From: Candidatus Caccalectryoclostridium excrementigallinarum
Lineage (GTDB): Bacteria > Bacillota > Clostridia > Christensenellales > UBA3700
Length of the DNA: 60,804 bases
Assembly: GCA_018714485.1 (NCBI GenBank)
Contig: DVNJ01000029.1
Span: 1 to 60,804, forward strand
Reading direction: 5' to 3'
Below, piece after piece: positions 1-60,804 of the stretch (its first letter is position 1; each line of letters begins with the position of its first letter). The translations under genes were made by a program, and so were the position numbers. Below the pieces are notes generated by a model. It saw only the letters and a program-made list of their open reading frames with translations, made no database searches and had not been told where the DNA came from.

Positions 1-299
1 GCAGGCGGGAAGAATGAATTTTTGCGGGTAAGGCGAGCGCGAGACATTGACACTCTACCGCAAAAAGACAGAAAACCACGCCTCAAGCAATCGATCTCGC
101 GGCGCAGGAGGGCGAAGCCGCGACGAGATAAAGCTTTTCCTTAGACGGAAAGTCGATTGCGAATGGCGGGGTTGTCGCTCAAAAAGCGAAAAATCGAGAG
201 GCGGAAAAAGTTTGCAACTTTTCCCGCCCCTTTCCTCGAGATTTTTTGCTTAAAGGTGAAAATATTGAACAAATGTTTTGATTTTTTTCGTAAAAGTTC
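1..299. other. Non-coding leader region of the window
   Basis: No convincing gene is seen. Open frames here are short and lack ribosome binding sites, and a long minus-strand frame that enters from the aldolase gene is its shadow. The stretch holds one strong stem-loop (200-228) followed by a T-run, probably the 3' end of a transcript entering from before position 1. Confidence 0.5.
192..247 (+). terminator. Intrinsic terminator-like hairpin
   Basis: Arms 200-212 and 216-228 pair over 13 bases with one mismatch around a 3-base loop. Flanking CGAG/CTCG bases extend the stem and a T6 run follows at 242-247. It would end a plus-strand transcript coming from outside the window. Confidence 0.45.
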
Positions 300-307
300 G
301 GGTCGGC

Positions 308-337
308 TTGCTTTTTGCCGCGCGATAATGCTATAAT
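308..337 (+). promoter_or_regulatory. Promoter of the aldolase gene
   Basis: TTGCTT at 308-313 and a perfect TATAAT at 332-337 are separated by 18 bases. The start codon follows 42 bases downstream with a GGGGG-type Shine-Dalgarno. Confidence 0.7.
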
Positions 338-379
338 AAGAGTGTAAAAAACAGCGCTTGAGGGCGTGACGGGGGTTTT

Positions 380-1207
380 ATGATAGTTACGACGAAAGTT
401 TTGCTTGAAAGGGCGAAGGCGGGGAGATATGCCGTTCCCGCGCTCAACGTGGACAATTTGGAGAGCGTGCTCGGCGTGCTTGCCGCGTGCAGGGAGACGG
501 GCAGGGGCGTCATCATTCAGACCATCCCCAAGACGCTCGCTTACGGCGGGGTCAAGACATATGCGGCGATGGTGAACGCGCTCTATGACGGCGGCGCGGA
601 CATCGCCCTGCATCTCGACCACGGCGGCGGGGAAGAGATATGCAAAAAGTGCATCGAGGCGGGCTATTCTTCCGTGATGATCGACGGTTCGGCGCTGCCT
701 TTTGCGGAGAACGCGGCGCTTACCGGGCGCGTCGTCCAATATGCCCATGCCCGCGGCGTCGCTGTCGAGGGAGAGTTGGGCACGATCGGCGGCAAGGAAG
801 AGACGGCGGGCAGCGTGAGTTATACCGATCCCGACGAGGCTGCCGAGTTTGCGCGCATAACGAAGGTGGACGCGCTCGCCGTGGGAGTGGGGACGGCGCA
901 CGGAGTTTACAAGGGCACGCCGCATATCGCCGTGGACAGGATCGCTAAGATCGCGGCAAGAACGCCCGTGCCCCTCGTTCTGCACGGCGCGAGCGGACTT
1001 TCCGACGAGGTCGTGCGCGATTGTATCGCCGCGGGGATAAGCAAGATAAATTTCGCCACGCAGCTGAGGCAGGCGTTCACTTCCGGGCTGAAAGCCTCGC
1101 TCGAAAAGCATCCGCAGGCGTTCGATCCCAAGGTCTATCTGCCCGAAGCCGTCGAGGCGGTCAAGGCGGCGGCGAAAGAGATAATCGAGCTTTGCTGCGG
1201 AAATTAA
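380..1207 (+). CDS. Class II fructose/tagatose-bisphosphate aldolase family protein
   Basis: This is a 275-residue member of the zinc-dependent class II aldolases, which cleave ketose bisphosphates to dihydroxyacetone phosphate and an aldehyde in central sugar metabolism. The catalytic Asp80-His81 pair (HLDHGG), the GEL motif near 131, and zinc ligands His174 (GTAHG) and His202 (LHGASG) are all present. The length and the GatY/KbaY-like pattern do not separate fructose from tagatose bisphosphate as substrate. It stands alone with its own promoter and terminator, so context does not decide the substrate. Confidence 0.9.
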   Translation: MIVTTKVLLERAKAGRYAVPALNVDNLESVLGVLAACRETGRGVIIQTIPKTLAYGGVKTYAAMVNALYDGGADIALHLDHGGGEEICKKCIEAGYSSVMIDGSALPFAENAALTGRVVQYAHARGVAVEGELGTIGGKEETAGSVSYTDPDEAAEFARITKVDALAVGVGTAHGVYKGTPHIAVDRIAKIAARTPVPLVLHGASGLSDEVVRDCIAAGISKINFATQLRQAFTSGLKASLEKHPQAFDPKVYLPEAVEAVKAAAKEIIELCCGN

Positions 1208-1234
1208 AAGGCGGGCATAAGGTCAAAGCGAGAG

Positions 1235-1261
1235 AAAAGCAGCCTTCGGGGCTGCTTTTTC
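1235..1261 (+). terminator. Terminator of the aldolase gene
   Basis: GCAGCC and GGCTGC arms close on a TTCG-type loop and are followed by T5, 30 bases after the stop codon. Confidence 0.85.
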
Positions 1262-1423
1262 ATGCGACGCTCGGGATCGCGGTTTCGCGCTTGTTAAGCT
1301 TTAAGATCGGGTCATTTTCCCTTCGGCGCGCTTGCGCAGTCGGGCACGATCGCCGAAAGCGGCTTGTCTTTATGTCCGAAAAGGCGGTCACTTGCGTTAA
1401 ACGCGCGGTGCGGGTAAACCGCA

Positions 1424-2356
1424 TCAGTCGCTCGGGAAATGCCTCAGATCGCCTCCGTCCAAGGCTTTCCAGGCGGCGCAGCGCTTGTCGCTCAGGCGCG
1501 AAAAGATGCGCTCGCCGTAACGGTCGCAAAGCTCGCTTGCGGTGAGGTTGGTGGTGATGAAGATGGCTCTTCCCGCGGCGATACGCGAGGAGATGACGTC
1601 ATAGAGATATTCCACGGTCACGTTTCTGAAAATAGGCTCGGTCCCGAGGTCATCGATCACGAGCAGGTCGGACTCCAGCAGCGGCGCGATGATCTCGGGC
1701 TTGTTTTCGATGGGCGCCGTGTGATATTTGACGAGCAGGTCGTTGAAGGAAAACGCCGTGCAATAGGCGACGTCAAAGCCCCTGTCCGCGATCGCGCCCG
1801 CCGTCGCGCAGACGAGGCAGGTCTTGCCCGTTCCCACGCCGCCCGTGAAGACGATCGCCTTTTTGCCGACGTTCGGGAAGTTGCTCGCGTAACGTTTCAT
1901 CGCCTCGTAAGCGGCGGAGAGGTTGCCGCCCGCGCGCCTTGACAGAGTGTCGTTTTCAAAGCGGAAAGAGGGGAGCGCGGTGAGCGCCGCCTTTTCGCGC
2001 GCGATCTCGCGGTAAAGCTTTTGCGCGCACTTGCAGAGCTTGCCCTCGCGCGTCATGCCCGTGTCCTCGCACTCGGGACAGGTGAAGACGGGAAAGACGG
2101 AAAGACCGAGTTCCGAAAGGCGCTTGTCGCGTGCCTTTTCGGCGGCGCGCAGCTGCTTTTTCTCTTCCGTCGCCTCCTCGCCCTGCGAAGAGAGCAGGGA
2201 GACCTTTATGGTCAGATCGCGCGCTTTGAGGTCGGCGCGCCTGAATTTCTCGTCCTTGCTCGCGCGGGCATAGTTCTCGTTTGCGGCGATAAAGGCGCCG
2301 TTACGGCGCTCGTTCAGGATCGCGCTCACTCTTGCCGAAATATCCGCTCTGCTCAT
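1424..2356 (-). CDS. DnaC/DnaI-like AAA+ ATPase (replicative helicase loader)
   Basis: The protein has an N-terminal helical region, a four-cysteine zinc motif (Cys93, 96, 108, 110), then an AAA+ core with Walker A GGVGTGKT (172-179) and Walker B LLVIDDLG (232-238). This matches DnaC/DnaI-type ATPases that load the DnaB helicase at origins or during restart. The start at 2356 is chosen because GAGGTGA lies just before it; the frame stays open a few codons further. It lies 10 bases after the DnaD-like gene in the same direction, the usual clostridial pair. A phage origin is possible but no phage genes are nearby. Confidence 0.88.
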   Translation of the reverse strand: MSRADISARVSAILNERRNGAFIAANENYARASKDEKFRRADLKARDLTIKVSLLSSQGEEATEEKKQLRAAEKARDKRLSELGLSVFPVFTCPECEDTGMTREGKLCKCAQKLYREIAREKAALTALPSFRFENDTLSRRAGGNLSAAYEAMKRYASNFPNVGKKAIVFTGGVGTGKTCLVCATAGAIADRGFDVAYCTAFSFNDLLVKYHTAPIENKPEIIAPLLESDLLVIDDLGTEPIFRNVTVEYLYDVISSRIAAGRAIFITTNLTASELCDRYGERIFSRLSDKRCAAWKALDGGDLRHFPSD

Positions 2357-2366
2357 ATATTTCACC

Positions 2367-3800
2367 TCAAATGTCGTCAAAGTCGCTCACGTCGCCGAGG
2401 AAGGCGTCGAGTTGCTGCTTGGTGTAATTGCGTTCGCCCGTGAAAGCCGCGCGCGGCGCTTTTGCGCTCTGCTCGGAAAGTTTTTTCACTTCGTCCATGC
2501 CGCTCGCGCCCTGCCTCTTCCAATAGGAAAGCAGGTTGCCCGTATGCGACATGGCGTTCACCCGCCCCTGCGAGAGGGTGGCGGCATAGATGATGACCTC
2601 GTCGGAAAAGCCCCATATATCCGACCAAACGCCGTAAAGATCCCTGTCGTTCGCGGTCACGCTGCGCGAACTGCCCGTGGCGGCGATGACGCGGGCGATG
2701 ACTTCGTCGCGCGCCGCGCAGCCGGCGAGATATTCGTCGATCGCCTCCGCGCTCAGACAGCCTTCTTTGAGCATCTTGTTGACCGTTCCGTTCATGCCCT
2801 CGAGCGTCTTTATGCCGCGCGTGAAGCAATGGGCGGCTATTTTGAGCAGCGCGTCCTTGTCAAAGCCCTTCGCAAGCCAGGGGGAGACATAGACTTCCGC
2901 CGCCTGATCGGGATTTTCGCACCAAAGCCCCATGCGCTTATAGATCTCGCGCGTGAGGTTGCGCAGCTTGCGCCTGCTCTCGTTGTAGGCGTCTATCTCC
3001 TCGATCGTGAAGAGGGAGAGACGGAAATATGAATCGAGCAGGGAGTCGAGCTTGTTCATGCCGCCCTTCTTGCAAGAGCCTGCCACATGAAGCACGGTCT
3101 CGTGCGAAAAGCCCCAGCTCTCCGTCCATTTGAGATAGAGCTGCTTTTCGTCGAAGTCGGGCGAGCTCTTTCTGCCCAGCTCGCGCATGAGCGCGTTCAT
3201 CTTCTCAGAGCATTCCTCCGTTTGGCGTATCTTCTCCTCCGCCTGCCTCGGAGTCCTGATGCCCTGGCTTATCCAATCGCGCGCACAGGTGAGGACGTAG
3301 CTCCAATTTATGTTCTCGCCCTTGCCCGCGACGCAGTAGCCCGCGATCATGATCAAAAGCTCGTCGGGGACCTTGTTGCTCTCGATAAAGTCGTAATAGC
3401 GCTCGTATTCGGCGGGAGTTATCATGCGGTGGGGATAGAGCGCTTGCAGCTGGGCGTTGAAATCGGTGAAGCGCCCCGCCTTGAACTTGCGCAGTTTTCC
3501 GCCCACGTCCGCGGGGTGGTTATAGACCACGGTGAGCGGTGAGGCGGACGAGATGGTCACAAGTCCCGCGTCGCGCCAATATTCCATTGCCGTCGTCACC
3601 TGCGCTTCGCTCAAAGAAAGAGCGCTCGCCATCGCCGCGGCGTTCATGGAAGCATCGCTCGACGAGCAAAGATAAAGACCGTAAAGATAGACCTTGACGT
3701 GATCGCCCTTGGCGTCGGGCATCCATTGAGTGATGAACCTGTTGTCCACCGCGCAAAAGCCGTGCTCCTGCCAACGCGGCGAAAAGTTGCAAAACGACAT
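2367..3800 (-). CDS. DnaD-domain replication initiation protein
   Basis: This 477-residue protein has an N-terminal winged-helix-like region (about 1-110) followed by three DnaD-like segments, each with a conserved pattern of a Trp-rich YxxWxxxWGF helix (near 215, 290 and 400). DnaD/DnaB-family proteins remodel DNA at the origin and recruit the helicase loader, and the loader gene follows directly downstream. The start has a GGGGAG binding site. The three repeats make it longer than B. subtilis DnaD, but this architecture is common in Clostridia. Family assignment is firm; the exact role is inferred from the pair. Confidence 0.85.
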   Translation of the reverse strand: MSFCNFSPRWQEHGFCAVDNRFITQWMPDAKGDHVKVYLYGLYLCSSSDASMNAAAMASALSLSEAQVTTAMEYWRDAGLVTISSASPLTVVYNHPADVGGKLRKFKAGRFTDFNAQLQALYPHRMITPAEYERYYDFIESNKVPDELLIMIAGYCVAGKGENINWSYVLTCARDWISQGIRTPRQAEEKIRQTEECSEKMNALMRELGRKSSPDFDEKQLYLKWTESWGFSHETVLHVAGSCKKGGMNKLDSLLDSYFRLSLFTIEEIDAYNESRRKLRNLTREIYKRMGLWCENPDQAAEVYVSPWLAKGFDKDALLKIAAHCFTRGIKTLEGMNGTVNKMLKEGCLSAEAIDEYLAGCAARDEVIARVIAATGSSRSVTANDRDLYGVWSDIWGFSDEVIIYAATLSQGRVNAMSHTGNLLSYWKRQGASGMDEVKKLSEQSAKAPRAAFTGERNYTKQQLDAFLGDVSDFDDI

Positions 3801-3896
3801 TTTTTCTCCCCTTCGAGCAATCTCGAAAAAAATAAGTACCGCCGAGCCGCCCGAGTTTTCGGGAGTCGGTAAAAACTATGATAGCATATCCTCGCG

Positions 3897-3931
3897 CAAA
3901 AAAAAAAGCGGAAAAGTGAAATTTTCCCGCG
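3897..3931 (-). terminator. Terminator of the 89-residue gene
   Basis: On the minus strand GCGGGAAAA and TTTTCCGC arms (3908-3930) are followed by a run of ten Ts (3898-3907), about 40 bases after the stop codon of the small gene. Confidence 0.85.
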
Positions 3932-3969
3932 GTTGTATCGCCTTTTTTCGGGCATACAAGATATTGTGG

Positions 3970-4239
3970 TCAGTCGCCGCAATCCTCGACGACAAAGCGC
4001 TCGTAAGGGAAACTCTCCACAAAATCGCTCTCGTAAAAGCGGCAGTTATGAAAGCGCACGAAGTTCAAAAAGTGCTGTGGCAAAACGACGGGAGTGGCGA
4101 TGTCGAGCTTGTCGCAGATCTCGCGCAGGCAGGCATGAAAGCCGTCTTCGTCGAAAAAGGGCGGGCAGGAAAAGACCAGATCCTTGAAGACCTTCCCGTT
4201 TTGCATTATCTTCGCCCAAACGCGCACTTGCCTTGCCAT
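3970..4239 (-). CDS. Conserved-looking hypothetical protein, 89 residues
   Basis: I do not recognise the family. The protein is soluble with no signal peptide, starts MARQVRVWAKIM, carries four cysteines scattered along the chain (near 24, 38, 42 and 87) and ends in acidic residues. A strong terminator follows it, which supports a real gene. The start codon is only six bases from a TATCAT -10 box and there is no Shine-Dalgarno, so translation from a leaderless mRNA is likely. It is divergent from feoA, but no functional link to iron is visible. Confidence 0.65.
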   Translation of the reverse strand: MARQVRVWAKIMQNGKVFKDLVFSCPPFFDEDGFHACLREICDKLDIATPVVLPQHFLNFVRFHNCRFYESDFVESFPYERFVVEDCGD

Positions 4240-4245
4240 ATATAT

Positions 4246-4274
4246 ATGATAACATATCCGCGCGCGGATAAAAA
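4246..4274 (-). promoter_or_regulatory. Promoter giving a probable leaderless mRNA
   Basis: Minus-strand TTTTTA (4269-4274) and TATCAT (4246-4251) are spaced by 17. The next six bases separate the -10 box from the ATG at 4239, leaving no room for a leader. Confidence 0.5.
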
Positions 4275-4329
4275 GCGTTTGCCCGAAAATAAGGTGCGAA
4301 AAATTCTTAAAAAAAGTTGTCGAAAACGG

Positions 4330-4358
4330 TTGACAAAGTTAAGTTGGGTTAATATAAT
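4330..4358 (+). promoter_or_regulatory. Promoter of the feo operon
   Basis: Consensus TTGACA (4330-4335) and TATAAT (4353-4358) are 17 bases apart, 42 bases before the feoA start. Confidence 0.9.
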
Positions 4359-4367
4359 ATGAGTGCA

Positions 4368-4383
4368 GTTAAGGATAATTAAC
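4368..4383 (+). promoter_or_regulatory. Candidate iron-repressor operator
   Basis: A perfect inverted repeat GTTAA-N6-TTAAC lies just after the -10 box, where a bound repressor would block initiation. A related GTTAA-type half repeat sits inside the promoter at 4338-4352. DtxR-family repressors commonly control feo genes and bind TTA-rich palindromes; the assignment to this family is inferred. Confidence 0.5.
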
Positions 4384-4399
4384 CTTTCAAGGAGCGGAT

Positions 4400-4636
4400 A
4401 TGGAAAAGTTACTTAAAGATCTCAAAATAGGCGAGGAAGGGATAGTAAAGCGCGTGGGCGGCGACGGCGCCGTCAGGCGCAGACTGTTTGACATGGGCGT
4501 CACCCCCGGCGCGCCCGTGAAGATGCGCAAGCTCGCCCCCTTGGGCGACCCCGTCGAAGTGACGCTGCGCGGCTATGAACTCACGCTTCGCAAAAACGAA
4601 GCGGAATGGGTTTTTGTGGACACCGTATCGGAGTGA
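4400..4636 (+). CDS. feoA: Ferrous iron transport protein A
   Basis: FeoA is a small SH3-fold cytoplasmic protein that assists FeoB in Fe(II) uptake. The 78-residue chain shows the family pattern: a glycine-rich turn, RRRLFDMGVTPG near 27-38, then GDPVEVTLRGYELTLRKNEA. It has an AGGAG binding site and precedes feoB by 112 bases. The gap between them folds into a perfect 8-base stem (TTTGCGCC/GGCGCAAA, about 4662-4682), which may tune feoA:feoB stoichiometry by processing or attenuation. Confidence 0.95.
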   Translation: MEKLLKDLKIGEEGIVKRVGGDGAVRRRLFDMGVTPGAPVKMRKLAPLGDPVEVTLRGYELTLRKNEAEWVFVDTVSE

Positions 4637-4748
4637 TCCGAAAGACTGCGAGAACGCGCCTTTGCGCCGCTATGGCGCAAACCGCCTGTAATTCGGAAAA
4701 ATAAACTGCCGCGTCCGCCTCGGCGGGCGCAGAAAAAGGGAGGTATAT

Positions 4749-6974
4749 ATGCTCAAACTTGCGCTTGCGGGAAATCCCAACTGCGGCAAGACGACGCTGT
4801 TCAACGCCTTGACGGGCAGTACCGCATATGTGGGAAACTGGCCGGGCGTGACGGTGGAAAAACGCGAGGGCAGATATAAAAAGGGCGGTCAGCCGATCGA
4901 CGTGGTCGACCTGCCCGGAATTTATTCGCTCTCGCCCTATTCGCCCGAAGAGGTGGTCTCGCGTAACTTTATTTTGGACGAAAGACCGGACGTCATCGTC
5001 AATATCGTGGACGCGACCAACTTGGAACGCAATCTCTATCTCACCACGCAGATCCTCGAGATCGGAACGCCCGTGGTCATCGCGCTCAACATGATGGACG
5101 AAGTGGCTCGGCGCGGCGACGTCATCGACGCCGAGGCGCTCTCAAAGCTGCTCAATGTCCCCGTCGTGGAGATAAGCGCTCTGAAAGCAAAGGGCATTCA
5201 CGAGCTGATGAAGACGGCGCGGGAGGCGGCGTCAACGCCCCGCAAAGCCGAGAGCGTGCTCATGTCCTCGCCGCTTGCGCCCGCCGTGGAAAAGGCGCGC
5301 GAACTGCTCGAAATGAGCGGCTCGAGCGAACCTCTCTTTCACGCGATCAAGCTGCTCGAAGGTGACGAACTCGAGGTCAAGAACCATGCCGACGAGGCAA
5401 AATTGCTCGCCGAGGTCAAAAAGCAATATCAAAGCGAGATATTCGGCGAGGACTTCGAAGCCTATACGGCGGACGCGCGCTATCGCTACATAACCGAAAA
5501 GCTCTCCAAGGTGCAGAAAAAGGCGGAGAGAAAGGAAAAGCTCACCCGAAGCGACAAGATAGACAAGGTACTCACCAGCCGCGTCTTGGGCATTCCCATC
5601 TTCATCGTCATGATGTTCGCCATCTTCCATCTCACCTTTGCCGAGGACTTCCTCTATCTGAACGCCCTCTACGGCGTGCAGGTGCAGGGTTGGGAGACTT
5701 GGTGGGAGGCGGGCAGCTACGTCATCGACGGCGGTATCCCTTCGCCCGGCGTATTGCTGCAATCCTGCCTCGTATGGTGCACGGACAGCCTGTCCGCGCT
5801 CGCCTCGCAAGGGCTTGCGAACGCACCCGCGTGGGTGGCATCGCTCATCTGCGACGGCGTTTTGGCGGGCGTTTTCAGCGTTCTCTCCTTCCTGCCGCAG
5901 ATAGCGCTCCTCTTCCTCTTCCTCTCCATTTTGGAAGACAGCGGCTATATGGCGCGCGTGGCGTTCATCATGGACAGGATCTTCCGCAAGTTCGGACTTT
6001 CGGGTAAATCCTTCCTGCCCCTGCTCATGGGCTTCGGGTGCAGCGTGCCCGCGATCATGGCGTCGAGGACGCTCGAACACGAAAAAGAAAGGCAGATGAC
6101 CATCTATATGACCCCGTGGTTCTCCTGCACGGCGAAAATGCCTATCTATACGGCGATCGCCGCCGCGGTCTTCGTGGGCAACGACGACCTCGTGGTCTTC
6201 GGAATGTATCTGCTCGGCATAGTCTGCGCGATAGTCGGCGCGCTTTTGCTCAGGAACACTGTCTTCCGCGGCAAGACCGCTCCCTTCATCATGGAGCTGC
6301 CCGCCTATCACCTGCCTCAGGCAAAGTCGCTTTTTGTCCACCTCTGGGATAAAGTGAAAAAATATGTCGTTAGGGCGGCTACCATAATCGCCGCGTCCAC
6401 GATCATCATCTGGTTTATCTCCAACTTCGATTGGAGCTATCATATGGTCGGCAGCATCGAAGACAGCATCGTGCACGACATCGGCAGCGTGGTCTCGTGG
6501 ATATTCTATCCTTTGGGCTTTGCGCTGGGCGAATACGGCTGGGTGTTCGTCGTGGCGGCGCTCACGGGACTCATCGCCAAGGAAGAAGTGGTCTCCACGC
6601 TCACCGTGCTCGGCATAGCCATAGGTTCGCTCGCCGAGGACGCGGCGGAGGGAACGGCGATAGAAACGCTCTTTGCCGTCTCGGGGATAACCACTCCCGC
6701 CGTGATCGCCTTCATGGCGTTCAACCTGCTGGCGATCCCCTGCTTCGCCGCCGTGGGCGCCGCCCGCGCCGAGCTGGGCAAGGGCAGAGGCTTCAAGGGC
6801 GCGCTGCTGTGGTGGACGGCTTCGGCTTACGTCGTCTCCATGCTCATCTTCCTCATCGGCAGCTATTGGTGGACGGTGTTCATCTTCGCGGCGATCGTCG
6901 CGGCTGCGACGGCGTGCATAGTGCTTTGGAACAAGGGAAAGCTCAAGCTGCCCAAGAGAAGAAAAGCCGAATAA
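4749..6974 (+). CDS. feoB: Ferrous iron transporter B
   Basis: This is a full-length 741-residue FeoB. The N-terminal G domain has G1 GNPNCGKT (8-15), DLPG (G3) and NMMD (G4), followed by a helical linker rich in Lys/Glu. From about residue 278 a polytopic membrane domain carries the two gate motifs, including [12 protein letters not shown] and the [13 protein letters not shown] segment. It moves Fe(II) across the inner membrane using GTP. It has an AGGGAGG-type binding site and sits between feoA and the Cys-rich feo accessory protein. Confidence 0.97.
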
Positions 6975-7133
6975 GTGCCTGACGGACATTGATAACAACA
7001 TAGCCTCCTGATGCGCCTCCACCCCTATGCTACGTCAAGAAAAGGCGCATTACCTCGGCGGGCGACCGCCGTCATTACCCCCGATCGTCCCGCGCCCCGT
7101 GCGCGGGACGGTCACAAAAAAAAAGGAGAAGTC

Positions 7134-7367
7134 ATGACCGCAATAGAGATAATAGTGATAGTTGCCGCCGCGCTCTTTGTGGCGGCTGTCGCGGGAATTT
7201 CGCTTTGGCGCAAAAAGCGCGGCAAGGGCGGTTGTTCCGCCTGCGGCGGTTGCTGCCCGGGCTGCGCCCACGCGCAAAAGGGCTGCGGCAGCTGCCACGG
7301 CGAAAAGCAGAGCGGCGAAAAGGGCGCGGAAGGATCGCGCGAGATAAAACATAGCTCCATACAATAA
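7134..7367 (+). CDS. FeoB-associated Cys-rich membrane protein
   Basis: This 77-residue protein has one N-terminal membrane segment (about 4-22) and then a cytoplasmic tail with nine cysteines in CxxC, CC and CxxCH arrangements. The family is found directly after feoB in many Firmicutes and is thought to bind metal at the inner face of the transporter, though its role is not proven. The start at 7134 follows AAAAGGAGAAGTC; upstream in-frame codons lack a binding site. A GC-rich hairpin (around 7084-7112) lies between feoB and this gene. Confidence 0.85.
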   Translation: MTAIEIIVIVAAALFVAAVAGISLWRKKRGKGGCSACGGCCPGCAHAQKGCGSCHGEKQSGEKGAEGSREIKHSSIQ

Positions 7368-7381
7368 CTCCATATATGAAA

Positions 7382-7408
7382 GGCGTCCGCTCGAGCGGGC
7401 GTCTTTCG
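7382..7408 (+). terminator. Terminator of the feo operon
   Basis: Ten-base arms 7382-7391 and 7394-7403 pair fully when G-U pairs are allowed, followed by TTT and a broken T-run, 15 bases after the last stop. Confidence 0.6.
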
Positions 7409-7453
7409 CTTGCCTGCGCGGGCGCGCTGCTCGCGTTCGCCGCTTGCGATGAG

Positions 7454-7597
7454 GAAAAGCAAGACGTCAAGGGGACGGGGCTGGGGCTGGCGATCGTGAA
7501 GAATATCGTCGAGAGCAACGACGGAAGCGTGTCCGCGGGCAGAGAGGGCGGAGGCTTTTTGATAAAGATCAAGCTCAAGATCAACCGCGCGCAAAAA
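7454..7597 (+). pseudogene. Remnant of a sensor histidine kinase C-terminus
   Basis: The translation contains KGTGLGLAIVKNIVES followed by DGSVSAGREGGG, the unmistakable G2 box and end of a HATPase domain of a two-component sensor kinase, then IKIKLK. Nothing of the HisKA or N and G1 boxes is present upstream, where the frame runs into the feo terminator, and there is no ribosome binding site. The frame continues with low-complexity Lys/Arg residues to 7693. I read it as a C-terminal scar of a deleted kinase gene. No response regulator is nearby. Confidence 0.7.
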
Positions 7598-7650
7598 AGA
7601 GATGAAAAGGCTCTCCCCGAAGAGAAAAAGAGGGGCAGGGGCGGAAAAAT

Positions 7651-7690
7651 CAATAAAACAGCGCCGAATATCTTATATATATTCGGCGCA
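7651..7690 (-). terminator. Terminator of the cysE-cysS operon
   Basis: Perfect 11-base arms 7661-7671 and 7679-7689 surround a 7-base loop. On the minus strand TGTTTTATT follows, about 30 bases after the cysS stop codon. Confidence 0.8.
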
Positions 7691-7719
7691 TAGAGAAGGC
7701 GGTTTTTCGCGGGAAAAAG

Positions 7720-9114
7720 CTACTTGTTTTTGCTCACCTTATATCCCTCTTTGGTGTCGATGACGAGATAGCCTTTTTCCACTATTTCGGCGCGCAGCTT
7801 ATCCGCCGTCGCCCAATCGCGGGCGGCTTTTGCGGCTTTGCGCTTTTCGCAAAGCTCGATTATCTCTGCGGGAGCCTGCTCTTCGGGGGCTTGTTCGGCT
7901 GCCTTTGCCTTGTCGAGGGAGAGGGCGAGCACCTTGTCGAATTCGAGCGCGGCGTCGTAGATCTCGCGGCAGGGCGCTTGCTTGACCATCGTCCAAAGAA
8001 TGCCGAGGGCGAGAGGGACGTTGAGGTCGTCGTCTATCGCCTCTTGAAATTGCGCGAGATATTTTTCCGCAACGCTCTTGTCGCCGCAGGGCGCCGCCTG
8101 CTTATGCTTGAAGACGAGGGAGAGCAGGCGGGCGTAAGCCGCTTGCGCCGCCTTCAAGCCCTCGAAGGTGAAGTTGAGCTTTTTGCGGTAGTGCGTGTTG
8201 AGGCAGAAATAGCGGAAGTCGAGAGGCTTGAAGCCGCGCTCTTCGAGGTCAGAGACGCGGTAAGTGTTGCCCAGCGACTTACTCATCTTGCCGTTGTCCA
8301 CGAGCATAAATTCGCCGTGCACCCAATAATTCACGCTCTTTTTGCCCGTGAGTGCCTCGTTTTGCGCGATCTCGTTTTCGTGGTGGACGGGGATATGGTC
8401 GACGCCGCCCGTATGGATGTCGAAGGGCATTCCTAAATATTTGAGGCTCATGGCGCTGCATTCGATGTGCCAGCCGGGATAACCCATGCCCCAGGGGCTT
8501 TCCCATTGCATGATGTGCTCGGGTTCGGCTTTTTTCCAAAGCGCGAAGTCGGCGGGGTGACGCTTTTGGCTGTTCACCTCGACGCGCGCGCCCGCCTGCT
8601 GTTCGTCCAAGTCGAGGCGGGAGAGCTTGCCGTAGCCGGGGAACTTCGAGATGTCGAAATAAATGCCGTCGTCTATCTCGTAGCCGTAGCCCTTTTCCAC
8701 GAGCTTTTGCACATAATCTATCATCTCCTTGATGTGCTCGGTGGCTTTGGCGATGATCTCGGGCTTGCCGATATTGAGTTTTTCGAGGTCTTCGAAAAAG
8801 ACTTTCGTATAAAATTCCGCGATCTCCCACGGCGTCTTTTTCTGCTCGCGCGAGGCTTTCTGCATCTTGTCCTCGCCCTCGTCACCGTCGCTCAAAAGGT
8901 GACCCACGTCCGTGATGTTCATCACTCCTTTGAGCTTATAGCCGTCATATTTGAGCGTGCGGCGGAAAATATCCATGAAAATATAAGTGCGCAGATTGCC
9001 GATATGCGCGAAATTGTAGACCGTCGGTCCGCAGCTGTACATATAGGCTTTCCCCTCGTGAATGGGGACGAAATCTTCCTTTTGACGCGATAAGGTGTTG
9101 TATATCCTGAGCAT
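7720..9114 (-). CDS. cysS: Cysteinyl-tRNA synthetase
   Basis: This class I aminoacyl-tRNA synthetase charges tRNA-Cys. The 464-residue length is normal. Zinc and substrate residues include Cys28 in CGPTVYN, the HIGH-type motif HIGN (37-40), GWHIECS near 215-220, HTGGVDH and the KMSKS loop at 276-280. The C-terminal part has the [18 protein letters not shown] anticodon-binding helix. It lies 12 bases downstream of cysE, so both genes share the T-box leader that senses uncharged tRNA-Cys. Confidence 0.97.
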
Positions 9115-9126
9115 TTTTCCTCTCCT

Positions 9127-9780
9127 TTATTCTTCTTCGGCTTTGTCCGCCTTCTCCTTGGCGGCTCCCGCCGCGCGGCGCTCCAATCTGTCCAAGCGTT
9201 CGCGCAGCCGCCTGATCTCTTCCTGAACGGGGTCGGGGAGTTGCTGACTTTGCTCCTCGACGCGCTTGTCGAGCTGCTTGACGATGCGCCCGGGAACGCC
9301 CACGACCGTGCAGTGCGGCGGGACGTCTTTGAGGACGACGCTCCCCGCGCCGACCTTGCTGTGCGCGCCGACCGTGATCGGTCCGAGGACTTTCGCGCCC
9401 GCCGAGAGCATGACGCCTTCTTCGATCGTAGGGTGCCTCTTACCCGTATCTTTGCCCGTTCCGCCCAGCGTCACGCCCTGATAGATGAGGACGTCTTTGC
9501 CGATATAGGTCGTCTCGCCGATGACCACGCCCACGCCGTGGTCGATGAAGACGCCCCCTTCGATCTCGGCGGCGGGGTGGATGTCCACGCCCGTGAGCTT
9601 GCGCGTGCGGGCGGAGATGAGCTGAGCCAGCCCCTTTAAGCCGTGAGTGTAAAACCAATGCGCGCGGCGGTGCCTGAACAGTGCGCGAAAGCCGCCGTAG
9701 GTGAAGAACACCTCGAGCTTGCTGCGCGCGGCGGGGTCTTTCGCCATTGCCGCATTCAGGTCGTCTTTTATCTTTCCCAT
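9127..9780 (-). CDS. cysE: Serine O-acetyltransferase
   Basis: CysE makes O-acetylserine from serine and acetyl-CoA, the first step of cysteine synthesis. The 217-residue protein has the N-terminal helical part (FFTYGGFRALFRHRRAHW) and the left-handed beta-helix with hexapeptide repeats, including the catalytic-region DIHPAAEIEGGVFIDHG and LGGTGKDTGKRHPTI. The start at 9780 has GAGGTGAAT just before it; an upstream in-frame extension would lie inside the T-box and is rejected. The C-terminal 40 residues are an unusual charged Lys/Arg/Glu helix (LRERLDRLERR), longer than in typical CysE. Confidence 0.95.
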   Translation of the reverse strand: MGKIKDDLNAAMAKDPAARSKLEVFFTYGGFRALFRHRRAHWFYTHGLKGLAQLISARTRKLTGVDIHPAAEIEGGVFIDHGVGVVIGETTYIGKDVLIYQGVTLGGTGKDTGKRHPTIEEGVMLSAGAKVLGPITVGAHSKVGAGSVVLKDVPPHCTVVGVPGRIVKQLDKRVEEQSQQLPDPVQEEIRRLRERLDRLERRAAGAAKEKADKAEEE

Positions 9781-9789
9781 ATTCACCTC

Positions 9790-10040
9790 AAAAAAAAGGA
9801 CGCCGTCTTTTTTCAAAGACGCGTCCGCGCGGTCCCACTTTGATTGAACAAGAAGTTCCTCTCTTGCGGCGGATAACGGCGCCTTCCGTGCGGCATTTCC
9901 TCCGCAGGGCAATGCGTCCGCACTTCGCGCCTCTTACCGCGGGCGGCTCTCAGCCGACGGCTCGCCCTCTCTGTTCGGATAGCTGACGTTACTCTTGACG
10001 CATTATCGCTCTTTGCGGACGCAGTCCGCTTTTATATTTG
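9790..10040 (-). promoter_or_regulatory. T-box riboswitch, cysteine-specific
   Basis: The minus-strand leader has the T-box antiterminator motif AAAGTGGGACCGCG (9828-9841), overlapping a terminator hairpin (9798-9826) followed by T7. Upstream, stem I is closed by AATGCGTC/GACGCATT, contains the AGAGTAA K-turn-like and GGCTGAGAG-like elements, and presents a TGC triplet (9920-9922) in the expected specifier position. TGC is a Cys codon, matching the cysE and cysS genes below it. Binding of uncharged tRNA-Cys would favour readthrough. Confidence 0.9.
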
Positions 10041-10047
10041 TATATGC

Positions 10048-10076
10048 ATTATAGCAACATTTCGTGCGTAAGTCAA
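10048..10076 (-). promoter_or_regulatory. Promoter of the T-box/cysE-cysS operon
   Basis: TTGACT (10071-10076) and TATAAT (10048-10053) on the minus strand are 17 bases apart, directly upstream of stem I of the T-box. Confidence 0.85.
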
Positions 10077-10089
10077 ATTATTTTCCCTC

Positions 10090-10926
10090 TTAGCCGCGGC
10101 TTTTTTGCGCGTTGCGCACGCCGAATCCCAAGCCGAACGCGCCGCCGCTCTTATAATATTCGAGCGCGGAGGCTTGCAGTGAGGTTTGCGGAGTTATGCT
10201 TTCGGGGTCTATTTTGCGCGCGCCGAAGATGTAATAGAGCGCGTCGCCGTCGTATTTTTTCTCGCCGATGACCTCGAAAAGGCGGGAAAAGGCGAGAATG
10301 TTCGACTTTTCTTTCATGAACGCCTTATTGCCCGGATAGAGCAGCCAGGAAAGGCAGCAAAACGCCGAATAACTTTGACGAAAATATTTTTCAAAGAACA
10401 TGGGCGCGCCGTAAAGCGAGGCTTCGCAGGCGGAGAGATCGAGCTTGCCGCCGCGCGGGATATGCACGTTGAGGCAGAGCTTGGGGAGCATGCGCGCAAT
10501 TTTCAGCGCGCAGCCCATGTCGAGAATGACGGGGCGCTTTATCGGTTGGAATTGCAGCCTGCCGAGCTTGAAGAGCTCAAGGCGGACGTGATGCAAGAGC
10601 CAGGGCGTGTTGCTCAGCCCCTCTCCCTCGCCGTCCCTGCGCGCTTGAGCCGTCCAGACGCCGATGTCGCTCATGGTGTCGTAAAATATGCTCTCGGGAA
10701 TGCCTCTCTCCGCGTAGCGCACGCGGGCGATGTCCGCCGCGCAGAGGGTCACGGCGAGTTTTTCTTTGAGGTCGGAGCCCAAAAATCTCCCTTCTTTGAC
10801 GAACTTTTCCGCCTTGGCGCGCATCTCGCCCTCGCGCCCGAAAAACTCGCTCGCGGCGTCAAAGTCCTCTGCGTTTATGCAGCCGCGCTCGCTCAGATCG
10901 CGCGCTATCCTTATCAAAGTGTTCAT
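10090..10926 (-). CDS. Acyltransferase-domain protein (N-acyltransferase N-domain plus GNAT-like C-domain)
   Basis: The 278-residue protein resembles a clostridial family annotated as acyltransferase domain-containing, with an alpha-helical N-terminal domain and a GNAT-like C-terminal domain; the segment LFKLGRLQFQPI near 118-130 and LNVHIPRGGKLD are its hallmarks. The substrate is unknown. It is the last gene of a four-gene operon and overlaps rsmI by four bases. Because its partners act on RNA and nucleic acid, a role in RNA or ribosome modification is possible but only inferred. Confidence 0.6.
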   Translation of the reverse strand: MNTLIRIARDLSERGCINAEDFDAASEFFGREGEMRAKAEKFVKEGRFLGSDLKEKLAVTLCAADIARVRYAERGIPESIFYDTMSDIGVWTAQARRDGEGEGLSNTPWLLHHVRLELFKLGRLQFQPIKRPVILDMGCALKIARMLPKLCLNVHIPRGGKLDLSACEASLYGAPMFFEKYFRQSYSAFCCLSWLLYPGNKAFMKEKSNILAFSRLFEVIGEKKYDGDALYYIFGARKIDPESITPQTSLQASALEYYKSGGAFGLGFGVRNAQKSRG

Positions 10927-11744
10927 TCTTCCCCCTCGTGCTCAAGCGCCATTTTATAGACCGTGTCGCGCGGGAGCTTGCAGCGCGCGGCGACTTGCTT
11001 GATCGCGCTCTTCCTGTCCGTTCCGCCCTCGAGCAGGCTTTTGAGCAGCTCACGCGGATCTTCCGCGCTCTCTTGCTCTTCTCCCGCGCGCACGATAAGG
11101 ACGTATTCTCCCCGCGGCTCTATCCCGTCCGTCTCGCCCAGCTCGCCTTCGATCACTTCTTCAAAAAGTTTCGTCATCTCGCGCACGAGCGTTATCTTTC
11201 TCTTTCCGAGCGCAAGGTAGAGAAAGTCGAGATCTTTTTTCAGATCGTGCGGGGAGACGTAAAAGATGAGCGCGGCGGGCAGGGGAGCGAACTTGCTCAA
11301 AAGAAGGCTGCGCTCTTTCGCCTTTTGCGGCAAAAATCCCAAAAAGCAGAACGCTCCCGTCAGCCCCGCGAGCGCAGCGGCGGTGGTGAGAGCGGTGGGA
11401 CCGGGCGCGCAGGTGACCTTTATCCCCGCGCTGCGGGCAAGGCGCACGACTTCCGCGCCCGGGTCGGAGATGGCGGGCATGCCCGCGTCCGTGACGAGGG
11501 CGACGTTCTTGCCCTGCTCGAGCAGGGACAAAAGATGCTCCGCGCCGCTCTTTTCGTTGTGCTTATGATAGCTCACGAGCGGCTTTTTCACGCCCCTGCC
11601 CAGCAAAAAGGGCAGAGATCTGCGCGTGTCTTCGCAGGCGATGACGTCCGCGTCGAGAAGGGCTTGTAGCCCTCTTTGCGAAAGGTCGCCCGCGTTGCCG
11701 ATGGGCGTTCCCACGAGCGTCAGCATGCCTTTACTTTTTTCCAT
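10923..11744 (-). CDS. rsmI: 16S rRNA (cytidine-1402 2'-O)-methyltransferase
   Basis: RsmI methylates the ribose of C1402 in the decoding centre of 16S rRNA using S-adenosylmethionine. The 273-residue sequence has the family start LVGTPIGNAGDLSQRG, the ACEDTR motif near 37-42, VTDAGMPAISDPG (about 95) and FLGFLPQKAKER. A small C-terminal helical domain is present. Its first codons overlap the end of trmN6 by 14 bases and its end overlaps the acyltransferase gene by four, so the genes are translationally coupled. Confidence 0.95.
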   Translation of the reverse strand: MEKSKGMLTLVGTPIGNAGDLSQRGLQALLDADVIACEDTRRSLPFLLGRGVKKPLVSYHKHNEKSGAEHLLSLLEQGKNVALVTDAGMPAISDPGAEVVRLARSAGIKVTCAPGPTALTTAAALAGLTGAFCFLGFLPQKAKERSLLLSKFAPLPAALIFYVSPHDLKKDLDFLYLALGKRKITLVREMTKLFEEVIEGELGETDGIEPRGEYVLIVRAGEEQESAEDPRELLKSLLEGGTDRKSAIKQVAARCKLPRDTVYKMALEHEGEE

Positions 11745-12459
11745 AGAGCTTCTCCGCCTCGCTTGAAAGCGAGCCGTCGTCCTTATAGACGACGAGGTTT
11801 TTGAAGATGATGCCGCTCCTGCCGCCCTTCTTCGCGCAGACGATAAAGGTGTCGGGACGGCTGCCTTCCTTGGGACAGATCATGGTCAGCTCCTTGGGCT
11901 CCAAGCCGCAGACGGAAAGCGCGGTCAGCGCCTCGGCGAGCCGCTCGGTCTTATAGACCATATAGAGCCTGCCGCCTTCGCGCAAAAGTTTCGCCGTCTC
12001 GGCGGCGAGGTCGGAAAGCGTGCAGGTGCTCTCGTGGCGGGAGAGGGCGGAGCGCATGTCGCCGCGCGTTTCGCCGCTCCCGGCTTTATAATAAGGGGGA
12101 TTGCATGCGGCGACGTCGAACGCGCCCGCGCCCAAGAACGCCGAGCAGCCCTTGATGTCGCCTTCGAAAACGCTTATTTTGTCTTCGAGGGAATTGAGGC
12201 GGGCGTTGCGGCGGCAAAGATCCGCCGCCCACGGCTGAAATTCCACCGCCGTCACCTTGCAGCCGCGCTTTGCCGCGAGCAGAATAGAGAGTATGCCGCT
12301 GCCCGCGCCCAAGTCGATCGCTCTGTCGCGCGCTCCCGCCTTGACCGAGTTGGCGAGCAGGACGGCGTCGGAGGTAAAGCAATAGGCGTCCTTTTTCTGA
12401 ATGAGTTCAAGCCCGCCCCATTGCAGGTCGTCCAACCTCTCGTCCTCGCCGGCGGTCAT
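11731..12459 (-). CDS. tRNA1(Val) adenine-37 N6-methyltransferase family protein
   Basis: This 242-residue class I methyltransferase resembles YfiC/TrmN6 (COG4123). It has the SAM-binding DLGAGSGILSILLA motif (about 47-60) and the catalytic NPPY motif near 117, typical of N6-adenine methyltransferases. The N-terminal DDLQWGGLELIQKK is characteristic. Its start overlaps the stop codon of the exonuclease gene by four bases and its end overlaps rsmI. In Firmicutes this gene is commonly beside rsmI, which supports the call; the exact tRNA target is inferred. Confidence 0.88.
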   Translation of the reverse strand: MTAGEDERLDDLQWGGLELIQKKDAYCFTSDAVLLANSVKAGARDRAIDLGAGSGILSILLAAKRGCKVTAVEFQPWAADLCRRNARLNSLEDKISVFEGDIKGCSAFLGAGAFDVAACNPPYYKAGSGETRGDMRSALSRHESTCTLSDLAAETAKLLREGGRLYMVYKTERLAEALTALSVCGLEPKELTMICPKEGSRPDTFIVCAKKGGRSGIIFKNLVVYKDDGSLSSEAEKLYGKK

Positions 12460-13646
12460 GCCTTTTCTCCGTCCGAGGCGGCGCTTTGAGCGGGCTTTTT
12501 CTTTCTGCGGCGGCGCTTTTTCTTTTTCTTGGGCTGCTGTGCCTCTCCCGCGGGGGCGGGCGCCGAGCTCTTTTGCGCGCTCTTCTTTTTCTTGCCCATG
12601 TGCGCTTCGCCGATGGTCATTTTGAGCGGCTTGCCGTAAGCCACGGCGGGCAGGGTCACCACGTCCGCGAGCGAGAAAGCCGCCGCGGCGGGCATCTCAT
12701 CCTCGCCTATATGTAACATATCCTTGAACTCGTCAAGAGAAATTATCTTCACGCGCTGCTTCATCTTCGCGTCGGCGAGAATGGCTTTTTCGCGCGTGCA
12801 AGGCTCGTCGTCCGCGCTCACGAGAACGTTGCAGCGCATAGCGTTGCGCGTGTATTTTCCGCCCAGCTCAAAGCATTTTTTGGCGAAATAACCGCAAAGG
12901 TCGGCGTTGTCGCGCTCGAACTTGCGCGAAAGGCAAAAGCGCTTTCCCGTCAGCTCGCCGCCCTCGGCGGGCTTGAGCGACTTGACGTATTCTTCGAGCA
13001 TGCGCTGCAAAAAGCGCTTGCTGCGCGTGACGGAAACGCCGTTCATGGTGATCTCGAAGTCGTTGATCTCGCCCGTGCATTCGGGATTGTCCGAAAGCAG
13101 GCGGTAAAGGGAGACGTGCCGCTGCTCGCAGATTATGCGCATGAACTCCATGGTCGCCCAGGCGTCGTCGTCGCTGCGGTGAAGATGCTCGGGATCTATG
13201 CCGAACTCCTCGCAGATGCGCGCCAGCCCCACCTGTCCGCCCGCGCCGTTTTGCACGAGCTTTTTATAGACGAGCTGGCTGTCGCCGAAACGATAATTTA
13301 TGCAGGGGAGCTTATAGCGCTTGCATTGATAGGCAAGGTGCTTGACGTCGTTCAGAATGCTGTGTCCCATGACTATCTGGTCGGGATCTTCGAGCATGTC
13401 GCGTATCTTGTCGTAAAACTTGTCGAACTTGGGCTGCGAGCGGAAATATTCCTCCGAATAGGCGAGCTCGATCTCGGGACGCCCTTCCTTGCGCCTGAGA
13501 TAAAAGCGCGAGGCGGGGTTCATCACTATGTCTTCTTTTTTGAGTAAGTTGAATTGCTCGTCCGTGATCACATAGCCGAAGGAGCATATCTTTCCCTCGC
13601 CGTTGAAACAGTTGGAGCATTCCACGTCGTAAAACAAATATCGCAT
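12456..13646 (-). CDS. DEDDh exonuclease with BRCT-like C-terminal region
   Basis: The N-terminal 190 residues form a DnaQ/RNase T-like 3'-5' exonuclease: FYDVECSN supplies the first Asp-Glu pair, HSILNDVKHL the second acidic residue, and HRSDDDAWAT the His/Asp pair. Residues about 225-310 look like a BRCT domain (TGKRFCLSRKFE, FELGGKYTRNAM, VSADD). A long Lys/Arg-rich tail follows (about 350-396), perhaps for nucleic-acid binding. It heads a four-gene operon. The first residues are already domain core, so the start at 13646 is needed, yet it lies nine bases from the -10 box with no Shine-Dalgarno. Confidence 0.85.
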   Translation of the reverse strand: MRYLFYDVECSNCFNGEGKICSFGYVITDEQFNLLKKEDIVMNPASRFYLRRKEGRPEIELAYSEEYFRSQPKFDKFYDKIRDMLEDPDQIVMGHSILNDVKHLAYQCKRYKLPCINYRFGDSQLVYKKLVQNGAGGQVGLARICEEFGIDPEHLHRSDDDAWATMEFMRIICEQRHVSLYRLLSDNPECTGEINDFEITMNGVSVTRSKRFLQRMLEEYVKSLKPAEGGELTGKRFCLSRKFERDNADLCGYFAKKCFELGGKYTRNAMRCNVLVSADDEPCTREKAILADAKMKQRVKIISLDEFKDMLHIGEDEMPAAAAFSLADVVTLPAVAYGKPLKMTIGEAHMGKKKKSAQKSSAPAPAGEAQQPKKKKKRRRRKKKPAQSAASDGEKA

Positions 13647-13655
13647 ATCGCAAAT

Positions 13656-13684
13656 ATTATAACCGCTTGCGATAGTCTTGTCAA
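13656..13684 (-). promoter_or_regulatory. Promoter giving a probable leaderless mRNA
   Basis: Minus-strand TTGACA (13679-13684) and TATAAT (13656-13661), both consensus, are 17 apart. The ATG at 13646 begins nine bases after the -10 box, so the transcript should start at or within two bases of the start codon. Confidence 0.75.
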
Positions 13685-13694
13685 ATAAATCCGC

Positions 13695-15161
13695 TCAGCG
13701 CAATATCTCGCAGTTGAAACGCTCGAATTCCTCGTCCTCTTCCTCGGGCGGCGGCGCCTCGCTCGTGAGCTTGGGGAAGCGCTTGAAAAAGCTCTTGCTC
13801 AGCCTCACCACTTCACCCGAGAGCAGGATGACCGCGACGAGGTTGGGGATCGCCATGAGCCCGTTGAAGATGTCGGCGATGTCCCAGACCGCCTGAATGG
13901 TCATGTAAGGACCGATAAAGACGGCGAGGATATAGAGAACGCGGTAAGTGAGGATGGCTTTTTTGTTGCGCCCGACCAGATATTCAAGGCATCTTTCGCC
14001 GTAAAAATTCCAGCCCAAGATGGTCGTGAAGGCGAAAAAGATCAGGCAGATAAGCAAAATGACCGGTCCCGCCGTGCCCAAGACGCCGGGGAGCCCGTCT
14101 GAAAAGGCGTTCATTGTCACCGAAACGCCTTCAAGCCCAATGTTCCAGCTGCCCGTGATGACGATGGTCAGCCCCGTCATGGTGCAGACCACGAGCGTGT
14201 CGATGAAAGTCCCCGTCATGGAGACAAGTCCCTGCCTCACCGGTTCGCGCGTGGACGCCACCGCCGCCGCGATGGGCGCCGAGCCCAGTCCCGCTTCGTT
14301 GGAGAAAATGCCGCGCGCGATACCCATCTGCATCGCCACGAGCATGCTGCCCGCCGCGCCGCCCGCCACCGCGCGGGGGTTGAACGCGCCCACGAAGATC
14401 TGCTCGAACGCCGCGGGTATGGCGGTGATGTTGGCAAAGAGGACGATGAGCCCGAAGAGGATATAGATGAGCGCCATGAAGGGCACGACCGCCTCCGAGA
14501 CCTTGGCGATGCGCTTGACGCCGCCGATGAGCACGAGCGCCACGATGAGCGTGAGGATCGCGCCCGAGACCATGGTCGAGACCGTGTATTCCCCGCCGAG
14601 GAAGAACACGGTCTGCGAGGGGATGATCTCGTTGACCGCCGAGGAGATGGAGTTGACCTGAGTGAAAGTGCCGATGCCGAAAAGCCCCACGCACATGCCG
14701 AAGACGGCAAAGAGCACCGCCAGCCACTTGAACTTGGGTCCCAAGCCGCGCTCGATATAGTAAAAAGGTCCGCCGAGCGCATGACCGTCGGCATAGACCT
14801 TGCGGTATTTGACCGCGAGGACGCCTTCGGCGAACTTTGTCGCCATGCCGAAAAACGCCGCCAGCCACATCCAGAACATGGCGCCCGGTCCGCCCGCGAC
14901 GATCGCCGTCGCCACGCCCACGATATTGCCCGTGCCTATCGTCGCCGAGAGGGCGGTGCAGAGCGCGCCGAAGCTGGAAACTTCGCCCTTGCCGCCGCTT
15001 TCCTTGGCGAACATATAGCGGAACGCGCGCGGCAGGCGGATGAGCGGCAAAAAGACCAGCCGCACGGTGAGATATATCCCCACGCCCAAAATGAGTACGA
15101 TGAGGGGGATGCCCCAGACAAATTCGTCTATATCGGCTATTATCTGTCCGAATTTTTCCAT
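13695..15161 (-). CDS. Alanine/glycine:cation symporter (AGCS family)
   Basis: This is a polytopic transporter of 488 residues with about ten or eleven membrane segments. Family hallmarks are GTGNIVGVATAIVAGGPGAMFWMW, the segment around LGGPFYYIERGLG and GIARGIFSNEAGLGSAP. AGCS members import alanine or glycine with sodium or protons. The start at 15161 has a GGAGCGG binding site; an upstream ATG lies in the promoter region. Acidic residues dominate the C-terminal tail. It has its own promoter and ends ten bases before the exonuclease promoter without an evident terminator. Confidence 0.92.
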   Translation of the reverse strand: MEKFGQIIADIDEFVWGIPLIVLILGVGIYLTVRLVFLPLIRLPRAFRYMFAKESGGKGEVSSFGALCTALSATIGTGNIVGVATAIVAGGPGAMFWMWLAAFFGMATKFAEGVLAVKYRKVYADGHALGGPFYYIERGLGPKFKWLAVLFAVFGMCVGLFGIGTFTQVNSISSAVNEIIPSQTVFFLGGEYTVSTMVSGAILTLIVALVLIGGVKRIAKVSEAVVPFMALIYILFGLIVLFANITAIPAAFEQIFVGAFNPRAVAGGAAGSMLVAMQMGIARGIFSNEAGLGSAPIAAAVASTREPVRQGLVSMTGTFIDTLVVCTMTGLTIVITGSWNIGLEGVSVTMNAFSDGLPGVLGTAGPVILLICLIFFAFTTILGWNFYGERCLEYLVGRNKKAILTYRVLYILAVFIGPYMTIQAVWDIADIFNGLMAIPNLVAVILLSGEVVRLSKSFFKRFPKLTSEAPPPEEEDEEFERFNCEILR

Positions 15162-15194
15162 ATGCCGCTCCGCGATCGTTAAAATAATGACAAA

Positions 15195-15223
15195 ATCATA
15201 TAACAAACGGAGAAATAAGTCAA
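15195..15223 (-). promoter_or_regulatory. Promoter of the AGCS symporter
   Basis: TTGACT (15218-15223) and TATGAT (15195-15200) on the minus strand, 17-base spacer, about 35 bases before the start codon. Confidence 0.75.
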
Positions 15224-15299
15224 CGACTTGGGCGCGGTCTGTCGATTTTTGCCGAAAAAATAAGCGTTTTGCGGCTTTGAGAAAATTAAAGCCCGCGTA

Positions 15300-15329
15300 T
15301 TGACAAACGCGGGCGCGGACGGGTATAAT
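15300..15329 (+). promoter_or_regulatory. Promoter of the GH2 gene
   Basis: TTGACA (15300-15305) and TATAAT (15324-15329) with an 18-base spacer; the start codon is 18 bases further on, preceded by ACGGAGG. Confidence 0.85.
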
Positions 15330-15347
15330 TTTTACGGAGGAAAAGTT

Positions 15348-17282
15348 ATGTCACTCATCGAAATTATCAATTCCCATGATTTTTGCAAGCAGGCGTCTAA
15401 TGCGCGTTACAACAAGGCGTCGCGCGAATGGTCGCGGCGCGTCAAGCTGACCACGGGCGACGAAAACGGCGACTTCGCCATCGGCGAAAAGCCGCGCGCG
15501 GAATATCCCCGTCCGCAGATGGAGCGCTCGGGCTATACTATTCTCAACGGTTATTGGGAATACGGGATAATTTCCGCGAGCGAATATGTGCGCCTGAAAG
15601 GAAAGACGGACATAAAGGCTGGGAAGATCCTCGTGCCTTTCAGTCCCGAATGCGACGCGAGCGGCGTGGGCAGGATACTCGACTTCAACGAGGTGCTCAT
15701 CTATCGCACGAGCTTCAAATATTCGGGCAGGGAGAGGATATTGCTGCATTTCGAGGCGGTGGACGAAAAGTGCGAAGTGTTTGTCAACGGCGTGAGCCAA
15801 GGGGTGCACGAAGGGGGCTATCTGCCCTTTTCCTTTGACGTGACCGATGCCTGTAAAGAGGGCGAAAACGCGCTCGAGGTGCACGTTGTCGACTTCACGG
15901 ACAAGTCGCCCGCGCCCAAGGGCAAGCAGACGCTCTCGCGCGGCGGGATATGGTATACGCCGCAGTCGGGGATCTGGGGAACGGTCTGGACGGAAGAAGT
16001 CCCCGATGAATATATCAAAAACGTGCTCTGCCTCGCCGATCCCGACAGGGCGGAGGTCAACGTACGCATAAGCGGGGCGGGCGATCTCGGCGCGGTGAAC
16101 ATCAGGATATACGACGAGGGCAGGCAGATAGCCGAGCTTGACGGCGGCGCGGGCGACAACGTGATAAAGCTGCCCGGCGTCAAGTTCTGGTCGCCCGATT
16201 CCCCCTTTCTTTACAAGGTGAGGATAAAGAGCGGCAAAGACAGCGTGAGCAGTTATTTCGCCATGCGGAAAGTCGAGCTTTGCACGGACGCGCGCGGCTT
16301 CAAGCGAGTCAAGCTCAACGGGGAATATATCTTCCAAAGCGGCGTACTCGATCAGGGCTACTATCCCGAGGGCATGCTCACGCCCCCTTCCGACCGCGCC
16401 ATGATAAACGACATTCAAAAGATGAAGGACTGCGGCTTCAACATGATCCGCAAGCATATCAAGATAGAGCCTGCGCGTTGGTATTACCATTGCGACAGGT
16501 TGGGCATGCTGGTGTGGCAGGACATGGTCTCGGGCGGGGGAAAATATAACTTCGCCGTCATCGGCGCCCTGCCTTTTTTGGGCATCATGCTCGATGACAC
16601 CAAGCGCTATAAGGCGTTCGCGCGCGAGGACGCAAAAGAGCGGGAAAATTACAAGAAGTTCGTGGGCGAAACGGTGGAATATCTGCGCGCTTTCCCCTCG
16701 ATAATCCTCTGGTGCATCTTCAACGAGGGCTGGGGACAGTTCGACAGCGTGGCGATGACCGACTATGTGCGCTCGCTCGATCCCACCCGCCTCATCGACA
16801 GCGTGAGCGGCTGGCACGATCAGGGCAAGCAATATTACGACTTCAAGTCTTATCACATCTATTTCCGCGCTTTCCGCATGCCCAAGGAGGAAAAGCGCTG
16901 CGTGATCCTCTCCGAGTTCGGCGGCTATTCCATGCCCGTCGAGGGACATATGCAGATGCCGCATAAGATCTTCGGTTACAAGATCTTCCGCGACGAAGGC
17001 ACGCTGCGCGAGAATATCGACAAGCTCTATACGCGCGAAGTCATCCCCGCCGTGCAGCAGGGCTTGTGCGCCGCCGTCTACACTCAGCTTTCGGACGTAG
17101 AAGAGGAGATAAACGGCATTCTCACTTACGACCGCAAGGTGAACAAGGCGGGCAGAGAGCTTTTGAACAACATCAACGACAGGCTTTATTTCGAACACGA
17201 GGCTTACACGAAGAATTACGACAGGCGGGTGGAAGAGTACATCGCCGCGGGCGAAGCGGGAGGAGATCCCTTCGAAGAATAA
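15348..17282 (+). CDS. Glycoside hydrolase family 2 protein (beta-glycosidase)
   Basis: The 644-residue protein has the GH2 order: a jelly-roll sugar-binding domain (about 40-200, with VFVNGVSQGVHEGGYLPF), an immunoglobulin-like domain (205-310) and a TIM barrel. The acid/base Glu460 lies in FNEGWGQ and the nucleophile Glu523 in LSEFGGYS. GH2 enzymes include beta-galactosidases, mannosidases and glucuronidases; substrate cannot be told here. No signal peptide is seen, so it probably acts on imported oligosaccharides. The start at 15348 is set by an excellent binding site. Confidence 0.9.
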   Translation: MSLIEIINSHDFCKQASNARYNKASREWSRRVKLTTGDENGDFAIGEKPRAEYPRPQMERSGYTILNGYWEYGIISASEYVRLKGKTDIKAGKILVPFSPECDASGVGRILDFNEVLIYRTSFKYSGRERILLHFEAVDEKCEVFVNGVSQGVHEGGYLPFSFDVTDACKEGENALEVHVVDFTDKSPAPKGKQTLSRGGIWYTPQSGIWGTVWTEEVPDEYIKNVLCLADPDRAEVNVRISGAGDLGAVNIRIYDEGRQIAELDGGAGDNVIKLPGVKFWSPDSPFLYKVRIKSGKDSVSSYFAMRKVELCTDARGFKRVKLNGEYIFQSGVLDQGYYPEGMLTPPSDRAMINDIQKMKDCGFNMIRKHIKIEPARWYYHCDRLGMLVWQDMVSGGGKYNFAVIGALPFLGIMLDDTKRYKAFAREDAKERENYKKFVGETVEYLRAFPSIILWCIFNEGWGQFDSVAMTDYVRSLDPTRLIDSVSGWHDQGKQYYDFKSYHIYFRAFRMPKEEKRCVILSEFGGYSMPVEGHMQMPHKIFGYKIFRDEGTLRENIDKLYTREVIPAVQQGLCAAVYTQLSDVEEEINGILTYDRKVNKAGRELLNNINDRLYFEHEAYTKNYDRRVEEYIAAGEAGGDPFEE

Positions 17283-17288
17283 GAGAAG

Positions 17289-17314
17289 GGGCGCGCAAAG
17301 ACGCGCCCTTTTTG
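17289..17314 (+). terminator. Terminator of the GH2 gene
   Basis: GGGCGCG and CGCGCCC arms with a six-base loop followed by T5, six bases after the stop codon. Confidence 0.9.
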
Positions 17315-17324
17315 CGCCCGCTTT

Positions 17325-17478
17325 TTTATTTTCCGACGGCGACGTCACGGCTGTCTATGCGAGCGCGTCCGTGTCCACGGGAGAGCTTTTCGCCATCTTC
17401 GGCATCCTTGCAGCGGTCGGAGTCGTCCTGACGGCGGCGTTTGCGATCTCGCGCGCGGTCAAAAGGCGTAAGGCGTAA
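17325..17478 (+). pseudogene. C-terminal remnant of a membrane-anchored protein
   Basis: In one frame the sequence encodes about 50 residues: a Ser/Ala-rich linker (ASASVSTGE), a single membrane segment of about 21 residues (LFAIFGILAAVGVVLTAA) and a basic tail SRAVKRRKA before a stop at 17476-17478. This is the classic end of a surface-anchored protein, yet no start codon or binding site exists and a terminator of the previous gene abuts it. A strong terminator follows. I read it as the surviving end of a deleted gene. Parent family unknown. Confidence 0.55.
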
Positions 17479-17500
17479 AGACCGCTTTGAAAAACTCAAC

Positions 17501-17533
17501 TCGGGCGGGAGCGATCCCGCCCGAAATGCTTTT
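17501..17533 (+). terminator. Terminator left behind by the deleted gene
   Basis: Perfect ten-base arms 17501-17510 and 17515-17524 around GCGA, followed by AATGCTTTT, 22 bases after the remnant's stop codon. Confidence 0.75.
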
Positions 17534-17615
17534 ACGGCTTGACATATTTTCGCGCCGCTCGGCGCGGAAAACAAATTCGACGTTTCAAAAAAAATTTTAA
17601 GTCAATAATCCCCGC

Positions 17616-18050
17616 ATGAAAATAAGGCTTTGTCTTGTTCTTTTCGCCCTTTTCTTTTTTGCGGCGATCATTGTATCGCCCGCGTATCTCTGCCCGGGGG
17701 AAGAGGCGGAGATATATCTTTCGCGCCCCGTGGAGGGAGCGATCGACGCGGGAAGTTTTTTCATTGTTAGGGCGGATACGGACGAGATATATGCTTTTTT
17801 GCGGCGAGGAGATATTCTCGGTATGAGCATCATCTTAAGTGGCAATAATCTAAGCGCCGAGGGGCTGATGAAGAGGCTCGGCGTGACGCGCTCGCGCCGC
17901 GGCGACGTCGACGGAAAGCTCTGCTATTATGCCTATTCGCCTCTTTTGGGCGGCGGCGTAAAGGTGGACGGCGAGCAGGTGAACATGCAGATAGTGCAAG
18001 GCGAAAACTGTCTGACGGCGGGATTCCCGCTGATCATGGGCAGCTATTAA
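17616..18050 (+). CDS. Secreted YwmB-like protein
   Basis: The 144-residue protein begins with a signal peptide (hydrophobic residues 3-21). The C-terminal part, ending VNMQIVQGENCLTAGFPLIMGSY, resembles the end of YwmB-like proteins, whose genes lie near spoIID/spoIIQ in spore formers. The likeness is partial and based on memory of the family. It is followed 17 bases later by a SpoIIQ-like peptidase gene, which supports the idea. No clear Shine-Dalgarno is visible before the ATG. The alternative is an unrelated secreted protein. Confidence 0.5.
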   Translation: MKIRLCLVLFALFFFAAIIVSPAYLCPGEEAEIYLSRPVEGAIDAGSFFIVRADTDEIYAFLRRGDILGMSIILSGNNLSAEGLMKRLGVTRSRRGDVDGKLCYYAYSPLLGGGVKVDGEQVNMQIVQGENCLTAGFPLIMGSY

Positions 18051-18067
18051 ATATTCGGAGGTATGAC

Positions 18068-18781
18068 ATGAAGAAGAAAAAGACAAGCAGCGAGCAGGGC
18101 GCGCCCGCCGAAGGCACGGGCAGGGCAAAGCGCGCCGCGGCGAACGCGGCGGTGTTTCTGCGCAAGAACATCTATATCATTCTGATGATCTTGTGCGTGC
18201 TCGCGATCGCGGCGATGATAGTCGTGGCGGCTGTGCTCGGGACGCAGGAAGAGCCCCTTCCCGACACGCCCACCATCGAGCAGCCCGACGACACGCCCAC
18301 GATAGACCCGGACGACGACGATCCCGTGATAGACCCGGACGATAACACGCCCGAACCCGTCTGGACGTTCGCGCCCGTGATGCCCGTGGAAGGCGAGGTG
18401 ATAAAGGGACATTCGGAGACCGAACTTGTGTTCAGCGCCACGGAGAACAAGTGGAAGGCGCATATCGGCACCGACTTTTCCGCCGAGGCGGGGAGCGAGG
18501 TGAAGGCGCTCTTTGACGGCAAGGTGACGAGCGTGAGCGAGGATCCCTATTACGGCGGCGTGGTGGAGATCACGCATGAAAACGGCTATGTCACGACCTG
18601 TAAGCTCGTGGACGAAGTGAACGTATCCGTCGGCGACGCCGTCAAGGCGGGCGACAAGATAGGGGTCGTGGGGAGCGATTTTTATTTCGAGTGCGCGGAC
18701 GGACCGCATGTTCACGTCGAACTGAAAATAAACGACAAATACGGCGATATTGCCGCTTATCTGAAAGAAGGAGACAAATGA
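18068..18781 (+). CDS. SpoIIQ-like M23 family metallopeptidase
   Basis: The protein has a short cytoplasmic N-terminus, one membrane segment (34-57), an acidic Pro/Asp linker (60-98) and a LytM/M23 domain. Zinc ligands His132 and Asp136 (HIGTD) and the HVH pair at 214-216 are all present, so unlike B. subtilis SpoIIQ it could be catalytic, as clostridial SpoIIQ proteins are. SpoIIQ acts at the forespore membrane with SpoIIIAH during engulfment. A GGAGG binding site precedes the ATG. A general cell-wall endopeptidase role is the alternative. Confidence 0.75.
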   Translation: MKKKKTSSEQGAPAEGTGRAKRAAANAAVFLRKNIYIILMILCVLAIAAMIVVAAVLGTQEEPLPDTPTIEQPDDTPTIDPDDDDPVIDPDDNTPEPVWTFAPVMPVEGEVIKGHSETELVFSATENKWKAHIGTDFSAEAGSEVKALFDGKVTSVSEDPYYGGVVEITHENGYVTTCKLVDEVNVSVGDAVKAGDKIGVVGSDFYFECADGPHVHVELKINDKYGDIAAYLKEGDK

Positions 18782-18790
18782 GCGACTCTT

Positions 18791-18825
18791 CGCGGCGCGG
18801 CGACTTTTGTCAAAGCCGCGCCGCG
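18791..18825 (+). terminator. Strong stem-loop after the M23 gene
   Basis: Perfect 11-base GC arms 18791-18801 and 18815-18825 with a 13-base loop, nine bases after the stop. The T-rich tract starts only about ten bases later, so efficiency is uncertain. Confidence 0.55.
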
Positions 18826-18847
18826 GAGGGCATAATTTATTTTTTTG

Positions 18848-18876
18848 TTGCGTATTCATATTCCGCGTGTTATAAT
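18848..18876 (+). promoter_or_regulatory. Promoter of the repeat-rich protein
   Basis: TATAAT at 18871-18876 with TTGCGT 17 bases upstream (18848-18853). The ATG at 18875 overlaps the -10 box and therefore cannot be the start of the gene. Confidence 0.6.
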
Positions 18877-18907
18877 GTTAGTGAAAAACAAGGGCAGGTA
18901 TGAAAAA

Positions 18908-20254
18908 GTGACAAAAACCTTTCGCGGAATTTTCGCATTTTTGTTGAGCGCGGCGTGTTTGGCGTCTGCGCTGTTTTTGCTCTTTCCCGCCACTGCTTCG
19001 GCAGAGGAGTCGGGAGCGGAGAGCCTCGCCGATCAGATAGGCGTTTTCGGACTCACCGAGATACTCGGTCAGGCTTATCCCCTTTGGCTCGCCATCGTCG
19101 CGCTCGCGCTCTACGGCGGTGCGATCGTGGCTTTGATGGCGTTTTTGATAGCGCGCGCCGCGCCCTCGGAAAAGCCCGCGAAAAAGCAGGAGAGCGAGGA
19201 AGAAAAGCCCGCCTTGGAGTCGGTGGAAGAGGTGGCGCCCGTCGCCGCCGTCGCGCAGCCCGCAGAAGCCGCCCCCGCGCAAGAGCAGGCGCCCGCCGCG
19301 CCCGCGCAGGAGCAGGCGCCCGCCGCCCCCGCGCAGGAGCAGGCGCCCGCCGCGCCCGCAGCCGCGCTGCTTCCCGCGCATGACGAAGAGGAAGAGGACG
19401 ACGAAGTCGAGCAGATCTGGGACATCGAACCTCTCGCCAAACCCGCGCCCGTAGAGGAACCCGCGCCGGTTGAAGAAGTTGCGCCGGTCGAAGAACCCGC
19501 GCCCGTAGAAGAGGTCGCGCCCGTTGAGGAACCCGCGCCGATCGAAGAGGTCGCGCCCGTTGAAGAAGCCGCTCCTATCGAGGAAGTTGCGCCGGTTGAG
19601 GAAGCCGAGCCCGTAGAAGAGGTCGCGCCCGTTGAAGAACCAGCGCCGGTCGAAGAACCCGCGCCCGTTGAGGAAGCCGCGCCCGTTCAAGAGGTCGCAC
19701 CCGTTGTCGAGGAACCCGCGCCCGTTATCGCGCCCGTTGCCATCCCTGCGGCGCAAGAGCCGGAAGAGGGCACGGCGGAGTTTTACAGCGCGCTGGAAGA
19801 GAATAAAAAATACGACCGCTCTTTCCGCGCCAAGCTCGCGCAGGCGTCCGACGTGGTCAAAGAGCGTTACGGCGCCGTCTACAATATGCTCATGGCGTTC
19901 AAGGGCGTGAAGAGCAGGTATAGCTGGGACTGCGAGACCTTTAAGGCGGGCGGAAAAGTCGTCGCCAAGGTGACGATAATCGGCAAGACGCCCGTGCTGT
20001 TTTTGGCGCTCGATCCCGAGAAATACGCCGACACGAAATATCGCGTCGAGGACGCTTCCAAATATTCCAAGTATGCGCCCACTCCCGCGCGCTTTAAGGT
20101 GAACACCGAGCGCAAGGTGGGTTATGCGCGCGATCTCATCGCCGTGACCATGCAGGACTTCACGCCGATAAGCGAGAGTAAGGAGCTTCCCGCCATCCCT
20201 TACCAAAGCGACGAAGAGCTTTTGCAGGCGGGACTTATCAAAGTTATCAAGTAA
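18908..20254 (+). CDS. Exported, membrane-anchored PAPVEE-repeat protein with conserved C-terminal domain
   Basis: About 448 residues. A signal peptide (to ATASA, about 30) and a membrane segment (LWLAIVALALYGGAIVALM) are followed by an acidic Pro/Ala region with three APAQEQAPA units and some 17 six-residue units such as EEPAPV, then a 150-residue domain starting near FYSALEENKKYDRSFRAKL and including GKTPVLFLALDPEKY. I know this domain only as a recurring uncharacterised one in uncultured Clostridia. The GTG start at 18908 is preferred because upstream ATGs overlap the -10 box or are out of frame. A three-codon ATG-AAA-AAG-TGA frame overlaps the GTG. Confidence 0.75.
   Translation: MTKTFRGIFAFLLSAACLASALFLLFPATASAEESGAESLADQIGVFGLTEILGQAYPLWLAIVALALYGGAIVALMAFLIARAAPSEKPAKKQESEEEKPALESVEEVAPVAAVAQPAEAAPAQEQAPAAPAQEQAPAAPAQEQAPAAPAAALLPAHDEEEEDDEVEQIWDIEPLAKPAPVEEPAPVEEVAPVEEPAPVEEVAPVEEPAPIEEVAPVEEAAPIEEVAPVEEAEPVEEVAPVEEPAPVEEPAPVEEAAPVQEVAPVVEEPAPVIAPVAIPAAQEPEEGTAEFYSALEENKKYDRSFRAKLAQASDVVKERYGAVYNMLMAFKGVKSRYSWDCETFKAGGKVVAKVTIIGKTPVLFLALDPEKYADTKYRVEDASKYSKYAPTPARFKVNTERKVGYARDLIAVTMQDFTPISESKELPAIPYQSDEELLQAGLIKVIK
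19266..19357 (+). repeat. 27-base tandem repeats
   Basis: Three near-identical 27-base units encode APAQEQAPA blocks; differences are single bases, mostly C/G at wobble positions. Confidence 0.85.
19441..19740 (+). repeat. 18-base coding repeats (EEPAPV units)
   Basis: About 17 units of six codons encode alternating EEPAPV, EEVAPV, EEAAPI variants. Codon use drifts more than the peptide, so selection appears to act on the extended acidic Pro/Ala peptide, which probably spans the cell wall. Confidence 0.85.
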
Positions 20255-20314
20255 AACACCTTTGGGCAACCCGAAAGGGACGTGAAGGAAACGAAAAAGT
20301 CGAGAGGTGCAAAG

Positions 20315-20629
20315 ATGAACGTAAAAACAAAAAAGGCGGTCGTGATCATCGCCGTCGTGCTTGTCGCGCTGCTCGCGCTCGCTGAAAAGGGGCAGACCCT
20401 GACGCTCAAAGCGGGGCTTTACGATCAATATCTGCGCCTGCGCGACGTGACGCCGCAATTCTTCCTCGCGCGCGACCTTGCGGGCGGAGAAAAGCTCTAT
20501 GAGGGCGTGACGCTCGAGGGCGCGACGCTCACCTTATCCTCGGATTCGCCCCTTAAAGCGGGGGATATAGTGACCGTGGTCGCCGAGGCGGGGAGCAAAA
20601 AGGCGGCGGCGTTCATAAAAGTGACGTAA
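20315..20629 (+). CDS. Small exported or membrane-anchored protein, unknown
   Basis: The 104-residue protein has a basic start (MNVKTKKA), one hydrophobic segment (7-20) that is either a signal peptide or anchor, and a soluble part of about 80 residues rich in beta-type sequence (LTLKAGLYDQYLRLRD, GVTLEGATLTLSSDSPLKAGD). The pattern could be a small immunoglobulin-like or beta-sandwich fold, but I do not recognise it. It follows the repeat protein by 60 bases without a terminator, so the two are likely co-transcribed. The start at 20315 has GAGAGG upstream. Confidence 0.6.
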   Translation: MNVKTKKAVVIIAVVLVALLALAEKGQTLTLKAGLYDQYLRLRDVTPQFFLARDLAGGEKLYEGVTLEGATLTLSSDSPLKAGDIVTVVAEAGSKKAAAFIKVT

Positions 20630-20633
20630 AGCA

Positions 20634-20662
20634 TTGCAAATTTTTCGCATGCGTGTTATCAT
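20634..20662 (+). promoter_or_regulatory. Promoter of the folate operon
   Basis: TTGCAA (20634-20639) and TATCAT (20657-20662), 17-base spacer, just upstream of the riboswitch. Confidence 0.75.
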
Positions 20663-20671
20663 ATAGGCATA

Positions 20672-20766
20672 TTGGAAGATTAGGACGCAGCGCGTTAAGT
20701 ATCGCCGGACGGAGGAGTGACGGCGGGCGAAGAGCGCAAGGCTCGCGGTGCGGCGTCCGCTCCCGC
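20672..20766 (+). promoter_or_regulatory. Tetrahydrofolate riboswitch (THF-I)
   Basis: The sequence has the conserved parts of this aptamer in order: a P1 strand GGACGC (20683-20688), the signature GCGTTAAGT (20692-20700), the GGCGAAGAGCGC...GCGGTG segment, the returning P1 strand GCGTCC (20753-20758) and the closing CCGCTCC. Genes downstream are folate biosynthesis genes, as for known THF riboswitches. The call is by sequence pattern and context; no folding was run. Confidence 0.8.
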
Positions 20767-20853
20767 TTTGAATATGCGCAAAAAGTTATTTTCGGCGAGC
20801 TTCCAAGTTAGCGCCGCTCAGGCGGCAAGGCAGGGAAGCCCGCTTTTTTTCGG

Positions 20854-20885
20854 GCTTCGGGCGCACTTAGCGCAAGCGGTTTTTT
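20854..20885 (+). terminator. Riboswitch-linked attenuator
   Basis: GCTT-GCGC (with a CGG bulge) pairs with GCGC-AAGC (20870-20877) and is followed by GG and T6. The competing hairpin 20835-20858 uses the same GGGCTTC strand, so the two are mutually exclusive, as in a transcription-attenuation switch. Confidence 0.55.
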
Positions 20886-20906
20886 CGGGACAAAAAAGGA
20901 GTTGTT

Positions 20907-22172
20907 ATGGCTTGGAACTATTCCCGCGCCGTCGAATACGCGGACGCGAAAGCGGTGAGCATGCCGGGCACGGAGCGCATCAACGCGCTCATGCGCGCCC
21001 TCGGCGATCCGCAGTCGCGGCTTCTGCGCGTGCATGTCGCGGGGACGAACGGGAAAGGCTCGGTCTCGGCTTATATCGCCGTCGCCATCGGCGCCGCGGG
21101 ATATAGGACGGGCAGGTTTTCCTCGCCCGCCGTGCGCGAAAGGCGGGAATGCTTTTGCATTGACGGCGAATTTATCGGCGAGAGCGAATATGCCTATTGC
21201 ATGGAGCGGGTCGCCAAAGCCGCCGAGAGCTTGAAGGAAAAGGGCTTGTCCCGCCCCACGAGCTTTGAGGCGGAAACGGCGGCGGCTTATCTTTGGTTCG
21301 TGCTCAAAGGTTGCAGGGTCGCCGTCGTCGAGGCGGGCATGGGTGGCAAGGACGACGCCACAAACGTGAGCGGGCAAAAGACGTTGCTCGCGCTCACCTC
21401 GATAGCCCTCGACCACACGGCTTTTTTGGGCGGGACGATAGAGGAGATCGCGCGCGCCAAGGCGGGCATGCTCACCCCCGGCTGCGCCGTCGTCGCCCTG
21501 CGGCAGGAAAGAGCCTGCGAAGAGGCGATAACGCAGACGGCGAAAGAGGCGGGCTGCGACTGCGAATTTGTCGAGCCGCTCGAATTTCTCGCCTTTCGCG
21601 GCGACAGGCAGCTCGCCCGCTTGGGCGGGACTCGGGTGAGCCTGATGCCCGGCACGCGCCAGCTCGGCAACGCCGCCGTTGCGGCAGCGGCGATAAAAAA
21701 GCTGAACGAGCGCGGGCTTTACCTTCCCGAGAGCGCGATCGTGCGCGGCTTTGAGAGCGTCGCGCTCCCCGGAAGGCAGGAGCGCATAGGCAGGCTCATT
21801 CTCGACGGCGCGCATAACCCCGACGCGGCGGGAGAGCTGGGGAGAAGCCTCGACCTTTATTATCCCGAAAAGAAAAAAGTCGCGCTCATCGGCGTTTTTG
21901 CGGACAAGGACTACGCGGGCGTGCTCAAAGCGCTCCTGCCGCATGTGGACGCGGCGGTGACTTTCGATTGGGAGAACAGGCGCGCGCTCAAAGGTTCGCT
22001 GCTCGCAGGCGAGGCGCGAGGGAGCGTTTATTGCGAATATGTGCCCGAGATCGAGGGCGCGCTCGGGCGGGCGCTCGAGCTTGCGGGAGAAGACGGGCTG
22101 GTCGTCGCCTGCGGCTCTTTTTCGCACTTGGAAAAGATCAGATGCGCTTATTGCGCAAAAGAGGAGAGATAG
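20907..22172 (+). CDS. folC: Folylpolyglutamate synthase / dihydrofolate synthase
   Basis: FolC adds glutamate to dihydropteroate and extends the polyglutamate tail of folates using ATP. The 421-residue sequence has the Mur-ligase-type P-loop GTNGKGS (46-52), RFSSPAVRERREC, EAGMGGKDDATN and DGAHNPDAAGELG. The first gene after the THF riboswitch, it has an AAAAGGAG binding site and runs directly into folE with no gap. Confidence 0.96.
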   Translation: MAWNYSRAVEYADAKAVSMPGTERINALMRALGDPQSRLLRVHVAGTNGKGSVSAYIAVAIGAAGYRTGRFSSPAVRERRECFCIDGEFIGESEYAYCMERVAKAAESLKEKGLSRPTSFEAETAAAYLWFVLKGCRVAVVEAGMGGKDDATNVSGQKTLLALTSIALDHTAFLGGTIEEIARAKAGMLTPGCAVVALRQERACEEAITQTAKEAGCDCEFVEPLEFLAFRGDRQLARLGGTRVSLMPGTRQLGNAAVAAAAIKKLNERGLYLPESAIVRGFESVALPGRQERIGRLILDGAHNPDAAGELGRSLDLYYPEKKKVALIGVFADKDYAGVLKALLPHVDAAVTFDWENRRALKGSLLAGEARGSVYCEYVPEIEGALGRALELAGEDGLVVACGSFSHLEKIRCAYCAKEER

Positions 22173-22727
22173 ATGGACGAAAAAAAGATAGAAAAGGCAG
22201 TCGTACTGATGCTCGAAGCGATGGGGGAAGAAGTGGAGCGCGAGGGCTTGAAAGACACGCCCGCGCGCGTCGCCCGCGCCTTTTGCGAGATCTTTGCGGG
22301 CTATGAAGACAGCGCGAAAAAGCATTTGAGCGTGACTTTCGCCGCCGAAGGGAGCGGGATAGTGGTGGAAAAAGACATCGCCGTCTATTCCGTCTGCGAG
22401 CATCATCTGCTCCCCTTTTTCGGCAGGGCGCACGTCGCCTATATCCCGCGCGGCAAGGTCGCGGGGCTTTCGAAGATAGCAAGGACGGTCGAAGTCTTCG
22501 CCCGCCGCCTGCAACTTCAGGAGCGGCTCACGCGGCAGATAGCCGAGGCGGTGGAAAAGCAGCTTGACGCCGAGGGCGTCCTGGTCGTGATCGAGGCGGA
22601 GCATACCTGCATGACCATGCGCGGGATAAAAAAGCCGGGGAGCAGGACTCTCACCTGCTGCGCGCTCGGCGCTTTTGAGAGCGACGCCGAACTGAGGCGC
22701 GAGGCGAGGGAGATGATGGAGAGATGA
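22173..22727 (+). CDS. folE: GTP cyclohydrolase I
   Basis: FolE converts GTP to 7,8-dihydroneopterin triphosphate, the first step of folate synthesis. The 184-residue protein carries the zinc site Cys75-Glu-His77-His78 and Cys146 in HTCMTMRG, plus [22 protein letters not shown]. All residues needed for catalysis appear intact. It begins at the base after the folC stop codon and overlaps the next gene by four bases. Confidence 0.97.
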
Positions 22728-23185
22728 AGAGGGTGAACGCCGTCTTGAAAAACGAGCTTTTTCGCCGCGCTCTCGCCAAAATAGAAGAAGGCGAAGAGGG
22801 GCGCGTGTTCTGCCGTCACGGCTTGCCTCACCTTCTCGACACGGCGCGCATAATGAGCATTCTCGCGCTCAAAGAGGGAAAGGCTTTGCCGCAAGAGGAG
22901 ATCTATGCCTGCGCGCTTTTGCATGACATCGGCAGAGAGAGCGGGGCAGAGCATGCGTCAAAGAGCGCCGCGCTCGCGGAAAAGATCCTGCCGCAATGCG
23001 GCTTTGACGAGAAAGAGAGCGCGCGCATCTGCGGGGCGATAGCAGAGCACGGTCACGACAAAACGGGCAACTCCGAGCTCGCGGATCTGCTCTGCCGCGC
23101 GGACAGGCTCTCGCGCCCCTGCTTTGCCTGCGCGGCGGCGGGGGATTGCTATTGGATAAAGAAAAATGCGGAGATAGTCATATGA
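22724..23185 (+). CDS. HD-domain phosphohydrolase in the folate operon
   Basis: This 153-residue protein has the HD pattern: His in FCRHGLPH, the metal-binding HDIGRES and later [10 protein letters not shown] and Asp in [12 protein letters not shown] proteins hydrolyse phosphate esters, often nucleotides. It lies between folE and folP with four-base overlaps on both sides, so it is tightly coupled to folate synthesis. The pathway needs an enzyme to remove phosphates from dihydroneopterin triphosphate and no Nudix FolQ is present here; this protein is a reasonable candidate, by inference only. A generic nucleotidase role is the alternative. Confidence 0.8.
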
Positions 23186-23997
23186 TAATAGGCGGCAGGC
23201 AGTTCGACACGAAGAAAAAGACGTATATCATGGGCATACTCAACCTGACGCCCGATTCCTTTTCCGACGGCGGCACGCTCGGCGGCGCGCACGAGGCGCT
23301 CGAGCGGGTGAGGCGCATGATAGACGAGGGCGCGGACATCATCGACGTGGGCGGCGAGTCCACCCGCCCGGGCTATACGCGCATAAGCGAGGAAGAAGAG
23401 ATAGGGCGGATATTGCCCGTCATCGAGCTGATAAAGAGGGAGTTCGACATTCCCGTCTCCGTCGATACTTACAAGTCGAAAGTGGCTCTTGCGGCTCTTA
23501 GGGCGGGCGCCGACATGGTGAACGACATTTGGGGCTTTAAGTACGACGCGGATATGGCGAAAGTGGTCGCCTCTTTCGGCGCGGCTTGCTGCCTCATGCA
23601 TAACAGGGAAAACGCAGTCTATAAAAACTTTTTTAGCGAGCTTTCGAGCGAGCTTCATCAATGCGTTCAAATAGCTCTTAGGGCGGGCGTGGATGCGGAT
23701 AAGATAATTCTGGATCCGGGCATAGGCTTCGGAAAGACGCCCGAGATGAACTTGATGCTCCTCAATAACGCCGACAAGCTTGACTTGGGATATCCGCTGC
23801 TTTTCGGCGCCTCGCGCAAGTCGTTTATCTATCACGCGCTCGGCTTGCCCGTGGAGAGGCGGGAGCAGGCGTCCGTGGCGGCGGCGGTCATCGCCGCTTA
23901 CAAGGGCGCGTCTTTCGTGCGCGTGCATAACGTCAAGGCGCATAGACACGCGGTGGACATGGCGCGCGCCGTAGCCGCGTCGGGAGGTGAAAAATGA
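23182..23997 (+). CDS. folP: Dihydropteroate synthase
   Basis: FolP condenses p-aminobenzoate with the pterin pyrophosphate and is the sulfonamide target. The 271-residue TIM-barrel sequence has MGILNLTPDSFSDGG near 16-30, DVGGESTRPG, VDTYKSKVA, NDIWGFK, DPGIGFGKT and the C-terminal RVHNVKAHRHAV. The start at 23182 overlaps the HD gene's stop codon (ATGA); an earlier in-frame start would add 12 residues outside the fold. Confidence 0.97.
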   Translation: MIIGGRQFDTKKKTYIMGILNLTPDSFSDGGTLGGAHEALERVRRMIDEGADIIDVGGESTRPGYTRISEEEEIGRILPVIELIKREFDIPVSVDTYKSKVALAALRAGADMVNDIWGFKYDADMAKVVASFGAACCLMHNRENAVYKNFFSELSSELHQCVQIALRAGVDADKIILDPGIGFGKTPEMNLMLLNNADKLDLGYPLLFGASRKSFIYHALGLPVERREQASVAAAVIAAYKGASFVRVHNVKAHRHAVDMARAVAASGGEK

Positions 23998-24854
23998 AGG
24001 GAAAGATAGAGATAAAGGGAGTGAAAGTCATGGCTTGCCACGGCGTTTTCGACTTCGAGCGCGAGAGCGAGCATCCTTTTGTCGCCGACGCGACGCTGTA
24101 TGCCGACTTGGGCGCGGACGACAAGTTGGAAAACACCTGCGATTACGGTGAGGCGGCGAAGATATTGACCGAGGTGCTCTCCGCGCCCGCGGTCGCGCTC
24201 ATCGAAACTCTCGCCGTGAGGGCGGCGCGGGCTTTGGCGATGAAGTTCGGCTGCGACGCGGACGTGACCGTGCATAAGCCGGAAGCGCCGATAGAGGCGG
24301 AATTTTCCGACGTCTGCGTCACGGCGAGCGCGCATTTCGAGCGCGTCTATCTCTCGCTGGGTTCGAGCATGGGCGAGCGGGAGAAATATCTGCTTTCGGC
24401 GAAAAAGGCGCTCGAAGGCAGAGACGACTGCCGCAACTTTTGCTTTTCCTCCGTCTATGAGACCGTGCCTTACGGCGGCGCGGCGAAAAACGAGTTTTTG
24501 AACGCCTGCGTCGGCTTTGACACGCTGCTTTCCCCCTTAGAGCTGCTTCATGTCTGCCGCGACATCGAGTATGCGGCGGGCAGGGAACGTAAGATGCATT
24601 GGGGCGACAGGACGCTCGACGTGGACGTGATCCTTTACGGAATGAAGGTAGTGTCCCTTCCCGAGCTGATGGTGCCGCACGAGTATATGTGCGAGCGGGG
24701 ATTCGTTCTGGCGCCGCTTGCCGAGATCGCGCCCTTTGTCGTGCATCCGCAGCTGGGCAAAAGCATGAGAAAGCTCTATGAGGAGCTGTCGAAAAAGCTT
24801 GTAGCCGGGGGCGGCGTCATCAAAAGGAGAGAAACGTGGGAAAAGAATGCTTAG
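23994..24854 (+). CDS. folB-folK: Bifunctional dihydroneopterin aldolase / HPPK
   Basis: Two consecutive folate enzymes are fused. Residues about 1-115 are FolB (KGVKVMACHGVFDFERES, ALIETLAVRAARALA), which makes 6-hydroxymethyl-dihydropterin. Residues 117-286 are FolK (LSLGSSMGEREKYL, DRTLDVDVILYG, PHEYMCERGFVLAPLAEIAP), which pyrophosphorylates it for FolP. Fusion in this order is seen in other Firmicutes. It overlaps folP by four bases and its end overlaps the next gene by 19. Confidence 0.96.
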   Translation: MKGKIEIKGVKVMACHGVFDFERESEHPFVADATLYADLGADDKLENTCDYGEAAKILTEVLSAPAVALIETLAVRAARALAMKFGCDADVTVHKPEAPIEAEFSDVCVTASAHFERVYLSLGSSMGEREKYLLSAKKALEGRDDCRNFCFSSVYETVPYGGAAKNEFLNACVGFDTLLSPLELLHVCRDIEYAAGRERKMHWGDRTLDVDVILYGMKVVSLPELMVPHEYMCERGFVLAPLAEIAPFVVHPQLGKSMRKLYEELSKKLVAGGGVIKRRETWEKNA

Positions 24855-25369
24855 TGATAGACTGTTCTCCGCGCGCCGTGAGCTGCGCCGAAATCGCGCG
24901 GCGGGCGAGCGAGGCGGGCTTTGAGCGCGCCACTCTGCGCGAGCTGGACTTTGCCCCCTGCGACGGCTGCGCGGCATGCAAAAGCGGACGCTGCCCGCAT
25001 GAAGACGACGCGGCGCGCCTCTGGCGGCGGCTGCGCGAAGCGAGCGTCGTTCTCTTTGTGACCCCCCTTTATTTTTGCAATTTTCCCGCCCCTGCCAAGG
25101 CTTTTTTGGACAGAGCGCAGCAGTTTTGGGAGAGAGGGGAGAAGTGCGGCGCAAAGTTTTATCTGCTCGCGCTCGGCGGTCAGGGCGAGGAAAACAATTT
25201 CGACTCCGCCCGCCTGACCTTCCGCGCCGTTTGTCTCGCCGCGGGCGCAAGGCAGGAAGCGGCGAAATATCTGCCGAATGTGGAAGGCGTTCGGGATCTG
25301 AAAAAATACGAAAAAGAGATCGCCGAGTTTTTGGCTCAAGCGGGAAAAGGCGGAAAAGCAGCTCTTTGA
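24836..25369 (+). CDS. Flavodoxin-fold NAD(P)H/FMN oxidoreductase with Cys-rich motif
   Basis: A 177-residue flavodoxin-like protein with a compact cysteine motif CDGCAACKSGRCP near 43-55 followed by acidic residues, then VVLFVTPLYFCNFPAPAKAF, typical of iron-sulfur-flavoprotein-type or NADPH-dependent FMN reductases. It starts at GTG 24836 behind AAAGGAGA inside the end of folBK, so it is coupled to the folate operon. No dihydrofolate reductase gene is seen in the operon; a pterin-reducing role is conceivable but purely inferred. The more cautious reading is a generic flavoprotein reductase. Confidence 0.78.
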   Translation: MGKECLVIDCSPRAVSCAEIARRASEAGFERATLRELDFAPCDGCAACKSGRCPHEDDAARLWRRLREASVVLFVTPLYFCNFPAPAKAFLDRAQQFWERGEKCGAKFYLLALGGQGEENNFDSARLTFRAVCLAAGARQEAAKYLPNVEGVRDLKKYEKEIAEFLAQAGKGGKAAL

Positions 25370-25487
25370 GAGCCCGCCTTGCCGCGTTTTTGCCTTCTGC
25401 TACATGACGGTTTACGCCTTGCGAGAGATATTTTCCGAGGCAAGCGCCGATTCGATCAGCAAGATATGAGAGTTGTTTTTCGGGCGG

Positions 25488-25514
25488 GAAAAAATCGGGC
25501 GCGTGTGCGCCCGA
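25488..25514 (-). terminator. Terminator of the alcohol dehydrogenase gene
   Basis: Perfect eight-base arms 25495-25502 and 25507-25514 followed on the minus strand by T6 (25489-25494), 19 bases after the stop codon. Confidence 0.9.
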
Positions 25515-25532
25515 CTTGCTCTTTATTGTATT

Positions 25533-26693
25533 TCAAAGACTTGCCGAATAAATGGCGACGACGTCCTCTTCGTCAAGCGGCACAAAGGCGTGACGAAGGT
25601 CGTCTTTGACCGCCTTTTTCGCCATCTCGTGGAAATATTCGCTGCTGTGTATGCCGAGTCCGCGCAGCGTCTCGGGCAGCCCGAGCGAAGAGAAAAATTC
25701 GCGCGTTTTGGCGATCGCCTCTTTGGCGACGGCGAAGGGATGTTCCCCCTTGATGCCCCAGACGTTCTTGCCGTAGGCGACGAACTTGTCGAGCGTTTTT
25801 TCCGAAAGTATATGGTCGAACCAGGCGATCGTCACGACCGCAAGCCCCGCGCCGTGAGTGATGTCGTAATAGGCGCTGAGCTGATGCTCGATGGCGTGGC
25901 AGCTCCAGGCGTTGCCCGTGCCGCAGCTCGTGAGCCCGTTTATCGCGAGCGAGGACGCCCACATGAGGTTGGCGCGGGCGGTGTAATCGGTGGGGGTGAC
26001 GACCGCTCGCCTGCCGTATTCGATGCAGACTTTGAGCAGCGCTTCCGAGATCCCGTCCTGGACGGCGGCGCAATGCACGTCGGAAAAATAGCATTCGAGG
26101 ATATGGCTCATGATGTCCGCAACGCCCGCCGCGGTCTGGAAGCGGGGAACGGTGAAGGTGTAAGTGGGATCGAGGACGGAAGCGACGGGTTTCAAAAGTT
26201 CGCTCTTGATCGCCTTTTTCTCGTTGAGCGCCATGTTGGAGATGACCGCGTTGCCGTTCATCTCGCTGCCCGTCGCCGCCATGGTGAGGACGGTGAAGAG
26301 GGGCAGGGCGCGCGTTATGTCGTTGTTTTCGACCATCTCCCAAAGGTCGCCTTTATGGTAAACGCCCGCGGCGATGGCTTTGCAGCAGTCGATGACCGAG
26401 CCGCCGCCCAGCGCCACGATCGCCTTGACCTTGTTTTGCTTGCAAAGTTTGACGCCCTCTTCGACCGAGGTTATCTTGGGATTGGGCTGGATGCCGTCAA
26501 GCTCCACCCATTCTATCCCCGCGCTCTGCAAAAGCTCGGTGAGCGCGCCGTAAATGCCCGTGCGTTTGACCGAGCCGCCGCCCGTGGCGAGCAGGACTTT
26601 TTTGCCGATAGCTGCGATATGCTCGGGAAGCTCGGCTATCTTGCCTTTGCCGAATAAGATGCGAGTGGGTGCGTAAAAAGTAAAGTCTCTCAT
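25533..26693 (-). CDS. Iron-containing alcohol dehydrogenase
   Basis: The 386-residue group III dehydrogenase resembles NADPH-dependent butanol dehydrogenases (BdhA/YqhD type). It has the nucleotide-binding GGGSVKRTG and ALGGGSVIDCCKAIA segments, and metal-binding His residues in ADIMSHILECYF, SCHAIEHQLSAYYD and ITHGAGLAVV. It probably reduces fermentation aldehydes in the cytoplasm. A promoter and a terminator frame it as a single gene. Confidence 0.93.
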   Translation of the reverse strand: MRDFTFYAPTRILFGKGKIAELPEHIAAIGKKVLLATGGGSVKRTGIYGALTELLQSAGIEWVELDGIQPNPKITSVEEGVKLCKQNKVKAIVALGGGSVIDCCKAIAAGVYHKGDLWEMVENNDITRALPLFTVLTMAATGSEMNGNAVISNMALNEKKAIKSELLKPVASVLDPTYTFTVPRFQTAAGVADIMSHILECYFSDVHCAAVQDGISEALLKVCIEYGRRAVVTPTDYTARANLMWASSLAINGLTSCGTGNAWSCHAIEHQLSAYYDITHGAGLAVVTIAWFDHILSEKTLDKFVAYGKNVWGIKGEHPFAVAKEAIAKTREFFSSLGLPETLRGLGIHSSEYFHEMAKKAVKDDLRHAFVPLDEEDVVAIYSASL

Positions 26694-26725
26694 AGATCTC
26701 CTCCGCCTTGCGGCTTATCACTTAT

Positions 26726-26754
26726 ATTATATAAGAAAAAAGTCTTCATTTCAA
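26726..26754 (-). promoter_or_regulatory. Promoter of the alcohol dehydrogenase gene
   Basis: TTGAAA (26749-26754) and TATAAT (26726-26731) on the minus strand with a 17-base spacer. Confidence 0.8.
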
Positions 26755-26828
26755 GGGGGCGCAGAAAATTTTACACGGCGCGCCCGAGTGGCGTTTATGC
26801 CACAGTTAATAAAAAACGCAAATGAATA

Positions 26829-26856
26829 TTGACTTTTGCGCGCGAAGGGTTAAAAT
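26829..26856 (+). promoter_or_regulatory. Promoter of the truncated lipoprotein gene
   Basis: TTGACT (26829-26834) and TAAAAT (26851-26856), spacer 16, followed by AAGGAGG and the ATG at 26878. Confidence 0.65.
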
Positions 26857-26877
26857 TTGCTTGAAAAGGAGGTAATT

Positions 26878-27138
26878 ATGAAAAAACGCATTGTTTTGAT
26901 AGCCGCCGTCTTGCTTTTGGCGGCAGTGGCTGCGGGCTGTTTTGCCGCCTGCGGCGACCTTGATTATTTCAAAGATCTCGACGCCTACTGCTTTTGGGAC
27001 AACGAGCCCGAGCAGGCGATCGCCCGGCCCAAGATAGGGCAGATGGTGCGCGAATTTCTCTCTTCGCCGCTCCCCGAGGGCAAGAGCGCCAAAAAGGTGG
27101 CGTTCATCGGCTATGACGGCTATAAGGAAAACGCCTGA
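26878..27138 (+). pseudogene. N-terminal remnant of an exported phosphatase/sulfatase-fold lipoprotein
   Basis: The 86 residues have an intact promoter, binding site and lipoprotein signal peptide (lipobox VAAGC). The rest ends KKVAFIGYDGYKENA, which resembles the first beta-strand and metal-binding Asp of the alkaline-phosphatase superfamily, but the chain stops at once and a terminator follows. The family resemblance is from memory and short. I read this as the surviving 5' end of a gene whose body was deleted; it may still be expressed as a small lipoprotein. Confidence 0.5.
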
Positions 27139-27152
27139 GAAAAAGAAGAAAG

Positions 27153-27177
27153 AGAGCGGCGCGAGCCGCTCTTTTTT
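27153..27177. terminator. Terminator after the truncated lipoprotein
   Basis: Perfect arms AGAGCGGC and GCCGCTCT around GCGA followed by T6, whose end overlaps the stop codon of the convergent maturase gene. Confidence 0.85.
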
Positions 27178-28255
27178 ATGCTTTCGGCGTCTTGAAAAGC
27201 GCGAAAAGAGGCAGGCAGGCGGAGAAAAACGCCCTGTACGCCGCGCAATAGTCATAGCTGCGCGCCCGCTTGCAACCGCCCCCGCGGCAGAGGAAAAAGT
27301 AAGGGCAGGTGCGGCATTTTTGCGGCATTACGAGCGAGGAGCGGATGAAGTCTTCCGCTTTTTTCGAGCGCGCCATCTCGGAAAAGCTCGCTTGCGTTAT
27401 GTTGCCCAAAAGCAGATCGTCGAGGCAGTAAAAGTCGCAGGGATAGACGTTGCCGTTGCCCTCGACGACGAACTGATGGGAGCAAAAGCCGCCCACGCCG
27501 CATTCCTCGCAGCGCTCGCCCAGGTAAAGGCGTACCCAATTGTCAAATCGGCGTATGCTCACATATTCCCCGCGCATGAAGTCCTTGACGTAAAGGTTGA
27601 AAAGAGTTATCAAAAAGCGGGCGTACTGCGCCTGCGTCATGTAAAGCTCTCCCTCCGCTCCCGCAAAGGGGCGCAGGCAGGGAATGAACTGCAAAAACTT
27701 AAAGCCGCACTTTTTGAAAAAGGCGTAGACGCGCTCGATGTTGTCCGCGAGCCTTCCTGTGACCACGCTGAGGATATTGAAGTCGACGCCCGCGCCTTCG
27801 AGCAGCTCGGCGGCGCGCATGATGTCGTTGAAAGCGGGCGAAAAGTCCGCGTACATGCGGAAGGAGTTGTCGTTCCTGTCGCCGTCGAGCGAAAGCCCGA
27901 CGAGCACGCCGTTTTGTTTGAACAGCCGAGCCCATTCTTCGTCGATGAGCGTGCCGTTGGTCTGCATTGAAAGGCTCACCGCGCTCTTGCCCTTGCCATT
28001 GTTTACCCTGTCGAAAAAGAAGCGGAAAAAGTCCTTGCCCCTGAGCAGCGGTTCGCCGCCCTGAAAGGCGAAATAAACGCTGCCGCCGTCCGCGAGCTCG
28101 AAAGCCGAATCTATGACGGCGCAGGCGACGTCCTCGCTCATCGCGCCGAAAGACGCTATGTCGCGCTCGCTCGCCACGTCGTGATAAAAGCAGTACTTGC
28201 AGCGCATATTGCAAGCGGACGAGGCGGGTTTGAGCATTATCGAGACGTCTTTCAT
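27176..28255 (-). CDS. Anaerobic sulfatase-maturating radical SAM enzyme
   Basis: anSME oxidises the active-site Cys or Ser of sulfatases to formylglycine. The radical SAM CX3CX2C motif is at Cys15-Cys19-Cys22, followed by FAFQGGEPLLRG and the SPASM-domain cysteines (CEECGVGGFC, YPCDFYC, CRTCPYFFLCRGGGC). The 359-residue length is typical. It is coupled to the upstream sulfatase gene by a four-base overlap, so the enzyme and its substrate protein are made together. The [4Fe-4S] chemistry implies anaerobic life. Confidence 0.95.
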   Translation of the reverse strand: MKDVSIMLKPASSACNMRCKYCFYHDVASERDIASFGAMSEDVACAVIDSAFELADGGSVYFAFQGGEPLLRGKDFFRFFFDRVNNGKGKSAVSLSMQTNGTLIDEEWARLFKQNGVLVGLSLDGDRNDNSFRMYADFSPAFNDIMRAAELLEGAGVDFNILSVVTGRLADNIERVYAFFKKCGFKFLQFIPCLRPFAGAEGELYMTQAQYARFLITLFNLYVKDFMRGEYVSIRRFDNWVRLYLGERCEECGVGGFCSHQFVVEGNGNVYPCDFYCLDDLLLGNITQASFSEMARSKKAEDFIRSSLVMPQKCRTCPYFFLCRGGGCKRARSYDYCAAYRAFFSACLPLFALFKTPKA

Positions 28256-30348
28256 GCGTTATAGTAAGAGGAGTAGGCGCCGCGCCTGTTTGCGGCGAAG
28301 TTTTTCTCCACTTCGGCTTTCGCCTGTTTGAGGTCTTCGCCCACGGCGGCGAACGTACTCATGCGGTCATAGCTCTCGGAGGGATCGTCCGTGAGACAGA
28401 TGAGCCAATTTTTGCGCGTGAGATTGAAAAACGCGGGATTGTCGTTGGGCGCGGAGGCGAAATATTTCCATGTAGTATAGTCGTATCCGCACTGCGGCAA
28501 CTCGGCGTTGCCGCTCAGCTCCGTGAGCCGCTCGCGCGGGAGGGAATATTGCACGGCGACTATCTTTTCGCGTTTCATGTGCAGAATGGGCGAGTCTTTG
28601 CCGTGAATGAAAGTCTCATCGTCCGCGTCTTTGAGCAGCGGCACGAAGGAGACGCCGTCCATCTGCCTGTCCACGTCCGCAGGCGTAAAGCCGCGCTTTT
28701 CCCCGTCGGTGACGTTGCACATGTAAGCGAGCGAGGGGAAGAGGTCCGCCATCGCCGCGGGAGCGTAGATAGTGTTGTCTTCGGTGAAGAATTTTTCGTA
28801 TTCCTTAGGCGCGTTGTCCCAGCGCATGAAGAAGGGGACTTTCTGTCCCGCCTCGTAGGCGGTATATTTGCCCCCGCGCAGATCGCCCGTCGAGCCTTGA
28901 AGGGCGGGACCGTTGTCGGAAGTGAAGATGATGACAGTGTCTTCGAGCACGCCCTTTTCTTCCAGCATTTCAAACAGCAATCCGAGATAATGATCGAATT
29001 CGGTGAGGCAGTCGCCGTAAATGCCCGCGCCGGAAGTCCCGACAAAGTCTGCGCCCGCGTGCACGGGAGCGTGCGGCCAGGGGGAGGCATAATAGGCGAA
29101 GAAGGGCTCGTCCGAATCGATCGTATCCTCCAGCCAGGAGCAGATCTCGTTGTGAATGAGGACGGTGTTCTCCCCCTGGTCTATATCCGCGCCCACGGCA
29201 ACTTCATAGTTGCCCGCCCCCAGCGCTCCGCCCTCGCGGACGTGGTAATAAGGCGTGTTGTCGTTGATATGGTGAGAGCCGTAGAAATAGTCAAAGCCCT
29301 GATTGGTGGGCAGATATTGTCCGTAGTCGCCCAGGTGCCACTTGCCGAACGCGCCCGTCTTATATCCCGCCCGCGAGAACATCTCCGCCAGCGTCACTTC
29401 GTCGCCGAGCATGCCGTCGCAGTTGGCGCCCATCTCGACGGGGTCGAAGACGCGCGTGGAGTTGAAGGGCGAGAGCGTGTTCACCGAGGGATAGAGCACG
29501 TTGTCGGCATGTCCGCGGCAGGGATAACGCCCCGTGAGTGCGGCAAAGCGCGAGGGGGAGCAGACGGAATAATTGGCATAGAAGTTGTCGAAAGAGACGC
29601 CGTTTTCGGCGACGGAATCAATGTTGGGCGTTTCGTAAGGTATGGTGAGATTTGAGCGCGCGGCGTTATAGGAAGCGTCCGCCCAGCCCATGTCGTCCAT
29701 GAGTATGAAGAGCACGTTGGGCGAGCCGTTTTGCTTGGCGTTTTTTTTGATCGAGCTCAAATATTCGTCGTGTCCCGCGCTCATGTCGAGAACGCGCGGA
29801 CGGGCGCGCAGATTGACCGTGAAGACGAGAATGACGCTCGCTATGACAAGGAGCAGAGAGAGCGCGCGGCAAGCTGTGTTTTTCATCTTCGCCGCGCCCT
29901 TGCCCGCCGCCACGGCATAGACGCCGACAAGCAGCAAGAACGAGGGCGAGAGAATGACCGCGTTGCCCAAGAGCCTGCTCAGGGCGCTGCCTTCCCCCTG
30001 CCAAAGCGGGTGTTCGGCGCTCGCCCAGCCCTGCGTCGCGCTCAAAAAGCCGCCCCAGCCCGCGTCCGCTCCCGCTATCACATAAAAGGTGAAGATGCCG
30101 AAGCTCACGCAGATATAACCTATCATATACCAGACGTAAACGCGCTTTTTGACAAAGACGGAGAGCGTTATCATCGCCGCGCAGACGCAGAGATAGACCA
30201 CGCCCACGAGCGTGACGAGATTGACGCCCGCGATCCATTGCGCCAGCATGATGAGAACGCCCGCGAGCGCGAAGAGCAGCGGGACTTTTTTCCTCGACCC
30301 GTCAAAGCTCACCGTCTGCGCCGCGGCGCTTTTTTTCTTTTCGTCCAT
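28252..30348 (-). CDS. Membrane-anchored Cys-type sulfatase
   Basis: The 698-residue protein starts with five predicted membrane segments (within residues 22-180) and then a sulfatase domain: LMDDMGWAD metal-binding residues near 217 and the CSPSR maturation motif with Cys263, the residue the neighbouring maturase converts to formylglycine. KWHLGDYGQY and FTSDNGP are also family marks. The domain faces outside, so it may remove sulfate from host mucin or other glycans, or act on a membrane sulfate or phosphate ester; the multi-pass anchor is unlike ordinary secreted sulfatases. Start at 30348 has AGAGGG upstream. Confidence 0.88.
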   Translation of the reverse strand: MDEKKKSAAAQTVSFDGSRKKVPLLFALAGVLIMLAQWIAGVNLVTLVGVVYLCVCAAMITLSVFVKKRVYVWYMIGYICVSFGIFTFYVIAGADAGWGGFLSATQGWASAEHPLWQGEGSALSRLLGNAVILSPSFLLLVGVYAVAAGKGAAKMKNTACRALSLLLVIASVILVFTVNLRARPRVLDMSAGHDEYLSSIKKNAKQNGSPNVLFILMDDMGWADASYNAARSNLTIPYETPNIDSVAENGVSFDNFYANYSVCSPSRFAALTGRYPCRGHADNVLYPSVNTLSPFNSTRVFDPVEMGANCDGMLGDEVTLAEMFSRAGYKTGAFGKWHLGDYGQYLPTNQGFDYFYGSHHINDNTPYYHVREGGALGAGNYEVAVGADIDQGENTVLIHNEICSWLEDTIDSDEPFFAYYASPWPHAPVHAGADFVGTSGAGIYGDCLTEFDHYLGLLFEMLEEKGVLEDTVIIFTSDNGPALQGSTGDLRGGKYTAYEAGQKVPFFMRWDNAPKEYEKFFTEDNTIYAPAAMADLFPSLAYMCNVTDGEKRGFTPADVDRQMDGVSFVPLLKDADDETFIHGKDSPILHMKREKIVAVQYSLPRERLTELSGNAELPQCGYDYTTWKYFASAPNDNPAFFNLTRKNWLICLTDDPSESYDRMSTFAAVGEDLKQAKAEVEKNFAANRRGAYSSYYNA

Positions 30349-30433
30349 GGTTTTCCCTCTCTTGCCGCCTTCGCGCGGCGGATGTCCGCGGCTTTTGCGC
30401 TCTTTGAAAAGCGCCGCCGCGTCGACAATTAAA

Positions 30434-30462
30434 ATGATAGCAGATGCGCGCGCCCGCGTCAA
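30434..30462 (-). promoter_or_regulatory. Promoter of the sulfatase-maturase operon
   Basis: TTGACG (30457-30462) and TATCAT (30434-30439) on the minus strand with a 17-base spacer. Confidence 0.75.
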
Positions 30463-30585
30463 CCCCCGCGCGGGCAAGAGTGGGCGCAAAATTAAGCGCA
30501 GATAAAAATTTTAATCGTTCAAGGTGATTTTTTGCACAAAACGGCTTTTTACGCGAGAAAATTATCAAAAAAAATTGTTTTTACG

Positions 30586-30632
30586 TTGACAATTTGCTAT
30601 CATTGATTTGTATACAGGATGTAATACCTGTA
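30586..30632 (+). promoter_or_regulatory. Promoter with overlapping operator
   Basis: TTGACA (30586-30591) and TATACA (30611-30616) are separated by a long 19-base spacer. A perfect inverted repeat TACAGG-N8-CCTGTA (30613-30632) overlaps the -10 box and start site, a typical repressor position. Confidence 0.55.
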
Positions 30633-30646
30633 AAGAAGGAGAAATT

Positions 30647-31960
30647 ATGAGCAACGATCAGACCGCACCTGCCAAAATAAAGGCGGAAATGTGGGACAGA
30701 ATGCAGTTTCTGTTCCGCAATTACTATGATAGAATGATACATTTCTATCTTCACTTCGACAAACCCCTCGACTTCAAGGCGCTCTCAAAGGCTTACAAGT
30801 ACATAATAGACAGGATAGGCGTTTTGCATTCGTCCTTTGTCAATCATCCGATAACCCCTTATTGGAAGGTCAATTACGATTATTCCGAAGAGGACTTCAT
30901 CGTCTTCAAGCGCTCCGACGATCAGGAAAAGGACGCTTTCGAATTTTTGACGCAGGAGATCCCCGTCAAGTCCAAGCTGCAGATAAGAGTGGCGCTCATT
31001 CGCGGCGCGGACGGGAGCGACACGCTCGTTCAGGTGCTCAACCATATGTGCATGGACGGTCCGGACACCAAGGAGTTTTTGATGCTCGTGCAAAAAGCCT
31101 ACGCGCAGATAACGGCGGGCGAAGAGCCTAACGTCGAGGTCAAGAACGGCGACCGCAGTCACTATCAGTGTTACAGCCTCTATGACGAGGAGCAGGAGAA
31201 AGTCGCCAAGGGACTTTATAAGAACGTGAGCATGGTCAAGCACCAGATCAAGTTCCCCTATACGAAAAAGGATAAGAAAAAGGACAGATCGCGCATTCTG
31301 CGCCGCGTGATCGGCGAGGAAAAGTTCGCCGAGCTGAAAGATATGTCCAAGCGCGCGGGCGTGACGCTCAACGACATGCTGCTCGTGGCTTATATGCGCT
31401 CGCTTTATAAGGCTTGCGGCATTCCCGACGAGCAAAACGTCTCCGTCCCCTGCATGGTCGATCTGCGCAGGCATATCAAGGGCGGAAAGTCCTTCGGATT
31501 TTCCAATCATATCGGCTTTATGATCTGCACGGCGCACGGCAATTCGAGCGATTATAAGAAGATGTTCGCCGACATCAAGCAGCAGTCGGACGCGGCGAAG
31601 GAAGACCCTTATTTCGGGCTTTATTCGCTGCCGCTGCTCAATTTGGCTTACAAGCTCTTCCCGCAATGCTTAGCGGAGATCGCCATCGGGCTGGGTTACA
31701 CCAATCCCTATACGGGCATGAGCAACTTGGGACTGCTCAAAGAAAGCGACTTTGTCTTTGACGGTCAGATCCCTTCCGACCTCTTTATCACGGGCGCGGT
31801 CAAGTCCATTCCCTATCTGCAACTCGCCATCTCCACCTATCGCAACAAGATGACGCTCACCATCGCCGTCAAGTGCAAGGACGAGGACGAGAGCAATCTC
31901 GCCGTGCTCATCGACGACGTCGTGGGCGAGCTGGACAAGATGCTCGAGCAGCTGAAATAA
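30647..31960 (+). CDS. Stand-alone condensation-fold acyltransferase
   Basis: The 437-residue protein has the chloramphenicol-acetyltransferase/condensation fold signature: HMCMDG with catalytic His133 and Asp137-Gly138, plus the downstream TLNDMLLVAYMRSLYKACG helix and VPCMVDLRRH and the FSNHIGFM segment. Such free-standing domains transfer acyl groups to alcohols or amines in lipid, glycolipid or peptide synthesis (PapA-, WS/DGAT- or NRPS-C-like). No carrier protein or adenylation gene is nearby, so the substrate is unknown. A single-gene unit with operator and terminator. Confidence 0.8.
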   Translation: MSNDQTAPAKIKAEMWDRMQFLFRNYYDRMIHFYLHFDKPLDFKALSKAYKYIIDRIGVLHSSFVNHPITPYWKVNYDYSEEDFIVFKRSDDQEKDAFEFLTQEIPVKSKLQIRVALIRGADGSDTLVQVLNHMCMDGPDTKEFLMLVQKAYAQITAGEEPNVEVKNGDRSHYQCYSLYDEEQEKVAKGLYKNVSMVKHQIKFPYTKKDKKKDRSRILRRVIGEEKFAELKDMSKRAGVTLNDMLLVAYMRSLYKACGIPDEQNVSVPCMVDLRRHIKGGKSFGFSNHIGFMICTAHGNSSDYKKMFADIKQQSDAAKEDPYFGLYSLPLLNLAYKLFPQCLAEIAIGLGYTNPYTGMSNLGLLKESDFVFDGQIPSDLFITGAVKSIPYLQLAISTYRNKMTLTIAVKCKDEDESNLAVLIDDVVGELDKMLEQLK

Positions 31961-32000
31961 GTCAAGAGGAAAAGCGCGCAAAACAGAGAAAAAACACGAA

Positions 32001-32027
32001 AAAAAGGAGCGGCGACGCTCCTTTTTT
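32001..32027 (+). terminator. Terminator of the condensation-fold gene
   Basis: AAAAAAGGAGC and GCTCCTTTTTT arms, 40 bases after the stop codon. Confidence 0.9.
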
Positions 32028-32094
32028 ATCGATCTATTCTGTGTTCGTCATTGCATTATTGACTTTTCGCAAGCGGTACGGTTTTGTCCCGCGG

Positions 32095-32126
32095 AGCGGC
32101 TTTTGGCAAGTCAAAGCCGCTTTTTA
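32095..32126 (+). terminator. Orphan terminator
   Basis: Arms AGCGGCTTT (32095-32103) and AAAGCCGCT (32113-32121) followed by T5. No plus-strand gene lies between it and the previous terminator, and its T-run is on the wrong side for the sufB gene. It may be another leftover of a deleted gene. Confidence 0.65.
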
Positions 32127-32163
32127 TTCGACGCGCGGAAAGGCGCTTTGCTTAACGCCCGCG

Positions 32164-33081
32164 TTATTGCAAATATCCCTTGATGATGGTGTCTTCCGCC
32201 TCTTTTTCCGTCAGTCCGAGCGTCATGAGCTTGACCAGCTGTTCGCCCGCTATCTTACCCACCGCGGCTTCGTGCACGAGGCTGGCTTCCGGGCTTACCG
32301 CGTCTATCTTGGGCGTGGAGAGTATGCGGGCGTTATCGAGGAGAATGCTGTCGCATTCGACGTGCCCGAAGCAACGGTTCTTGCCGATGACGTTGGAGAC
32401 AAAGGATTGATAGGAATTTCCTCTCGCCACGCTGCGGCTGACCACGTCCACCGTGCTGTCCCTGCCCACGAGCTTGACCTTGAAACGGGTGATGGCTTTG
32501 TCGTTTCCGTCCGTGAGCAGTTTTTCGCGCACGGTGAATTTCGCGCCCGCATAGAGCGTCGCCGTCGTGAGCCTGTCGGTATAGGTCACGCCGCCCAGCT
32601 GAGTGCTCTCCATGAAAAGGGATGCGCCCTTTTTGAGATACGCCTTGGTCACGGGCGTAAATTCGCGCTTGCTCTTTTCGTTGCCTTCGCCGTAATGCCG
32701 CTCGATATATCTCACGCTGCTGCCTTCTTCGAGATAAAAGGTGTGGACGCCGTCGTGACGGCTCTCGCCGCAGGTGTCGTTATGAATGCCGCAGCCGGCG
32801 ATTATCGTTACGTCCGCGCCCTTGCCGATATAAAAGTCGTTATAGACCTTTTCAAGCATGTCGCTAGCGGTGAGAATGACGGGGATATGCACGCTTTTCC
32901 CTTTGACGCCCGCCCTAACGATGATGTCTATGCCGTCTTTGTCCTTTTTCGAGACTATCTCGACGTCCTTGTCCGAGGCGCGGGAGAGGCTTTGACCGTT
33001 CTTGCGAATGTTGTAAGAGCCTTCGGGTATGCCGTGAAGGTCGGCTATTTTCATCAAAAGATCGAGATCTATCTTGTCCAT
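32164..33081 (-). CDS. SufB/SufD-like scaffold protein (minimal SUF)
   Basis: The 305-residue protein has the SufBD beta-helix core and C-terminal region (ILSTPKIDAVSPEASLVHEAAVGKI, LTEKEAEDTIIKGYL). It is much shorter than SufB (about 460), lacking the N-terminal domain, and the position of the E. coli SufB catalytic Cys appears not to be Cys, while the His of the (L/V)HEA motif is kept. With the SufC-like ATPase next to it, it matches the two-gene SUF-like minimal system of anaerobes that builds Fe-S clusters. No cysteine desulfurase or SufU is present. Confidence 0.85.
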   Translation of the reverse strand: MDKIDLDLLMKIADLHGIPEGSYNIRKNGQSLSRASDKDVEIVSKKDKDGIDIIVRAGVKGKSVHIPVILTASDMLEKVYNDFYIGKGADVTIIAGCGIHNDTCGESRHDGVHTFYLEEGSSVRYIERHYGEGNEKSKREFTPVTKAYLKKGASLFMESTQLGGVTYTDRLTTATLYAGAKFTVREKLLTDGNDKAITRFKVKLVGRDSTVDVVSRSVARGNSYQSFVSNVIGKNRCFGHVECDSILLDNARILSTPKIDAVSPEASLVHEAAVGKIAGEQLVKLMTLGLTEKEAEDTIIKGYLQ

Positions 33082-33082
33082 G

Positions 33083-33802
33083 TCAAACCCCCTTGCGCGC
33101 GGCGCAGACTCCGCCCCTGTTTTGCAAAAGCGGGAGCATTTTTTCTCTGCTGCCCGTGACGGGCGCGCTCTCTTTGTCCAAAAGCACGATGTTGTCCGCG
33201 ATCTCCATTATCTTGTTTTGATGGGAGACGATGATGACCGTCTTGTCTTTGAGCGAGGTGAAGAGCTTTGTCAAGTCGGAAAAGCTCCAAAGGTCTATCC
33301 CCGCTTCCGGTTCGTCGAGCAGGAAAACTTCGCCGCCCTTGGCGATCGCCATCGCAAGTTCGATACGCTTTGCCTCTCCGCCCGAAAGACTGCCGTCGAG
33401 TTCGCGGTCAATATAGTTGCGCGCGCAAAGCCCCACCTGCGAAAGATAGTCGCAAAGCCCGGAAAGATTGCTCGTCTTGCCGCAGGCGATGTCGAGCAGT
33501 TTTTTCACCGTTATGCCCTTAAAGCGCACGGGCTGTTGAAAAGCCGTGGTGAAGCCCATCTTGGCGCGCTCGGTGACGGAAAGAGAGGTTATGTCCTCTC
33601 CGTTATAAAAGATCGCGCCCGACGTGGGCTTTTCCATGCCCGTGATCAACTTCACGAGAGTGGATTTGCCGCTCCCGTTCTGACCCGTGATGACGGTTAT
33701 GCTCTTTTCGGGAAAGGCAAGACAGATATTCGAGAGTATCTTGGTCGAGTTTCCCGTGTCCTTGTCTTTCACGGCATAGGTGATGTTTTTGAGTTCAAGC
33801 AT
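33083..33802 (-). CDS. sufC: SufC-like ATPase
   Basis: A 239-residue ABC ATPase with Walker A GQNGSGKST (about 40-48), the ABC signature LSGGEAKRIELAMAIA and Walker B VFLLDEPEAGID, ending with an H-switch ISHQ-type VSHQNK. The DEPEAGID variant is typical of SufC rather than transporters, and it is immediately followed by the SufB-like gene one base later. It drives Fe-S scaffold conformational change with ATP. Its own promoter heads the pair. Confidence 0.88.
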   Translation of the reverse strand: MLELKNITYAVKDKDTGNSTKILSNICLAFPEKSITVITGQNGSGKSTLVKLITGMEKPTSGAIFYNGEDITSLSVTERAKMGFTTAFQQPVRFKGITVKKLLDIACGKTSNLSGLCDYLSQVGLCARNYIDRELDGSLSGGEAKRIELAMAIAKGGEVFLLDEPEAGIDLWSFSDLTKLFTSLKDKTVIIVSHQNKIMEIADNIVLLDKESAPVTGSREKMLPLLQNRGGVCAARKGV

Positions 33803-33831
33803 ATGTCCCTCTTGCGTTTTTTCTCAATCAA

Positions 33832-33860
33832 TATATATAAGGTGCGCGCTCTTTTGTCAA
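33832..33860 (-). promoter_or_regulatory. Promoter of the sufC-sufB pair
   Basis: TTGACA (33855-33860) and TATATA (33832-33837) on the minus strand with a 17-base spacer. Confidence 0.8.
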
Positions 33861-34116
33861 GTGTTTTTAACACAAATGAGTAAAATGTGTGGCAAATATC
33901 ACATGGGCAAGCCTTGGCACGTTTTGACTGTTTTGTGCACTTTGAACATATATAAGCGATAAGTTCGGAAAAGGCGTGACGATCTGTTCGTGAAAGAGCG
34001 CTTTTGCCCTCGAAGTTCATCAATGCCTTTTTTATGCACTTTCAGCGAATTTCCGCTGTTTTTAAGTCCGCTTATTGCAATTTTCTTTTTTTCGGTGTTA
34101 TAATTTTTCCGTCGGA
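33861..34116. other. Divergent intergenic region without a supported gene
   Basis: About 255 bases, more A+T-rich than the flanking genes. A minus-strand frame from about 34023 encodes a Cys-rich peptide but runs through the sufC promoter into its leader and has no binding site, so it is not called. A TATAAT at 34099-34104 has no good -35 partner. Confidence 0.4.
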
Positions 34117-34146
34117 TTGACAAATTTCGCTTGTCGATTGTATATA
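34117..34146 (+). promoter_or_regulatory. Promoter of the sigma/anti-sigma pair
   Basis: TTGACA (34117-34122) and TATATA (34141-34146), 18-base spacer. It looks like a housekeeping-sigma promoter; no repeated ECF-type motif is evident. Confidence 0.7.
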
Positions 34147-34158
34147 AGGTGTAGGTGA

Positions 34159-34674
34159 ATGGATATTGGGGAATTGGTGCGCGGAATACAGAGCGGCGAC
34201 AACGACGCTTTTGCCCGTCTTTACGAGCTCACGCGCAGATCGGTATATTTCACGGCGTATGCGGTATGCCGCGAAAAGTATGCCGCCGAGTCCGTCATGC
34301 AGGATACTTTCGTCAAGTTTTATGAAAATATCCAAAGCGTGGACTCAAAGCACAACCCTTATTCCTATCTGCTCACCATCGCCCGCAATCTTTCCCTCAA
34401 CTATGTCAAGAGGGAAAAGCTGCGCGTGAGCGTGGAGCCGGAGAAGGTGGACTATGTCAAAAGCGACGACGATCTTCACCGCGACGGCGGACTTACCGAT
34501 TTTGCCGCGCGCGTTTTGAGCGAGAGAGAGTTCCGCGTGCTCATGCTCTGCGCGGTGCATAAGTTCAAGCGCCGAGAGGTGGGAAAGATGCTCGATATGC
34601 CGACGGCGACCGTGACCTGGACTTACAACAAGGCGATAAGCAAGTTGAAGAAAAAATTGGAGGAAGAGGAGTGA
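34159..34674 (+). CDS. ECF-type RNA polymerase sigma factor
   Basis: The 171-residue protein has region 2 (DNDAFARLYELTRRSVYFTAY through DTFVKFYENI, PYSYLLTIARNLSLN) and region 4 (LSEREFRVLMLCAVHKFKRREVGKML, PTATVTWTYNKAISKLKKKL). It lacks extra domains. The next gene, an RsgI-like membrane protein, begins inside its stop codon (GTG overlapping TGA), as expected for a sigma/anti-sigma pair responding to a signal outside the cell. Confidence 0.92.
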   Translation: MDIGELVRGIQSGDNDAFARLYELTRRSVYFTAYAVCREKYAAESVMQDTFVKFYENIQSVDSKHNPYSYLLTIARNLSLNYVKREKLRVSVEPEKVDYVKSDDDLHRDGGLTDFAARVLSEREFRVLMLCAVHKFKRREVGKMLDMPTATVTWTYNKAISKLKKKLEEEE

Positions 34675-35804
34675 AGCGTAAGGATATCGAAAAGATATTG
34701 AGCGACGAGGCGCAAAAGCTCGAGGGCGACTTCGGGCAGATCCTTGCGCGCATCTCTTCCCCCAGAAGCAGGGCGCGCAGCGGCGAAGTTCAAGCCGTCG
34801 CGCTCACTCACCGCAGGCGGAACGTCGCCCTCGCCTGCGTCGCCGCGCTGCTCATTCTCACGATAGTGGCGGTGACCTTGGGCGTGACGCTGGGCGCGCC
34901 CGCGCCGACTTTCGGCATAACTTATATCAGTATCGGCATAAATCCCGCGCTTTCCATGCAGGTAGACGAGAAGGATAAGGTGGTCTCGGTGACCGCGCTC
35001 AACGAGGACGCGCAGGTGCTTTTGCTCGGCGTGGAGCTGGTGGGCTTGGATTATCAAAGCGCCTGTCTCGCCGTTTTGACCGAGGCGGATAAGGAGAAAT
35101 ATCTCGAGGGCGGAAGAGACGTGAACGTGAGCGCGGTCAACGACGACCGCAAGCGCGAGCAGGAAGTGCGCACGGGCGTGGAAAATACGCTCAACGGCTA
35201 CATGACGCAAAAGGGCTACAAAAACCACGTTTTCGTCAACTATTTCAGCAGCGCGGCGATAGATTACGCCAACTCTCACAATATCTCCGCGGGAAAGGCG
35301 CAGCTGCTGCTCGACGCGGACGCCGTCTCGGGCATGACCGTGGACGAGCTTTCCCGCCTCGGCTACGAAGAGCTGCTCTTCCTCGTCATGGGCAGCAGCG
35401 CGAACGCGAGCGAGGACTTTCAGCATGAGCTTGATGAGCGCTTGGAAATGCTCGAAGAGGAGTTCGAGCGCAAGAGCGAGGAGCTTGAAGAAAAGATAGA
35501 GGAGATAGAAGACCTCTTCGATGACGACGATGACTTCGAAGATCTCACCGCGAGCGAGAGGGCGAGGATAAAGAAGCTGCTGCTCGACATCGTCCGCGAT
35601 CCCGACGTAGGGGAATATTTCAAAGAGGTGATCCCGGAGGAGGAAGTTCTGCTCGATCAGAAGATGCGCGACATGCCCGCCTTTGCCCGCGAACTCGAAG
35701 AATTCGCCGATAACTTGGAAGAGCGCTTCGACGATCTCGAGGACGACTTCGAGGACAGGTTGGAGCAGATAAAGGAGGAATATCACCGCTATTCGCGCGC
35801 GTAA
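34671..35804 (+). CDS. RsgI-like transmembrane anti-sigma factor
   Basis: The 377-residue protein has a cytoplasmic N-terminus (1-50, the likely sigma-binding part), one membrane segment (52-76) and an outer domain with the RsgI-type pattern ISIGINPALSMQVDEKDKVVSVTALNEDAQ (given here as pieces: residues 87-117). Residues about 255-375 are an acidic helical coiled coil in place of the carbohydrate-binding module of classical RsgI. The signal it senses is therefore unlikely to be bound polysaccharide through a CBM. GTG start overlaps the sigma gene. Confidence 0.82.
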   Translation: MKRKDIEKILSDEAQKLEGDFGQILARISSPRSRARSGEVQAVALTHRRRNVALACVAALLILTIVAVTLGVTLGAPAPTFGITYISIGINPALSMQVDEKDKVVSVTALNEDAQVLLLGVELVGLDYQSACLAVLTEADKEKYLEGGRDVNVSAVNDDRKREQEVRTGVENTLNGYMTQKGYKNHVFVNYFSSAAIDYANSHNISAGKAQLLLDADAVSGMTVDELSRLGYEELLFLVMGSSANASEDFQHELDERLEMLEEEFERKSEELEEKIEEIEDLFDDDDDFEDLTASERARIKKLLLDIVRDPDVGEYFKEVIPEEEVLLDQKMRDMPAFARELEEFADNLEERFDDLEDDFEDRLEQIKEEYHRYSRA

Positions 35805-35832
35805 AAGCGCTCGGAAAGTCAAAGGAAAAAGC

Positions 35833-35860
35833 CGCGCCGAGGGTTTTCGGCGCGATTTTG
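35833..35860 (+). terminator. Terminator of the sigma/anti-sigma operon
   Basis: CGCGCCGA and TCGGCGCG arms with a six-base loop followed by ATTTTG, 28 bases after the stop codon. Confidence 0.75.
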
Positions 35861-35953
35861 CTAAAAGGAATAAAAATTTTTTTGTCAAATGTTGGTAAAA
35901 ACGCGCCCGCCGATTGTATTATGCTTGAAAACCCCCAAAAGGAGGACAAAAAA

Positions 35954-36871
35954 ATGAAAAAGAAAGTTATCTTTGCGGCAGTCGTGGTGCTCGTTCTGGC
36001 GATCTCGCTCACGGCGCTGCTCGTCGCTTGCGACGATCCCAAAGGTCCCGGTTCAACGGGCGGCAAGGAAAGGCAGGAGAATATCTTTGCCCTTGCGGCG
36101 GTCTCGGCGGGCGAGCTTATCGGCGAGCAAACTTCCGCGGCGGCTTTGGCGGCGGGAGACGAGGCAGCGATCGCGGCGGAGCTTGACGAATATATGGCGA
36201 TGCTCGACAAGCTGATCGGCGGCGAAAACCCCATAACTTCCGTTGTGGCGGATAATACGGACGAGGCGTATGCGCAATATGCGGTAAAGCAGACGGTGAC
36301 CGCCACTTCTCCCGACGGCAGCAGCGAGACATATGCCATCTATTATAACGAGACCTTGCAGCCCGATTACGACGACGATGACGATCCCGACGAGCAGGAG
36401 GAGAATTACCGCATCGAGGGCGTGATGGTCAACGGCGAAAACGTCTTTGATATCACAGGTTTCAGAGAAGTGGAGAGCGAGCGCGGCGAGAGCGAGGAGT
36501 CGCTCGAATTCACCGCCGAGAACCGCGAAAACGGCTTGAGAATGAAGTTCGAGCTGGAAAACGAGAGCGAGAAAGACGAGAGCGGCATGGAATTCGGCTA
36601 TGAGATCTATGACGGCAGGAGCCTCGTGCGCGCTTTCGAGATAGAGTTCGAGCGCGAGAGCGGCTGGATGGGCGAAGAGACCGAGTTCGAGCTCTTCACT
36701 CACGAGAACGGCGTGAGCCGCGAATACGAGATCGAGAGCGAGGTGAGGGGCGATAAGGAGTATATCCGCATCACCCGCAGAGAGGGCAGGACCTACGAGC
36801 GTTACCGCGCCACCCGCAACGCCGACGGCAGTTATTCCTACGAATATGCGGGCACGGGCGATAAGTGGTAA
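35954..36871 (+). CDS. Acidic lipoprotein of unknown function
   Basis: The 305-residue protein has a lipoprotein signal peptide with lipobox LLVAC (Cys26). The mature part is very acidic (runs of Asp/Glu near 145-155) and rich in alternating beta-type sequence with repeated pieces such as VESERGESEESLEF, FELENESEKDES, FEIEFERESG and YEIESEVRG. I do not recognise a family. It lies directly downstream of the sigma/anti-sigma operon but has its own start region, so it could be a target of that sigma factor; this is inferred. Start 35954 has AGGAGGA. Confidence 0.7.
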   Translation: MKKKVIFAAVVVLVLAISLTALLVACDDPKGPGSTGGKERQENIFALAAVSAGELIGEQTSAAALAAGDEAAIAAELDEYMAMLDKLIGGENPITSVVADNTDEAYAQYAVKQTVTATSPDGSSETYAIYYNETLQPDYDDDDDPDEQEENYRIEGVMVNGENVFDITGFREVESERGESEESLEFTAENRENGLRMKFELENESEKDESGMEFGYEIYDGRSLVRAFEIEFERESGWMGEETEFELFTHENGVSREYEIESEVRGDKEYIRITRREGRTYERYRATRNADGSYSYEYAGTGDKW

Positions 36872-36893
36872 ATATCTGCCACGCATAACAAAG

Positions 36894-36917
36894 GACGCGC
36901 TTCGGCGCGTCTTTTTT
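36894..36917 (+). terminator. Terminator of the lipoprotein gene
   Basis: GACGCGC and GCGCGTC arms around TTCG followed by T6. Confidence 0.92.
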
Positions 36918-36949
36918 AAGCGCAAAATATGTTTAAGGCGGTCTACGGC

Positions 36950-36978
36950 TTGAATAAAGAGAAAAATCGTGATACAAT
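36950..36978 (+). promoter_or_regulatory. Promoter of the GH20 gene
   Basis: TTGAAT (36950-36955) and TACAAT (36973-36978) with a 17-base spacer. Confidence 0.7.
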
Positions 36979-37026
36979 AAAAAAAGCGGTATCGTGATAA
37001 CGCAAAAAAACAAGGCAGGATAAATT

Positions 37027-38604
37027 ATGAAACTCATTCCCAGACCGGTGGAATACGCCGTCAAAGAAGGCAAGGTGGGCTGGAACAGCCTGACTCAAGT
37101 CACGGGAGATTTCCCCGAAACATCGGCGCTTGCAAAAGAGCTTTTGGCGAAAAAAGCCGCGGGCAGGGAAAGCAGGCTGCATTTTACTTCGGACAGCCGC
37201 TTTGCGCCCGAAGGCTATGCGATCAAGTCGGACAAGAACGTCATTCAGGTCTTGGCGTCGAGCGAGGCGGGAGCGTTTTACGCGCTCATGTCGCTCGAAC
37301 AGATGGGCGAGGGCGGCGAGATGGACTGCTGCTTCGTGCGCGACGAACCTAAATACAGCTATCGCTCCTTTCAGCTGGACTGCTCGCGCCATTTCTGGAC
37401 GGTGGAGAAGATAAAGAGCATTCTGCGTCTGCAAGCGTCCGTGAAGATGAACACTTTCCATTGGCATCTTTCCGACGATCAGGGCTGGCGCGCCGAGATC
37501 AAGAAATATCCCCTGCTCACGGAAAAGGGCAGCATACGCAAAAACACGCAGATAGGGCTTGTCGGCTACAATGCGGGCAAGGAACCGCACGACGACGAGG
37601 AATACGGCAGAGGCATGTTCTATACGCAGGAAGACATGAAAGAGGTCGTGGCGTATGCGAAAAAACTGCATATACAGGTGATACCCGAAATAGATATGCC
37701 CGGGCATATGGTGGCGGCGATCGCCTGCTATCCCGAGCTTTCCTGCACGGGCGAGCCTACCGAAGTCTCCACCCGTTGGGGGGTGATGGACAATATCTGC
37801 TGCTGCGGCAAGGAGAATATCTATAACTTCGCAAAAGACGTGATAGACGAGCTTTGCGAGATCTTCCCCGCTCCCTATTTCCATATCGGCGGCGACGAAG
37901 CGCCCAAGACGCGCTGGAAGACCTGTCCCAAGTGCCAGGCGAAGATAAAGGAGCTGGGGCTTAAAGACGAAAACGCCCTGCAAGGCTATTTTAACAACGA
38001 GATGGCGAAATATCTGCGCACGAAGGGCAAGCGCATGATCGGTTGGAACGAAGTCCTGGACGCCGCGGACATCATGGACAAGGATGTGATCGCGCAATGG
38101 TGGGTCTATCGCGGCAGTAAGACGCGCGAGCTGGGCTGGCTGGAAAAAGGCGGCAACCTCATTCTCTCCATGTGGGGATATGTCTATATGGATCATCCTT
38201 ACAACGTGCGCCCGCTCTCCAAAACTTACAAGATGACCGCCGACAAGTTGGGCATAAAGGACAAAAAGGGAGTCATCGGCGTGGAATGCCCGCAGTGGTG
38301 CGAATATATCCGCACGGAAGAGAAGTTCGACTTCATCTCTTTCGCCCGTATCATAACCGTCGCCGAGATAGCCTGGACGCCCGATTACCGCATGGATTAC
38401 AAGGGCTTTGAAGAGAGGCTGGAAGCGCTGCGTCCCTTCTTTGAAAGCCGCGGCTGGTATATCCCGCCGCAAAAGGTCTACCGCGGCAAGGCGCGCGACT
38501 TCAAGACGCTCACCTACGCGGGGCGTTGGAACACTTGGCGCATAGATCCTTATTGGGAAGTCAAGTGGACGAAGAAGAACTTCGGAGAGATCTTGAAGAA
38601 ATAA
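37027..38604 (+). CDS. Glycoside hydrolase family 20 beta-N-acetylhexosaminidase
   Basis: The 525-residue enzyme has the GH20 N-terminal domain (about 1-105, PEGYAIKSDKN), then the TIM barrel with DCSRHFW, FHWHLSDDQGWR (144-155), PEIDMPGH and the catalytic Asp290-Glu291 pair in HIGGDEAPK. It removes terminal GlcNAc or GalNAc by substrate-assisted catalysis. No signal peptide, so it acts in the cytoplasm on imported oligosaccharides, possibly from mucin or chitin. It is a single-gene unit next to an esterase. Confidence 0.95.
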   Translation: MKLIPRPVEYAVKEGKVGWNSLTQVTGDFPETSALAKELLAKKAAGRESRLHFTSDSRFAPEGYAIKSDKNVIQVLASSEAGAFYALMSLEQMGEGGEMDCCFVRDEPKYSYRSFQLDCSRHFWTVEKIKSILRLQASVKMNTFHWHLSDDQGWRAEIKKYPLLTEKGSIRKNTQIGLVGYNAGKEPHDDEEYGRGMFYTQEDMKEVVAYAKKLHIQVIPEIDMPGHMVAAIACYPELSCTGEPTEVSTRWGVMDNICCCGKENIYNFAKDVIDELCEIFPAPYFHIGGDEAPKTRWKTCPKCQAKIKELGLKDENALQGYFNNEMAKYLRTKGKRMIGWNEVLDAADIMDKDVIAQWWVYRGSKTRELGWLEKGGNLILSMWGYVYMDHPYNVRPLSKTYKMTADKLGIKDKKGVIGVECPQWCEYIRTEEKFDFISFARIITVAEIAWTPDYRMDYKGFEERLEALRPFFESRGWYIPPQKVYRGKARDFKTLTYAGRWNTWRIDPYWEVKWTKKNFGEILKK

Positions 38605-38623
38605 AGCCGAAAATCGATAAATA

Positions 38624-38656
38624 AGCAAAGCCGCGTTAAGTCGCGGCTTTTTGCTT
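38624..38656. terminator. Bidirectional terminator between GH20 and esterase genes
   Basis: AAAGCCGCG (38627-38635) and CGCGGCTTT (38642-38650) arms with T-rich flanks on both strands, between convergent genes. Confidence 0.85.
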
Positions 38657-38672
38657 GCTTTGACAAAGGGCG

Positions 38673-39755
38673 TTAAAGGGAGGCGAGGAAAGCGCGTATG
38701 CTTCTCATCGCGCGCCTGCTTTCTTTGAGCGCCATGGTGATGGCGAAGGCGTGGACGGCGAATCTCCCTTCGCCGTGAAAGTGGGTCACGGGGACGCCGA
38801 GCTTGCGCAGCTTGTCCACGAGGTCGAAGGTGAGCAGGGCGAGCTTGTCGTTTTCCGCGGAGATGGCGAAGGTGGGCGGGAAGTTTGCGTTCAGCCAATA
38901 GATGGGCGAGACTTCGCGTTTTTTCTCCTCGGAAAGCTCGCTCACGGGCGTGCCGCCGCAATATGCCTGCGTATAGATCCCGCCGCGTTTGAAGCCCGAG
39001 GCGATCACCGCCTCGAGGTCGTAGACGCCGCAGTTGAGGACAAGCCCCGCGATCTTCTGGTCTTTGGCTCGCTCGTCGAGGTCGAATTTGGCGGCGTATT
39101 CGGGGTCGCTTGAAATGCAGCCCGCCATGGCGGCGAGGTGCGCTCCCGCCGATTCTCCGCCCACGAACACGGCGGACATGTCGATGTTGAGTTCGTCCGC
39201 GTGCTCTTTGAGCCAGCCAAAGGCGCGATAGATGTTCTCGATCATCTTGGGGTGGGCGTAGCGCGGCGCCTCGCCGTAATAAATGCTGGCGACAAAGTAT
39301 CCTGCCGCGGCGATGCGGGTGGTGAAGGCTTCGCGCGATTCGGGCCAGCCGCCCATCCAACCGCCGCCGTGTATGTAGACAAAGACCTTTTGCCTGCCTT
39401 GTTTTTTCGCGCGCAGGGGACGATAGATGTTCAGATAAAGCCTTTCGTCGTTTTCGTCAAAGCGTATGCGCCGCTTTTTGTGCAAAAAGACGGCTGCGCC
39501 GAAGTTGTAGACGGTGAGCATGCCCACGATCTCGTTGCGCAGCCTGCCGCCGAGAGCATAGGTATATTTGATGCCGAAAGCGATCTTTTTGGCGAGTTTT
39601 TTCGCCTCTGCCCTCGTTTTTGCCGTGTTTTGCAGTAAGAGTTCATGCCGCCTTTCCGCGCTCTTTTTCAAGTCGGCGTGAAAGAGCTTCTGCCTTAAAC
39701 GCAGCCTTTCGTATCGCTCGGAAAATGAAGGTCTTTCGCTCTTGTTTTTCTTCAT
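38673..39755 (-). CDS. Alpha/beta hydrolase (HSL-type carboxylesterase)
   Basis: The 360-residue protein has a long basic N-terminal extension (1-100) and an HSL-family esterase domain: oxyanion-hole motif YIHGGGW near 147-153, nucleophile Ser in GGESAGAHLAAM, and the later Asp (SAENDKLALL) and His (THFHGEGRFAVH). Such enzymes deacylate small esters, including acetylated sugars. A function on acetylated glycans fits the neighbouring GH20 gene but is inferred. No signal peptide is clear. Confidence 0.85.
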   Translation of the reverse strand: MKKNKSERPSFSERYERLRLRQKLFHADLKKSAERRHELLLQNTAKTRAEAKKLAKKIAFGIKYTYALGGRLRNEIVGMLTVYNFGAAVFLHKKRRIRFDENDERLYLNIYRPLRAKKQGRQKVFVYIHGGGWMGGWPESREAFTTRIAAAGYFVASIYYGEAPRYAHPKMIENIYRAFGWLKEHADELNIDMSAVFVGGESAGAHLAAMAGCISSDPEYAAKFDLDERAKDQKIAGLVLNCGVYDLEAVIASGFKRGGIYTQAYCGGTPVSELSEEKKREVSPIYWLNANFPPTFAISAENDKLALLTFDLVDKLRKLGVPVTHFHGEGRFAVHAFAITMALKESRRAMRSIRAFLASL

Positions 39756-39822
39756 GGCTCACTCTCCGACTGTTTTTCGGCGCGCGGATCCGAGTTTGCG
39801 CCCGACATATTTATCCGAAAAT

Positions 39823-39851
39823 ATTATAGCACGGGAAGGGCGCGTTTTCAA
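39823..39851 (-). promoter_or_regulatory. Promoter of the esterase gene
   Basis: TTGAAA (39846-39851) and TATAAT (39823-39828) on the minus strand, 17-base spacer. It lies beside the terminator of the upstream araC-type gene. Confidence 0.8.
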
Positions 39852-39854
39852 GAC

Positions 39855-39887
39855 GAAAAAGCGCATATGCGTTCGGCACATGCGCTT
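39855..39887 (-). terminator. Terminator of the AraC-type gene
   Basis: Minus-strand GCGCAT (39880-39885) and ATGCGC (39861-39866) arms, extended by flanking AAG/CTT, followed by T5. Confidence 0.75.
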
Positions 39888-39897
39888 GAAAGGCTTT

Positions 39898-40644
39898 TTA
39901 TTCCTCTTGCGGCGCGGCGAAAGCCTTGGGACTTACGCCCGTCATTTTTTTGAAGACGCGCGAGAAATAGAGCTGATCGGTGAAGCCGCACATCTCGGCT
40001 ATCTCATATATCTTATAGTTGTTGATATTGCGCGAGAGCAGCAGTTTCTGCGCGTAGTTGATGCGCGTGCGATTGAGGAATTGCAGGGGAGAGATCCCCT
40101 TTTCCTTGATGAACTGCCTTCTCAGATAATCCTTGCTCAGGGGAATGTCGCGGTAGATCTCGTCAATGCAGAAAGAGGGATCGGAAAAGTTGTCCACGAT
40201 CATGTTGGACATGTTTTCCACATGCTGCGAATTGCCCGCCGTGCCCGAGAAGGCGGAGAGCATGTTGATCAAAAGCTCGGTGAGCGAGACCATGAGCTCG
40301 GGCTGCTGGCGGATATTGGTGTTGAAATAGCGATAGCACATGCTCATGACCGTGTAAAGATCGCGGTGAGAGTTGTCGTCGATGAGCTGCGGCGTCTTGT
40401 AAGGGGGTATCCAGCCCGAGATGGTCATATGGATATTTTTGAAGCCGCGCTCCGACTGATTGGTGTGGTGAACGCCCGGGGGAACGAGCACGAGCTGATG
40501 CTGCGTGTAGTCGATGACCCTGCCGTTTTCAAAGGTTATCGTGCCGTCGCCGCCCGTGCAATAGATGAATTCCCAAAAGTCGTGCTTGTGCCGGGATACT
40601 TCGTATGTGCGCAGATTTTTTCCCGAATAATTGATGATCGCCAT
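39898..40644 (-). CDS. AraC-family transcriptional regulator
   Basis: The 248-residue protein has an N-terminal cupin sensor (about 10-90: RHKHDFWEFIYCTGGDGTI, LVPPGVHHTNQS) and a C-terminal double helix-turn-helix (IPLSKDYLRRQFIKEKGISPLQFLNRTRINYAQKLL, IAEMCGFTDQLYFSRVFKKMTG, quoted by landmark). Cupin AraC proteins usually sense sugars and activate neighbouring glycan genes; the adjacent esterase and GH20 genes are plausible targets. It is divergent from the PHP gene. Confidence 0.92.
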   Translation of the reverse strand: MAIINYSGKNLRTYEVSRHKHDFWEFIYCTGGDGTITFENGRVIDYTQHQLVLVPPGVHHTNQSERGFKNIHMTISGWIPPYKTPQLIDDNSHRDLYTVMSMCYRYFNTNIRQQPELMVSLTELLINMLSAFSGTAGNSQHVENMSNMIVDNFSDPSFCIDEIYRDIPLSKDYLRRQFIKEKGISPLQFLNRTRINYAQKLLLSRNINNYKIYEIAEMCGFTDQLYFSRVFKKMTGVSPKAFAAPQEE

Positions 40645-40669
40645 GAGCCACCTCTCTTTTTCTGTCTAC

Positions 40670-40698
40670 ATTTTAGCATAATATCCCCAAATTGTCCA
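40670..40698 (-). promoter_or_regulatory. Promoter of the AraC-type gene
   Basis: TGGACA (40693-40698) and TAAAAT (40670-40675) on the minus strand with a 17-base spacer. Confidence 0.65.
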
Positions 40699-40780
40699 TA
40701 CTTTTTCGCAAACATTATTTTTCTGCGAAATTGCGGCATACTCGCGCCGTTTGTGCTATAATAGGGCGTGGAGAAAAAAT

Positions 40781-41515
40781 ATGAAAACTTATCCTTACAA
40801 ACTCGAAACGCATATGCACACCGTGCACAACAGCGACTGCGCCAAGCTCGAACCGCGCCGAGCGGCGGAAGTTTACGCAAAGCGCGGCTATAAGGGCGTT
40901 ATCTGCACCAACCATTTTAACCGCCACGACTGCGGCTATCTGAGAAAAGCCTACGACGCGGGCGAAGACGCGGACGCGATCGAGCTTTATCTGCGCGATT
41001 TTTACGAGCTGAAAAGAGCGGGAAAAGAGCTGGGGCTGGACGTCTTTTGCGGCGCAGAGATCTCTCCCGACGGCACGACCTATTACAAAAATTCGCCCCC
41101 TTACCGCGAATTTCTCATTCTCGGCGTCACGCCCGAGGAGCTGAAAGAGGGCGGAGAGGCGCTTTTGGAAAAGGATCAGCGCGGGCTTTTTAAGTGGTGT
41201 GACGAGCGCGGCGCGCTCTTGTTGCAGGCGCACCCCTTCCGCGAGATCTGCACGCCCGGCGACCCGCGTTTTCTTCACGGCGCCGAGATAGCAAATCTCC
41301 ACCCGCTGCATAACTCGAAAAACAAAAAAGCCGCGGCTTTCGTGCGCGAAAACGACCTCATCGGCACGGGCGGCAGCGATTTTCACTTCCCGCTCGGCAT
41401 CGGCGGCGGAGTGCTCCTGCCCCGCGCCCCGAAGGACGACAAGGACCTCGCCGCCCTGCTCAAAACGCGCGACTTCAAGGTGATAAAGAGCCGTTTTCGC
41501 GGCAAGATCGTCTAA
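40781..41515 (+). CDS. PHP-domain metal-dependent phosphoesterase
   Basis: The 244-residue protein has the PHP motifs: ETHMHTVHNSD (8-18), CTNHFNRHD, HPFRE and GGSDFHFP, supplying His/Asp ligands for a trinuclear metal site. Family members hydrolyse phosphoesters such as histidinol phosphate, nucleotides or sugar phosphates; substrate cannot be told. A TATAAT at 40757-40762 precedes it, and the start at 40781 follows GTGGAG. It is divergent from the AraC regulator. Confidence 0.85.
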   Translation: MKTYPYKLETHMHTVHNSDCAKLEPRRAAEVYAKRGYKGVICTNHFNRHDCGYLRKAYDAGEDADAIELYLRDFYELKRAGKELGLDVFCGAEISPDGTTYYKNSPPYREFLILGVTPEELKEGGEALLEKDQRGLFKWCDERGALLLQAHPFREICTPGDPRFLHGAEIANLHPLHNSKNKKAAAFVRENDLIGTGGSDFHFPLGIGGGVLLPRAPKDDKDLAALLKTRDFKVIKSRFRGKIV

Positions 41516-41562
41516 AAGCCGCAAAAGCGTGCACTTTATATATATGCGCGCTTAAAAAAGGC

Positions 41563-41591
41563 TTGCATGGCGCGCGAGAATGTAGTATAAT
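41563..41591 (+). promoter_or_regulatory. Promoter of the surface-glycan locus
   Basis: TTGCAT (41563-41568) and TATAAT (41586-41591) with a 17-base spacer, 47 bases before the first gene. The following genes overlap or abut, so it may drive the first five at least. Confidence 0.75.
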
Positions 41592-41637
41592 CAGATAAAG
41601 ACGAAAAGCCGAAACTTAAAGAAAAGAAGGTTGGACC

Positions 41638-42804
41638 ATGAAAGACAGGATCTATCTTTCTTCCCCGCATATGGGCGGTGAGGAGATGAAATACATACAG
41701 GAAGCGTTTGACACGAATTGGGTCGCGCCTCTGGGCAAGAACGTGGAAATGTTCGAAAAGGAAATGTGCGAATATATCGGCAGACCTTATGCCGTCGCGC
41801 TTTCCGCGGGCACGGCGGCGATCCATTTAGGCTTGAAATATCTCGGCGTGGAGCGCGGCGACGTGGTCTTTTGCTCCTCGTTCACGTTCAGCGGAACTTG
41901 CAATCCCGCGGCTTATCTCGGCGCAAAGCTCGTCTTTATCGACTGCGACCGCGACAGCTACAATATGAGTCCGCAAGCGCTTGAAAAGGCATATGAGATC
42001 TATCCCGATCCCAAAGCCGTTATAATTGTGAATCTTTACGGCAATCCCGCGGAATTTGACGAACTTCTCGCCATAACCAAAAAGCACGGCACGCCCGTTC
42101 TCGAAGATTCCGCCGAAAGCCTCGGCGCGTCTTACAAGGGCAAAAAGACGGGTAATTTCGGAGATATCTCCATATTCTCTTTCAACGGCAACAAGATAAT
42201 CACCACGAGCGGCGGCGGCATGCTCATGTGCAACGATAAAAAAACGCACGACAAGGTCTTGTTCTGGGCAACGCAGTCGCGCGAGCCGTTCCCGTGGTAT
42301 CAGCATGAGGAGATCGGTTATAATTACCGCCTGAGCAATATCTGCGCGGGCATCGGCAGAGGACAGATGCGCGTGCTCGACGAGCGCGTGGCGCAAAAAA
42401 GACATATTCACGAGCTTTACGTCAAGGCGTTCGAGGGCAACCCTTACATAGAGATCGCGCCCACGACAAGCGGCTCCGAACCGAATTATTGGCTCACCGC
42501 CATAACGCTCACGAGAGATTGCAAGGTGAACTTCATGGATATTCTGAATGCCCTCGCGGCGGAGAATATCGAAAGCCGCCCCGCATGGAAGCCCATGCAT
42601 ATGCAGCCCGTCTTCAAAGACTGCGGCTTTGTGACGCAGCTTTCGCAAAAGGAGATGGAACAAATAGGCGCGGGCAGCGTCGCCGAGGATATCTTCAACC
42701 GCAGTCTCTGCCTGCCCTGCGACACAAAAATGACGGACGAGCAGGTCAAATTTGTGGCGGAAATAGTGAATAAGACGGTGATGGGGAGTGAAGCAAATGT
42801 ATAA
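41638..42804 (+). CDS. DegT/DnrJ/EryC1-type sugar aminotransferase
   Basis: A 388-residue PLP enzyme of the PglE/DegT family that transfers an amino group from glutamate to a keto-sugar nucleotide. Landmarks are ALSAGTAAIHLGLK (54-67), LEDSAESLGASY (155-166) and the PLP-binding Lys186 in FSFNGNKIITTSGGG. It likely makes a 4-amino-sugar nucleotide for the fused acetyl/phosphosugar transferase encoded next. No 4,6-dehydratase gene is in the locus, so the keto sugar must come from elsewhere. Base composition is still like the GC-rich flanks. Confidence 0.93.
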   Translation: MKDRIYLSSPHMGGEEMKYIQEAFDTNWVAPLGKNVEMFEKEMCEYIGRPYAVALSAGTAAIHLGLKYLGVERGDVVFCSSFTFSGTCNPAAYLGAKLVFIDCDRDSYNMSPQALEKAYEIYPDPKAVIIVNLYGNPAEFDELLAITKKHGTPVLEDSAESLGASYKGKKTGNFGDISIFSFNGNKIITTSGGGMLMCNDKKTHDKVLFWATQSREPFPWYQHEEIGYNYRLSNICAGIGRGQMRVLDERVAQKRHIHELYVKAFEGNPYIEIAPTTSGSEPNYWLTAITLTRDCKVNFMDILNALAAENIESRPAWKPMHMQPVFKDCGFVTQLSQKEMEQIGAGSVAEDIFNRSLCLPCDTKMTDEQVKFVAEIVNKTVMGSEANV

Positions 42805-43900
42805 GCACTTTTTCAAGCCGCTTTTCGATTTTTTACTCAGCCTTCTTGCGATAATCATATTGTCGCCCTTTTTCCTGTTGTTCACGCTGATAGTCGCCAT
42901 AGCGATGAAAGGCGATCCGTTTTTTGTGCAAGAGCGTGCAGGGAAAAAAGGTAAACCTTTTAAGTTGATCAAATATCGCAGCATGACAAACAAGCGCGAT
43001 AAAGACGGGAATTTATTGCCGAACGAGCAGAGAATAACGAAGTTCGGCAAGCTGTTGCGAAAATTGTCGTTGGATGAGCTGCCGCAGATATTTAATATTT
43101 TTTTCGGTCAGATGAGCATAGTCGGTCCCCGTCCGTTGCACATGAAATATAACGAGCGATATAATTACGTTCAAAAAAAGAGACTTGATGTCCGCCCCGG
43201 ATTGACGGGATATGCTCAAGTGCATGGCAGGAATGCGATTTCATGGGAAGAAAAGTTTGATAAAGACGTATTTTATGTTGACAATTTAAGTTTTCGGCTC
43301 GATGTCAAAATATTTTTTGATACGATAATAAGCGTACTGAAAAAACAGGGAATTGACAAGGAAGGACTGGTCGGTACCGAAGACTTTCTGGGAACTCGTC
43401 CGAATATCGAATTGAAAGAGGTCTCTCTTGAGGATATGGATGTTATGCTAAAATGGCGGAACGACGAAAATGTGTTCCGTTATCTCGGGGGCGGATATCA
43501 TCCGATCGACGCGGATAAAATGCGCGAGATACTTAATGCCATGATAAAAGAGAACGATTTGAATACGGCGAAAAGATATATCATTTGCTATAATGATGTG
43601 AAAGTCGGCTTTATCGGTTTATATTGTTTGGATAGCGCAGATCACGTTGCGGAATTGGACGTATATTTGGGAGAACAGGAATATAGAGGAAGAGGATTGG
43701 CGACGCAGGCATGTTTGCAGCTTGAAGATATTGCAAGGAAATACAGAATAGAAAAGATAAGATTGAAAGTTGTTTCCGAGAACATAGCCGCAGTCAAAAT
43801 GTATAACTCGCTCGGGTATATAAAGACGGATACGCATGTCGGTGAGAGAACAATAGACAATAAAGCCGTCGATGTCGATTATATGGAGAAAGTTTTATGA
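42797..43900 (+). CDS. Phosphoglycosyl transferase (PglC-type) fused to GNAT acetyltransferase
   Basis: Residues 1-200 are a monotopic phosphoglycosyl transferase: re-entrant membrane helix (about 8-36), KYRSMTNKRD, the catalytic Asp93-Glu94 in LSLDELPQ and VGPRPL. It moves a phosphosugar from UDP-sugar to undecaprenyl phosphate, starting glycan assembly. Residues about 207-367 are a GNAT domain (LEDMDVMLKWRND, LGEQEYRGRGLATQA, NSLGYIKTD), probably N-acetylating the 4-amino sugar. The start at 42797 follows GGGGAG; an in-frame GTG lies nine bases earlier. It overlaps both neighbours. Confidence 0.9.
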   Translation: MYKHFFKPLFDFLLSLLAIIILSPFFLLFTLIVAIAMKGDPFFVQERAGKKGKPFKLIKYRSMTNKRDKDGNLLPNEQRITKFGKLLRKLSLDELPQIFNIFFGQMSIVGPRPLHMKYNERYNYVQKKRLDVRPGLTGYAQVHGRNAISWEEKFDKDVFYVDNLSFRLDVKIFFDTIISVLKKQGIDKEGLVGTEDFLGTRPNIELKEVSLEDMDVMLKWRNDENVFRYLGGGYHPIDADKMREILNAMIKENDLNTAKRYIICYNDVKVGFIGLYCLDSADHVAELDVYLGEQEYRGRGLATQACLQLEDIARKYRIEKIRLKVVSENIAAVKMYNSLGYIKTDTHVGERTIDNKAVDVDYMEKVL

Positions 43901-44874
43901 TAAATATTCTCATTCTCAGCGCAGGCACGCGCAATAAGGTGGTCAGATATTTCAAGAAGACGCTCGCAGGACAAGGCAAGGTCGTTGCCACCGATTGCCA
44001 AAATATCGCGCCTGCGATATATGATGCCGACAAGTGTTATATCGTGCCGCGCATAACTTCGCCGGATTATATCGATATCATAGCGGGAATATGCCAAAAA
44101 GAACATATAAACGGCATACTCTCTTTGATCGATCCCGAATTGGAATTATTGGCGGAAAACAGAGAAAAATTCGAAAAAATCGGCGTGACGTGCATTGTGT
44201 CGCCGCTCGAAGCGGTCAAAATGGCTTTTGACAAGATGAAGATGTTCCGGTTTTGTGAAAGCAACGGTATCGATTCGGTCAAAAGTTATGATGATATCGA
44301 CCGGTTCAAAGCAGATCTGGCAAAAGGCAAAATAGCATTCCCCGTCTTTGTCAAGCCGATATGCGGCAGCTGCAGTATCAACATTCAAAGAGTCGAAGAC
44401 ATGGCAATGCTCGAGGAGCTTTGGAGAAGATATGACAACTTGATGATCCAAGAATTTATGACGGGACAGGAGATAGGTGCGGATGTCTATATCGATCCGT
44501 TGAGCGGCGAAGTCATTGAGATATTCACTAAGAAAAAGCTGTTGATGCGTGCAGGTGAAACGGATAAGTCCGTTTCATTCAAGGAGGCAAAGCTGTTTGA
44601 GTTTATCGAAAATTTTGTGACAAAAGCCGGTTATAAATGGAATATCGATATCGATATTTTCGAAAAAGACGGCAAATATTTTGTGTCCGAGGTCAATCCG
44701 CGCTTCGGCGGCGGATATCCTCATGCCTATGAATGCGGATGCGATTTTATGCAACTGATAAAAAATAACTTGGAAGGAAAGAAAAACAAGCCCAACATAG
44801 GGGATTACGACGACGACGTTTACATGATGAAATATCTTGATGTAATGATAAAAAGAGGAGAGGAATTGAGATGA
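43897..44874 (+). CDS. ATP-grasp enzyme (carbamoyl-phosphate-synthase-like)
   Basis: The 325-residue protein has a Rossmann-like pre-ATP-grasp domain (ILILSAGTRNK) and an ATP-grasp core: MAFDKMKMFRFCESNG, FPVFVKPICGSCSINI, QEFMTGQEIGADVY and the metal-binding FVSEVNPRFGGGYP. ATP-grasp ligases in glycan loci typically attach amino acids or other acids to amino sugars through an acyl phosphate. The acceptor here is inferred to be the glycan precursor. It overlaps its neighbours by four bases on both sides. Confidence 0.87.
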   Translation: MINILILSAGTRNKVVRYFKKTLAGQGKVVATDCQNIAPAIYDADKCYIVPRITSPDYIDIIAGICQKEHINGILSLIDPELELLAENREKFEKIGVTCIVSPLEAVKMAFDKMKMFRFCESNGIDSVKSYDDIDRFKADLAKGKIAFPVFVKPICGSCSINIQRVEDMAMLEELWRRYDNLMIQEFMTGQEIGADVYIDPLSGEVIEIFTKKKLLMRAGETDKSVSFKEAKLFEFIENFVTKAGYKWNIDIDIFEKDGKYFVSEVNPRFGGGYPHAYECGCDFMQLIKNNLEGKKNKPNIGDYDDDVYMMKYLDVMIKRGEELR

Positions 44875-45953
44875 AGATAATGTTGTTGTGTACAACGGAA
44901 GGAACGATAAGGAATTTCAGGCGCGACTTAATTTCATTCCTTCAAGCAAAGGGACACGAGGTTATCGTTGTTGCGGATTTTCTGAGCGATAAAGATTTTC
45001 AATTTAAGACTTACGGCATACGCATGCAGAATAGAAGTGTGAGTATATTTGAAAGCTTGAATTATTATAAGGCCGTTAAAAGCGTAGTAAAAGAAGAGCG
45101 CCCCGATGTTTTAATGACTTTTATGGTCAAGCCCAATACGCTCGGCGTGCTTGCCGCAAAAAGCGCTTATAAAAAAGCGCGGATTTTCTCCATGGTTGAA
45201 GGTATGGGCGTAGTCTATACGGATAATTCGTTAAAATATAGGCTTATTAGATTAATAACGAACTTTTTGTATCGGCGAGCTTTTAAAAAGGCAGACGGGT
45301 TGTTTTGCTTAAATCAATATGACGCTGATTATTTTATCAAAGGTAAATATATCGCCGAGAGTAAGGTTCATAATATCCGAGGAATAGGGGTCGATTTGAA
45401 TAGGTATCCGTTCTCGGAAGTCAAAGTCTTCAACAGATTTGTTTTTATTGCAAGAATGTTGAAAGAAAAGGGCGTCGAGGAGTTTTGTAAGGCGGCTGCT
45501 ATTGTTAAGGAAGAATTTCCGAACGCGGAATTCGTAATGTATGGCAAAGGCGAACCTGCGACTGCGGAATGCATTGCGGAATATCAAAAGCGAGGTGTGG
45601 TGCAGTATATGGGAATTACCTCAAATATTGTCGAAGTTTTTCAAGATGCAACAGCATTGGTAGCAACGACTTATAGAGAAGGTAGTTCAAGAGTTATCAT
45701 GGAGGCTATGGCTTGCGGAAGGGCAGTTATCGCAAGCGATACCATAGGCTGTAATCATCTGGTAGAGGACGGAGTGACGGGGTATCTTGTCAAGGTAAAG
45801 GATGTAGAAGGATTTGCCGAGGCGATGAAGAAAGTTCTGAACGATAAAGAGCAGGCATCGGCAATGGGCAAAAAAGCAAGAGAGAAAGCAGAAAGAGAAT
45901 GTGATGAAAACAAAATCAATGCATTGATCTGTAATATTGTGGAGGGGAAATAA
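44871..45953 (+). CDS. Glycosyltransferase family 4 (PglA-like)
   Basis: This 360-residue GT-B enzyme has an N-terminal acceptor domain (LLCTTEGTIRNFRRDLI, MVEGMGVVYTD) and a GT4 donor domain (FIARMLKEKGVEEFCKAA, TYREGSSRVIMEAMACGRAVIASD with the E-x7-E pattern). The N-terminus resembles PglA-type enzymes that add the second sugar to undecaprenyl-linked bacillosamine, which fits its place right after the initiating transferase. Start overlaps the ATP-grasp stop codon. Confidence 0.9.
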   Translation: MKIMLLCTTEGTIRNFRRDLISFLQAKGHEVIVVADFLSDKDFQFKTYGIRMQNRSVSIFESLNYYKAVKSVVKEERPDVLMTFMVKPNTLGVLAAKSAYKKARIFSMVEGMGVVYTDNSLKYRLIRLITNFLYRRAFKKADGLFCLNQYDADYFIKGKYIAESKVHNIRGIGVDLNRYPFSEVKVFNRFVFIARMLKEKGVEEFCKAAAIVKEEFPNAEFVMYGKGEPATAECIAEYQKRGVVQYMGITSNIVEVFQDATALVATTYREGSSRVIMEAMACGRAVIASDTIGCNHLVEDGVTGYLVKVKDVEGFAEAMKKVLNDKEQASAMGKKAREKAERECDENKINALICNIVEGK

Positions 45954-46924
45954 TGAGCGAGATCAAGCTGTCCATCGTTGTCCCGGTTTATAAAGCCGAG
46001 AAATATATTGTTGATACGGTGACGAGACTGGAAGTTGAAAGCAAAGATTATGAAATAATCTTGGTTGACGACTGTTCGCCCGATAACGCATCGATGCTCT
46101 GCGATGAATTGGCAAAAAAATACGAAAATATAAGCGTGGTGCATAAATCGAAAAACGAAGGACTCTCCATGGCGAGAAACAGCGGCATCGACATGGCAAA
46201 AGGAGAGTATATTTGCTTTGTTGACGCAGACGATAAATATGCAGAAAGCGATGCCGTTGAAAGAATTCTCAACGGGATCGGTACGGGACGAAACATGTAT
46301 TTTGTCAATATGGACAGGTGGTACAGTGACGGCAGGCGCAGTACAGTCAATAATTTTAGAGAGAAAATAGATGAAGATATGTCCGAACAGGAAGTATGTC
46401 AAATAGTAGGCAAAGAATCGTCTCCTCCGGTTTCAGCGTCGTTGAAGATCATGAAAACAGATATGCTCAAACAATGCGGATTGAAGTTTAAGCCGGGGAT
46501 CTTTTGCGAAGATATAGAGTGGTTTATCAGGTGCATCGACGCCGGTGTACTTGCAGATTGCGGATTTATTGATGTCACATATCTTTATTATCAAGGCAAT
46601 AGTGGCAGTATAACAAAAAATGTAACGGTCAAGAATGTGTTGGATTTGGTGGAGATCATCAATGAAGGTAAGGACAGGTATACTACAGAAGCTAATTGTA
46701 GGGCCGCTTGTATCAAAAACATTTTGGCTTTTGAGACTATGATAAGCATCTACAACTTACATGCATTGAGCGGCAATGAAAAAAAAGATGCGGTTGAACG
46801 TATCAAAGAGATCATTCACATTATGAAAGATTCAAAAGATAAACGAGTGCTTTTGACATTTTATTGTGCGAAGATCTTAGGGGTTGCCGCTACTTCAAAA
46901 TTGCTGTTAAGAATAAGGAGATAA
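45953..46924 (+). CDS. Glycosyltransferase family 2
   Basis: The 323-residue GT-A enzyme opens with KLSIVVPVYKAEKYI and has ILVDDCSPDNA (nucleotide-binding), SMARNSGIDMAKGEYICFVDADD (DxD metal motif given by the DAD) and CEDIEWFIR as the catalytic-base region. It adds one sugar of the repeat unit at the cytoplasmic face. Start codon overlaps the preceding stop (TAATG). A+T content is clearly above that of the flanking chromosome. Confidence 0.92.
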   Translation: MSEIKLSIVVPVYKAEKYIVDTVTRLEVESKDYEIILVDDCSPDNASMLCDELAKKYENISVVHKSKNEGLSMARNSGIDMAKGEYICFVDADDKYAESDAVERILNGIGTGRNMYFVNMDRWYSDGRRSTVNNFREKIDEDMSEQEVCQIVGKESSPPVSASLKIMKTDMLKQCGLKFKPGIFCEDIEWFIRCIDAGVLADCGFIDVTYLYYQGNSGSITKNVTVKNVLDLVEIINEGKDRYTTEANCRAACIKNILAFETMISIYNLHALSGNEKKDAVERIKEIIHIMKDSKDKRVLLTFYCAKILGVAATSKLLLRIRR

Positions 46925-46927
46925 ATT

Positions 46928-47119
46928 ATGGCAAAGGTAGGCGTTATAACGCTTCATAGAGTGTTTAATTATGGCTCAGTTTTGCAGGCTTATGCTACGC
47001 AGAAGGTAATTGAGTCTATCGGACATGAATGTGAAATCATAGATTATATTACGCCTCAACGTACAAAAAAAGTTTTGCCGAAAAAATTGCAAAAACTTAT
47101 CAGATCGAGGCAGAGTTAA
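46928..47119 (+). pseudogene. N-terminal remnant of a polysaccharide pyruvyl transferase
   Basis: The 63 codons begin KVGVITLHRVFNYGSVLQAYATQKVIESIG and EIIDYITPQRTKK, here cited as the first 50 residues: the well-known start of polysaccharide pyruvyl transferase family proteins (usually 350-400 residues). The frame stops at 47117-47119 and the remaining sequence is absent; the next gene starts 54 bases later. It has a binding site (AAGGAGATAA) and may still be translated. The glycan has thus probably lost a pyruvyl group. Confidence 0.75.
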
Positions 47120-47172
47120 AAACTTGACAATTATGATTTAAGAAAAATGATGTGGTCATATGAGGTGAGTAA

Positions 47173-48309
47173 ATGAAGAAGATCAGAGTACTGCAAATAG
47201 TTCCGGGGCTTAGAGGCGGGATAGGTAGCATATTGATAAATTTTTGCAGTCGACTTGATAGAGATAAATATCAAATTGATTTCGGCGTGCATGATGATTC
47301 GCACCGCGAAAGGAGAGAATTTATCGATAATACTATGGGGAAAGTTTATGCTCTCCCGAGGATGAGCAAAGACTATAGAGAATATAAAAAGTTCTTGTCG
47401 CATCTTATAGAGAAAAACAACTACGACATAGTGCATGCGCATCAAAACCACATGTCATTTATTCCGCTTAAAATAGCCAAAAGGCTGGGAGTGCCCGGAC
47501 GAATCATGCATTCGCATGCAACCGCTTTTGAAGGTGGGTCGGCAATTAAGAATCAAGTTGCCAAAACAATAAATCGATTTATGATGAACACCATCGCCAA
47601 TGCCAAATTGGCATGCGGAAATAAGGCGGGAGAGTTTATTTACGGTAAACGTGCGATGCAAAAAGGCGAGGTGGTTGTGTTGCCGAACGCCATTGATATA
47701 GAGAAATTTAGGTTCGACCGTTCAAAGAGGGAGAAAATGCGGTCAGCGTTTGGTCTTGGAGTCAATGAGAAGGTCGTGCTTTTTGTTGGGAGATTGGTCG
47801 AAATTAAGAATATACCGCTTTGTTTGGAAATCATAAAACGATGCGAAAATAATGTGAAGTTGGTGATTTGCGGAAGTGGATATAAAGAACAATCATTGAA
47901 AGATAAATGTGCTCGTGACGGAATAGCGTCCAAGGTGTTGTTTGTTGGAGAAAGAGAAGATGTGGCAGCGATGTACAGTATGGCGGACGTATTTTTGCTG
48001 ACATCTTTTGCGGAAGGCTTTCCAATGACAGTAGTTGAGGCTTTGTCAAGTGGCTTGCCGTGCTTTATTTCGGACACGATCACCGACGAATTTCGAGATT
48101 TTGAAGCGGTCAAATATTGTCCTTTGCACGATGTAGATAATTGGGTGGAGACAATCAAAGAGTGTCCGTTAGGAATGCGATATGACATGGTTAAAATATT
48201 AAATAAAAAGAAACTAAATATTGAAACGGCGGTCAATATGTTGTCGCAGATTTACGATGAGGCGGCAAAGGGAATGAATATTACAGCAAAATATATGGAG
48301 TCAAAATAA
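47173..48309 (+). CDS. Glycosyltransferase family 4 (EpsF-like)
   Basis: The 378-residue GT-B enzyme begins RVLQIVPGLRGGIGSIL, then HAHQNHMSFIPLKIAKRLGV and HSHATAFEGG, characteristic of EpsF/capsular GT4 enzymes. The donor domain has LFVGRLVEIKNIPLCLEI and SFAEGFPMTVVEALSSGLP with two conserved Glu. It adds a sugar during repeat-unit assembly; donor unknown. A GAGGTGAG binding site is present. Confidence 0.92.
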   Translation: MKKIRVLQIVPGLRGGIGSILINFCSRLDRDKYQIDFGVHDDSHRERREFIDNTMGKVYALPRMSKDYREYKKFLSHLIEKNNYDIVHAHQNHMSFIPLKIAKRLGVPGRIMHSHATAFEGGSAIKNQVAKTINRFMMNTIANAKLACGNKAGEFIYGKRAMQKGEVVVLPNAIDIEKFRFDRSKREKMRSAFGLGVNEKVVLFVGRLVEIKNIPLCLEIIKRCENNVKLVICGSGYKEQSLKDKCARDGIASKVLFVGEREDVAAMYSMADVFLLTSFAEGFPMTVVEALSSGLPCFISDTITDEFRDFEAVKYCPLHDVDNWVETIKECPLGMRYDMVKILNKKKLNIETAVNMLSQIYDEAAKGMNITAKYMESK

Positions 48310-48313
48310 AATC

Positions 48314-49456
48314 ATGCAATACACAAATACTATATTAGTATATGCGTTAGTGTTTTGCGGTGTGAGCGGCTTGGGATTTTTATCCCAAAAAGTCAAGCAA
48401 ACAGCTTTGGGGATAAAGGTAACGATCAAAAAGTTACCATATTTTGCCGCTATAGCTGTATTGTTGTTGTTTTCGGCATTATATGCGTCGGGCGCTGATT
48501 ATCAACAGTATACTGAAATATTCTTAAATAGTGATTGGGAGGCGGTGAAAGATACTCAAATTGAAGTCGGCTATCGTATTTTAAATATTATTTTAAAATG
48601 GCTGTTTGTAGGCAATGCCGTAATTGGTGTTGCTGTCATAAAGTCGTTGACGATAATCATAATTAGCAGATGTTTTTATCTATTAAAGGATCGGATCAAT
48701 ATAGGGATTTCTCTCGCGGCATATGTTGCACTGTCGTATTTTATTTCCTTGAACTTGATCAGAATATATTTGGCTTCCGCCATAGTGTTGGCGGGGATAA
48801 CGGCATATATAATTTCTGCAAAAAGAAGAAATCTCAAGCTTTTGATTGCGATATGTGTTGCTACTACAATTCATTACACAGCTATTGCGACTATACTGAT
48901 TCCGTTTTTCCTCTATTTGAGATCCAACTTTTTTAGAAAAAAGGCAAATAGGAATATTTACATAATCATCTTGTTGGTAGTTATGGCGGCATTGATCGTA
49001 GGAGTTATACCTATTATGGTGCGATCGATTCCCGTATTAAATAAATATCAAGGATATTTAAATAATGGCTCTGGTTTCGGAATAGGTCAAATAGTTTATT
49101 TTATTGTGCCGATATTTTGGTTATGTATTACAAAAAATAAAGCTAATGATTCCGTATGGGGCGAAGCCTTTGTAATAATAATGATTGCATTTGCGATAAG
49201 CATGATGGGGTATGTTATCGGAATGATGAGCAGACTCAGTGCATATTTCGATGTTGCTTATTATTTTGCTCTGTCTCAATTGGTCAATTGCTACAGAAGG
49301 TATGCGGTGCAACGCGGCAGAGATCATGTGACGACGTATAAAGTGTTGACATTTTTGACGATGGTGTACTTTGTTATCAGGTTTTTGATCTACATGACAG
49401 GCGGAGCGTTGACTTCCGATGGAATACACGAGCTGATCTTTGTGTGGGAGATTTAA
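48314..49456 (+). CDS. EpsG/Wzy-type polysaccharide polymerase
   Basis: The 380-residue protein is very hydrophobic with about ten membrane segments. An EpsG-family pattern is seen in ASGADYQQYTEIF near 58-70 and ALSYFISLNLIRIYLASAI followed by the TTIHYTAIATILIPF segment with its conserved His. It would join repeat units outside the membrane. It lies five bases after the GT4 gene and before another GT4 and the flippase, as expected of a Wzx/Wzy-type locus. Confidence 0.82.
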   Translation: MQYTNTILVYALVFCGVSGLGFLSQKVKQTALGIKVTIKKLPYFAAIAVLLLFSALYASGADYQQYTEIFLNSDWEAVKDTQIEVGYRILNIILKWLFVGNAVIGVAVIKSLTIIIISRCFYLLKDRINIGISLAAYVALSYFISLNLIRIYLASAIVLAGITAYIISAKRRNLKLLIAICVATTIHYTAIATILIPFFLYLRSNFFRKKANRNIYIIILLVVMAALIVGVIPIMVRSIPVLNKYQGYLNNGSGFGIGQIVYFIVPIFWLCITKNKANDSVWGEAFVIIMIAFAISMMGYVIGMMSRLSAYFDVAYYFALSQLVNCYRRYAVQRGRDHVTTYKVLTFLTMVYFVIRFLIYMTGGALTSDGIHELIFVWEI

Positions 49457-49458
49457 GG

Positions 49459-50574
49459 ATGATAAGAGTGTTGCATTGTGTAAAAAAAATGGATAGGGCA
49501 GGAATAGAGACGTTCATTATGAATGTGTTCCGCAATATCGACAAAAAAGAAGTGTGCTTTGATTTTCTATGTTCAAGTCGAGAGCATGGCGATTACGATG
49601 ATGAAATACGTGCTCTAGGGGGAAACATATATTATACATCGCAAAGTAATGCGTCAATCTTGAAGCATTTTGTCGTTATAAAGTCATTGGCAAAATGGTT
49701 TAAGGAGAATCGGAACAATTTTGATGTTGTGCATTTGCATGCCGATCATAATGTAAGCGTATTGATTTATTTGGAGGCAATGAGACAAGCTAAGATCAAA
49801 AAAGTGATCGTGCATAGTCATAACAACTCAGGATCGCATATTGTGGCAAATAAATTGTTGCGCAATATCTGTTCACTTTATAAATTTGAAAAGTTTGCGT
49901 GCTCGGAGGAAGCCGGCGTGTGGCTTTTCGGCAAAAAAACCGTAAAGCAGGGGAAGGTCAAAATGATCCCTAATGGGATAGATTTCGTAAAGTATACTTA
50001 TAACCCCAAAATAAGTGAAGCAAAAAAGCACGAACTCGGGCTCAAAGGGAAGACCGTTTTTGGGCATATTGGCAGATTCTCTATGCAAAAGAATCACAAA
50101 TTCTTGATAGAGGTGTTCAGCGAATATCAAAAAATCAATTCAAATTCCGTATTGTTGCTTGTTGGTCGCGGGGAGCTTGAAGAACAAATAAAAAAACAAG
50201 TTCATGATTTAAGTTTAGATGATAAGGTGAAATTTCTTGGAGTACGCGACGATGTTTCTGAGTTATTGCAAGCTATAGACGTCTTTGTTTTTCCGTCATT
50301 ATATGAAGGTTTATCGGTGGTTTTACTTGAAGTGCAGGTTGCTTCGCTGCCGGTGGTAACAAATTGTAATATTTCACGGCAAACGATCATATCGGATTGT
50401 GTCACGCTGCTTCCCGTTACAGATCCAAAAAAATGGGCGAAGACGATTGCTGACTTGACTCATATTGACAGGAATGCTATTATATTGACCGATGCCGCAA
50501 AAGCGTTTAACATCAAGAGCGTGGCTTTGATGTTAAAGCAGTATTATATGTCTTTGATGGAGATTTACGGTTGA
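49459..50574 (+). CDS. Glycosyltransferase family 4
   Basis: A 371-residue GT-B enzyme resembling the EpsF-like protein two genes upstream: RVLHCVKKMDRAGIETFIMN, HLHADHNVSVLIYLEAM, VHSHNNSGSH, then GRFSMQKNHKFLIEVF and PSLYEGLSVVLLEVQVASLP. The two GT4 proteins are probably ancient duplicates with different donors. The start at 49459 sits two bases after the polymerase stop codon; an in-frame GTG at 49444 lies within the polymerase gene. Confidence 0.92.
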   Translation: MIRVLHCVKKMDRAGIETFIMNVFRNIDKKEVCFDFLCSSREHGDYDDEIRALGGNIYYTSQSNASILKHFVVIKSLAKWFKENRNNFDVVHLHADHNVSVLIYLEAMRQAKIKKVIVHSHNNSGSHIVANKLLRNICSLYKFEKFACSEEAGVWLFGKKTVKQGKVKMIPNGIDFVKYTYNPKISEAKKHELGLKGKTVFGHIGRFSMQKNHKFLIEVFSEYQKINSNSVLLLVGRGELEEQIKKQVHDLSLDDKVKFLGVRDDVSELLQAIDVFVFPSLYEGLSVVLLEVQVASLPVVTNCNISRQTIISDCVTLLPVTDPKKWAKTIADLTHIDRNAIILTDAAKAFNIKSVALMLKQYYMSLMEIYG

Positions 50575-50623
50575 ATATAACGGTTTCAACTCTGTACATA
50601 TATTACAGGAAAGAGGAAATACG

Positions 50624-52336
50624 ATGACAGCAAATGTTTCGAGAACAAAAAAATCCTTGCGAAATACAGTATTTGGCATGGGGGGGTTGTTTTGTTCTCT
50701 CGTTGTGTCTTTTGCAACGAAGTCTGTTTTTGTCAGATTGCTCGGTGCGGAGTATAACGGTGTAAATGGACTATTTAGTAATATTTTACAGGTGCTTAAT
50801 CTGGCGGAGTTGGGATTTGCGACCTCTATTGCATATGCATTATATAAACCACTGAAAAATGATGATGAGCGAGCTACGGCAGCGCTTATGAATTATTTTG
50901 CACGCATATATCGCATAATTGCTATCATTGTTGCTGCGGCAGGTTGCTGCTGTATACCTTTTTTGCAATATCTGATTGCGGAGGATATTTCCGAGCTTTC
51001 TTTTTCAATTAATGAATTACGTGGTTATTTTGCCATGTATTTGGCGAGCACAGTATGCAGTTATCTTTTGGCGTACAAGCGTACCATCATAACTGCAGAT
51101 CAAAACAACTATTTGGTAACAAATGTTGATAATATCTGCAACATAATGCTTAATGTCACACAGATAGTTTTGTTGCTCATATATAAAAATTATTATGCGT
51201 ATTTAACGATCATGATAGCAAAAACTATCATCAACAATCTTATACTTCATTTGATAGCAAGCAAAAAATATCCTTATTTGCGTACATATAGAAAAGAAAG
51301 ACTTCCAAAGACTGCGAAAAGTGCCATTTTTAAAAATGTCCAGGCGGCGTTTCTACATAGAATCGGAGGTGTCATAGCTTATAATACAACTTCAATCGTT
51401 ATATCAGCATTTGTCAGCTTGATAGACGCAGGCAAATATAGTAATTACATTATGATTATTACGGGCGTCAGTAATTTTGTCAACATTCTATTTAATTCGG
51501 TAACAGCAAGCATAGGTAATCTTTGCGTGGATGAAAGTGAGGACAGGCAATATTCCGTATTCAAAAAAATACAATATGTCGCCTTGTTTGCTGCGGTATT
51601 TTCCTATATATGTTATATTTGTCTTTTCAATCCGTTTGTCGAGATTTGGGTCGGTTCGGATATGGTAATGTCTATGTGGGTCGTATTTGCCATATCTTTG
51701 AACGCCATGGTCGGTTATTTCCGTAGAGCTGTGACTGCATTTAAGGATGCTAAAGGTATGTTCCGCAACGACTGGTATAAGCCACTGTTGGAAGCAGGCG
51801 TCGGCATAGGACTTGCCATCGGCTTGAGCTATGTATGGGGAACGTTCGGCGTAGTGCTCGGTTATACACTATCTACGATTTTTATTGCTATTCCCATTGA
51901 AAATGTTGTACTGTTCAAGCAAGGCATTCATAAGTCCGTTATCCGACAAATTTTAACGCTTGTCGTTGCCGCGCTATTTGCTTTTGCTGTGGGTGCGCTC
52001 GGATATTATATCAATACATTCATCCCTTCCGGTATCGGTTGGTTTATTTTGCGGTTCATCTTTGTCGTGGTCTTTGCGGCGGGGGCGTTTATTTTTGCGA
52101 CATGTTGGACGCCCGAATTTAAGTATTACAAGGCTTTGGCGGACAGGATATTCAAGGCAATGCTCGCTAAGATCAAGAATTTGCTTCATCGCGGAAAGAA
52201 AGCCGTTCCCGCCGAAGGGCAGGAGAGTCGGGACGTCGTTGAGGGCGGCGCTGAGAGTGTTGACGATTCTGCAGAAAGCTTGCCTTGCGCCGAGGAGCGG
52301 GAGAGCGGCGGAGATAAAAGCGAAGAAGGGAAGTAA
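50624..52336 (+). CDS. Wzx-type polysaccharide flippase (MOP superfamily)
   Basis: The 570-residue protein has about 14 membrane segments; SLRNTVFGMGGLFCSLVVSF and LNLAELGFATSIAYALYKPL are typical of the PST/Wzx branch. It flips lipid-linked repeat units to the outside. The last 55 residues are a soluble acidic tail (ESRDVVEGGAESVDDSAESL) coded by GC-rich DNA, so the composition shift at the end of the locus falls inside this gene near 52.1 kb. Confidence 0.92.
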   Translation: MTANVSRTKKSLRNTVFGMGGLFCSLVVSFATKSVFVRLLGAEYNGVNGLFSNILQVLNLAELGFATSIAYALYKPLKNDDERATAALMNYFARIYRIIAIIVAAAGCCCIPFLQYLIAEDISELSFSINELRGYFAMYLASTVCSYLLAYKRTIITADQNNYLVTNVDNICNIMLNVTQIVLLLIYKNYYAYLTIMIAKTIINNLILHLIASKKYPYLRTYRKERLPKTAKSAIFKNVQAAFLHRIGGVIAYNTTSIVISAFVSLIDAGKYSNYIMIITGVSNFVNILFNSVTASIGNLCVDESEDRQYSVFKKIQYVALFAAVFSYICYICLFNPFVEIWVGSDMVMSMWVVFAISLNAMVGYFRRAVTAFKDAKGMFRNDWYKPLLEAGVGIGLAIGLSYVWGTFGVVLGYTLSTIFIAIPIENVVLFKQGIHKSVIRQILTLVVAALFAFAVGALGYYINTFIPSGIGWFILRFIFVVVFAAGAFIFATCWTPEFKYYKALADRIFKAMLAKIKNLLHRGKKAVPAEGQESRDVVEGGAESVDDSAESLPCAEERESGGDKSEEGK

Positions 52337-52395
52337 GGTTTTTGTCGACATATTTGAATTTTTTTTAAATTTTAAGCAAGGCTTTTTCTGCGATG

Positions 52396-52450
52396 TTGAC
52401 AGCGGGCGCAGGGTGCCGTAAAATGTATATATCCTATATTTTACGCGCGA
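52396..52450 (+). promoter_or_regulatory. Orphan promoter with palindrome
   Basis: TTGACA (52396-52401) and TAAAAT (52419-52424) are 17 apart. The -10 box begins an inverted repeat GTAAAAT-N13-ATTTTAC (52418-52444). It leads straight into the permease remnant, with no start codon. Confidence 0.5.
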
Positions 52451-52603
52451 GCGGCGGTCGGCAGAACGGGCATCGCCGAGCTTCCCTTCACGACCGCGCT
52501 CATTCTGATCGCGGTGAGCGTACTTCTCACCCTCATCTCCGGGCTTATCCCCGCGCGGCTCGCGGCGAAAAAGGACCCCGTCGAGGCGCTCAGAAGCGAA
52601 TAA
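52443..52603 (+). pseudogene. C-terminal remnant of an FtsX/MacB-type ABC permease
   Basis: The translation GIAELPFTTALILIAVSVLL followed by SGLIPARLAAKKDPVEALRSE and a stop is the typical last membrane helix and cytoplasmic end of an FtsX/MacB-family permease. Nothing else of a permease (normally 380-800 residues) or its ATPase is present. A promoter and palindrome sit just upstream, as if the middle of a gene had been removed while its control region and 3' end stayed. Confidence 0.8.
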
Positions 52604-52619
52604 TTGTTGCTTTTGCATC

Positions 52620-52648
52620 TTGATAGCGCCGCGCTGCGGGTATATAAT
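52620..52648 (+). promoter_or_regulatory. Promoter of the CoA-disulfide reductase gene
   Basis: TTGATA (52620-52625) and TATAAT (52643-52648), 17-base spacer. Confidence 0.85.
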
Positions 52649-52699
52649 AAAGAGGAAAGCGCATAGGCGCTAACGCGAATTTTTTCAAGGAGGGATTTT

Positions 52700-54325
52700 A
52701 TGAAAGTCGTGATAGTCGGCGGCGTCGCGGGCGGCGCGAGCTGCGCCACTCGTCTGCGCAGATTGGACGAAAAAGCAGAGATAATCATTTTCGAACGCGG
52801 AGAGAACGTCTCTTACGCGAACTGCGGTCTGCCTTATTTTATCGGCGGAGAGATACAAAGGCGGGAGGACCTCACCGTTGCCTCGCCCGAATTTTTGCGC
52901 CGCAGGTTCAATATCGACGTGCGCGTGAAGTCCGAGGTCGTGGCGATCGACCGCAAAGGGCATAAGGTGAAAGTGCGCGCCGAGGGCGGAGAATATGAGG
53001 AAACTTACGACAAGCTCGTGCTCGCGCCGGGCGCGGGAGCGAAGACTTTCGGCTTGAAGGGCGAGGGAGTGTTCACGCTGCGCGATGTGCGCGACACGCT
53101 CGGGCTGGATGCCTATATTCGTGAAAACGAGGTCAAGACGGCGCTCGTCGCCGGCGGCGGCTTTATCGGCGTGGAGATCGCGGAGAATTTCGTGCGCAGA
53201 GGGCTTGAAGTCACGCTTGCCGAATTTGCGCCTCAGCTCATGCCTCCGCTCGACGCGGAGATGGCGCTTTGCGTGCGCGACGCTCTCGAAAAAGGCGGCG
53301 TCAGGGTCCTGACCTCGACGGGCGTGAAAGCGGTCGAAAAGACGGCAGGCGGAGTCAAGGTGACTTTGACGGACGGGAGCGTTGTCGAGACGGGCGTTGT
53401 CGTGCTCGCCATGGGCGTTGCGCCCGAGACAAAGCTCGCCGCCGAGGCGGGTCTCGCGATCTCGGCGTGCGGCGGGATAAGCACGAATGAATATATGCGC
53501 ACCTCGGACGAGGACATCTATGCCGCGGGCGACGCGATCGCCGTCATGAGTACGGGAGAAGAGGCGCTCGTGCCTTTGGCGGGTCCCGCGAACAGGCAGG
53601 GCAGGAGCGTTGCCGAGAACATCGTCGGCGGCAGGGAGAGCAACGGTAAAAACGTGCTCGGCGCGAGCGTGGTCAAGGTTTTCGACATGACCTTTGCGAG
53701 CGTGGGAAGAAATGAAAAACAGCTTGCTAAGGCGGGCGTGAAATATAAAAAGGCTTATGCCTTCCCCATGACGCACGCGGGATATTATCCCGGCGCGACC
53801 CAGCTTACCTTAAAGCTGCTTTTTGGCGAAAAGGGCGAGATCTACGGCGCGCAGGCGGCGGGACTCGAAAACGTGGAAAAGCAGATAGACGTCATCTCCG
53901 TTTTCATGCAGACGGGAGCGAGCGTGCACGACATGGCTCGCGCCGAGCTCTGCTACGCCCCGCCCTATAATTCCGCAAAAAGCCCCGTCAATATGCTCGG
54001 CTTCATCGCGGAAAACATTTTGAGCGGACTTTGCCCCACCGTCTATCCCGAAGATCTCGGCGCGGACGATTTCGTGCTCGACGTGCGCACCCCCACCGAA
54101 TGCGCGAAGGGCGGGATCGCGGGCGCGGTGAATATCCCCTTGGACGAACTGCGCACACGTTTGAACGAGCTTCCCGCAAACAAGAAAATAATCGTCTCCT
54201 GCGCCGTGGGTCTGCGCGGCTATCTCGGCGTGCGCATGCTCCGTCAGCGCGGCTTTGACGCGGTCAACCTTTCGGGCGGATACCGCGGTTATTGCCTGAT
54301 GAAAAGAGCGGGTCTCGTCAAATAA
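52700..54325 (+). CDS. CoA-disulfide reductase-like flavoprotein with C-terminal rhodanese domain
   Basis: Residues 1-445 form a pyridine nucleotide-disulfide oxidoreductase with FAD motif GGVAGGASCATRLRR, the single redox Cys42 in SYANCGLPY typical of CoA-disulfide/NADH-oxidase-type enzymes, a second NAD motif VAGGGFIGVEIAE and YAAGDAIAV. Residues about 450-541 are a rhodanese domain with active Cys in VSCAVGLRG. CoADR-rhodanese proteins reduce CoA disulfides, persulfides or polysulfide. AAGGAGGG binding site; single-gene unit. Confidence 0.92.
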   Translation: MKVVIVGGVAGGASCATRLRRLDEKAEIIIFERGENVSYANCGLPYFIGGEIQRREDLTVASPEFLRRRFNIDVRVKSEVVAIDRKGHKVKVRAEGGEYEETYDKLVLAPGAGAKTFGLKGEGVFTLRDVRDTLGLDAYIRENEVKTALVAGGGFIGVEIAENFVRRGLEVTLAEFAPQLMPPLDAEMALCVRDALEKGGVRVLTSTGVKAVEKTAGGVKVTLTDGSVVETGVVVLAMGVAPETKLAAEAGLAISACGGISTNEYMRTSDEDIYAAGDAIAVMSTGEEALVPLAGPANRQGRSVAENIVGGRESNGKNVLGASVVKVFDMTFASVGRNEKQLAKAGVKYKKAYAFPMTHAGYYPGATQLTLKLLFGEKGEIYGAQAAGLENVEKQIDVISVFMQTGASVHDMARAELCYAPPYNSAKSPVNMLGFIAENILSGLCPTVYPEDLGADDFVLDVRTPTECAKGGIAGAVNIPLDELRTRLNELPANKKIIVSCAVGLRGYLGVRMLRQRGFDAVNLSGGYRGYCLMKRAGLVK

Positions 54326-54344
54326 AACGATCGATATTTTTCGG

Positions 54345-54384
54345 CGGAGCGCGGCGCAGTAATGCACCACGCTCCGGTTTTTTT
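54345..54384 (+). terminator. Terminator of the CoA-disulfide reductase gene
   Basis: CGGAGCG (54345-54351) and CGCTCCG (54370-54376) arms followed by T7, about 20 bases after the stop codon. Confidence 0.8.
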
Positions 54385-54389
54385 GTCTC

Positions 54390-54600
54390 AACGAAAACCC
54401 CGCGATAGTCGCGGGAGTTCAAAAGAGGCTCAGTCGATGAAGTAGAAAAAACCTCCGATTGGGTAAGATATTGCTCGGTCTGCCAACCATGAAATAACCC
54501 AATCGGAAGAAAAGAAAGTATCTAACATCACAAATAGTTTAAGATGATTGATAGAAACTGTATGATTTTCGCTTGAAAGAATATAGGGGAAAATACACTA
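54390..54600 (+). mobile_element. Probable IS200/IS605-type left-end remnant
   Basis: An A+T-rich island in GC-rich surroundings. It holds a small hairpin CCCGCGA-TAG-TCGCGGG (54399-54415), then a larger stem CCGATTGGGT (54455-54464) / ACCCAATCGG (54497-54506) enclosing CTGCCAACCATG, and then codons reading S-N-I-T-N-S-L (54521-54541), close to the usual start of IS200-type TnpA. The ATG is missing and the frame stops at once. Structured 5' leaders with such stems are known for IS200 elements. The match is short, so this is tentative. Confidence 0.4.
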
Positions 54601-54620
54601 AAATTGCAATTTGGCACCGT

Positions 54621-54681
54621 GGCGTGTGCTTGGCATAGACAAGTGCGCCGCGCTAACGCGCGCCGCAGCCAAGCACACGCC
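54621..54681. repeat. Long perfect inverted repeat (14-base arms)
   Basis: GGCGTGTGCTTGGC (54621-54634) is exactly complementary to 54668-54681. The 33-base interior can pair further through CGCG-CTAA-CGCG. No T-run follows, so it is not an ordinary terminator. Flanking DNA to about 54890 holds no supported gene. Confidence 0.75.
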
Positions 54682-54890
54682 GCAAACGGCAACAAGAACA
54701 ACGCGGAAAACCGAATCGAAAGGCGCGGCGGCGCGGAGCCGTCCCCGCTAAACCGCTTGGGGATCGGCTGCCGCTTTTCCGCCTGTGATCATGTCTCTTT
54801 TTTTGCGCGCCCGAGGTGGGCTTTTCTAAGCCGACGCGGGGCAAAAGCGCAAAGAGCTTTGATAATTCGCGATCAGCTCCGCGAAAACGC
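54682..54890. other. Non-coding stretch before the permease gene
   Basis: Open frames exist on both strands, but none has a binding site or recognisable domain. Composition returns to GC-rich. Nothing further is identified. Confidence 0.4.
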
Positions 54891-54919
54891 TTGCAATATT
54901 TTTTGCAAAGGATTATAAA
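54891..54919 (+). promoter_or_regulatory. Promoter of the anion permease gene
   Basis: TTGCAA (54891-54896) and TATAAA (54914-54919), 17-base spacer; the -10 box ends only 11 bases before the ATG at 54931. Confidence 0.7.
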
Positions 54920-54930
54920 TATCTGCGGAT

Positions 54931-56085
54931 ATGGAAGAGCGAGAGAAAAAGCGGTTGGCGCCGCACGTCAAATATATCGTCAAAAACGCGATCAAAGGTC
55001 ACGTCGTGCTCATCGTCGCCATTGTCGCGGCGGCGGTCACCTGTTTCTTTGTGCCCCCGGACGGGGAATATGCGGATTATTTCGACTTACAGACGCTTTC
55101 CTGCCTGTTCTGCACGCTCGCCGTGGTCTCCGCGCTGAAAAGGCGGCGGTTTTTCGAGTGGCTGGCGGTCAAGATAGTCACGGCGTTCAAGAATATGCGC
55201 CGCGTGACTTTCGCGCTCGTCTTCGTCACCTATTTCGGCTCCATGGTCATGGCGAACGACATGGCGCTCGTGACTTTTCTGCCCCTTGGCTGGTTCGTGC
55301 TCTCTTCCTGCGGTAAGACGAAATATACGGCGTTCGTGTTCGTCATGCAAAACGTGGCGGCGAACCTTGGCGGCATGCTCACCCCTTTCGGCAATCCGCA
55401 GAACCTCTATCTTTATTCTTACTATTCGATAAATGCGGGCGAATTTTTCAAGATAATGGCGATCCCCTTCGCCGTGGCGTTCGTGCTCATCGCCGTGACC
55501 TGCCTTTTCGTGAAGCCCGAACCGATCGAGTTGCAGACGACGCCTCAGCCCGCGCCGCCCCTTTGGCGCATGATCCTCTATTTCGCGCTCTTTATCCTCT
55601 CGGTGATGATAGTCTTCCGCGTTTTCCCCTATTGGATAGGGCTTATCGTCGTCACCGCGGCGCTGCTGATCACCGAACCGAAAAGCTTTTTGCTCGTGGA
55701 TTACGGACTGCTGCTCACTTTTTGCGCTTTCTTCGTCTTTTCGGGCAATCTCTCGCGCATACCCGCCGTCCGCGACGCGCTCGGCTCGCTCATCGCGCTC
55801 TCGCCGCTTTTGGTGGGTACGGCGACCTGCCAGGTCATCAGTAACGTTCCCTCGGCGGTGCTCCTGTCCCGCTTCACGACCGACTATCGTCACTTGCTCA
55901 TCGCCGTGAATATCGGCGGCTTGGGCACGCCCGTGTCCTCGCTCGCCAGCCTGATCACGCTCGGGGAATACCGCAAGCGCGAATACGGTAAGACGCTGCG
56001 CTATTTGGGACTTTTTTCGCTCATAAATTTTTCCTATCTGGGTATTTTGATCGGGTCGAGTTATTTGACCGACTTACTCTTCTGA
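54931..56085 (+). CDS. SLC13/ArsB-type anion permease
   Basis: The 384-residue protein has about ten membrane segments with the ion-transporter superfamily landmarks MVMANDMALVTFLPL (near 107-121), NVAANLGGMLTPFGNPQNLYLY and later SNVPSAVLLSRFT and GGLGTPVSSLASLI. These paired Asn-Asp and Gly-Asn-Pro hairpins bind the substrate and sodium in citrate/dicarboxylate and arsenite-type carriers. Substrate is not determinable. The start lies just after the -10 box with no strong Shine-Dalgarno, a third case of a very short leader. Its end overlaps the convergent DUF6508 gene by 25 bases. Confidence 0.87.
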   Translation: MEEREKKRLAPHVKYIVKNAIKGHVVLIVAIVAAAVTCFFVPPDGEYADYFDLQTLSCLFCTLAVVSALKRRRFFEWLAVKIVTAFKNMRRVTFALVFVTYFGSMVMANDMALVTFLPLGWFVLSSCGKTKYTAFVFVMQNVAANLGGMLTPFGNPQNLYLYSYYSINAGEFFKIMAIPFAVAFVLIAVTCLFVKPEPIELQTTPQPAPPLWRMILYFALFILSVMIVFRVFPYWIGLIVVTAALLITEPKSFLLVDYGLLLTFCAFFVFSGNLSRIPAVRDALGSLIALSPLLVGTATCQVISNVPSAVLLSRFTTDYRHLLIAVNIGGLGTPVSSLASLITLGEYRKREYGKTLRYLGLFSLINFSYLGILIGSSYLTDLLF

Positions 56086-56486
56086 TCTATCTCGCGCAGC
56101 CTCTCGAGCCAGCGGGTGACAATGCCGTTTTCCAAGCAGAAGAGCAGGTTGCCCGCGGAGAAGATCTCGCCGCGGATCGTGCCCATGATCAGGGCGAGGA
56201 CGAGCCGCGCGTCGGCTTTTGACACGTCCGCCTCACGAATGTCGTAAATGCACCATTCGATCTTATGCCTTTTGAGCGTTTTTATGTGATCGTACATCTT
56301 GAATTGAGGATGCGTCTTGTCGAATTTATAGACGAGGGTGATAAAGTCCTTGACGGGAGCGGAATAGTCGACGTAAGGCATTTCGAGCGAGACCACGCGC
56401 CCGTCCTTGACGCGGTCACCGCGCCTCGTTCCGAAGCGCTCGGCAGAGGCGAAAATTTCTATATAGTTTGTCAACTGCTCAAACAT
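56061..56486 (-). CDS. DUF6508 family protein
   Basis: The 141-residue protein matches my memory of DUF6508: it starts MFEQLTNYIEIF, has EMPYVDYSAPVKDFI near 46-60, then ADVSKADARLVLALIMGTIRGEIF and LENGIVTRWLERLREID at the end. The family is found widely in Firmicutes and has no assigned function. It is soluble and has its own promoter. Its 3' end overlaps the end of the convergent anion permease gene. Confidence 0.75.
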   Translation of the reverse strand: MFEQLTNYIEIFASAERFGTRRGDRVKDGRVVSLEMPYVDYSAPVKDFITLVYKFDKTHPQFKMYDHIKTLKRHKIEWCIYDIREADVSKADARLVLALIMGTIRGEIFSAGNLLFCLENGIVTRWLERLREIDQKSKSVK

Positions 56487-56496
56487 ATCCGCCCTT

Positions 56497-56525
56497 ATTA
56501 TATCACTTTGCGCGCCTTATGTAAA
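56497..56525 (-). promoter_or_regulatory. Promoter of the DUF6508 gene
   Basis: TTTACA (56520-56525) and TATAAT (56497-56502) on the minus strand, 17-base spacer, with the ATG 10 bases after the -10 box. Confidence 0.75.
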
Positions 56526-56571
56526 GAAGCGGCTTTGCGGCGGGGCAATTCTTCTTTGCGGGCGGAAACGC

Positions 56572-56600
56572 TTGCTTTACCGGCGGGAAAATGTTATCAT
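56572..56600 (+). promoter_or_regulatory. Promoter of the MFS-mutM operon
   Basis: TTGCTT (56572-56577) and TATCAT (56595-56600), 17-base spacer. Confidence 0.7.
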
Positions 56601-56625
56601 TTTTCCGTCAATAAGTGGAGAAGAT

Positions 56626-57804
56626 ATGTATTCGCTGCTGCTCGTTCTTATCTATGTCGCGTTCATAAGCCTCGGTCTTCCCGATTCGCTCTTGGGATCG
56701 GGCTGGCCGGTCATACATTCTCAGCTCGGCGTGCCCGTCGACTATATGGGCATAGTCACCATGGTCATCTCCGGCTGCACGATCGTCTCCAGCCTTTTTT
56801 CCGACAAGCTCTCCCGCCGTCCGGGCACGCGCTGGGTGACGGTGATAAGCGTATTCCTGACCGCGGCGGCGCTGCTGGGATTTTCCTTTGCGAGCAAGTT
56901 TTGGATGCTCATCCTCTTTGCCGTGCCTTACGGCTTGGGTGCGGGCGCGATCGACGCCGTCCTCAACAACTATGTGGCGCAGCGCTATAAGTCAAAGCAT
57001 ATGAGCTGGCTGCATTGCTTTTGGGGCGTGGGCACGATCGCAAGCCCCTTTGTCATGAGTTACGCGCTCTCTTCCTCGACTTGGAACATGGGATTCCGCA
57101 TCATCGGCTTTGTGCAGCTGGGCATAGGCGCGCTGCTTCTGCTCACCGTTCCCGTCTGGAAAGCGGTCGGGAAAGAGGAAGTGCGTATAGAGCAAAAGAG
57201 CAGGGGCTTGGGTCCCGTCGGCGCCTTGAAGATCAAGGGCGTGCCCTTTTTGCTTTGCGGCTTTTTCGCCTATTGCGCCGCCGAGGCGACCACCATGCAG
57301 TGGGCGAGCACTTATTTTGTCTCCGTCAAGGGCTTGGCGGCGGAGACTGCGGCTCAGCTCGCGTCGCTCTTTTATATCGGTATCACGGTCGGCAGGCTCG
57401 TGAGCGGCTTTTTCACGGACAAGCTCGGCGACAGGAAAATGATCTTGATCGGGACGGGCATACTCCTTGTCGGCGTGGTGCTCCTTGCGCTGCCCATCGA
57501 GGGCTACGCCTCCGCCGTGGCGGCGTTCGTGATCATCGGTTTGGGCTGCGCGCCTATTTATCCCTGCATAATCCATGCCACGCCCGGCAATTTCGGCGCG
57601 GAAAATTCGGGCGCTATCATCGGCATACAGATGGCGAGCGCCTATATGGGCTCGACCTTTATGCCGCCGCTTTTCGGCTTGATAGGCTCCAAGGCGGGAT
57701 TTTCCTTCATGCCCTATTATCTGCTCGCCTTCTTCGCGCTCATGCTGATCATGGTCGAGCTGACTTTCAGGAGCGCGGCGAAGAGAAGATCGCTTGACAA
57801 GTGA
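56626..57804 (+). CDS. Major facilitator superfamily transporter
   Basis: The 392-residue protein has twelve predicted membrane segments. ISLGLPDSLLGSGWPVI and the loop SDKLSRRPGTRWVTV (MFS loop 2-3 pattern) and FFTDKLGDRKMILIGTG (loop 8-9) are visible, with a YPCIIHATPGNFGAE segment close to FucP-type sugar permeases. A sugar or sugar-derivative role would fit the glycan-degrading enzymes but is inferred. Start 56626 has GTGGAGAAG upstream. mutM follows by 33 bases. Confidence 0.9.
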   Translation: MYSLLLVLIYVAFISLGLPDSLLGSGWPVIHSQLGVPVDYMGIVTMVISGCTIVSSLFSDKLSRRPGTRWVTVISVFLTAAALLGFSFASKFWMLILFAVPYGLGAGAIDAVLNNYVAQRYKSKHMSWLHCFWGVGTIASPFVMSYALSSSTWNMGFRIIGFVQLGIGALLLLTVPVWKAVGKEEVRIEQKSRGLGPVGALKIKGVPFLLCGFFAYCAAEATTMQWASTYFVSVKGLAAETAAQLASLFYIGITVGRLVSGFFTDKLGDRKMILIGTGILLVGVVLLALPIEGYASAVAAFVIIGLGCAPIYPCIIHATPGNFGAENSGAIIGIQMASAYMGSTFMPPLFGLIGSKAGFSFMPYYLLAFFALMLIMVELTFRSAAKRRSLDK

Positions 57805-57837
57805 AAACTCAAAAGAAAAAGTAAAAAGGGGGTACTT

Positions 57838-58653
57838 ATGCCCGAACTGCCCGAAGTTGAAACGATAAGGCGCGTTCTGCTGCCTTATCTGAAAAACGCC
57901 GTCATCGAAAACGTGCGCGTCGACGACGCGGCGATCGCTTATCCTTCTCCCGCCCGATTTGCCGAGCTTGTCGAGGGGCAGAGGATAAAATACCTCGAAC
58001 GCAGGGGGAAATTTCTGCGCTTTGTCTTGGAAAAGGGCGTAATGACCCTTCATCTGCGCATGACGGGCTGCCTTACGCTCCTGCCGCAGGGCACGCCCGA
58101 TCCCCCGCATCTGCGCGCGGTATTTTTCCTCTCGAGCGGACGCAGGCTCAACTTCGAGGACGTGCGCCGCTTTGGCAGGCTTTGGTTCACCCACGCGGGG
58201 GAAGCGGACGTGAGCGGCGCGGAAAGGTTGGGCATCGAGCCGTTCGACGGCGCGCTTACCGTCGACTTTCTCGCGGAAAAGTGCAAAAACCGCAAGAGAA
58301 CGGTAAAGCAGCTGCTTCTCGACCAGAGCGTCATTGCGGGGATAGGCAATATCTATTCGGACGAAATACTTTTCTTCGCCGGCATACGCCCGGACAGGAC
58401 GTGCGCCTCGCTTGAGAGGGAAGAACTCGCCCGCCTCGCCGCGGCGATCCCCGAGCGGCTCGAATACTTTGTCGAAAAAAATGCGCTCGATCTTAAAGAG
58501 CACAACGCCGGAAAGGGGAGAGAATATCGCAACACGCCCTTTTTGCAAGTTTACGGCAGGGGCGGCAAAAAATGCGTCAAGTGCGCGGAAAAGCTGCAAA
58601 GAATCGTCATCTGCGGCAGAAGTTCGATCTTTTGTCCGCATTGCCAAAAGTGA
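57838..58653 (+). CDS. mutM: Formamidopyrimidine-DNA glycosylase
   Basis: MutM removes 8-oxoguanine and formamidopyrimidines. The 271-residue protein starts PELPEVETIRR (catalytic Pro2 and Glu3 after Met removal), has YLERRGKFLRF with the conserved Lys, GIGNIYSDEILFFAGI (helix-two-turn-helix) and a C-terminal four-Cys zinc finger (CVKC near 244 and CPHC at the end). It follows the MFS gene closely with a GGGGG binding site. Confidence 0.96.
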   Translation: MPELPEVETIRRVLLPYLKNAVIENVRVDDAAIAYPSPARFAELVEGQRIKYLERRGKFLRFVLEKGVMTLHLRMTGCLTLLPQGTPDPPHLRAVFFLSSGRRLNFEDVRRFGRLWFTHAGEADVSGAERLGIEPFDGALTVDFLAEKCKNRKRTVKQLLLDQSVIAGIGNIYSDEILFFAGIRPDRTCASLEREELARLAAAIPERLEYFVEKNALDLKEHNAGKGREYRNTPFLQVYGRGGKKCVKCAEKLQRIVICGRSSIFCPHCQK

Positions 58654-58706
58654 ATAAAAGCGAAAACGGCGCGGCTTGAAGGCTTTCGCGCGCCGAAGGG
58701 GGTAAA

Positions 58707-60005
58707 ATGAAAATAGTGATAGTCGGAGCGGGGATAGGCGGACTTGCCGCCGCGAGGCTGCTCGCGCGCGGCGGCGCGCAGGTCACCGTGTTTGAAAGGG
58801 CGGACGGCGTCGAAAATATGCGTTACGATTGGCATGACGACGTGGATCCGAACGTGTTTGCCGAATGCGGCTTGCCCGTGCCCGAGGGCAGTTTTCCCAA
58901 GAAAGATTGGACTTTTATCGCCCCGAACGGCGGGGTAAGGAGCATGCACGAAGAGCGTCCCGACGTCTCCGTCATGCGCCGCGAGCTTAACAGGCTGCTC
59001 GTCAACGAGGCGCGCGCCGCGGGCGCGGAAGTGCGCTTTTCCTCCTGCGTGAGCGAGCTTTTGCTCTCGGGCGGGCGAGCGGTCGGCGTGGTCGCGGGCG
59101 GAAGAGAGGTGAGCGCCGATCTCGTCGTGGACAGCTCCGGCGTTGATTCGCCGCTCAAAAAGGCGCTCGACGGGCTTGTCTCCGGGCATGAAAAAGACGA
59201 GGTGTTCCGCGTCTTTCGCGCCTTTTACGCGAGAGCGGAAAATTCAAAGGCGAAATATAGCAACAAGGTATATCTGAAACATTTAGGCGAAGCGGGCATA
59301 TCGTGGGTCATCGAGGACGGCGGCGAGACGGACGTTCTGATCGGCAGAGTCGGGGAGTTGAGCGAGCCTTGCCTTGCGCGCGCCCTGACGGAGCTGAAAG
59401 GGCAAAACCCGATCATCGGCGAAAAGATCGTTCGCGGCGGGGGCAGATACGTTATTCCCGTGCGTTATCCCGCGACGCGCATGGTGGCGGACGGATATGC
59501 GCTTATCGGCGATTCCGCCTTTATGACGATCCCCATGCTCGGCAGCGGCATCGCCTGTTCCCTCAATGCCGCGAACATGCTCGCCGAATGCGTTTTGAGC
59601 GCTCTTAGGGCGGGCGCGGACGCAAAGACCGCGTCTTCACGCGCAACGCTTTGGCGCTATCAACGCGCCTTTTGGCTCAAATATGCCGACTTTTGCGGCG
59701 TGGACGTTATCAAGCGCGGCGTGCTTTCTCTGAGCGACAAGACGCTTTCCTTCATCCTCACCTCGAAAGTGCTTTCGAACGCGCAGATATGCGACCTCGC
59801 CAAGGGCAGACTCCTCAAGCCCTCGGCTGCCGAACTGCTGCGCATGGCGTGGCGGGGAAGGGCGGGGATATTCTCCCTTCTCCCCGTGGCTGCTTTGCTC
59901 TTTAAGGCGCGGAAAACAGCCGCCCTTGCGCGCAAGATACCCGAAAAATACGAGGAAAAAGCCGCCTTAAAATGGGAAAATAAGTTGGCAAAGCGATTTA
60001 TTTAG
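58707..60005 (+). CDS. FAD-dependent oxidoreductase, geranylgeranyl-reductase/PHBH-like
   Basis: The 432-residue flavoprotein has the N-terminal Rossmann motif GAGIGGLAAARLLARGG with FERADG, VMRRELNRLLVNEA, VVDSSGVDS and the second FAD motif YALIGDSAFMTIPMLGSGI (quoted as landmark near 265-283). This arrangement fits geranylgeranyl reductases and related monooxygenase-fold enzymes that reduce isoprenoid chains or modify lipids. The C-terminal 100 residues are helical and basic, possibly membrane associated. Substrate unknown; no quinone or isoprenoid genes are nearby. Confidence 0.8.
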   Translation: MKIVIVGAGIGGLAAARLLARGGAQVTVFERADGVENMRYDWHDDVDPNVFAECGLPVPEGSFPKKDWTFIAPNGGVRSMHEERPDVSVMRRELNRLLVNEARAAGAEVRFSSCVSELLLSGGRAVGVVAGGREVSADLVVDSSGVDSPLKKALDGLVSGHEKDEVFRVFRAFYARAENSKAKYSNKVYLKHLGEAGISWVIEDGGETDVLIGRVGELSEPCLARALTELKGQNPIIGEKIVRGGGRYVIPVRYPATRMVADGYALIGDSAFMTIPMLGSGIACSLNAANMLAECVLSALRAGADAKTASSRATLWRYQRAFWLKYADFCGVDVIKRGVLSLSDKTLSFILTSKVLSNAQICDLAKGRLLKPSAAELLRMAWRGRAGIFSLLPVAALLFKARKTAALARKIPEKYEEKAALKWENKLAKRFI

Positions 60006-60014
60006 TCTTCGGAC

Positions 60015-60043
60015 TTGCAAATCGCCGCGCGGCGTGTTATAAT
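60015..60043 (+). promoter_or_regulatory. Promoter of tRNA-Ser
   Basis: TTGCAA (60015-60020) and TATAAT (60038-60043), 17-base spacer, 10 bases before the tRNA 5' end. Confidence 0.85.
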
Positions 60044-60053
60044 CTTGGCACGC

Positions 60054-60142
60054 GGAGGCGTATCGAAGCGGTCATAACGAGGCGGTCTTGAAAACCGTTT
60101 GGGTGAAAGCCCACGGGGGTTCGAATCCCTCCGCCTCCGCCA
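60054..60142 (+). tRNA. tRNA-Ser (UGA anticodon)
   Basis: The acceptor arms GGAGGCG (60054-60060) and CGCCTCC (60132-60138) pair over seven bases, with G as discriminator and an encoded CCA. The anticodon loop CTTGAAA gives UGA, a serine anticodon, and a long variable arm (GGGTGAAAGCCC) is present as in class II tRNAs. The T-loop TTCGAAT is standard. Structure reading by eye. Confidence 0.96.
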
Positions 60143-60194
60143 TAATCAATTGAGGTCGCAGGGCGGCCTCTTTTATTATGGCGGAGGCGGAGGG
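60127..60194. repeat. Inverted copy of the tRNA-Ser 3' end
   Basis: Bases 60127-60146, covering the tRNA acceptor 3' strand and CCA, are exactly complementary over 20 bases to 60175-60194. A third, 16-base inverted copy lies at 60465-60480. The tRNA terminator sits in the loop. Confidence 0.9.
60152..60176 (+). terminator. Terminator of tRNA-Ser
   Basis: GAGG-T-CGC pairs with GCG-G-CCTC around AGG, followed by TTTTATTA, nine bases after the CCA. Confidence 0.8.
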
Positions 60195-60804
60195 CGTGCA
60201 CCCCCGTGATATGCTGATAGCATAACACGGGCTGCACGCGAACGGAAACGAAATTTTGTCTGTCTGAATATAGATTGCTGTCCGTTCGCTGTAAGGCGAA
60301 TCCCTCTGAGGGCGTGCGCCACCGTGATATGCTAAAGCATAACACGGGCTGCACGCGAACGGAGACGAAATTTTGTCTATCTGAACTTAGATTGCTGTCC
60401 GTTCGCTGTAAGGCGAATCCCTCCGCAAATAGGTTTAGGGTCGCATAGCGGTTCTTTTTTTGCTATGGCGGAGGCGGAGGAACCTCCGTGATATGCTGGA
60501 AGCATAACACGGGCTGCACGCGAACGGAGACGAAATTTTGTCTATCTGAATATAGATTGCTGTCCGTTCGCTGTAAGGCGAATCCCTCCGAGGGCGTGCA
60601 CCCCCGTGATATGCTAAAAGCATAACACGGGCTGCACGCGAACGGAAACGAGATCTTGTCTGTCTGAACTTAGATTTACTGTCCGTTCGCTGTAAGGCGA
60701 ATCCCTCCGAGGGCGTGCACCCCCGTGATATGCGCGAACGCATAACACGGGCTGCACGCGAACGGAGATGCGATCTTGTCTGTCTGAACATAAATTTACT
60801 GTCC
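60190..60804 (+). repeat. Direct repeat array of about 117-base structured units, truncated by the window end
   Basis: Units start at 60190, 60308, 60478, 60590 and 60709; the last is cut by the window. Each holds a hairpin CCGTG..ATGC(T/G)..(A/C)GCAT..CACGG, then a second structure closed by GCGAACGGA/TCCGTTCGC with two small inner stems, then GTAAGGCGAATCCCTCCG, which shares 12 bases with the tRNA T-arm end. A spacer (60425-60477) between units 2 and 3 repeats the terminator-plus-inverted-tRNA-end arrangement. No protein-coding sense is likely. Confidence 0.9.

Follow-up and report, generated by a model that had tools for sequence, protein, structure and literature searches.

Tandem repeats tailored to the adjacent tRNA, with a conserved hairpin at the T-loop position, in gut Clostridia

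Behind the tRNA-Ser(UGA) gene of Candidatus Caccalectryoclostridium excrementigallinarum lies an array of repeats from a conserved family that is tailored to the neighboring tRNA and carries a hairpin at the position of the T-loop, and we are confident that this family is real. We read the arrays, with a probability of roughly 0.4, as DNA-level tRNA-tail repeats that would have been born by template-switch or integrase-like events in the T-loop and kept palindromic, with islands landing beside them.

The window (the whole 60,804-nucleotide stretch that was analyzed) is an entire contig (C25) of a 1.43-Mb genome, and the contig end at 60804 cuts both the array and its fifth unit. An earlier note, made from the letters of the window, had proposed a tRNA-Ser-linked array of at least five units of about 117 bases. 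This array is real, extends over 60175–60804, and contains four complete units and one partial unit. Tandem Repeats Finder places it in two tandem stretches, 60190–60423 (period 117) and 60482–60804 (period 118), with repeats that are 90–93% alike. The features of this region are the following.

60015–60043, + strand: promoter-like site of the tRNA-Ser gene, TTGCAA-17-TATAAT (consensus scan, 10/12 matches)
60054–60142, + strand: tRNA-Ser(UGA) with encoded CCA, source of the copied tail (ARAGORN; Rfam RF00005)
60127–60146, + strand: tRNA tail CCCTCCGCCTCCGCCATAAT, left arm of the outer palindrome (sequence reading)
60152–60170, + strand: intrinsic-terminator-like hairpin between the tRNA and unit 1 (scan)
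60175–60194, + strand: start of unit 1, inverted tRNA tail ATTATGGCGGAGGCGGAGGG (sequence reading; reverse-complement match)
60193–60239, + strand: first hairpin of unit 1, inverted T-arm followed by the tRNA's own CACGGG (folding; left-flank match to own tRNA)
60233–60296, + strand: conserved hairpin insert of unit 1, TGCACGC...GCTGTAAGG, at the T-loop position (alignment; covariation over 54 distinct sequences)
60297–60308, + strand: direct tRNA copy of unit 1 from C56, CGAATCCCTCTG (sequence reading; own-tRNA match test)
60309–60425, + strand: unit 2, terminal CGAATCCCTCCG at 60414–60425 (sequence, DNA search, covariance model)
60437–60455, + strand: second terminator-like hairpin, between units 2 and 3 (scan)
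60466–60480, + strand: start of unit 3, second inverted tRNA tail TGGCGGAGGCGGAGG (sequence reading)
60481–60590, + strand: unit 3, terminal CGAATCCCTCCG at 60579–60590 (sequence; covariance model)
60591–60709, + strand: unit 4, terminal CGAATCCCTCCG at 60698–60709 (sequence; covariance model)
60710–60804, + strand: unit 5, incomplete at the contig end (DNA search)

The segments 60127–60146 and 60175–60194 are exact reverse complements, and the start of unit 1 agrees with the reverse complement of the tRNA-Ser end at 16/16 positions. Approximately 40 bases, holding the second terminator-like hairpin and the second inverted tRNA tail, separate units 2 and 3, and the scan thus found terminator-like hairpins ahead of both sub-arrays. 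The earlier note had each unit end with 12 bases shared with the tRNA T-arm; the ends are indeed tRNA-derived, but unit 1 terminates in CGAATCCCTCTG and the remaining complete units in CGAATCCCTCCG. Moreover, the unit contains elements beyond that description, namely the tRNA tail in inverted form and the T-stem of the tRNA, and its hairpin sits exactly at the T-loop position. Elsewhere in the window, a tetrahydrofolate riboswitch (RF01831, 61 bits) is present at 20674–20770, and tandem 27-, 18-, and 36-base repeats at 19227–19725, with periods that are multiples of three, possibly encode a repetitive protein segment.

Comparing units behind different tRNAs reveals a five-part anatomy. The unit opens with the adjacent tRNA's CCA end, acceptor, and T-stem in reverse complement; this inverted part extends across an altered T-loop in the direction of the variable loop and is decayed or short in some units. 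A hairpin turn near the variable loop follows, and then the 5' strand of the adjacent tRNA's own T-stem in direct sense (e.g., CACGGG, CATCCG, GACAGG, or GGTCGG). Instead of bases ~52–55, the unit carries the conserved hairpin insert TGCACGC...GCTGWAAGG (also GCTGWAARR), and it closes with the tRNA from C56 to CCA. Agreement with the adjacent tRNA is 92% over the six bases preceding the insert, versus 41% with other tRNAs, and 83% versus 56% over the 20 bases following it. At two loci (L010 and L066), the terminator behind the last unit differs from the one behind the tRNA, as if new material had been inserted between CCA and the original terminator. Minimum free energy folding supports a closing stem between unit start and unit end. 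This stem was rejected as the only structure, since the inverted tail pairs equally well with the upstream tail across the terminator.

Some relatives carry other material at these sites. Clade-specific inserts of different sequence occupy the same T-loop site at L258 and L263, where units 3' of tRNA-Ser have a different insert (..CTCGCTATTCCGTC..CCTTA) at the same break, before CGAATCCC. Sequence related to this insert occurs in reverse orientation in anticodon-loop inserts. The latter belong to 5'-side arrays upstream of tRNA-Ser(UGA) in genus g4 and G004 (L258, L255, L256, L254, L259, and L260), which repeat the promoter and tRNA bases 1 to ~51 and are interrupted in the anticodon loop (..GGTCTTG|TAAGG..GACGGAATAGCGA..TC|AAACCG..).

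The family reaches well beyond the window. A DNA search found 11 copies over three contigs of the window's genome (best E 2e-58), and a covariance model built from 21 units found 17 units in that genome and matches in 10 of the 46 genomes of the family. Single-strand folding of two window units gives z = −4.2 and −6.2; taken together, the 11 copies, the 17 model hits, and these z values exclude a chance origin. A second covariance model had matches in 25/396 genomes of the order, confined to 4/142 genera, and the named records with units are uncultured Christensenellaceae, Christensenella, and Clostridia and Candidatus Alloclostridium. In these gut Clostridia, units measure ~115–175 bases and lie next to a tRNA or tmRNA gene, the end of a contig, or an island that has inserted there; every copy with readable surroundings is tied to tRNA or tmRNA. 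Arrays stand on the same strand behind 14 tRNA kinds and tmRNA, the hosts being tRNA-Ser (four anticodons), Leu (three), Glu (two), Ala, Thr, Arg, Val, and Trp. The earlier note knew of no named element with this make-up, and Rfam gave no match for the units at gathering or relaxed thresholds (E up to 10). In the open-licence literature, only papers of a general kind on tRNA islands or template switching came up, and none described arrays of this type. When genome and viral collections were scanned for exact patterns, most matches were due to chance, and none of 30 pattern matches was a genuine viral copy.

The tmRNA-linked units of three genomes in two genera (G000, the window's genome, G003, and G014) all read CAACTCCCCTCAGCTCC, although the tmRNA T-loops of G003 and G014 have CGATT and CGACT at this position, and their first hairpins resemble one another. 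The shared sequence despite differing T-loops, together with the alike first hairpins, suggests that these units are probably old and vertically inherited. Three further loci show partial arrangements. At L070 (G001:C11 ~22900), the 5' part of a tRNA-Ser(GCU) remnant is fused directly to CTCCGCCA, followed by units, so this array outlived its tRNA gene. At L287 (G000:C11 ~2000–2170), tandem copies of the last ~30 bases of tRNA-Ile(GAU) plus a spacer lie behind the tRNA without the hairpin insert. Likewise, an inverted tRNA tail (15/16) without the insert follows the terminator of tRNA-Lys(CUU) at L288, possibly a bare first step.

The hairpin insert combines a nearly invariant foot (TGCACGC/GCTGWAA) with a stem that changes almost only in matched pairs and a freely varying tip of a few to about 50 bases. 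Alignment positions T8–C14 and G25–G28 are invariant over 54 distinct feet. Stem covariation over the 54 distinct sequences is 0.253 versus 0.064 after shuffling, none of 500 shuffles reaches it, 44 cells of the stem carry changes on both sides, and the signal vanishes once the pairing partner is slid. No clear signal of within-genome homogenization of inserts was detected (0.52/0.51/0.47).

The earlier note had taken two paired changes as a sign of selection for folding. One of them, ATGCT..AGCAT to ATGCG..CGCAT in the first hairpin, lies inside a genuine hairpin by both sequence and folding. The other, GAAATTTT to GAGATCTT, is also present; however, AAATTT/AGATCT is weak evidence for folding because, as a loopless palindrome, it cannot make a hairpin stem on its own, and because other species do not keep it. 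The inference of selection is itself doubtful. While the conserved hairpin does covary, a template switch during replication can create or repair a hairpin in a single event, with multibase compensatory changes among the outcomes (PMC8794818), so paired changes alone are no proof of RNA function.

The composition of the stems bears on this point. Three pairs show changes on both sides; their 158 paired cells are all A-T, T-A, G-C, or C-G, and none is G-U. By one stem rule, which favors Watson–Crick ends, G-T pairs make up 1/601 in the insert and 7/731 in the first hairpin, whereas tRNAs of the same genomes have 24/441 in acceptor stems and 31/310 in T stems. When whole units are folded freely, the deficit is smaller, with 7.7% G-U versus 10.7% in tRNAs. 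Because of this smaller deficit and the bias of the stem rule, the scarcity of G-U constitutes moderate evidence that the palindrome is kept as DNA rather than RNA. Overall, the near absence of G-U fits template switching or a DNA palindrome better than RNA, and the units appear, with moderate support, to be DNA-level elements. They are a clean case in which compensatory changes may stem from DNA-level processes instead of RNA function, which is a warning for covariation-based RNA discovery.

A DNA-level origin could proceed as follows. The inverted-plus-direct layout would arise by a template switch in replication, between the hairpin of the terminator and the tRNA gene's self-complementary T-arm, or, alternatively, through a T-loop-specific recombination event that duplicates the tail. 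Tandem copies would then multiply through unequal exchange, and template switching or hairpin recognition would keep the stems perfect. The invariant foot may be the recognition sequence of a recombinase or another hairpin-binding protein, and the insert may travel between tRNA genes as a small T-loop passenger. As the tRNA stays intact and transcription is probably terminated ahead of the units, the arrays would be tolerated and become landing sites for islands. Several observations weigh against this account. Template switching alone leaves unexplained why one conserved insert foot stands beside many tRNAs in several genera, the conserved unpaired bases of the insert could mean a functional RNA, and old, vertically kept tmRNA-linked units would suit a selected function. 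In addition, none of the recombinases, Y1 transposases, and reverse transcriptases tested tracks the units.

Among the other readings, the first is that the units are folded single-strand recombination sites resembling attC, in which a recombinase would recognize the insert by its invariant foot, extra-helical C, and variable tip and attach it at the T-loop crossover in any tRNA, each event leaving behind a displaced tail. We hold this to be unlikely, yet it accounts for a good deal: the right junction is always C56, within a known integrase crossover subsite (PMC4383910), a displaced tail terminates nearly every unit, the tandem arrays adjoin cargo islands, and the foot is constant beneath a tip of variable length. 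If it holds, the insert would represent an element of a new kind that targets tRNAs broadly. What a simple integration would not produce, however, are the tRNA-specific left T-stem and the inverted copy. The units also lack gene cassettes, and no insert was found outside a tRNA context. Furthermore, no PF00589 tyrosine recombinase, not even Xer, was detected in the window's genome (assembly 96% complete), though 45/46 family genomes have at least one, and no array was found with a linked tyrosine recombinase.

Large serine recombinases are patchy among the genomes. A low-GC island with a large serine recombinase, Eco57I-type restriction-modification, RhuM, and DUF genes adjoins the C3 array of G002, and a GmrSD-type gene adjoins the C10 array. 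The suggestion of an integration hot spot in the earlier note is borne out to the extent that recombinase-borne islands and restriction genes adjoin several arrays; these islands have their tRNA ends in common with the arrays but do not account for the units. At L026 (G000:C23), the last codons of a large serine recombinase gene lie within the 3' end of tRNA-Ala(GGC). Related AT-rich cargo is located between units or between tRNA and units at L009 (G000:C11) and L024 (G002:C9), with tRNA-tail fragments at both edges and, at L024, a serine-recombinase C-terminal remnant as judged by eye.

A structured RNA comparable to E. coli RtT is likewise improbable in our estimate. According to this reading, read-through from the tRNA promoter would yield a multi-arm fold closed by the tRNA-tail stem, whose processed form would regulate how much tRNA is supplied or some other process. 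Multi-branched folds of high stability (z −2.1 to −6.2), the covariation, the conserved unpaired bases, the persistence of tmRNA-linked units across genera, and the annotation of the similarly laid out RtT as an E. coli sRNA all suit such a role, but terminator-like hairpins stand ahead of the units, no convincing promoter was seen inside them, their stems are nearly without G-U pairs, and Rfam holds no match. The GNRA tetraloop GCU-GWAA-GGC was considered as an RNA signature and rejected, as the small stem of GCTGWAAGGC is not kept (AAGAC, AAAAC, and AACGC occur).

REP/BIME-like palindromes spread by a RAYT (Y1) transposase, as the earlier note had considered, or retroelement remnants, including a tRNA-primed element with the inverted tail as a primer-binding site, are very improbable: despite the short bulged palindromes in clusters, copies are tied to tRNA/tmRNA, a contig end, or an island edge, and most unit-bearing genomes lack the enzymes (Y1 is absent from G000, G003, G004, G005, G014, G017, and others, and reverse transcriptase from G000, G001, G002, G004, G014, G017, and G020).

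Set beside known systems, the units share with REP/BIME the clustering of imperfect palindromes but are tRNA-bound, have no RAYT, and differ in sequence. Integron attC sites are hairpins with a conserved foot, an extra-helical base, and a variable tip, and the units, which also form arrays, are similar in form; however, their foot sequence is different, and they come without cassettes and, in the window's genome, without an integrase. As in Islander-type tRNA islands, an intact tRNA is followed by displaced tail fragments, with breaks in the T-loop and, in the 5' arrays of relatives, in the anticodon loop. However, whereas Islander assignment calls for a displaced fragment with an integrase gene inside, the ~115–175-base units contain fragments but no integrase, cargo, or gene, the serine-recombinase islands beside some arrays are separate, and the units additionally have tRNA copies in inverted orientation and, to the left of the junction, sequence specific to the tRNA.

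The closest counterpart is the array of 175–178-bp tyrT repeats/RtT (rttR) of E. coli K-12. These repeats, known to end in the tRNA-Tyr tail, were also seen here to do so. They contain an inverted T-arm/tail copy, GGGGAAGGATGAGAAGCTTCGA (19/22 matches, 0/1000 shuffles), and, after a short turn, the direct AAGGTTCG and a T-loop insert ahead of AATCCTTCCCCCACCACCA. A similar unit also occurs between the two tyrosine tRNA genes (L312, E. coli K-12 1286000–1288200). The clostridial arrays have the same composition, being tandem units behind a tRNA that terminate in its 3' end and, in the window and its relatives, hold an inverted T-arm and tail, a turn, a direct T-stem, a structured T-loop insert, and the tail to CCA. 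However, the tyrT insert is unrelated in sequence, its break falls a few bases later in the T-loop, it occurs at tRNA-Tyr only, no terminator is visible between tRNA and repeats, and RtT is annotated as an sRNA. The RtT family of Rfam found no match among the units (at gathering or E up to 10), and our covariance model found none at E. coli tyrT, indicating that the layout can arise with a different insert. Thus, tyrT and the clostridial units have a common layout with unrelated inserts, and we rate the latter as a tyrT-like variant that could clearly come to define a wider class. The anticodon loop and T-loop are known integrase crossover subsites (PMC4383910), which, with the inserts found in both loops and the tyrT layout, suggests that tRNA genes are subject to a general process. 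We tentatively propose, as a conjecture somewhat less probable than its opposite, that tRNA-tail repeats form a general class of bacterial DNA elements from Clostridia to E. coli, made by an undescribed process that would copy the tail of the adjacent tRNA both inverted and direct and plant a recognized hairpin in the T-loop. With the clostridial arrays, the single-locus curiosity of the E. coli tyrT repeats becomes a comparable system of many tRNAs and several genera with a common layout, in which models become testable.
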